The notes under the pieces were generated by a model. That model was given only the letters and a program-made list of their open reading frames with translations, was not told where the DNA came from and ran no database searches. Positions 1-25,735 of a stretch of 25,735 nt of DNA are shown piece by piece. Numbering within the stretch: position 1 is the first letter of the stretch; each line of letters begins with the position of its first letter. This DNA comes from a virus. The DNA lies in the IMG/VR virus record IMGVR_UViG_3300006305_000088, positions 1-25,735 of that record. One strand, 5' to 3'. The position numbers were made by a program, and so were the translations under genes.

Positions 1-238
1 GTATTGCTTCACCTAGAAATGACTCAAGGTTTGGCATTGGATGTTTCTTAAACATCTGTAATAAATGTTGCTTCGAGTGAGTACCGTGTAAAGTTTCTTG
101 CAAAGCATAAGGAGACAGATATGAACTGTCAGACCAGTCACCTGTCTCCTCTAAGTATTTGATTGTATTGTCTATCTCCTCTACTATCTTAGTGTCACTA
201 TGTTGTGATGGAAATATCTCAATGGGAAAAAGTTGCAT
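1..238 (-). CDS. Partial protein, N-terminal 79 residues; possibly 2OG-Fe(II) oxygenase-like
   Basis: The reading frame opens at an ATG at 238 and stays open to the window edge, so only the N-terminus is visible. It starts MQLFPIEIF and continues with an acidic helix-like stretch and a region rich in Leu, His and Gln. It overlaps the end of the 70-residue gene upstream by 20 bases, matching the packing of the neighbouring small genes. A start of the form M-x-LFP-x-x-IF resembles small phage proteins of the 2OG-Fe(II) oxygenase group, which are common in cyanophage structural regions. That resemblance is weak, and no HxD iron-binding motif lies in the visible part. The coding call is firmer than the family call. 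Confidence 0.55.
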   Translation of the reverse strand, partial: MQLFPIEIFPSQHSDTKIVEEIDNTIKYLEETGDWSDSSYLSPYALQETLHGTHSKQHLLQMFKKHPMPNLESFLGEAI

Positions 239-431
239 TACTAAGTTCTTCAATTCGATAATGTCTTGCGAGTTGTTGATCTAAACCAAAGATCTCTACA
301 TCTGCATTGTCTGGTGCATCAAATATGTATGTCTCAAATGGCATCACTACTTTCTCTAACCAAAAATCTTTTGCCATACATTTAAAGATGATCATTTTAT
401 TTGATTCATTTCTGTAGGAGTAACTATTCAT
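219..431 (-). CDS. DUF1830-like small protein (70 aa)
   Basis: This small soluble protein contains a core reading KDFWLEKVVMPFETYIFDAP followed by a VEIF stretch. That matches my memory of the cyanobacterial DUF1830 family, where an F-[FW]-L-E-[KR]-V-[LV]-x-PF-x-x-x-x-F-[ED]-AP core is typical. The function of the family is unknown. The start at 431 overlaps the end of the preceding gene by 8 bases, and its end overlaps the next gene, so it sits in a translationally coupled cluster. A later start at Met13 is possible. If the assignment holds, it is a cyanobacterial-type family carried by the phage and probably of host origin. Confidence 0.7.
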   Translation of the reverse strand: MNSYSYRNESNKMIIFKCMAKDFWLEKVVMPFETYIFDAPDNADVEIFGLDQQLARHYRIEELSNATFSH

Positions 432-633
432 TCTGTAACTCCTTTAGTTTCTGATGGCAATGATCAATAATCTCTTGCCTGTAGAACATCAGTTCTTCAA
501 AGCAATCTTGATTGTATGCACAAGATCTCAGTTTAGTATCAGGTTTGTGTAGACTCTCTATCAACAGGGTCAGTCCCCTCTGCTTCTTCTCTGATTCCTG
601 TGTCATCGGCATCTTGTGTTTGTTTCTTAACAT
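424..633 (-). CDS. Small hypothetical protein, start uncertain (up to 69 aa)
   Basis: The C-terminal part reads like a real small phage protein: a helical, cysteine-containing sequence with LRSCAYNQDCFEELMFYRQE and a charged end. It stops with TAG and overlaps the next gene by 8 bases. The start is unclear. The first ATG at 633 would overlap the upstream 95-residue gene by 95 bases in another frame and has no ribosome binding site. Later ATGs lie at 612 and 606. A TTG at 564, about 10 bases after a GAGGGGA sequence, would leave only a 26-base overlap. I do not recognise the family. Confidence 0.5.
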   Translation of the reverse strand: MLRNKHKMPMTQESEKKQRGLTLLIESLHKPDTKLRSCAYNQDCFEELMFYRQEIIDHCHQKLKELQNE

Positions 634-826
634 TATATATGGAATCGTCTAATTTTGCAAGTTCTCCAAGCAAACTCTTTTGATATTTCTTTTCCTTCTT
701 CATTTTTTTACGAAGAGTCTCAGGATCATCCTTATATTTTGTACCTATCTTTACGATACGTTGTAGTTCATCGTGTGATTGCTTTAGTCTTCTATCCCAG
801 AAGGCATCTTTGTTTAGAGGGGTCAT
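539..826 (-). CDS. Small charged hypothetical protein (95 aa)
   Basis: The ATG at 826 overlaps the stop of the 1051-residue virion gene as ATGA, which suggests translational coupling. The protein is very rich in Lys, Asp and Glu and probably helical: residues 10 to 60 look like a continuous amphipathic helix with KKMKKEKKYQK. The C-terminal third is acidic and polar and probably disordered. It is likely a virion-associated or chaperone-like accessory protein because it is coupled to a structural gene, but that is inference. I do not recognise the family. Confidence 0.65.
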   Translation of the reverse strand: MTPLNKDAFWDRRLKQSHDELQRIVKIGTKYKDDPETLRKKMKKEKKYQKSLLGELAKLDDSIYNVKKQTQDADDTGIREEAEGTDPVDRESTQT

Positions 827-3800
827 ACTGCGTCGTCAATAATGAATCTGAATTGTCTGAAATGTGCATTTCTAGACCTACTACTGTTACTATACCACAC
901 AGTTGAACTTCTGTCGTGTGATGATTGATATAATCCCCACTTAGCAGTTCTAGTATTGATAGATGTCTCTGAGTTATTCAATCTTATTCTTTGAGGTAAG
1001 ATCTTTTCTTGTGGATAGTAAGGTGTTGTAGTTTCTGCACCTTCATTGTTTATAAGTTTCTCATCTCTTACAGGAAACTCCCAAGTAAATTCCATACCAT
1101 CGGCATACCCTTGACCTGCACTTATAATAGAGTCTACTGTCCATCTGAACTGGTATCCTTTCCTAGTCTCAGGTGCTGTTTGTGTATCAGTTTCTTTATA
1201 GATTAACTCTGCTCTCATTCTTAATTTCATTCCATTAGTTCCTTCTAAGTCAAAGTCGTGATAGAAATAGACTGGTTCTCCTGCTGCATTTTTTCTCTGC
1301 CAGTATTGTATTAGAGTAGCAGGTTCTCTATACATCATTGTTACTGCTGATGATGTATCCTCTACACTCACAGCAAATAATTTCTCTACAAGATCACTGA
1401 CTTGACTGTCAAAATAATTTGCTGTTGGTGAACCTGACGCTATGAGAATAGCAGGTGATGGTAAACCATATGCACCAACATCATTATCTTCATTAAGTGT
1501 TCCAAATGATAATTGATTTACAGCACCACCAGAAACACAAGAAGCAGTGTCAAGACTGTTTACTACAATACCTTGTCTGAATATTGTACCAAGAGTCTTG
1601 TCTTTACCGACAAAGAATTTTTCTAATTGACCTATTCTATATCCACCACTACCCATATCAATGATACTTTCTACACGGAATCTCATACCATTTGTCACTG
1701 ACTCATACTTAATGTTAAGTGATAGTCCACCTGCACCAATAGACCTAACAATATAACCTACACTATCATCATCTGTTCTTACTTGGTTCACGTGTGTAGG
1801 ACGTGGTGTAACTGTCAAGTAGTTGTTTGTAAATCCTCCACCACTTGACCACGCAGACACTGTATTACTTGAATCATTTACATCATACAATGAGAATGAT
1901 CCAGGCATACCACAATTCAAATTAATATCTGGAACGTTATGTGATGTTGTTGTAAGTTCTACTCCAAATATATTAATAATCTCTTTTGTACTCTCATTAT
2001 GTAAAGCAAAGTGTGGTGTAACTGATGCGTTATAATGACCTGCTTCAATACTAGCAACTCTAAATGTAATATCATCACCTCTAACTATATCAAAAGTATG
2101 TAATGGTGTACCTATCTTTGTCCACTCATCTACGTGTGCTTCATCTTCAAAGATCATTACATTATTTTTATACAGTTGATACTTGAATACAGTACAGTCA
2201 CCGATACCACCTGTCATACCACCGTGTGATCTTAAACTTATACTTCCATCTTGTATAGCAGTAATTGTTTGTGCAGTGTTATGTTTAATCATATAATCAC
2301 CTACACAATTACTACAACCTGATACCACTGAATCACCTTCTGCAACTTGACCACAACCAGTACGTGCCATTTCCATATTCTTAAATCCTGTAGGATCAAA
2401 CATATAATCTTCACAAGATTGAATAGAACCCAACTCTCTAAACTCAGGTTCTACCAACTCTTTAAATACATAACCTGCAATACCCTCATAGTACCAAGGA
2501 GATCCATTGTAACTCATACGATATGATATTTTCATATCATCGTAGTCATCATCACCATTCAATAGATCTTCCCACCACTGCCACCAACGTGATGTCCATC
2601 TTGTAAAGTTTTTATTATTCCAGTTCAGTCTTCTCTCACTAAACATACTGAGGTTTTGTTCTGCTGAATTTAGATTAGTTCTCCAACCGTTACTTGTCTG
2701 AGAGAATGTCAATACATCATTCTGTGCTACAGAACTACCATTAGCAGTGTAACCATTAGGAACCATAACAAATCCTATTTTACAAGGAGCGTATTGATTT
2801 AGAATTGTTTTTGAAATTGTATGTGATAAGTATCCAGTAGCATCTGTAGCATTAGGAAGAATGACTTGACCATATGCAGGGTTATCATTTGTGTCAGTAA
2901 TATAATATCCAAAAGTATTTTTATATGCTGCACCACCACGTTGACAATTAAACTCAATTAATATATCAGCATCAACCTGACCTGCAATATTATAAAATCC
3001 TCCTGTCAAAACAGGTTCTATTAACTCTCCACCAATAGGTGTTAAAGAATATCTATGATCACCTGATGTAGGATTCCAATATCTATGTAAAGTTGATAGT
3101 TGTTCTCCATCACCTAGGGAACTAATCCCATCAATTTTCTCACGGAAAATGTAAGAAATAACATCAGTTCTAGATCCCATACCATAAGCATCCATAGATG
3201 ATTGCTCTGCCTCTGGGTTCATAGTCAACATAGTATCTGTCTGACTAGCACTATATGAAACGTAAAGAGGATTTGATCTAGGTTCTTGTTGATTATGTCC
3301 GTAAAATATAATGCTCGATGATGTGTAACTATTATCAGGAGGAGTAGAATTTAAACTATAGTGATGGTTTGTAGGTGATACGTGTTCATACACTGCTCTA
3401 CGTTCTGGAACACAGTTCTTTACACATACCCTGTTAGATGTTCTATTAAAATCTTGAGTGAAAAAGTTTTCACAATCTGGATTAGGAGGTTTCCAATCAC
3501 CACCTGCATATGGTTTGAGCATACATTCAATATGATCAAACATACAATCAGGTATCTTACCTATATCTTCTTCACAATCTACCTCTGAGGATGGGTCATA
3601 TGGATCGTTAAAGCACTCTGCACCAGAGTTAGGATCTCTAGGGTCTTCAAGTTCTATTTTAATTTTACTCGGTACACCTATGTCTTCTAATCCAAGACCT
3701 TTTAAATGATCTACAATATATCCAATGTCATATTCTAATGGTCCTAAATCTGCAATACTTGTATCAGGTTCAGCAAAGTTAGGTATAGTCTTTGTTGATT

Positions 3801-3978
3801 GTGAAGGGTAACATTGACCTACCAAGTTTTCTATTATCTGATTTACTGTTGCATCAACAGGAGTACCATCACCTTTTATATTTGAACCACCGCCACCAGA
3901 AGGCACCTCCTGTTGTCCCTGAGACTGGTCGTCCGAGGGGTCACAGTTTTGTTGAAACCAACCGTTGTCACCTGACAT
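823..3978 (-). CDS. Large virion structural protein with DUF5648-like repeats (1051 aa)
   Basis: This 1051-residue protein is rich in Asn, Ser, Thr, Gly and Tyr, the composition of phage fibre or baseplate proteins. A Gly/Gln-rich N-terminus is followed by a cysteine-rich segment, with Cys at residues 122, 135, 145, 152, 169, 185 and 189. Two related motifs follow, YEHVSPTNHHYSL at about 197-209 and LHRYWNPTSGDHRYSL at about 297-312. They resemble the DUF5648-type pattern of Tyr/Trp, Asn, Thr, His and Tyr seen in secreted and phage adhesin-like proteins. The remainder looks beta-rich. A late-promoter octamer lies 11 bases upstream of the ATG, supporting late virion expression. It is most likely a tail, baseplate or fibre component; the exact part cannot be told from sequence. 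Confidence 0.8.
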   Translation of the reverse strand: MSGDNGWFQQNCDPSDDQSQGQQEVPSGGGGSNIKGDGTPVDATVNQIIENLVGQCYPSQSTKTIPNFAEPDTSIADLGPLEYDIGYIVDHLKGLGLEDIGVPSKIKIELEDPRDPNSGAECFNDPYDPSSEVDCEEDIGKIPDCMFDHIECMLKPYAGGDWKPPNPDCENFFTQDFNRTSNRVCVKNCVPERRAVYEHVSPTNHHYSLNSTPPDNSYTSSSIIFYGHNQQEPRSNPLYVSYSASQTDTMLTMNPEAEQSSMDAYGMGSRTDVISYIFREKIDGISSLGDGEQLSTLHRYWNPTSGDHRYSLTPIGGELIEPVLTGGFYNIAGQVDADILIEFNCQRGGAAYKNTFGYYITDTNDNPAYGQVILPNATDATGYLSHTISKTILNQYAPCKIGFVMVPNGYTANGSSVAQNDVLTFSQTSNGWRTNLNSAEQNLSMFSERRLNWNNKNFTRWTSRWWQWWEDLLNGDDDYDDMKISYRMSYNGSPWYYEGIAGYVFKELVEPEFRELGSIQSCEDYMFDPTGFKNMEMARTGCGQVAEGDSVVSGCSNCVGDYMIKHNTAQTITAIQDGSISLRSHGGMTGGIGDCTVFKYQLYKNNVMIFEDEAHVDEWTKIGTPLHTFDIVRGDDITFRVASIEAGHYNASVTPHFALHNESTKEIINIFGVELTTTSHNVPDINLNCGMPGSFSLYDVNDSSNTVSAWSSGGGFTNNYLTVTPRPTHVNQVRTDDDSVGYIVRSIGAGGLSLNIKYESVTNGMRFRVESIIDMGSGGYRIGQLEKFFVGKDKTLGTIFRQGIVVNSLDTASCVSGGAVNQLSFGTLNEDNDVGAYGLPSPAILIASGSPTANYFDSQVSDLVEKLFAVSVEDTSSAVTMMYREPATLIQYWQRKNAAGEPVYFYHDFDLEGTNGMKLRMRAELIYKETDTQTAPETRKGYQFRWTVDSIISAGQGYADGMEFTWEFPVRDEKLINNEGAETTTPYYPQEKILPQRIRLNNSETSINTRTAKWGLYQSSHDRSSTVWYSNSSRSRNAHFRQFRFIIDDAV

Positions 3979-3989
3979 ATCTTTTTAGT

Positions 3990-3997
3990 TATTTATG
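3990..3997 (-). promoter_or_regulatory. T4-type late promoter octamer
   Basis: The minus strand reads CATAAATA, matching the NATAAATA late-promoter motif proposed for T4-like cyanophages (T4: TATAAATA). It overlaps the gcvP stop codon and lies 11 bases before the start of the large virion gene. This is compatible with a late transcript with a very short leader. Confidence 0.6.
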
Positions 3998-6719
3998 AGC
4001 AAGCACACACTAAATTTCTATCTCCATATACATTATCGATACGTGAAACCGATGCCCAGAATTTATTAGTCTGATTCATTGGGTATGCTGCTTGTTCTCT
4101 TGAGTATGGATACTTCCATTCAGTCTTAGTGCACATCTTAGATGTGTGTGGAGCGTTCTTAAGTATCTCTGGTATAGTATCTATCTCTTCTCTGATACTT
4201 TTTAAAGAACTAACAAATCTTTTTAACTCATCTAATGATTCTGACTCTGTAGGTTCTATCATCATAGTTCCTGCAACAGGCCACGACAGAGTTGGTGCGT
4301 GAAAACCATAGTCCATTAGTCTCTTTGCTACATCTTCAGCAGTCACTGGTAGATTACGACAGTCTATGATACATTCGTGTGCAACTCTACCATTACTTGC
4401 TTTATATAATACTGGAAAGAACTCATCTATTTCTTGAGCAATCCAGTTTGCTGATAGTAATGATACAGCACTTGCTTTTCTAAGTCCATCAGCACCCATC
4501 ATACGAATGTACATCCAACTAATAGGAAGTATAGATGCACTACCTTGTGGTACAGCAGACACACGTTGATGTATAAAAGGTGATAGATGTTTTGCTACAC
4601 CAATAGGTCCGACACCTGGTCCGCCACCACCGTGAGGAATACAAAATGTTTTATGTAAATTCATATGACATACATCAGCACCATACTCACAAGGTTTAGC
4701 AAGACCAACCTGTGCATTTAGATTTGCACCATCAAGATATACCTGTCCACCAAACTCGTGAACGATAGAACATATTTCTTTGACAGTAGATTCAAATACA
4801 CCGTGTGTTGATGGGTACGTAATCATACAGCAAGCAAGTTCATCTGCTTCTAGGTATGCTTTATTTCTTAGATCGTGAATGTCAACGTTACCTTCATCAT
4901 CACAATCAACAGTAACAACTTTCATTCCTGCCATCACTGCTGATGCAGGGTTAGTTCCGTGTGCACTCTTAGGTATCAAACATACGTTTCTCTTAGGATT
5001 TCCGTTGTGTTTATGGTAGTCTAAGATTGCTAATAGACCTGCATACTCACCCTGTGATCCTGCATTAGGTTGTAATGATACTGTATCAAATCCTGTGATG
5101 TCACATAACCATTTCTTTAAGTCATCTATAATTCTTGTGTAACCTTTAGACTGATCCATTGGAACCATAGGATGTAAGTTCATCTCATCCCAAGTAACAG
5201 GCATAAGTTCTGACGCTGCATTTAATTTCATAGTGCAACTACCTAGAGGTATCATACCATTTACTAATGAGAAATCTTTTGCACCTAACTCATAGATGTA
5301 ACGCATCATATCTGTTTCACTATGATACTTATTAAATACATCCTGTTTTAAAAATGGTAAGTCTCTCTCTGGTATTCCAATCCATTGTGTATCAAGAGTT
5401 GAATCCCATACTGCTCTGATGGATACACCAGTTGATACAAAATCATTTTGTGAGTCTACAATATCTTTGACCTCATCTAATGTAGTCAACTCATCTAATG
5501 ATAAAGTAACCCAACCTTGATAGTCATACTTAACATTAAAATTATGTAAAGGTGCTTGAGATTTGAATCTAACTGTATCAAACCCTTCTGAATCATCTAC
5601 CTCTATACCAGACCAAGTTAGTGCTCTTAATAAAGTTGCTCTCAGTCTTCTAATCCTTAATGCTATTGCCATAAGACCATCTGGTCCGTGGTATGCAGCA
5701 TAGAATCCTGCCATATTAGCAAGCAGTGCTTGTGCTGTACATATATTACTGGTTGCTTTGTCTCTTCTTATATGTTGTTCTCTTGTCTGTAGTGCAAGAC
5801 GATAACATTTATTACCTTCATTATCAACAGACTGTCCTACAATCCTACCTGGAATTTTTCTTTTGTGCTTGTCTGTAATAGCAAAGAACGCTGCGTGTGG
5901 TCCACCAAATCCCATAGGAACTCCGAACCTTTGCATACTACCAACTGCAATATCAAATCCCATATGTCCTACAGGTTTCATTAATACTTGTGCCATAGGA
6001 TCTACAGCAGCAATAGTCATTACTTTTAGATCTTTACACCAAGATATTAAACCATCCATTATCTTAATCTTACCATCCACATTAGGCATTTGCATTATCA
6101 TTCCGAAGGCATCATCAACAAAGTCTTCTATACTTATAGATGAGAATATATCCATCGTCACAATCTTTATTCCTAACGGTCTTGCACGGGTCTGTAACAC
6201 CTCGTAAGTCTGTGGGTATATGTATTTGTCAACTATGAATGTATTCTTATCTTTTGTATTATTATATGCCAGTATCATTGCTTCAGCAGCAGCAGTTCCT
6301 TCATCTAATAAAGAAGCGTTTGCAATAGGTAAACCTACAAGTTCTGTTATTAATGTTTGATAATTAAATAATGCTTCTAATCTTCCTTGTGAAATCTCTG
6401 CTTGGTATGGTGTATATGATGTGTACCAAGATGGATTTTCTAATACGTTTCTCTGTATGACAGGAGGTGTGATCGTTCCATAATATCCTTGACCTATAAG
6501 AGATCTCTTGATCACATTCTCACTCATAATTTCTTTGAGTTCTGCAAGTGCAGTGTTCTCATTTAATCCTACAGGAACATCATTTAATGATTTGTATAAA
6601 ATACTATCTGGAACTACTTCACGAACAAGTGAATCTAAATTAGTAAGACCAAGATCGTGTATCATCTTAGTCTGTTGTTCGTCAGTAGGACCTATGTGAC
6701 GACGGATAAAATCTGACAT
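3993..6719 (-). CDS. gcvP: Glycine decarboxylase P-protein (aminomethyl-transferring glycine dehydrogenase), 908 aa
   Basis: GcvP is the PLP enzyme of the glycine cleavage system. It decarboxylates glycine and loads the aminomethyl group on lipoyl-H-protein; T-protein then makes 5,10-methylene-THF. The sequence is full-length and uninterrupted. It starts with SDFIRRHIGPTDEQQ, keeps the IGQGYYGT and ENPSWYTSYTPYQAEISQGR blocks, and ends in the family-typical NVYGDRNLVC. The PLP lysine lies in HMNLHKTF (Lys690 by my count), followed by the glycine-rich PHGGGGPG loop. At 908 residues it is somewhat shorter than typical bacterial proteins (about 950-980), with the shortening spread out rather than a truncation. 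No gcvH, gcvT or lpd is visible, so it would depend on host partners. It follows a promoter-like element and a noncoding RNA unit. Confidence 0.96.
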   Translation of the reverse strand: MSDFIRRHIGPTDEQQTKMIHDLGLTNLDSLVREVVPDSILYKSLNDVPVGLNENTALAELKEIMSENVIKRSLIGQGYYGTITPPVIQRNVLENPSWYTSYTPYQAEISQGRLEALFNYQTLITELVGLPIANASLLDEGTAAAEAMILAYNNTKDKNTFIVDKYIYPQTYEVLQTRARPLGIKIVTMDIFSSISIEDFVDDAFGMIMQMPNVDGKIKIMDGLISWCKDLKVMTIAAVDPMAQVLMKPVGHMGFDIAVGSMQRFGVPMGFGGPHAAFFAITDKHKRKIPGRIVGQSVDNEGNKCYRLALQTREQHIRRDKATSNICTAQALLANMAGFYAAYHGPDGLMAIALRIRRLRATLLRALTWSGIEVDDSEGFDTVRFKSQAPLHNFNVKYDYQGWVTLSLDELTTLDEVKDIVDSQNDFVSTGVSIRAVWDSTLDTQWIGIPERDLPFLKQDVFNKYHSETDMMRYIYELGAKDFSLVNGMIPLGSCTMKLNAASELMPVTWDEMNLHPMVPMDQSKGYTRIIDDLKKWLCDITGFDTVSLQPNAGSQGEYAGLLAILDYHKHNGNPKRNVCLIPKSAHGTNPASAVMAGMKVVTVDCDDEGNVDIHDLRNKAYLEADELACCMITYPSTHGVFESTVKEICSIVHEFGGQVYLDGANLNAQVGLAKPCEYGADVCHMNLHKTFCIPHGGGGPGVGPIGVAKHLSPFIHQRVSAVPQGSASILPISWMYIRMMGADGLRKASAVSLLSANWIAQEIDEFFPVLYKASNGRVAHECIIDCRNLPVTAEDVAKRLMDYGFHAPTLSWPVAGTMMIEPTESESLDELKRFVSSLKSIREEIDTIPEILKNAPHTSKMCTKTEWKYPYSREQAAYPMNQTNKFWASVSRIDNVYGDRNLVCACS

Positions 6720-6830
6720 TAACCGAATGTATGTATGTTATAAGATTTGCGGACAGGTGGATACAAAATTTTCTTTGGTTGTTTAACTGTTAAGTATATC
6801 TTAAGTAGTTTTTTTGATTTCATACTACTA

Positions 6831-6859
6831 ATTATAACACATAAAAAAAGGACCTGCAA
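6831..6859 (-). promoter_or_regulatory. Candidate sigma70-type promoter for gcvP
   Basis: The minus strand has a perfect -10 hexamer TATAAT (6831-6836). It sits 17 bases downstream of TTGCAG (6854-6859), which matches the -35 consensus only at TTG. The -35 lies in the 3' arm of the terminator that ends the upstream RNA unit. The expected leader before gcvP is about 105 nt and has no clear Shine-Dalgarno sequence. Confidence 0.45.
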
Positions 6860-7075
6860 AACACCAATAAAGCAGATCCTTTTTTAAGATTGAAAGGGAG
6901 GTTGGGTTCCTGTGTACCAACAAATAACGGGCATTACTACAGAAGTAAAAACGTTATTGCCTGAGACCCGATCGGTTGAATCGGTTCTACTTTCGTAGCA
7001 GCACCACCTGTGTCTCATCACCTTAACTAGCGGTTGCCAGTAAGTTTATTCAGTCACTCCCACGTCGCGTCCGAC
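6842..7075 (-). ncRNA. Putative structured noncoding RNA, about 235 nt, between psbA and gcvP
   Basis: A strong promoter (7082-7110) and a strong terminator (6843-6885) bracket about 235 nt with no plausible ORF. Read on the minus strand, several helices are visible. They are GTCG/CGAC with loop GACG near the 5' end; CTTA-CTGGC/GCTAG-TAAG closed by AACC; and an outer TGAGAC/GTCTCA helix enclosing CTAC-GAAA-GTAG (a GNRA tetraloop) and CCGAT/ATCGG. A long AATAACG/CGTTATT helix with inner TTACT/AGTAA comes next, followed by the terminator. I could not match it to a tRNA, tmRNA or glycine riboswitch. Structured RNA classes such as manA, wcaG and PhotoRC are described from marine cyanobacteria and phages; I cannot test membership here. 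Confidence 0.65.
6843..6885 (-). terminator. Intrinsic terminator, probably bidirectional
   Basis: On the minus strand GGATCTGC pairs with GCAGGTCC (one T-G pair) around a 14-base loop and is followed by T7. A-runs on the other side extend the stem and would make it work on the plus strand as well. It closes the promoter-to-terminator unit between psbA and gcvP. Confidence 0.85.
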
Positions 7076-7081
7076 TCTAAT

Positions 7082-7110
7082 AATATAGCAGACTCGTCAC
7101 AGGTTGTCAA
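7082..7110 (-). promoter_or_regulatory. Sigma70-type promoter of the putative ncRNA
   Basis: The minus strand reads TTGACA (7105-7110), a 17-base spacer, then TATATT (7082-7087). The -35 is perfect, the -10 has five of six consensus bases, and the spacing is optimal. The expected transcription start is near 7075. Just upstream at 7134-7151 lies a small inverted repeat, TTGTCT/AGACAA. Confidence 0.75.
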
Positions 7111-7211
7111 CCCCTTATGAAAATTAATATGTATTGTCTCGATGAAGACAAGAGACCCTACGATAATTAGATTACATACGGTCAGAGGATGAGTAAGATA
7201 TTTCAAGGCAT

Positions 7212-7240
7212 AAAAAAAGACCCCTACTATGTAGAGGTCT
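7212..7240 (-). terminator. psbA intrinsic terminator
   Basis: Twenty bases after the psbA stop, the minus strand forms a 10-bp stem AGACCTCTAC/GTAGGGGTCT (one T-G pair) with a 3-base loop, followed by T7. It separates psbA from the downstream RNA unit. Confidence 0.9.
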
Positions 7241-7260
7241 AGTATCTCGAACAAATATAT

Positions 7261-8352
7261 TTATCCGATTGAAGGTGCTGTTAAAGCAACTTCTGTAGTC
7301 TCAGCAGATGCTAAGTCTAATGGGAAGTTGTGAGCGTTACGCTCGTGCATTACTTCCATACCTAGGTTTGCTCTGTTTAGAACGTCTCCCCAAGTTGGGA
7401 TAACTTTACCATTAACATCAACAACTGATTGGTTGAAGTTAAATCCGTTCAAGTTGAATGCCATTGTACAGATACCCATAGAGGTTAACCATACACATAC
7501 AACTGGGAACACTGCTAGGAAGAAGTGAAGACTTCTTGAGTTGTTGAATGAAGCATACTGGAAGATAAGACGACCAAAGTAACCGTGTGCTGCTACTATG
7601 TTGTATGTTTCTTCTTCTTGTCCAAATTTATATCCGTAGTTTTGACTCTCGGTTTCTGTTGTCTCCTTAATTAAAGAAGATGTAACTAGAGACCCGTGCA
7701 TTGCACTGAAGAGACTACCACCGAACATACCTGCTACACCTGCCATATGGAAGGGGTGCATTAGTATGTTGTGCTCTGCTTGGAACACAAACATAAAGTT
7801 GAATGTACCTGAGATTCCTAAAGGCATACCGTCTGAGAAAGATCCCTGACCAAATGGGTACACTAGGAATACAGCAAATGCTGCTGATACAGGTGCTGAA
7901 TATGCTACACATATCCAAGGTCTCATACCTAATCTGTATGATAGTTCCCACTGTCTACCCATATAAGCAGAGATTCCGATAAGGAAGTGGAAGATTACCA
8001 ACTGGTATGGACCACCATTATATAACCATTCGTCTACTGTTGCTGCTTCCCATATAGGGTAGAAGTGTAGACCTATTGCGTTTGAAGATGGAACTACAGC
8101 ACCAGAGATGATGTTGTTACCATATAAAAAAGAACCCGCAACTGGTTCTCTGATACCATCGATGTCCACAGGAGGAGCAGCGATGAATGCTACGATGAAA
8201 CACGCTGCTGCTGCAAGCAAACAGGGAATCATTAAAACACCAAACCAACCAACATAAAGTCTGTTGTCTGTTGATGTTACCCACTCACAGAATTCTGGCC
8301 ACCCTGCTAGGAGACCGCCTGATCTGCGGGATTGAGTTGAAAGAGTTGTCAT
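7261..8352 (-). CDS. psbA: Photosystem II D1 reaction centre protein (363 aa)
   Basis: D1 is the core reaction-centre subunit of photosystem II in the thylakoid membrane. Phage copies replace photodamaged host D1 during infection. The frame is intact, with no intron. I chose ATG 8352 (MTTLSTQSR) because it matches the family; an upstream in-frame ATG at 8379 would add nine residues. Relative to standard D1 numbering there is a 4-residue N-terminal insertion. Key residues are all present with that offset: Tyr165 (YZ), Asp174, Glu193, His194, His202, His219, Ser268, His276, His336, Glu337, His341, Asp346 and processing residue Ala348. The residue equivalent to 130 is Gln. Unusual changes include Phe282 where Trp278 is normal, and extra cysteines (Cys44, Cys51, Cys286, Cys295). 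It has its own promoter, leader and terminator. Confidence 0.98.
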
Positions 8353-8399
8353 TAGTAAGACGTTTAAGTAGGGCATCAAGGGTAGATGCGAAACTTATT

Positions 8400-8422
8400 T
8401 CCAGTAATCCCTCACTACTGGA
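8400..8422 (-). promoter_or_regulatory. Stem-loop in the psbA leader
   Basis: In the psbA leader, 7-base arms TCCAGTA and TACTGGA pair around a 9-base loop, about 48 bases before the chosen start codon. Structured psbA leaders (PhotoRC motifs) are reported in marine cyanobacteria and cyanophages; I cannot confirm that this is one. The leader has no Shine-Dalgarno sequence close to the start codon. Confidence 0.5.
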
Positions 8423-8437
8423 TATGAAAGACGAAGT

Positions 8438-8443
8438 ATTATA
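8438..8443 (-). promoter_or_regulatory. Isolated TATAAT in the psbA leader (possible second promoter)
   Basis: A perfect -10 hexamer on the minus strand lies about 85 bases before the psbA start. The sequence at -35 spacing is poor (near CTTAAA). It could be a weaker or activator-dependent (middle-type) promoter downstream of the hairpin, or chance in AT-rich DNA. Confidence 0.3.
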
Positions 8444-8508
8444 CTGCCTATAGGTCTTGGTTTAAGAGCAGTTTGTACGCAGGGTGACGATAATTTCGGG
8501 TCCTTTGT

Positions 8509-8544
8509 AAAAAAAGATCGAGGAAGTTACAAAACTTCACGATC
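8509..8544 (-). terminator. Terminator-like hairpin at the predicted start of the psbA transcript
   Basis: The minus strand has GATCG plus GAAGTT pairing with AACTTC plus CGATC (a small internal mismatch), loop TTGT, then T7. It has the form of an intrinsic terminator for the gene ending at 8582. The near-consensus promoter at 8550-8578 lies immediately upstream, so a transcript from that promoter would begin at about the first base of this stem. Confidence 0.8.
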
Positions 8545-8549
8545 TACTT

Positions 8550-8578
8550 ATTATATATGCGTTTCAACACTTTGTCAA
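8550..8578 (-). promoter_or_regulatory. Perfect-consensus sigma70 promoter upstream of psbA
   Basis: The minus strand carries TTGACA (8573-8578), exactly 17 bases, then TATAAT (8550-8555): consensus at both boxes with ideal spacing. The expected start is near 8543, giving a psbA leader of about 190 nt that opens with the hairpin at 8509-8544. This is the strongest promoter in the window. Confidence 0.85.
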
Positions 8579-8581
8579 GTA

Positions 8582-8869
8582 TTACATTCCATTCCAGAAT
8601 GTATCTGTTGGTGTTGCCATATTTCTTGAGATAAAATACAGACCTACGTTGCATAGAAACCAATAGATATTAGTTATCCACGCTTGTCTCCAACAATATC
8701 TTCTATTAGATTGTACGATATACATATTTCTTTCATTCATTGATGCGTCAACAGATAAAGGTCTAAACTTTATCCACTGTTCTAATAACAATGAGATTAT
8801 AAAACCAACAGCAAAAATGTAGAACAAAAGGTTTAGGAACCCTGCTGCTGTGAATAGGAATGGAAGCAT
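8582..8869 (-). CDS. Small membrane protein (95 aa)
   Basis: The protein starts MLPFLFTAAGFLNLLFYIFA and has one strongly hydrophobic N-terminal segment (about residues 3-30). A polar middle with MNERNMYIVQSNRR follows, then a second likely membrane segment around 68-82 (YWFLCNVGLYFI). The start has a good ribosome binding site (GGAG, 7 bases before ATG). It ends just before the psbA promoter. Its position beside psbA suggests a role at the thylakoid or cell membrane during infection, which is inference. I do not recognise the family. Confidence 0.75.
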   Translation of the reverse strand: MLPFLFTAAGFLNLLFYIFAVGFIISLLLEQWIKFRPLSVDASMNERNMYIVQSNRRYCWRQAWITNIYWFLCNVGLYFISRNMATPTDTFWNGM

Positions 8870-8870
8870 T

Positions 8871-8987
8871 TTACTCTCCGAGTGTGTGTACTACTGGTTT
8901 CTCATTTCTGAGTATGTTATATAGATCTCTGTTCTCTGCTGTAGATACTGGATAGAACTCAGCACTAGCATCAAACCCATCATATCT
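8871..8987 (-). pseudogene. In-frame coding tail cut off by an amber codon (38 codons)
   Basis: Directly after the TAG (8988-8990) that ends the cupin-like gene, the same frame continues open for 38 codons. It opens RYDGFDASAEFYPVSTAENR and ends at TAA two bases before the next gene's ATG. The composition is protein-like and the tail contains no ATG, so it cannot easily be a separate gene. The simplest reading is that the ancestral protein ran from 9344 to 8871 (157 residues plus one residue at the TAG) and a nonsense change now splits it. A competing 30-codon frame here starts with ATG but looks less protein-like. Confidence 0.6.
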
Positions 8988-9344
8988 CTATGCCTGATTA
9001 ATTACTATTGAACCATCAGGTCCTGACTCTGATCTATGGAATGTACCACGTGGTATTACTAGAGCACCACTATGTACATTGAGATGTACTATGTGATATG
9101 GATATTTCCAATCTCTATTTACTAATTCAAAGGTTCTCTCACCCTGTATCACCCTGTTAACATCGTCTTGGAAACTATGAATGTAGAACTGTTTACCTCC
9201 CACACAATCAGGTGGTGGAGATATAGCAGGACCTGTATGTATTACAAGGTCACTAGCATTAGATTCCTCAACAGATATATCATAAAAGATAACACTGTCC
9301 GTTTCTCTGAACACACGGTGTCTTCTAAATTGTATGTCACTCAT
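8988..9344 (-). CDS. Cupin-like protein, probably truncated by an amber codon (118 aa)
   Basis: The C-terminal half contains HIVHLNVHSGALVIPRGTFH, which resembles a cupin fold with a PxGxxH second motif and clustered histidines. Such small phage cupins may bind a metal or a small ligand; the substrate is unknown. The start at 9344 overlaps the preceding gene by 8 bases (ATGAGTGA). The gene stops at TAG with no structural logic right after GSIVINQA, and the frame continues for 38 sense codons, so this is probably the shortened form of a 157-residue protein. The cupin core lies before the stop, so the product may still fold. Confidence 0.7.
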   Translation of the reverse strand: MSDIQFRRHRVFRETDSVIFYDISVEESNASDLVIHTGPAISPPPDCVGGKQFYIHSFQDDVNRVIQGERTFELVNRDWKYPYHIVHLNVHSGALVIPRGTFHRSESGPDGSIVINQA

Positions 9345-9540
9345 TGAAATACTTTTCTATTATATCAATACGTTCCTGTTCTTTAGCAATCACATCAATT
9401 TGATCTTGAATTGCACCTAGAACGTCAGGATGTTCTCCGATACCCACAGGATTGGCAAGATAAACTTCTATGTTCATCTTTGATTTTTTAATACTACCAA
9501 CAGAGAGTGCTTTGAGTGCTTCTAACATTTCTCTTCTCAT
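9337..9540 (-). CDS. Small conserved phage protein (67 aa)
   Basis: A compact helical protein: MRREMLEALKALSVG, then MNIEVYLANPVGIGEHPDVL, then a charged helix ending in EKYFNE. The central NPVGIGEHPD segment is a block I recall from many T4-like cyanophage genomes, always in a protein of about this size with no known function. The end overlaps the cupin-like gene by 8 bases. The start at 9540 follows the upstream small membrane gene by two bases, so it is probably co-translated with its neighbours. Confidence 0.8.
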   Translation of the reverse strand: MRREMLEALKALSVGSIKKSKMNIEVYLANPVGIGEHPDVLGAIQDQIDVIAKEQERIDIIEKYFNE

Positions 9541-9542
9541 AA

Positions 9543-9722
9543 TTAATCCTTCTTAGGTTTGTTTGATTTTGTGCTGTAAAGCATAAGACCTAGAGTTAGT
9601 AACCCTAGGAAAACTGATGCCATAGGACCAACTTCTAGTTCCATATGGGGTATCAATGCGTGTCTACATTCATTCCAAGTTCCAGGAAGAGTATAGATTG
9701 GTGGACAAGATAGAAAAATCAT
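9543..9722 (-). CDS. Small membrane protein with C-terminal helix (59 aa)
   Basis: The ATG at 9722 overlaps the stop of the preceding 26-residue peptide as TAATG. The N-terminal half holds two Cys (MIFLSCPP and WNECRH). The C-terminal half is a membrane segment, GPMASVFLGLLTLGLMLYS, followed by a lysine-rich tail. An internal ATG would give a 33-residue peptide of the size of small photosystem or cytochrome b6f subunits, but I cannot match it to any of them. The product is probably inserted in a membrane with the basic tail cytoplasmic. Confidence 0.6.
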   Translation of the reverse strand: MIFLSCPPIYTLPGTWNECRHALIPHMELEVGPMASVFLGLLTLGLMLYSTKSNKPKKD

Positions 9723-9802
9723 TACTGTACATAAGCGAATTGTGGGAGATACAATATCATAACAGATATTATTAAAAGTATCAATAAATATGACACTTTC
9801 AT
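9722..9802 (-). CDS. Single-span membrane micropeptide (26 aa)
   Basis: The sequence MKVSYLLILLIISVMILYLP is nearly all hydrophobic and is followed by only six residues. It has a GGAG sequence 9 bases before the ATG and ends as TAATG into the next gene, so it carries normal translation signals at both ends. It is one of four membrane peptides of 26-30 residues in this window. The function is unknown; the size resembles small photosystem or cytochrome subunits, but no match is recognised. Confidence 0.55.
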   Translation of the reverse strand: MKVSYLLILLIISVMILYLPQFAYVQ

Positions 9803-9806
9803 TAAG

Positions 9807-9986
9807 TTAGTCTCCAAGTATATCTATGTTATATCTTACACGAAATGCTTCGTCTAGTCCATCTGTGTCAGTATTACCACTTGTAATCCAGTAGTCACAA
9901 AACTCGTAAACTTTTTGGTTGTCACAAACTTTGAAATACTTTTTCAGTTGTAGGTAAGATTTTGTTCTGAGTGAAAGGTCAGTCAT
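9807..9986 (-). CDS. Small soluble hypothetical protein (59 aa)
   Basis: It starts MTDLSLRTKSYLQLKKYFKV and contains a conserved-looking VYEFCDYWITSGNTD block, an acidic TDTDGLDEAF stretch and a short end. The start overlaps the preceding gene by 8 bases (ATGACTGA). The stop is four bases before the ATG of the next micropeptide and overlaps that peptide's ribosome binding site. The family is not recognised. Confidence 0.65.
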   Translation of the reverse strand: MTDLSLRTKSYLQLKKYFKVCDNQKVYEFCDYWITSGNTDTDGLDEAFRVRYNIDILGD

Positions 9987-10146
9987 CTTGTACTCTTCTT
10001 ATTCTAGTTTTATTGTAGACCATATTTTGAGATTGTCTACAGAGGTAAAGATAAAATTCAGATTTTGCATCAGATAAATTACGATAGTTATTCATCTTAA
10101 TCCACTTGTTTGAATTTTCTGTTTGGTACTCAAGTCTATATTTCAT
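9979..10146 (-). CDS. Small basic hypothetical protein (55 aa)
   Basis: It starts MKYRLEYQTENSNKWIKMNN and ends with an Arg-rich stretch (TRIRRVQDD). The fold may be a small alpha/beta domain. Its ATG directly abuts the T-tract of the terminator at 10147-10170 with no room for a promoter or ribosome binding site. It can therefore only be translated from transcripts that read through, or from a site inside the hairpin. It overlaps the next gene by 8 bases. Confidence 0.6.
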   Translation of the reverse strand: MKYRLEYQTENSNKWIKMNNYRNLSDAKSEFYLYLCRQSQNMVYNKTRIRRVQDD

Positions 10147-10170
10147 AAAAAAGGTAGCGTTAGTGCTACC
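10147..10170 (-). terminator. Terminator of the hli operon
   Basis: On the minus strand GGTAGC and GCTACC form a 6-bp stem with loop ACTAAC followed by T6. The T-tract touches the ATG of the 55-residue gene. Confidence 0.8.
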
Positions 10171-10178
10171 CTTATATA

Positions 10179-10259
10179 TTATGCGTAAAATAAACTTGTT
10201 ATATTGCCATTGATGGCAAATGCTGCGAGTACTACAGCAAAAAGTAATTGATACTTCAT
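10179..10259 (-). CDS. Single-span membrane micropeptide, last gene of the hli operon (26 aa)
   Basis: It begins MKYQLLFAVVLAAFAINGNI and ends with SLFYA. Its ATG overlaps the stop of the 62-residue gene as TAATG, and it is the last frame before the terminator. The N-terminal hydrophobic stretch is long enough to span a membrane or act as a signal peptide. The function is unknown. Co-expression with Hli proteins suggests a thylakoid-associated role, which is inference. Confidence 0.55.
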   Translation of the reverse strand: MKYQLLFAVVLAAFAINGNITSLFYA

Positions 10260-10447
10260 TATGCTCCTGATGGTGCGTAGTTATAAACAGGAGTCATTAC
10301 TCCTCCTCCACCGTCGTCATCATCATCGTCATCATCAAAAGGCAAGTCACCTAGCATCAAGTAACTGCATACAAATACCGTAATTACTGGTAAAAAAGGA
10401 AACAGTATAGTATTGACCCAAGTATTATAATCTGCCTCTAAGATCAT
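10259..10447 (-). CDS. Small membrane protein with an Asp8-Gly4 tract (62 aa)
   Basis: A hydrophobic segment (about residues 12-32, ILFPFLPVITVFVCSYLML) is followed by LPF, eight Asp, four Gly and a Tyr/Pro-containing end. The acid tract is encoded by a near-perfect GAT/GAC repeat at about 10309-10338, which could vary in length by slippage. Both ends are TAATG overlaps with operon neighbours. The acidic patch could bind cations or a basic protein surface; no family is recognised. Confidence 0.7.
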   Translation of the reverse strand: MILEADYNTWVNTILFPFLPVITVFVCSYLMLGDLPFDDDDDDDDGGGGVMTPVYNYAPSGA

Positions 10448-10581
10448 TAAACAAATCCTGGTATGATTTGTCCTGTTGTTAAGTAGGCACCTAGTCCTGC
10501 AACGATACCTAGCATTGCTAGTCTTCCGTTGAGTTTTTCAGCAACTAACTTTTCTTTTTCGATTGGTTTTTTGTTTGTCAT
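10447..10581 (-). CDS. hli: High-light-inducible protein (44 aa)
   Basis: Hli proteins are single-helix relatives of light-harvesting proteins that bind chlorophyll and carotenoid and protect photosystems in the thylakoid. A Lys-rich N-terminus is followed by the canonical helix AEKLNGRLAMLGIVAGLGAY, with the chlorophyll-binding ExxNGRxAM pattern, and the phage-typical end TTGQIIPGFV. It starts as TAATG from the preceding peptide and ends as TAATG into the 62-residue gene. Confidence 0.92.
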   Translation of the reverse strand: MTNKKPIEKEKLVAEKLNGRLAMLGIVAGLGAYLTTGQIIPGFV

Positions 10582-10670
10582 TATACGAATACGTTGGTTA
10601 ATGTACTTGCTCCTAGTGCCATTGCGAAAATGTATGGCACAATTCTAAGTGGCACTGGATGTCTGTTCAT
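10581..10670 (-). CDS. Membrane micropeptide within the hli operon (29 aa)
   Basis: It starts MNRHPVPLRIVPYIFAMALG and ends NVFV. A basic N-terminus precedes a hydrophobic helix, suggesting an inside-positive single-span topology. It is wedged between two hli genes: adjacent (TAAATG) to the upstream one and TAATG to the downstream one. I do not recognise a family. It lacks the ExxNGR motif, so it is not itself an Hli protein. Confidence 0.55.
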   Translation of the reverse strand: MNRHPVPLRIVPYIFAMALGASTLTNVFV

Positions 10671-10823
10671 TTAGAATATACCTGGAATGATTTGACCTGT
10701 GAATGTGTATGCACCAACTGCTGCTACAAAACCTAGCATTGCTGCCCATCCGTTAAATCTTTCTGCTTCTGGAGTCATTAGTTTTTCCTCTTTGTTGATT
10801 GTGAATTGTGATTGAAATTTCAT
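10671..10823 (-). CDS. hli: High-light-inducible protein, NGW variant (up to 50 aa)
   Basis: The helix reads AERFNGWAAMLGFVAAVGAY and the end FTGQIIPGIF. The usual Arg of the ExxNGR motif is replaced by Trp, while Glu and Asn are kept. Two starts are possible. ATG 10823 overlaps the previous gene as TAATG. ATG 10778 (MTPEAERF) has a strong ribosome binding site (GAGG, 8 bases upstream) and would give 35 residues. Confidence 0.92.
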   Translation of the reverse strand: MKFQSQFTINKEEKLMTPEAERFNGWAAMLGFVAAVGAYTFTGQIIPGIF

Positions 10824-10936
10824 TAATAGAATCCTGGAATTATCCATCCAGTAAAACCGTAGTTTATTACAGCGATGGTGAAACCCATCATTGCTAATCT
10901 ACCGTTTGTTTGCTCTGCGTTCTTCCAATAGTTCAT
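10823..10936 (-). CDS. hli: Minimal high-light-inducible protein (37 aa)
   Basis: It starts MNYWKNAEQTNGRLAMMGFT, with a complete ExxNGRxAMxGF motif almost at the N-terminus, and ends TGWIIPGFY. It is essentially only the pigment-binding helix and tail. The start overlaps the upstream hli stop as TAATG, which fixes it at 10936 in preference to a longer in-frame extension. Confidence 0.92.
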   Translation of the reverse strand: MNYWKNAEQTNGRLAMMGFTIAVINYGFTGWIIPGFY

Positions 10937-11133
10937 TAGAAGATACCTGGAATGATTTGTCCTGTAGTTGCATATGCACCTATCAATGCTACGAATCCGA
11001 TCATCGCCCAACGACCGTTGACTTTCTCAGCATTCTGAGGATAACCTTCGTAGGAAACAGACTCATCTATGTAAGGTCTGGTTTCGGTTGGGAAGGCATT
11101 TTGTCTTCCACCTGATTCAGTAATAACTGTCAT
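10936..11133 (-). CDS. hli: High-light-inducible protein, longest copy (65 aa)
   Basis: This is the first gene after the operon promoter. A polar N-terminal arm (TESGGRQNAFPTETRPY, about 33 residues) precedes the helix AEKVNGRWAMIGFVALIGAY and the tail TTGQIIPGIF. ATG 11133 is chosen because further upstream in-frame codons overlap the promoter -10 at 11161-11166. The leader would be about 20 nt. Confidence 0.93.
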   Translation of the reverse strand: MTVITESGGRQNAFPTETRPYIDESVSYEGYPQNAEKVNGRWAMIGFVALIGAYATTGQIIPGIF

Positions 11134-11160
11134 TGTCTTTTGTAAAGAAACGTTACATAT

Positions 11161-11190
11161 ATTATATAGCATTGTAAAGATTTGTGTCAA
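11161..11190 (-). promoter_or_regulatory. Sigma70-type promoter of the hli operon
   Basis: The minus strand has TTGACA (11185-11190), an 18-base spacer and TATAAT (11161-11166); TATATA at 16 bases is an alternative. It lies immediately after the upstream terminator T-tract and about 27 bases before the first hli start. Confidence 0.8.
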
Positions 11191-11197
11191 GTATTTT

Positions 11198-11224
11198 AAA
11201 AAAATGAGTACAAATTCCTACTCA
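11198..11224 (-). terminator. Intrinsic terminator between the 88-aa gene and the hli operon
   Basis: On the minus strand TGAGTA and TACTCA pair around an 8-base loop and are followed by T7. The stem is short and AT-rich, so it may be only moderately efficient. Confidence 0.65.
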
Positions 11225-11247
11225 ATGTGCTGATATGTAAACTTATA

Positions 11248-11514
11248 TTAAGAAATTAGTGTAGCATCTGTATCAGAAGTGTCACTACTCTCATCTCTTA
11301 CGTAACAAGGAGGTCCTGATGGGTCTAACCATTTGGTGTACTCGAAGTCTTCTATAGCGGTCATCATCTGATCCATATTGTCACAGTAGTACATTGTTTT
11401 GTATCTCTCTGTGTACTCATCAAACTTTAGGATACGACAATCTGGTTTGCCATTGATCTCTAAATCACCACAAGTAACATACTTGTATGGAAATCTTTCG
11501 TGAATTAATTGCAT
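11248..11514 (-). CDS. Small hypothetical protein (88 aa)
   Basis: ATG 11514 (MQLIHERFPYKYVTCGDLEI) is chosen because the in-frame upstream extension crosses a terminator. The protein has a short alpha/beta-like N-terminal half, a Tyr-rich middle (YTERYKTMYYCDNMDQMM) and an acidic Ser/Asp/Thr-rich tail. It stands as its own unit: terminator and promoter-like sequence upstream, terminator downstream. The family is not recognised. Confidence 0.65.
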   Translation of the reverse strand: MQLIHERFPYKYVTCGDLEINGKPDCRILKFDEYTERYKTMYYCDNMDQMMTAIEDFEYTKWLDPSGPPCYVRDESSDTSDTDATLIS

Positions 11515-11535
11515 AATAATATTGTTAGTGTAGTT

Positions 11536-11564
11536 ATTATACACAAAAAAAGACCCCTTGTGTA
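11536..11564 (-). promoter_or_regulatory. Candidate promoter overlapping a terminator, for the 88-aa gene
   Basis: The minus strand has TATAAT (11536-11541) 17 bases after TACACA (11559-11564), four of six matches to the -35. The -35 lies in the loop of the preceding terminator. The layout is the same as upstream of gcvP. Confidence 0.4.
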
Positions 11565-11571
11565 GGGGTCT
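11545..11571 (-). terminator. Terminator of the talC/endonuclease operon
   Basis: On the minus strand AGACCCC and GGGGTCT form a perfect 7-bp stem with a 7-base loop followed by T7. The endonuclease stop codon sits at the foot of the stem. Confidence 0.9.
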
Positions 11572-12037
11572 ATGTGACAGATTCAGAATCGTAATAGTCT
11601 TTTTTATAATAACGACCAAGTATGTTGCTGTTATAGTATGCAGGTGTACCGTCTTTTAATTTTTCTGTTAGTACATTGTTGGCAAATAACTGTCTTGTCT
11701 CCTCATAGTTTGTCTTTCCAACGGTGGGATGTAAGGAGAGTATTCTTCTTGTAAAACATTGCTTTCCGTACTCCTTAATATCTCGCTTAAGATCTGGACA
11801 ACTTCCGTAGTAATTCTTCCAGTCGCTTTCACTCGTACGTCTCCTACCTCCACCTCTAGGTTTTCGTTTTTGAACAAAGTATTTGCGTCCGATATACTTT
11901 TGTCCAGTGCGTTCGTTTGTGATGACATAGACGAACCCGTAACTACTCCCAATGTCAATGCTGTTAAAGATATTGCTATCAAAGATCCACGGGTTATCAT
12001 AGTGTTGTTCATTCGTGTTCGACTCCTTCTTGCTCAT
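11570..12037 (-). CDS. GIY-YIG endonuclease (Seg/homing-type), 155 aa
   Basis: The N-terminal half carries a GIY-YIG variant: YGFVYVIT (about residues 33-40) and KYIGRKYF (47-54) with the conserved Arg51. Then come a basic GGGRRRTSESDWKNYYGS block, KRDIKEYGKQCFTRRIL, and a likely catalytic Glu in NYEET (112-113). The end YNSNILGRYYKKDYY is typical of a group of free-standing phage endonucleases. These cut DNA and may act as homing or host/phage-excluding nucleases. ATG 12037 is chosen on family length; it lies inside the 49-residue gene and lacks a clear ribosome binding site. A longer in-frame start exists at 12076. A 114-codon frame is nested within it in another frame. Confidence 0.82.
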   Translation of the reverse strand: MSKKESNTNEQHYDNPWIFDSNIFNSIDIGSSYGFVYVITNERTGQKYIGRKYFVQKRKPRGGGRRRTSESDWKNYYGSCPDLKRDIKEYGKQCFTRRILSLHPTVGKTNYEETRQLFANNVLTEKLKDGTPAYYNSNILGRYYKKDYYDSESVT

Positions 12038-12158
12038 ACTGTGGTAATGTATCAGGTCCCTCAGTGTATATATCAATGTCTGAGTAGATCTCTGATTCTA
12101 ATTCATTTACTAGGTACTTTAATTCTCCTAGTAAGACTTTGAGTTTGTCTTTATCCAT
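12009..12158 (-). CDS. Small acidic hypothetical protein (49 aa)
   Basis: It starts MDKDKLKVLLGELKYLVNEL, a clear amphipathic helix, then an acidic Tyr-containing segment (ESEIYSDIDIY) and a polar end. The ATG overlaps the talC stop by 8 bases (ATGGATAA), so it is coupled to talC. I recall similar small acidic helical proteins beside metabolic genes in cyanophages, with no assigned function. Its last codons contain a GGAG sequence and overlap a downstream ATG as ATGA. Confidence 0.7.
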   Translation of the reverse strand: MDKDKLKVLLGELKYLVNELESEIYSDIDIYTEGPDTLPQYEQEGVEHE

Positions 12159-12816
12159 TGTGTAAGTCAGATAATAGTGCCTTCCAATCTTTATTAAACT
12201 GTGCTAAACCTACATCTGTCAAGACGTGGTTATACATTTTGTCAAATATACCTATTGGCATAGTAACTACATCAGCACCTGCTTTGTAACTGTCTGTGAC
12301 CTGTTTAACATCCCTTATAGAAGCAGATAATATCTGTGTCTCTATGTCGTGCATCATATACAAATCTGATATACCTTTTATTAATCCGATACCATCAAAT
12401 GAATTGTCATTAACACGTCCTACGAAAGGTGAGACGTATGTTGCTCCTGCTTTTGCTGCAAGAACTGCTTGTGCTTCTGAGAAGATTAAAGTTACATTTG
12501 TTTTGATACCATCTTCAGTTAAATCTGAGCAAGCAAGTAAACCTTGTTTGTTACAAGGTAATTTAATTGTTACATTGGGTGCTATCTGATAGTAATCTAC
12601 TGCCATCTCTAGCATTTCATCTGCTGTTTCACCAGTAACTTCGGCACTTACAGATGAACTCCAAGAAAATAGTTCACAGATTTTTTGAATGACATCAAGA
12701 GGTTCCATACCTTGTTTCTTCATCAAGGTTGGATTAGTTGTAACCCCATCAATTAGACCAGTTTCTACTGCGGGTTTGAGTAATTCTGGGTCAGAACAAT
12801 CTAGAAAAATTTTCAT
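12151..12816 (-). CDS. talC: Transaldolase, TalC/MipB-type (221 aa)
   Basis: The phage transaldolase transfers a three-carbon dihydroxyacetone unit between sugar phosphates. Cyanophage TalC is thought to push carbon from the Calvin cycle into the pentose phosphate pathway for NADPH and ribose. The sequence has the family start MKIFLDCSDPELL, the VTTNPTL motif (about 25-31), and Schiff-base Lys85 in NVTIKLPCNK, the same number as in the E. coli small transaldolase/F6P aldolase family. NVTLIFSEAQA and the YVSPFVGRVND block follow. ATG 12816 is preferred over the in-frame ATG at 12837 because it matches family N-termini and has AGGA upstream. It overlaps the next gene by 8 bases. Confidence 0.95.
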   Translation of the reverse strand: MKIFLDCSDPELLKPAVETGLIDGVTTNPTLMKKQGMEPLDVIQKICELFSWSSSVSAEVTGETADEMLEMAVDYYQIAPNVTIKLPCNKQGLLACSDLTEDGIKTNVTLIFSEAQAVLAAKAGATYVSPFVGRVNDNSFDGIGLIKGISDLYMMHDIETQILSASIRDVKQVTDSYKAGADVVTMPIGIFDKMYNHVLTDVGLAQFNKDWKALLSDLHNG

Positions 12817-12852
12817 TGGTCCTTTCCGTTTCATCATTGTTATTTATTTTTA

Positions 12853-12881
12853 ATAAAAAAAAGAGACCCTTGCGGATCTCT
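12853..12881 (-). terminator. Terminator upstream of talC
   Basis: On the minus strand AGAGATCC and GGGTCTCT form an 8-bp stem (one T-G pair) with tetraloop GCAA, followed by T8. It ends the small-gene unit beginning at 13768 and leaves only about 37 bases before the talC start. Confidence 0.9.
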
Positions 12882-12892
12882 ATATTATAACA

Positions 12893-13081
12893 TTAATTTT
12901 CTGTTTGTCTAGGGTTATGCAGAAACCAGTTATTAATTTTGAATGTATCTAATTGAACCCATTTAGCGTAGTGCACTCCTCTATAGCATAGCATAGCGAA
13001 TACCTCTTTCGGATCGTGGATCTCAGGATCATACTCTGGTAAATCATAGTCAAGACCCCAACTAAAATGGATTCTTAACAT
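12893..13081 (-). CDS. Small hypothetical protein (62 aa)
   Basis: It starts MLRIHFSWGLDYDLPEYDPE, then has HDPKEVFAMLCYRGVHYAKW, and ends with a polar LHNPRQTEN. A good ribosome binding site (GGAGGG) lies 6 bases before the ATG, inside the end of the preceding micropeptide gene. The aromatic-rich sequence suggests a small folded domain. No family is recognised. Confidence 0.7.
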   Translation of the reverse strand: MLRIHFSWGLDYDLPEYDPEIHDPKEVFAMLCYRGVHYAKWVQLDTFKINNWFLHNPRQTEN

Positions 13082-13083
13082 AC

Positions 13084-13176
13084 CTATCCCTCCAACCTTT
13101 GCAGTAGACGGACTTCAAAATAAAATAGTGAAAGGGCGACTGCCATAAGGAGGGTTATTTGAGTAACAATCATCAT
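13084..13176 (-). CDS. Single-span membrane micropeptide (30 aa)
   Basis: It starts MMIVTQITLLMAVALSLFYF and continues with a charged end, EVRLLQRLEG. A strong ribosome binding site (GGAGGAG, 5 bases before ATG) and an ATGA overlap with the DUF4278-like gene make it convincing despite its size. The positive-inside rule would place the C-terminus in the cytoplasm. The function is unknown. Confidence 0.65.
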   Translation of the reverse strand: MMIVTQITLLMAVALSLFYFEVRLLQRLEG

Positions 13177-13301
13177 TTGTTCTCCTCCTTTACTTTTAAA
13201 CCTCTATAAACGAGATTCTTTTGTTGTGGTTGTTGAGTCTTCTGACTCTGTACACGAGCATCGGTATCGTAAGGGATACCTCTATAAGTTACTTGTGCCA
13301 T
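13173..13301 (-). CDS. DUF4278-like small protein (42 aa)
   Basis: It starts MAQVTYRGIPYDTDARVQSQ and later repeats NLVYRGLKV. The [LV]TYRG-x-x-Y motif at the start is the hallmark of the cyanobacterial DUF4278 family, whose members often carry a second YRG. AGGAG lies 7 bases before the ATG. The Gln/Lys-rich linker between the two motifs looks disordered. The family function is unknown; its presence links the phage to cyanobacterial hosts. Confidence 0.7.
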   Translation of the reverse strand: MAQVTYRGIPYDTDARVQSQKTQQPQQKNLVYRGLKVKEENK

Positions 13302-13345
13302 TTGTTTGCTCCTAAAGTAATTGGACTTTTTTAAGATCCGTTCCT

Positions 13346-13537
13346 TCAGTCGTTTGCGTCCTTACAATACAACCCTTGTGTTTCTCCAAACTCATAGTAA
13401 AGATCAACAATCTCTTGTCTATCTTTATCACTAAGATCTGGATAGACCTTAGCACGATCTACAAGTTCGTTGATGTCTCCACAAGAGACGGTAACTACCT
13501 GAGTAGATGCTACTAAGAGTGCAAGCATATGTATCAT
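13346..13537 (-). CDS. Small putatively exported protein (63 aa)
   Basis: A short hydrophobic N-terminus (MIHMLALLVASTQVVTVSCG) looks like a signal peptide or lipoprotein-like segment ending near Cys19. It is followed by an acidic helical domain (INELVDRAKVYPDLSDKDRQ) and a second Cys near the end. GGAG lies in the loop of a small GAACG/CGTTC hairpin 10 bases before the ATG. With the next upstream gene it makes a pair of small exported proteins behind a late promoter. A role in the envelope or lysis is possible but not shown. Confidence 0.65.
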   Translation of the reverse strand: MIHMLALLVASTQVVTVSCGDINELVDRAKVYPDLSDKDRQEIVDLYYEFGETQGLYCKDAND

Positions 13538-13561
13538 AGGATGAACGCTCCGTTCCGCGAC

Positions 13562-13768
13562 TTACTTGCGTCCAATGATAAAGACATCACATCTATCGTC
13601 TGATACCTTCGTTCTGAAGTAATCTATAAGATACTCCTTGGCATCGGGTATAAGATTCTGATCGCTCATAATCTCTACCCTATTCTGATTCCACTCTGAA
13701 CAAGACATCTCCCAATGAGATGGATTGTGTTCAGCAATTAGAAACCCCGATAGTGCAAGACTAATCAT
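13562..13768 (-). CDS. Small putatively exported protein, first gene after a late promoter (68 aa)
   Basis: It starts MISLALSGFLIAEHNPSHWE, with a short hydrophobic segment, then MSCSEWNQNRVEIMSD, and a helical part with YLIDYFRTKVSDDRCDVFII. Two Cys could form a disulphide outside the cytoplasm. No ribosome binding site is obvious, but the late octamer at 13829-13836 lies about 60 bases upstream. I recall similar HNPSHW-containing small proteins in cyanophages, without function. Late expression plus export would fit a lysis or envelope role; this is inference. Confidence 0.65.
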   Translation of the reverse strand: MISLALSGFLIAEHNPSHWEMSCSEWNQNRVEIMSDQNLIPDAKEYLIDYFRTKVSDDRCDVFIIGRK

Positions 13769-13828
13769 TTAGATGAACGTTTGTAAATAATAATAACATA
13801 TTCTTAGAGAAATGTCATCATTCACATA

Positions 13829-13836
13829 TATTTATA
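13829..13836 (-). promoter_or_regulatory. T4-type late promoter octamer
   Basis: The minus strand reads TATAAATA, identical to the T4 late promoter, in the gap after nrdB and about 60 bases before the 68-residue gene. Confidence 0.75.
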
Positions 13837-13862
13837 CAACTAAGAGGTTTTAATACCTTCTG

Positions 13863-15056
13863 TTACAACTTGAACCCTTTGAAGGTATCAGAAGTTACGT
13901 CTTGTTTAATACCACCTACAACATAAGATTCTATTTCAGTTTCTTGTGGTGCATTCTGTTGTCCTCTGGAGTTTAACCAGTGCTCTGTCCAAGGTAGAGG
14001 ATTGTTTCTTAAAGGTATATCATAGATTGGATCTATACCTATCGCTTTCATTCTACGATTAGCAATCCATTCTACATACTGACCTAACAGTTTAGCATTC
14101 AATCCTATCATACTACCATCTTTAAATAAGTATTCTGCCCACGCTTTCTCTTCGTTTACTGCGTTGACAAACATCTCAGTTACTCTATCTTTCTCCTCCT
14201 TAATTATCTGGAGCATTATTGGGTCGTCCCCTTGTGCCCACTTTCCGAGGATTTGTTGAGTAAGGACAAGATGTTGTGCTTCGTCTCTTGAGATGAGGGA
14301 GATAATTTTTGCTGATCCCTCCATAAGTTTAAGTTCTCCAAATGCAAACGAGCACGCAAAGGAGACATAGAAGCGAATTCCTTCCAAAATGTTGACATTT
14401 ACTACTGCCCTATAAAGTTTACGTTTTAATTCAACGAGTTCATAGTGACCAAGAGGTACACCGTCAAGGTTGTGTACCCACATATTACCAGATCCATACT
14501 GTTGTGCAGCGTTTATGAAGTCATCATACGCTTCTGTAACACTCTTAGCACGTGCAAGTATCTTTTCATCGTCTAAGATAGTGTCAAAGACAACTGATGG
14601 GTCTGGATATACATTCTTAATTATATGTGTGTAACTTTTTGAGTGTATCATCTCAAAAAATTCCCACGCAATCATAGCAGATTCTAACTCAGGTATTGAA
14701 CAGTAAGGGATGAAAGCAAGACCAGGACCACGACCTTGTACAGAGTCAAGGAGGATCTGATACCTGAGATTTGATGTAAAGATGTGTTTCTGTGTGTCAT
14801 TTAATGTAGCAAAGTCACTTCGATCTTTTTGTAGAGAGACTTCTTCTGGTCTCCAGAAGTATCCTAGTTGTTGATTAGTTAGTTTATCAAACACTGGGTA
14901 CTTAGCACCGTCATATCTTTGGACTCCTAGAGGTGGTCCGAAGAACATAGGAGGATTGGTATTGTTTTTTTCTTTATTAAATACCGTTACTCCTTTTATT
15001 TTTGTCTTTGGCATTTGTTGATCGTCGTTGTTAAGTTTAAACTTTGCAACTGTCAC
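13863..15056 (-). CDS. nrdB: Class Ia ribonucleotide reductase beta subunit (397 aa)
   Basis: NrdB holds the diiron-tyrosyl radical cofactor that starts ribonucleotide reduction by NrdA. All metal ligands are visible: Asp104, Glu135, His138, Glu225, Glu259 and His262. The radical tyrosine is Tyr142 in IHSKSYTHII, so this is the tyrosyl-radical type. The start is GTG at 15056, 20 bases inside nrdA: AGGAGGA lies 6-7 bases upstream, whereas the ATG at 15014 has no ribosome binding site. The length is normal for the family. nrdA and nrdB are coupled. Marine picocyanobacterial hosts mostly use a class II enzyme, so the phage brings its own class I system. Confidence 0.97.
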   Translation of the reverse strand: MTVAKFKLNNDDQQMPKTKIKGVTVFNKEKNNTNPPMFFGPPLGVQRYDGAKYPVFDKLTNQQLGYFWRPEEVSLQKDRSDFATLNDTQKHIFTSNLRYQILLDSVQGRGPGLAFIPYCSIPELESAMIAWEFFEMIHSKSYTHIIKNVYPDPSVVFDTILDDEKILARAKSVTEAYDDFINAAQQYGSGNMWVHNLDGVPLGHYELVELKRKLYRAVVNVNILEGIRFYVSFACSFAFGELKLMEGSAKIISLISRDEAQHLVLTQQILGKWAQGDDPIMLQIIKEEKDRVTEMFVNAVNEEKAWAEYLFKDGSMIGLNAKLLGQYVEWIANRRMKAIGIDPIYDIPLRNNPLPWTEHWLNSRGQQNAPQETEIESYVVGGIKQDVTSDTFKGFKL

Positions 15057-17364
15057 AGTCTTCCTCCTGTTCTAATTCTTGTATGAGTTGATTTAATCTT
15101 TGATTGGTTTCATCCATAGGCACATCATCCCTCCATCCCATTGGGTGTGCAGGTTCTTCGACATCTTTCTTAGCGTCGTATGTATTTTGATAGTATGATG
15201 TTTTCCAACCGTATTTGTATGTGGTAAGAAGATCTTGTGCCATAACAGAGACAGGAACCTCATCATTGTCATAGTTCTCTGGATTGTAACTCCAGTTTCC
15301 ACTGATTGCCTGATCAAAAAACTTTTGCATAACTGATGTAACTTTGATATACCCTTCGTTAGATGGCATATCCCATAGTAATGTGTACTTGTTTTTCAGA
15401 TAGGGAAACCCTGGAACAATCTGCTTAAGAGGTCCTTTCTTTGACTTCTTAACGGACAAGTAGTCTCTAGGTGGTTCAATTCCATTTGTTGCATTTGACA
15501 CAACGGAACTGCTCTCTGAAGGCATCTGTGCGGACAGTGTTGAGTGCCTGAGACCGTGCTCCAAGATAGATGCCCTAAGAGATTCCCAATCATACTTGTA
15601 TTCCTCTTTTGTTATCTGATCTACCTCACTCTTATATGTATCTATTGGTAAGATTCCATCAGAATATTTTGTGTGAGAAAAACCATCACACGCACCCTTC
15701 TCTTTTGCTATCTCATTTGATGCTTTAAGAAGATTATATTGGAATGCTTCAGTAAGGTTATGTACTAGATCATATGCACCTTGATCGTTATACTTAAATC
15801 CATTCTTTGCTAGGTAATGTGCTAGACCGATGTATCCGATGCCCAAGGAGCGTCTTGCAAGGGTGCTACGTCGTGCTGCTGCAACAGGGTAGCGTTGGTA
15901 ATCAATTAGTTCTTCTAGTCCACGAACTGCAAGGTCACATAGTTCTTCCAACTCATTAAGAGTACGGAGTTTACCTACGTTAATAGCAGATAGAATACAC
16001 AATGCAATCTCACCACCGTCTTCATCTATATGATCTACAGGATCAGTGGGTAGAGTTATCTCCTGACATAGGTTACTCATATTAACCTTGTCTTTAAATG
16101 ATGAATGAGTATTAACGTGATCTATATTCATAATGTATAGACGACCAGTCTCTGCTCTCTCCTTTAAGAAGTTTAGAATAAGATCTTGTGCACCTATTTT
16201 TTTCTTAGGTACTGATTCATCCATCTCATACTGAACATACAGTGAATCAAACTCAGGAGTTCCAAACGCATCATATAATCCTGGGACATCGTGTGGTGAG
16301 AAGAGTGTAATTTCTCCATTTTCGATAAACCTTCTATAGAATAGTTCACTGAACTGAATACTATAGTCAAGTTTCCTTACTCTATTATCTTCTGTTCCTT
16401 TATTATTTTTTAAGACAATGATGTCTTCTATTTCTTGGTGCCAGATGGGGAAGTGGACAGTCGCTGATCCACCTCTAATGCCATTTTGAGTGCAACATCT
16501 GACAGTTGCTTCAAACTTTTTGAGGAACGGTACAACACCCGTGTGTTGAACTTCTCCACCCCTGATTTTACTGTTGATCCCACGGATGCGACCTGCGTTG
16601 ATACCAATCCCTGCCCTTTGTGCAACGTAACGACCAATGGCCATATCAGAAGTAAAAATACTATCCAAGGTGTCGTCAACATCAACCAAAACGCAAGACG
16701 CAAACTGCCGAAGAGGTGTTCTAACACCTGCGAGAACTGGAGTTGGTACATTGATTTTCCCTTTGGAGGTTGCTGTGTAGTAGCGTTTAACATAATCGAG
16801 TCTTTTATCTTTAGGATAATCTTGGAACAATGTTGTAGCAACCATTATGTACATATACTGAGGAGTCTCATAGACTCTACCAGTGCTACGGTCTTGTACA
16901 AGATACTTATCTACGATCTGTCTCAACCCTGCGTAGGTAAATCCATAGCAACGTTGATGATCTATATAAGAATTTAGTTCTTCCCACTCTTCATCGTCAT
17001 ATTTCTTTAGGATACCACCATCATATACTCCTGCTTCTGCACAAGTCTTAACGTGATCTTTTAGTTTAGGGTATCCTGTATTACTCCACTCAGGAAATAC
17101 TTGTTTACGAACACTAAACAATAATAATCTTGCTGCTACAAATTGATAGTTAGGTGAATCTAAACTAATCAAATCACTCGCAGATTTAATAAGAATATTT
17201 TGAATCTGTTCTGATTCAATACCATCAAAGAACTGTAGACCACTATTCATTTCTACTTGTGATGATGATACACCTGTTATGTCTTCACAGGCAAACTCAA
17301 CCATTTGATGTATCTTGTCGAGGTTGAGAGGTTCGGCAGTGCCATCCCTTTTAATTACGTTCAT
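15037..17364 (-). CDS. nrdA: Class Ia ribonucleotide reductase alpha subunit (775 aa)
   Basis: NrdA reduces ribonucleoside diphosphates to deoxy forms for phage DNA synthesis. An N-terminal ATP-cone-like region (MNVIKRDGTAEPLNLDKIHQ) is followed by the catalytic barrel. Cys224 in FASCVL and Cys456 in ALCILS are the redox pair. Asn431, Cys433 and Glu435 in NLCQE form the active site. Tyr724-Tyr725 continue the radical path, and the C-terminal Cys770-x-x-Cys773 is the pair reduced by thioredoxin or glutaredoxin. The start overlaps the primase stop as ATGA. No inteins or introns are seen. The length is typical. Confidence 0.98.
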   Translation of the reverse strand: MNVIKRDGTAEPLNLDKIHQMVEFACEDITGVSSSQVEMNSGLQFFDGIESEQIQNILIKSASDLISLDSPNYQFVAARLLLFSVRKQVFPEWSNTGYPKLKDHVKTCAEAGVYDGGILKKYDDEEWEELNSYIDHQRCYGFTYAGLRQIVDKYLVQDRSTGRVYETPQYMYIMVATTLFQDYPKDKRLDYVKRYYTATSKGKINVPTPVLAGVRTPLRQFASCVLVDVDDTLDSIFTSDMAIGRYVAQRAGIGINAGRIRGINSKIRGGEVQHTGVVPFLKKFEATVRCCTQNGIRGGSATVHFPIWHQEIEDIIVLKNNKGTEDNRVRKLDYSIQFSELFYRRFIENGEITLFSPHDVPGLYDAFGTPEFDSLYVQYEMDESVPKKKIGAQDLILNFLKERAETGRLYIMNIDHVNTHSSFKDKVNMSNLCQEITLPTDPVDHIDEDGGEIALCILSAINVGKLRTLNELEELCDLAVRGLEELIDYQRYPVAAARRSTLARRSLGIGYIGLAHYLAKNGFKYNDQGAYDLVHNLTEAFQYNLLKASNEIAKEKGACDGFSHTKYSDGILPIDTYKSEVDQITKEEYKYDWESLRASILEHGLRHSTLSAQMPSESSSVVSNATNGIEPPRDYLSVKKSKKGPLKQIVPGFPYLKNKYTLLWDMPSNEGYIKVTSVMQKFFDQAISGNWSYNPENYDNDEVPVSVMAQDLLTTYKYGWKTSYYQNTYDAKKDVEEPAHPMGWRDDVPMDETNQRLNQLIQELEQEEDCDSCKV

Positions 17365-18359
17365 ACTTTTTTCCAGTTTTGAAATTTAACTTGTGCTGTT
17401 AACCCTGAGTAGGTGTTTGATTCTACTATACTTTGAACATTATGTCCAGACAGAATCATATCGTTGACATCCTTTTCCTTTATGGAGTTATCCCAGATGA
17501 CGACTTTGTAACCTCCTGATATTGCTTTTGCAATTCGGTCGGTGATTTGTTTGTTGCGTGGTTCGTTATCAAAAACAAAAACACTATCGCTCCAACCACA
17601 CGTCCTAGGATCAAGATCGGACCCGCACATAGCAACACAGTTTTCCAAGAAGAGGGAATCAAACGGTCCTTCCACGATGTAGACTGTCTTGTTGCTATCG
17701 ATTGTGTCGAGACCAAAGACTTTTTGTTTTGTTTCATCGAAAATAATAGTAATGTATCTTAGTTTTGGATTGGATGAGATTGCTCTCCCTTGTATGCCAA
17801 ACCATTTTCCACTTTGGTCTATGAGTGGTATTATAATCCTTGGACTATCGTTTTGCAGATTATCAAAGGTATGTTTGTGTTTATTAACAAACTCTTTGAA
17901 ATGTTCTGCATAGAAAATTCTATCAAGTTTATCTCCATTAATATTTCTTGATTCAAGGTAGGATCTTGCAGGGTGTTCTTTATTTAGGTCAGAGATTTTT
18001 GGAATCTTAGTACCTGTATTAAAGATTGGTTTGGTTTGAAGACTTGTAAATTTTGGTTCAGCAACTCTTGTACTTTTACCTGTCAATCCCATCTTATATC
18101 TTTCTAAGACAAACTGATCATACAAGTCTCTAGCATTATCCTTCAAGAAATTTCCTAGTGTTCTACCAACACCACAGTTGTGACACTTGAATATGAAATC
18201 AGAACCTTTGACGAAAAAATACCCCCTTGCTTTAGACTTATGTTTCTGTGAGTCTCCGCAATAAGGGCATCTAAAATTGTATAGGTTTGTCTTCTTTTCC
18301 TTGAAGAGATCAAGACGACTGCCTACAAGACGTGCGTACTTGACATCAACATAACTCAT
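17361..18359 (-). CDS. 61: DNA primase, T4 gp61-type (332 aa)
   Basis: The primase makes RNA primers for lagging-strand synthesis with the gp41 helicase. An N-terminal zinc finger has Cys31, Cys34, Cys59 and Cys62 (CPYC and CHNC). The TOPRIM core shows YIVEGPFDSLF with Glu230, FVFDNE with Asp264, and VVIWDN with Asp290, followed by KDVNDMI. The length matches T4-like primases. The stop overlaps nrdA as ATGA, which couples replication and dNTP supply. Upstream lies the stop of a small coiled-coil gene 12 bases away, without a visible promoter. Confidence 0.93.
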   Translation of the reverse strand: MSYVDVKYARLVGSRLDLFKEKKTNLYNFRCPYCGDSQKHKSKARGYFFVKGSDFIFKCHNCGVGRTLGNFLKDNARDLYDQFVLERYKMGLTGKSTRVAEPKFTSLQTKPIFNTGTKIPKISDLNKEHPARSYLESRNINGDKLDRIFYAEHFKEFVNKHKHTFDNLQNDSPRIIIPLIDQSGKWFGIQGRAISSNPKLRYITIIFDETKQKVFGLDTIDSNKTVYIVEGPFDSLFLENCVAMCGSDLDPRTCGWSDSVFVFDNEPRNKQITDRIAKAISGGYKVVIWDNSIKEKDVNDMILSGHNVQSIVESNTYSGLTAQVKFQNWKKV

Positions 18360-18371
18360 TATAAAAATTTC

Positions 18372-18752
18372 TTAAGGAACGACTTTTATTATACTTACTT
18401 CTGGGTCTGGTGTCAAGATAGGTCCAACAATTCTTTGACCTATAGGACTAACAAGGAAAGATACTATGGTAAGACCTCCTGCTATTGACCACATTTTCTT
18501 TTCCATAAGTCTAAGTCTATCATCTACCTTTCTTATATCTCTTTCGCATCCTTTCTTAATAGCATTTGTCTCTCTATTAACATCAGCAGATAGTCTGTCT
18601 ATCTTCTCAAATAAAACTGTATCAATTTGATCTTGCTTATCTAACTTCTCATTATGAACCGCAAGCAGTTGACCCATCTTTACAGAGTTCTCTTGAAGGG
18701 TATCTACAACTTTTTCTAGTCTTTCTATTATCGCTGAATTAATATCAGACAC
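18372..18752 (-). CDS. Coiled-coil protein with one membrane helix (126 aa)
   Basis: Residues about 8-85 form a likely coiled coil with regular Leu/Ile spacing (IIERLEKVVDTLQENSVKMG). They are followed by a hydrophobic helix (MWSIAGGLTIVSFLVSPIG, about 87-105) and a short tail. This layout resembles XhlA-type phage proteins, which anchor in the membrane and can assist lysis, but the match is by architecture only. The start is GTG at 18752, overlapping the upstream stop as TAGTG, with AAGGAG 7 bases upstream. Confidence 0.75.
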   Translation of the reverse strand: MSDINSAIIERLEKVVDTLQENSVKMGQLLAVHNEKLDKQDQIDTVLFEKIDRLSADVNRETNAIKKGCERDIRKVDDRLRLMEKKMWSIAGGLTIVSFLVSPIGQRIVGPILTPDPEVSIIKVVP

Positions 18753-19456
18753 TACATTGCTCCTTGACGCTTATCCCAGTAATATTTTAACACAGTAGAA
18801 GGTGTTAGACGGGTGATTTTTATCTTATCAAATTTTTCTGGTCTGTATATAGACCTCAAACGTATTTTTACATCAGAGACACTACGACCATAGAATACAA
18901 AGTCTGTCTCTCCTTCAAACTCAGTGAACTCTACTTTGAAAGGAAAGTATCTCCCCTCATTTCTAGTATAACTTTCTTTAGTAGTAGAAGGACCACACTT
19001 GATGGTTCCATTCTTTTTAGTTTTACATTTAAACTTTCTACCTTTAAGTGGTCTACCTATACCACCTAACGGTTCATCTAGTCCTGCTGTAGGACCATTA
19101 GGATCAGAGTCACCAGAGAATCCTGCTGCTTGTGCAGTAGAACCTGTACTCATAGTAGGTGCTTCTTCTTTGACAGTTTTCTTTTTCTTCCCTGCCTTAG
19201 CAACATACTTTCCTTTCGCATCACTATGACTGGTAGATCCAGGTCTTGCTGACGATACAACAGCACCATACCCAACCATATATTCTTTCACCATAGGTAG
19301 TTCTTTCTCTTTAGTAGAGGCGAACTTCTTTACATCAGTCTTTTTCATATCACTAGCAGCAGACGCAATCTCTTTCGATGGTGCAGACATCTCGCCCTTC
19401 TGGACTGCTCTGACCATCCCCATAAATCTACGTTGTTTAACTGATACTGCGGGCAT
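18752..19456 (-). CDS. DUF3008-type N-terminal domain protein (234 aa)
   Basis: The start MPAVSVKQRRFMGMVRAVQK matches the DUF3008 family, whose members begin PA-x-S-x-x-Q-x-x-FMG-M. The middle (about 85-150) is low-complexity, rich in Lys, Gly, Ser and Pro. The C-terminal part (about 160-234) is a basic/aromatic domain with YFPFKVEFTEFEGETDFVFY. The ATG overlaps the upstream stop as TAATG. Such proteins are common near head genes in T4-like cyanophages; the role is unknown. It may be a virion protein because of its neighbours. Confidence 0.8.
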   Translation of the reverse strand: MPAVSVKQRRFMGMVRAVQKGEMSAPSKEIASAASDMKKTDVKKFASTKEKELPMVKEYMVGYGAVVSSARPGSTSHSDAKGKYVAKAGKKKKTVKEEAPTMSTGSTAQAAGFSGDSDPNGPTAGLDEPLGGIGRPLKGRKFKCKTKKNGTIKCGPSTTKESYTRNEGRYFPFKVEFTEFEGETDFVFYGRSVSDVKIRLRSIYRPEKFDKIKITRLTPSTVLKYYWDKRQGAM

Positions 19457-19830
19457 TAGAGTTTACTTAACTGTGATGTAACTTCAGCGTCAATGACTAT
19501 CTCATCAAGAATACCATTGCCACCTTCGGGATCTAATCTATTCAAATATAATAGATAAGATTTCATAATAGACCAATACTCCATCTCGATTTTAAAAATC
19601 AATAGGGGTATCGCTGCTTCACCAAATACATTAAACAATACAATCAAATGGTTTAAGATCAAATGATTACGCAATACCCCAGACTTAACATACCTACCAA
19701 AAAGACGTTTGAGATATTTAAACCTCATCATATCTTCTTGGAAATCGTCGTATGTTACTGACTGGGGATTGTCATAATGCTTCATAGCGAACAACATATA
19801 GTTGTCGTTCGTTAATACTGAAAAATTCAT
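19456..19830 (-). CDS. Conserved T4-like phage protein (124 aa)
   Basis: It starts MNFSVLTNDNYMLFAMKHYD, contains FQEDMMRFKYLKRLFGRYVK and NHLIVLFNVFGEAAIPLLIF, and ends acidic. It appears all-helical. I recall this sequence type as very widely conserved in T4-like marine phages, always unnamed. The central hydrophobic helix may be buried rather than a membrane span. It is coupled to the next gene by TAATG and follows the Ig-like gene by 17 bases. Confidence 0.8.
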   Translation of the reverse strand: MNFSVLTNDNYMLFAMKHYDNPQSVTYDDFQEDMMRFKYLKRLFGRYVKSGVLRNHLILNHLIVLFNVFGEAAIPLLIFKIEMEYWSIMKSYLLYLNRLDPEGGNGILDEIVIDAEVTSQLSKL

Positions 19831-19847
19831 AACGAATTATAATTTAA

Positions 19848-20636
19848 TTAACTAACAAATGTTAGAGTTGCGATAGAACTTACTACCTCTTTAGCACCTT
19901 TGCTACTGTTAACTTTAACTCTGTATGAGTCACCTGAGTTAGCAGCAAGTTGTCCAGACAATACAAGAGATGCACTTGTAGCACCACTTACGTCAGCAAA
20001 TCTAGTACCACTAGCAGTTCTCTTCTGCCACTGATATGTGATTGTACCTGACTGATCAACAGTTGCAGCAACTGTGAATGTTGCAGCACCACTAGATGAG
20101 TTCTGGTTAGCAGGTTGTGTACCGATAGTAATAGTTTCAAGTACGTCTGCTACTACTGTCTCGTCTGCCATATCACCTGATGTTCCTACTGCTACTCTTA
20201 GTGCAGCAAGTTTTTCTGCTTTATGACGTGTGGTTCCTTGTGCTGTATTGTATGTTCTATACAACCACCATCCTGGTCCGTCTATACCACGAGACTTGTT
20301 AGATGCAATTCCATCTTCTGTTGTATCTACAAAGACTAATTGATAGTCAGTGATACTATCTCCACCTTTGATTACATACTCTGCAACCGCTTTTGGTGGG
20401 GTTCTTTTAATTACGCTTGATGCAGTAACTGTTGCAGTTGAACCTGCATAATTTTTGTGTAACTCTATAGCAGTAGTGCTAGTTACCTGTTTAACAATAT
20501 AAGCAACGCTAGAAATTTCTAGTACGTCACCTGGGACTACGCTATCAGCAGCATTTTTCGTTACAGTAGCGTCGCCATTAGTGACGCTAATGTTCTGTGT
20601 AAATGCAGCAGCGTCAATCTTACCATAGATCGCCAT
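19848..20636 (-). CDS. Virion protein with C-terminal Ig-like domain (262 aa)
   Basis: The N-terminal part (MAIYGKIDAAAFTQNISVTN) is Ala/Thr/Val-rich and beta-like, similar to phage surface proteins. Residues about 165-262 form an Ig-like domain with ITYQWQKRT, FADVSGATSASLVLSG and SYRVKVNSS, the Trp and Tyr-x-x-x-V pattern of the I-set fold. Ig domains decorate many phage capsids and tails (for example Hoc of T4) and may hold the particle on mucus or cell glycans. It is preceded by a late promoter and GGAG 8 bases before the ATG. It is probably a capsid decoration or tail surface protein. Confidence 0.8.
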   Translation of the reverse strand: MAIYGKIDAAAFTQNISVTNGDATVTKNAADSVVPGDVLEISSVAYIVKQVTSTTAIELHKNYAGSTATVTASSVIKRTPPKAVAEYVIKGGDSITDYQLVFVDTTEDGIASNKSRGIDGPGWWLYRTYNTAQGTTRHKAEKLAALRVAVGTSGDMADETVVADVLETITIGTQPANQNSSSGAATFTVAATVDQSGTITYQWQKRTASGTRFADVSGATSASLVLSGQLAANSGDSYRVKVNSSKGAKEVVSSIATLTFVS

Positions 20637-20672
20637 TAGTTATTCTCCAAGAACATTGTGTTTCCTATTATT

Positions 20673-20680
20673 TATTTATA
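20673..20680 (-). promoter_or_regulatory. T4-type late promoter octamer
   Basis: The minus strand reads TATAAATA, 36 bases before the Ig-like virion gene and immediately after the upstream terminator. Confidence 0.8.
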
Positions 20681-20706
20681 ATAAAAAGGAGGGGTGTACC
20701 CTCCTT
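20681..20706 (-). terminator. Intrinsic terminator
   Basis: On the minus strand AAGGAGGG and CCCTCCTT form a perfect 8-bp stem with loop TACAC, followed by a T-rich run. It ends the unit containing the 68-residue gene, four bases after that gene's stop. The late octamer starts right after it. Confidence 0.9.
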
Positions 20707-20709
20707 CGT

Positions 20710-20916
20710 TTATCTTGCTTTGATTGCTGCTGAGACTTGCTCAAACAACTTATCATCTGCTTGTGTTTTAGTCATTTTGACTGCTTTACCGATGATGACT
20801 AAACAGATGTCGATGAGTTTATCACCAAGTTCTGCATCATCAGGGATTTTTGCGATTGCTTTCTCTATAATACTCTTTGCAAAGGGTAAGAGAAAACTTG
20901 AAACTGAACCAATCAT
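20710..20916 (-). CDS. Small helical hypothetical protein (68 aa)
   Basis: It starts MIGSVSSFLLPFAKSIIEKA and continues IAKIPDDAELGDKLIDICLV, then an amphipathic basic end. It may be membrane-associated through the N-terminal amphipathic/hydrophobic helix. It ends four bases before a strong terminator, which supports it as the last gene of a unit. No family is recognised. Confidence 0.7.
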   Translation of the reverse strand: MIGSVSSFLLPFAKSIIEKAIAKIPDDAELGDKLIDICLVIIGKAVKMTKTQADDKLFEQVSAAIKAR

Positions 20917-20952
20917 TTTAATAAAGAATAAGGTACCTACCCTATATATACA

Positions 20953-21408
20953 TCAATGATTATGTGCTTCAGACACTAATACTTCTAAGTCTTCTACCGC
21001 TACGTTCTCATAGATTCTTCCACCCTTGTCTACGATGTCATAGTGTGATACGTAGTGAGTGTTACCCTGATCATCTGGTTCTTCCATCTCAACTAGAGTG
21101 TGATGCTCTGGGATTGTAGTTACAAGACCATAATCAGCGTGCTCTGCCATCTTTGCACAGATATGAGTCTTCTTACCCATTGCTTTAGCAACAGTCTTTC
21201 TTCTGTTAAGAAGATACTTATCACTTTTATCGTGATCACCGTCGTTGTCGATGTCCTTGTCCTCTTTTCCTACAGGATCAAGTGTTTTCTTTGCTTTCTC
21301 TTGTAGGTTTTGTACTTCAAGACGAAGCATTTCGCGAATAGATTCTTTCATTAGATCAGATTTCTTAGGGTTTACTAAAATCTTAGATTTTTTCTCAGAT
21401 AGTTCCAT
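20953..21408 (-). CDS. Phage protein with EF-hand-like loop, probably virion (151 aa)
   Basis: The start at ATG 21408 (MELSEKKSKILVNPKKSDLM) is preferred over an in-frame start at 21489, which would overlap the upstream gene by 80 bases. Residues 52-63 read DIDNDGDHDKSD: Asp at loop positions 1, 3, 5, 7, 9 and 12 with Gly at 6, an EF-hand or dockerin-like calcium site. It is followed by KYLLNRRKTVAKAM, a block I recall in several cyanophage virion proteins. The C-terminal half is His/Asp/Glu-rich and probably a small beta domain. AATAAATA lies just before the ATG, too close to be a normal promoter. Confidence 0.8.
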   Translation of the reverse strand: MELSEKKSKILVNPKKSDLMKESIREMLRLEVQNLQEKAKKTLDPVGKEDKDIDNDGDHDKSDKYLLNRRKTVAKAMGKKTHICAKMAEHADYGLVTTIPEHHTLVEMEEPDDQGNTHYVSHYDIVDKGGRIYENVAVEDLEVLVSEAHNH

Positions 21409-21409
21409 T

Positions 21410-23206
21410 TTATTTATTCTTTTTCTCTTGTGACTTATTGTACATAAGAACATCGTATTTATCTTTTGTACTATGAGGTCCAGGTCCACTCAATCTCTTG
21501 TTTGCTGCCCTTATATTATCAGGAACACCAAAATACTTTTCATCCATTCTTTCCCTCCAAGAATAGTTTTCTTTTTTGACCTTCTTTCTTGAAGGTTCAT
21601 CGTAGTCAGTCTTACCGTGTTTCTTTGTACCCGCTAAACCTTGACCTTGATTGTGCCAATGAGATCCACCTTGTCTATCATCATCAAACTTACTTGTTGG
21701 TTTGTTTGGTCTATTGACGTGACCTTTATCCTTCTTGACACCTCTCTTCATATCGTGAATATCCCTACGAATAGGAGCATTATACTTTGCACCGAAAGTA
21801 TCTGATCCACCATAACTACGTGCTTTTCTATCTTTTACTTTAGTCGCTCTGTCTTTTCCCATATCTCCCTTTGGAGTTTCAGAAATAACAAATGTGGATG
21901 ACTTAATTATTTCTTCTGGAACACAGTTAGGAACTTCTTTTCCATTTTTAGTTTTAGTTGGAGGACTACCAATCTTCTTTCCATCCCAACACTTAGATGC
22001 TCCCACGTTCTTACGTGCTTGCTTTAGACCTTCCTCTACAGAACTAGGTGTAGTATCTTCGTGTTCAATTACCTTACCATTTTCATCTTTTTGATGATGC
22101 TCTACAAACTTAACAGGCATTGATACAGTTCCTTTTCCTGGAACATACTTTGTAGTTCTAGGATTCTTAGGATCATCTGACTTGAAGTCTTTATGAATCT
22201 TACCATACTCCTTCTTAGTCATCTTGAGTTCTTCATTATAATTAGCAACTGCCTCTTTAATTTTTAGACTAACTAACCTATCAGGTGCGTCTATATTCAC
22301 AGTAGGTTTAATACCTTTCTTTTTTCTCAATGCTTTAGTCTTAGCAATGACTCTATCTCTTGCTTCAGATGCTGCTTTGTTAGGACCATCGTATGCCATA
22401 GCACCTTTAGCAGTTCTAGGTGGTTTTTGCTCTTCAATATGCTCCACCTCTTCTCTCTTGAACTGAGGATGGTTGTCCAACTTCATTCCTCTTTTCTTTT
22501 CAAGTGCTGCTTTCTTTTTTGCTGATTCTTCTCCTGTGTTATCAGAGTATCTATTGTCATACTTTTCATATACAGAAGCGTATGCTTCTGCCATCTTCTC
22601 TGCTGCTTTTGACATACCACCCACTCTCTTGTGGATTTGTGCTTGCTTTATTTTTTTAGCATCAGGGTTATCGCCTTTGTATTTCATATGTCCTGCAACT
22701 TCTTTTGATGCTTTAGCAACGTAACCACTTAGAGTTTTGTTACTCAACTCATCAAGATTCTCAACCTCTTCTACATTTAATGTCTTAGGATAGTCCTTAT
22801 CACCAGGTTTTGCAGGAGATTCTCCTCTCTTTCTCTTAGCGTGGATGTTATCCCATAGTCCTTTTTTTTCCTCTATATGTTCTACCTCTTCTGTCTTAGC
22901 AGATGCTTCTGATGGTTTTGCTTTTATAGTTTTCTGATTCTCACACTGTGGATCTACAGTAGTCTCCTTTTCCTTAACAGTATCAATCTTTGGAGAAGCA
23001 TCACTTGGTTTTGGATTAAGTGTCGCTGCGTTTGCTGTCTCTACAAAAATCTGTGCTATTTCTTTTTGTGCAGTGCTGTGTGTATGCACATCGATATACT
23101 CACTAGGGTTATCGGTGTTATGATTAGCATACTCTACGACATATCTGACACGTTGTACGTCTGAAGGACTATACTTCAATAGTTTTGTCGCTGTTTTAAG
23201 GTCCAT
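21410..23206 (-). CDS. Lysine-rich modular phage protein, candidate processed internal head protein (598 aa)
   Basis: The protein is very rich in Lys, Glu and Asp and looks largely disordered. A short folded N-terminus (1-60) is followed by repeated acidic sites: EEVEHIEE at 106-113, EEVENLDEL at 146-154, EEVEHIEE again at 252-259, and ISE at 441-443. These fit the [LI]-x-E sites cut by T4 prohead protease gp21. Between them lie modules I recall from other marine phage virion proteins: LSNKTLSGYVAKAS (155-168), KCWDGKKIGSPPTKTK...NCVPEE (405-432) and NYSWRERMDEKYFG (547-560). A basic, DNA-binding or core role inside the head is inference. It follows the nucleotidyltransferase gene by 21 bases. 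Confidence 0.75.
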   Translation of the reverse strand: MDLKTATKLLKYSPSDVQRVRYVVEYANHNTDNPSEYIDVHTHSTAQKEIAQIFVETANAATLNPKPSDASPKIDTVKEKETTVDPQCENQKTIKAKPSEASAKTEEVEHIEEKKGLWDNIHAKRKRGESPAKPGDKDYPKTLNVEEVENLDELSNKTLSGYVAKASKEVAGHMKYKGDNPDAKKIKQAQIHKRVGGMSKAAEKMAEAYASVYEKYDNRYSDNTGEESAKKKAALEKKRGMKLDNHPQFKREEVEHIEEQKPPRTAKGAMAYDGPNKAASEARDRVIAKTKALRKKKGIKPTVNIDAPDRLVSLKIKEAVANYNEELKMTKKEYGKIHKDFKSDDPKNPRTTKYVPGKGTVSMPVKFVEHHQKDENGKVIEHEDTTPSSVEEGLKQARKNVGASKCWDGKKIGSPPTKTKNGKEVPNCVPEEIIKSSTFVISETPKGDMGKDRATKVKDRKARSYGGSDTFGAKYNAPIRRDIHDMKRGVKKDKGHVNRPNKPTSKFDDDRQGGSHWHNQGQGLAGTKKHGKTDYDEPSRKKVKKENYSWRERMDEKYFGVPDNIRAANKRLSGPGPHSTKDKYDVLMYNKSQEKKNK

Positions 23207-23227
23207 TTGATTAATTATCCTATGATA

Positions 23228-24379
23228 TTATTTAGACTTTCGGAAGTCGCTAAATTTCTTTACGCTTTGCCCAGGAGTCATTGCCTGTACTGCTTGTCTA
23301 TAGGTATCGGTTCCTATTTTCCAGTCGTTTCCTGACCCATCATCAGCAGAATGATGTTTTTCTTTTACCTCATTTAGTGAGGTTAACCAACAACGGAATC
23401 TCCATCCGTTACCGTCTTCAAATATTGCATAGTTAGTTCCACGATGAACAATCTTACCTTGAACACCAGTGTCTAGGTGCTCAACTACTGTTCCAATATC
23501 AAAAATACTTTTGCGAACGTATGCTTCTCTTAAGTTTTGTAGATCTAACTTAGGAGCGATCTGCCAGAGTTCTTTAATCTCTACGTCCTCTTTCTCTTGG
23601 ATACCCATACCTTTACGTACCGCATCCATAAGTCTTTTTGCTACTCCCTCATCTTTTCCAGGGATACCTTTAGCAAAATCTTCTAGGTTTCCTTCAGCAG
23701 CAAATGCACGCATCTTAGATGCAGACATACCTTCAACACCTTCAGCATCAGGATCTCTTTGTCCACCAGATATTACCTTGAGTTCATCAAAGTTGTATGC
23801 TTGACCATTATATTTCTGTAGGAGGTCATTAAATTCTGCTACCCTATCACTACCAACAACCATAGTTATTGAACTGTAACCCTCTTCATTGATAGAAGAC
23901 AATACATTAAAAATGTTTCCTTTATCAGGATCATTTTGTATTGCGTCTGCGTGGTCGGGGAACATCTTTTTAAGATAGTTTATCTTCTCCGCAGGTTCCA
24001 ACGGATTTTTCTTTGCATCAACAGTACGTGATGGATAAATCCTGTATTCTCCTCCTTTAGAAGACTCCGCAACTTTGGATAAAAGTTTTTCGTGACCCAC
24101 AGTAGGAGGATTGAACCTCCCAAAAGTAATTGCAATGTTTCCAAGATCATTTACCGAATCATTACCTTCCTGTTCAACAGCACCATTCTCAGCAGAGGCA
24201 GTTGCTTGTTCTGCTTCATCACGAGATACTGTAACAAGTCTCTCACCACCTTCTGATTTTGCTACAATCTGACCTGTGCGATCAGCATAGTAACCGTGAC
24301 CAACGTGTTGGAGACCTCGTTTCGCTGCTGCTTCTCCTGCAACAGTACGTGCTTCTGATAGGAATTGCTTAAATTTCAT
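23228..24379 (-). CDS. HxGH-type nucleotidyltransferase with capsid-targeting-like N-terminus (383 aa)
   Basis: ATG 24379 is chosen; an in-frame TTG at 24394 overlaps the previous gene's end. The first residues MKFKQFLSEA resemble the capsid-targeting sequence of T4 internal proteins, with a prohead-protease-like site after LSE (residue 9). The nucleotidyltransferase core follows: FGRFNPPTVGHEKL (86-99, a TxGH variant of HxGH), KVISGGQRD (201-209) and SASKMR (219-224), like the ISSTxxR of the cytidylyl/nicotinate nucleotidyltransferase fold. The C-terminal part (290-340) holds a small beta module (FDIGTVVEHLDTGVQGKIVH). The reaction would join a nucleoside monophosphate to a phosphorylated substrate; the substrate is unknown. 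Confidence 0.85.
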   Translation of the reverse strand: MKFKQFLSEARTVAGEAAAKRGLQHVGHGYYADRTGQIVAKSEGGERLVTVSRDEAEQATASAENGAVEQEGNDSVNDLGNIAITFGRFNPPTVGHEKLLSKVAESSKGGEYRIYPSRTVDAKKNPLEPAEKINYLKKMFPDHADAIQNDPDKGNIFNVLSSINEEGYSSITMVVGSDRVAEFNDLLQKYNGQAYNFDELKVISGGQRDPDAEGVEGMSASKMRAFAAEGNLEDFAKGIPGKDEGVAKRLMDAVRKGMGIQEKEDVEIKELWQIAPKLDLQNLREAYVRKSIFDIGTVVEHLDTGVQGKIVHRGTNYAIFEDGNGWRFRCWLTSLNEVKEKHHSADDGSGNDWKIGTDTYRQAVQAMTPGQSVKKFSDFRKSK

Positions 24380-24384
24380 AATAC

Positions 24385-24392
24385 TATTTATC
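24385..24392 (-). promoter_or_regulatory. Late-promoter-like octamer
   Basis: The minus strand reads GATAAATA, fitting NATAAATA, but only 5 bases before the chosen ATG. A transcript from here would be almost leaderless, so the site may be weak or chance. Confidence 0.4.
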
Positions 24393-25578
24393 AACCCCAG
24401 TTCTTTTCTATATTAAAGTTAGTTTTACTGAACTCTAGTCGGTCAACTAACTTTATAGCGGAACCAGATTTAATTGCTACAAAACCTTCTGGTGCTGTAA
24501 CACGATAACCATTGTCAGTTTTGATGTAAGTACCAATAGTATTTACTTTTGATAACTGACGAACAATATACATCTTACATTCAGTTAAATTCATATAAGA
24601 TGCTACTGTCATATATATCGGTCGTGCATTAGTTTTAATAAACTTCAGACCATCTAGTTGTATCTGTTTATATTTATTCTTTGTCGCTTCTGTTTTCTTT
24701 GTATCAATTTCTTTTTGTAATGATGCCTTATAAAATTTCTCAAAGGCATTAGATACATCTGCTGTACTAGAAAACTTCACACCCTTTTTAATATAACTGT
24801 TAAAAAATAACTTAAAGACTTCTGATAGTAAAAACTTACCACTACCTGTCTGTCCTAGAATATCTAAGAACTGTGATGCTTGTTTGAGAGAACCCTCTGC
24901 ACGGTTTGTTGCTGATATAAACTTAGATAATGTAGGTCTATCAAATGTAGAGGCACCTGTTGCATCTTTAAATTTAGATGAGAATACTACTACTTCATTA
25001 CTCTTCATAGAAGATGTATTAACACCAAAAGATGCTTTCATATCTCTAACTGTGCCATCACCACCGCTATACTTTGTATGGAATACGATACCCATCTTTG
25101 CGTTTCTAATTTTCTTACCCATATCACTCTTTACAGGCACAGCGTAGGTAATAGTATTAGGTGTGAACACATAACAAGGTTCACCATTTACTTGTCTAGC
25201 AACCACATTATTATAAAAAAGTAAATCACCTTGCAGTACACCTTTGATACCTAACTTAGGTAAATATTCTAAACAAATCTTAAGTTTATCTGCTAATTGA
25301 CCTGCATAGTATGTGTCTATATCACTATTGCTTCTACAAATTTTTGGTGTTCCTTTATTAAATACTGCTTTTGTTCCAACAAAAAATTTTCCTGTGGTAG
25401 GATGTTGTCCACATACAATAGCAGGTGCACCATCCCATTTGGTAGTGATCTGTATATTAGAATGTGGTTCTGTTAACATAAGACCTAACTCTCTTAGAAT
25501 CTTGATAGCATTTCTACCACCATTAGACCCACTATTGAGTATATCGTCTTCTAAATGTTCGAGGTGAGTGTTCTTCAT
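24391..25578 (-). CDS. Ligase/nucleotidyltransferase-like protein with KWDG motif (395 aa)
   Basis: The sequence has the order of motifs seen in covalent nucleotidyltransferases (DNA and RNA ligases, capping enzymes). ITTKWDGAPAIV holds Lys47-x-Asp-Gly (motif I). VLQGDLLFYN is at 114-123 (motif III-like), MGIVFHTKY at 162-170 (motif IV-like), and EGFVAIKSGSAIKLVDR at 364-380 (motif IV/V-like lysines). The N-terminus MKNTHLEHLEDDILNSG is a block I recall as conserved in T4-like marine phages, usually left as a DUF. Ligation has not been shown for this group as far as I know. It directly precedes the nucleotidyltransferase gene, an arrangement I believe is common. Confidence 0.75.
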   Translation of the reverse strand: MKNTHLEHLEDDILNSGSNGGRNAIKILRELGLMLTEPHSNIQITTKWDGAPAIVCGQHPTTGKFFVGTKAVFNKGTPKICRSNSDIDTYYAGQLADKLKICLEYLPKLGIKGVLQGDLLFYNNVVARQVNGEPCYVFTPNTITYAVPVKSDMGKKIRNAKMGIVFHTKYSGGDGTVRDMKASFGVNTSSMKSNEVVVFSSKFKDATGASTFDRPTLSKFISATNRAEGSLKQASQFLDILGQTGSGKFLLSEVFKLFFNSYIKKGVKFSSTADVSNAFEKFYKASLQKEIDTKKTEATKNKYKQIQLDGLKFIKTNARPIYMTVASYMNLTECKMYIVRQLSKVNTIGTYIKTDNGYRVTAPEGFVAIKSGSAIKLVDRLEFSKTNFNIEKNWG

Positions 25579-25579
25579 A

Positions 25580-25735
25580 CTATCCTAGTTTAACATCTAT
25601 TCTGATTACTGGATTATATTGTGTGACACCTTGTAGACTGACAGGAATCATCTCTTTAGGACCTTGAACACCCTTCCCCAGTTGTCTTGTCTTTGGAAAT
25701 GTACCTTGTTTCTTTTTAGAGAATCTTGGATTCAC
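25580..25735 (-). CDS. Partial hypothetical protein, C-terminal 51 residues
   Basis: The frame is open from the window edge to a TAG at 25580-25582, one base before the next gene's ATG. The visible part is basic (NPRFSKKKQGTFPKTRQLGK) and then beta-like (VTQYNPVIRIDVKLG). The tight spacing to the ligase-like gene supports coding. The start and family cannot be seen. Confidence 0.6.
   Translation of the reverse strand: MNPRFSKKKQGTFPKTRQLGKGVQGPKEMIPVSLQGVTQYNPVIRIDVKLG

Follow-up and report, generated by a model that had tools for sequence, protein, structure and literature searches.

The DNA analysed here (the window, i.e. the whole 25,735-nucleotide stretch of IMG/VR virus record IMGVR_UViG_3300006305_000088) raises the question of what is encoded in the spacer between psbA and gcvP: a leader of the gene that follows, or an RNA gene in its own right. 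The initial annotation, made from the sequence alone, had proposed a separately transcribed structured RNA, acting either in trans or as a gcvP leader working by termination, and either new or belonging to a marine class such as manA or wcaG.

Identity and fold of the spacer RNA

An Rfam covariance-model search of the window returned, at 6891..7076 on the minus strand, a full-length match to manA RNA (RF01745; model positions 1-192), whose score of 176.1 bits against a gathering cut-off of 55.2 (E ~1e-47) lies far above chance. The spacer RNA is a member of this known class, described by Weinberg et al. in 2010 (PMC2864571). The suggestion of manA was thus correct; the match removes the suggested novelty, not the structured-RNA call. 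The likeness to the family extends over the full length, every helix and the conserved loops, and to the kind of host virus, a T4-like cyanophage. The only other family above cut-off in the window was PhotoRC-II, found upstream of psbA (8387-8487) and accompanied there by a promoter with perfect TTGACA-17-TATAAT boxes (8578-8550). The glycine and THF riboswitches were rejected as candidates, both lacking an Rfam match in the window. The same result disposes of the wcaG option (RF01761): wcaG is likewise a structured RNA of marine cyanophages, found in the same survey as manA, but the window contains no Rfam match to it.

The features of the locus are as follows.

3993..6719, minus strand: gcvP, glycine dehydrogenase (908 aa; Pfam GDC-P, E 1e-167), the next gene downstream
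6719..6823, minus strand: 34-aa ORF just past the second promoter, its stop overlapping the gcvP start (TAATG)
6831..6860, minus strand: TTTGCA-18-TATAAT, a second promoter (extended -10) that overlaps the terminator in sequence and from which gcvP would be transcribed
6842..6887, minus strand: intrinsic terminator AAAAAAGGATCTGC / GCAGGTCCTTTTTTT, a -15.7 kcal/mol hairpin followed by a U-tract
6891..7076, minus strand: manA RNA (RF01745; 176.1 bits, E 1e-47), with covariation in relatives
6896..6900, minus strand: multiloop closing stem, 3' strand CUCCC, pairing with 7057-7061
7057..7061, minus strand: multiloop closing stem, 5' strand GGGAG, pairing with 6896-6900
7082..7087, minus strand: -10 box TATATT, with TG ahead of it; transcription is predicted to begin at ~7076-7075
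7105..7110, minus strand: -35 box TTGACA of the manA promoter; equivalent promoter in 78/79 non-redundant manA loci
7218..7240, minus strand: psbA terminator, found in the sequence, upstream of the manA unit

The four helical elements named in the initial annotation (TGAGAC/GTCTCA, CTAC-GAAA-GTAG, CCGAT/ATCGG and AATAACG/CGTTATT) coincide exactly with helices in the consensus structure that Rfam gives for manA. Covariation, which had been proposed as a check on the fold, was found when 45 diverse manA relatives were aligned to the Rfam structure: both-side changes occur in 28 of 52 pairs and standard pairs fill 93.6% of the pair cells, whereas slid controls gave at most 46% and at most 9 both-side pairs. 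The closing stem GGGAG/CUCCC is paired in 100% of the 45 sequences, and two of its pairs covary. For the curated manA alignment, 48 significant pairs have been reported (PMC7779021).

A coding reading of the region was rejected, and the earlier statement that it holds no plausible ORF stands: the sole in-frame ORF on manA (GTG at 7021) is not kept in frame among relatives, where its open length varies from 3 to 93 codons, and the distance separating two fixed motifs is spread about equally over the three frames (26/25/20). Several annotated "hypothetical proteins" are situated on manA RNA, namely PSSM4_169.1 and SSSM5_127 (T4-GC 428), PHM1_121, PHM2_011 and PHM2_012. The T4-GC 428 ORF of P-SSM4 and S-SSM5 is not kept in frame and is therefore probably a miscall on the RNA; the P-HM1 and P-HM2 entries are probably not genes either.

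The predicted transcription unit and its relation to gcvP

The sigma70-type promoter of the initial annotation was confirmed at 7110-7082 on the minus strand; TTGACA-17-TATATT agrees with the consensus at 11 of 12 positions and carries TG ahead of the -10 box. The predicted start coincides with the first manA nucleotide, and in loci whose 5' hairpin aligns, the end of the -10 box lies 8-9 nt ahead of the manA match. At the other end, the strong terminator was recovered as a hairpin of 14 pairs with a U-tract (~6887-6842), which closes a predicted transcript of ~235 nt. The minimum-energy fold holds the manA fold and an independent terminator together (-72.2 kcal/mol, z -2.5), and 2 of 200 shuffles did as well. 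The location of manA between promoter and terminator agrees with the proposed structured RNA in its own transcription unit, which would yield a discrete product. The separate psbA terminator upstream (7240-7218) bears out the view that the RNA is not a psbA 3' tail.

The setting recalls CfrI of cyanophage S-PM2, also a small RNA near psbA (~225 nt, beside that gene; PMC12197685). CfrI is antisense to psbA, however, whereas the window RNA lies on the psbA strand and does not overlap the gene, and manA in other phages is mostly not adjacent to psbA. A CfrI-like antisense RNA against the psbA 3' end is therefore scarcely credible here.

A more serious alternative is that under which the family was filed, i.e. 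that manA regulates in cis, as a leader and perhaps a riboswitch, any gene downstream, here acting on gcvP by termination. In the 2010 survey the class was curated as cis-reg "Y" and riboswitch "y" (PMC2864571), reviews and phage genome papers continue to label it cis-regulatory, as does Rfam, and a terminator does lie between manA and gcvP in the window. This terminator, however, overlaps no manA helices and does not compete with the closing stem, and it is followed by a second promoter (6860-6831) from which gcvP would be served. An attenuator was rejected since terminator and manA fold coexist, with no structural conflict, and the second promoter precedes gcvP. An expression platform, i.e. 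alternative pairing with the terminator or a ribosome-binding site, was not found at the window locus, where manA is expected to form 0.25 pairs with the following 80 nt. The same TGTTATAATTAGTAGT string is present ahead of gcvP in L310-L312, in which the sequence of the 34-aa ORF is also kept; in L322 and L324, which form a separate lineage, a terminator also lies behind manA, and a TATGCTATAAT promoter comes next, immediately ahead of gcvP.

Association with gcvP is also rare. Among 74 gcvP loci of phages whose upstream sequence was long enough to judge, manA lies upstream of the gene in 5, three of which are near-identical to the window; the other 69 have no manA upstream, and 8 of these carry it elsewhere on the same contig. 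The own promoter of gcvP and these 69 loci argue against the gcvP leader of the initial annotation. The phage gcvP itself (3993-6719) is ~70-74% identical to copies in many cyanophages, including P-HM1 and P-HM2.

Promoters and neighbours across manA loci

For a wider comparison, 186 manA loci from uncultured virus contigs and isolates were collapsed to 79 non-redundant ones according to how similar their downstream 200 nt are. Just upstream of manA, a promoter with at least 9 of 12 consensus matches, placed to start at about manA nucleotide 1, is present in 78 of the 79; at least 11 matches are reached in 72, as against 1 of 790 shuffles. The -35 box lies within the terminator hairpin of the upstream gene in 31/79 loci, with the U-tract as spacer. 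Such terminator-embedded promoters (GAGGGTTGACACCCTCTTTTTTTATGCTATAAT) were seen in L091, L088, L130, L017, L127 and others, and at 112.7 kb in P-HM1. Behind manA, a terminator hairpin occurs within 110 nt in 34 of 79 loci (two being tRNA arms), compared with 2 of 60 shuffled sequences.

The next ORFs downstream belong to 33 different protein families. A terminator, a tRNA and/or a late-promoter motif precedes this ORF in 50 of the 79 loci, the weakest class among these being the late-promoter motif ([CA]TAAATA), which is short and was scored without a chance control. While the family is filed as cis-regulatory, manA has the genomic context of an independent unit at this locus and at most of the non-redundant ones. 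In the remaining 29/79 nothing detectable separates manA from the next ORF (most commonly gp32, also talC), which favours a cis-acting leader; in these loci manA would be an mRNA leader unless it is processed. Both gp32 and talC recur downstream (10 loci each), and the neighbours of manA are therefore not random. In seven loci, tRNA genes lie 8-19 nt behind manA, which speaks against a leader; in S-SSM7 tRNA-Gly starts directly at its 3' end, so that tRNA processing would release manA. Across loci, manA pairs with the 80 nt that follow it no more than with swapped downstream sequences (p 0.25), and thus no common expression platform is visible. Taking into account the unrelated downstream families, we consider a cis-regulatory leader unlikely.

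Some manA RNAs are directly followed by a further hairpin, GACCUAAGAUGCAA..GGCAGAUGGUC, absent from the Rfam model, from the window and from the isolate phages searched; its carriers are a subset of uncultured cyanophages. It was observed as GACCUAAGAUGCAA-CUC-loop-GAG-USGGGCAGAUGGUC directly 3' of manA in L012:3492-3528, L030:1191-1155 and ~110 other loci. Of 95 exact copies, 94 lie directly behind manA, the sole exception being a copy at a contig edge, and a general terminator motif was rejected on this ground. A looser search gave three basal-stem variants, all with manA (GACC/GGUC 93, AACC/GGUU 17, GACA/UGUC 1), together with 40 matches elsewhere that do not resemble the hairpin and look like chance. 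The covariation is real but thin, resting on 4 pairs. In some loci the hairpin is followed by a U-tract, in others by gp32 or tRNA-Gly without one.

Copy number, relocation and proposed function

All 14 manA-positive isolate genomes contain exactly one copy, as does each of 15 uncultured virus contigs of 35-231 kb; one further contig has none, and 7 of 8 further cyanomyoviruses lack manA. The position of this single copy is not fixed. P-HM1 and P-HM2, one species in the record taxonomy, carry manA at different sites: in P-HM1, as in MED4-213, it follows gp23, and in P-HM2 it precedes gp32. The alignment of the two genomes reveals a clean empty site at each position, with 289 nt comprising promoter, manA and terminator at the gp23 site of P-HM1 versus 41 nt in P-HM2, and 220 nt with manA at the gp32 site of P-HM2 versus 25 nt in P-HM1. 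The gp32 promoter is kept with and without manA. Judged from these sequences, a single-copy element with changing neighbours but a constant start site of its own has the appearance of an RNA gene. The single copy and its different sites in sister phages also speak against a cis-regulatory leader.

The invariable start of manA at +1 of a strong promoter, often embedded in the upstream terminator, could also point to a general cis element of transcript 5' ends (e.g. a processive antitermination signal or a 5' stabiliser) serving whatever gene follows, and the frequent terminators behind manA would suit such a role. However, manA is present once per genome, and the P-HM1 copy has a terminator behind it, beyond which lies a gene that carries a late-promoter motif itself; at loci of this kind there is nothing long to protect or to read into. 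We regard a general 5' element as quite improbable.

The element appears to be viral. A host gene was rejected, as manA is absent from 299 of 300 genomes of the host family Cyanobiaceae. It was also seen on L235 (PARM01000056.1) and L227 (PBKX01000039.1), binned as Gammaproteobacteria and Flavobacteriales MAGs. By inspection their ORFs resemble T4-like phage genes; both are probably misbinned viruses, and reports of manA from gammaproteobacteria may have the same origin. Base pairing with, or mimicry of, host rRNA was rejected, the 9-nt complementary and 11-nt identical runs being at chance level. The main text of the P-HM2 infection transcriptome paper (PMC5082946) does not mention the manA region.

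It is probable (roughly 60%) that manA is a self-contained early transcription unit of T4-like cyanophages, in which the RNA itself functions, probably in trans, and not a gcvP switch. A host-type sigma70 promoter would fire at manA nucleotide 1, the RNA would fold into a 5' hairpin and a closed multi-branch domain, and the terminator that follows closely would end transcription, so that the product measures ~235 nt; this could act in trans early in infection, e.g. through contact with a protein or RNA of host or phage. The function most likely lies in the RNA product because manA is single-copy, occupies unrelated sites in related phages and lacks both a conserved expression platform and a conserved target gene. 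Sequence comparison establishes the identity, the structure, the promoter position, the terminator at this locus, the single copy per genome and the relocation; a discrete transcript and action in trans are predicted from these. We consider an RNA gene that is autonomous, and probably acts in trans, more likely than a switch; of the options first proposed, the trans-acting phage RNA is the best-fitting candidate. The main evidence to the contrary comes from the 29 loci with a directly following ORF, where the RNA may be processed or may act as a leader.

Phage T4 likewise encodes small stable RNAs, C and D, which are linked to tRNA genes and have no known function. Some manA genes directly precede phage tRNA genes; this is an analogy only.

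For the family as a whole, we lean slightly towards the view that manA has been misfiled as cis-regulatory, and that it is a phage-restricted, single-copy, position-independent, early trans-acting RNA gene, which changes from one gene junction to another as a cassette of promoter, RNA and in some cases terminator, and in a subset carries a manA-only 3' hairpin. Known since 2010 without a function, manA has been taken to regulate neighbouring genes, and the reading as a stand-alone RNA gene contradicts the database label. P-HM1 and P-HM2, as close relatives with manA at different sites, make this reading directly testable. If it is correct, partners of the RNA, whether proteins or other RNAs, should be sought in infected Prochlorococcus in place of ligands and downstream genes, and manA would represent a widely distributed non-coding RNA of phages, carried by marine viruses of very high abundance.
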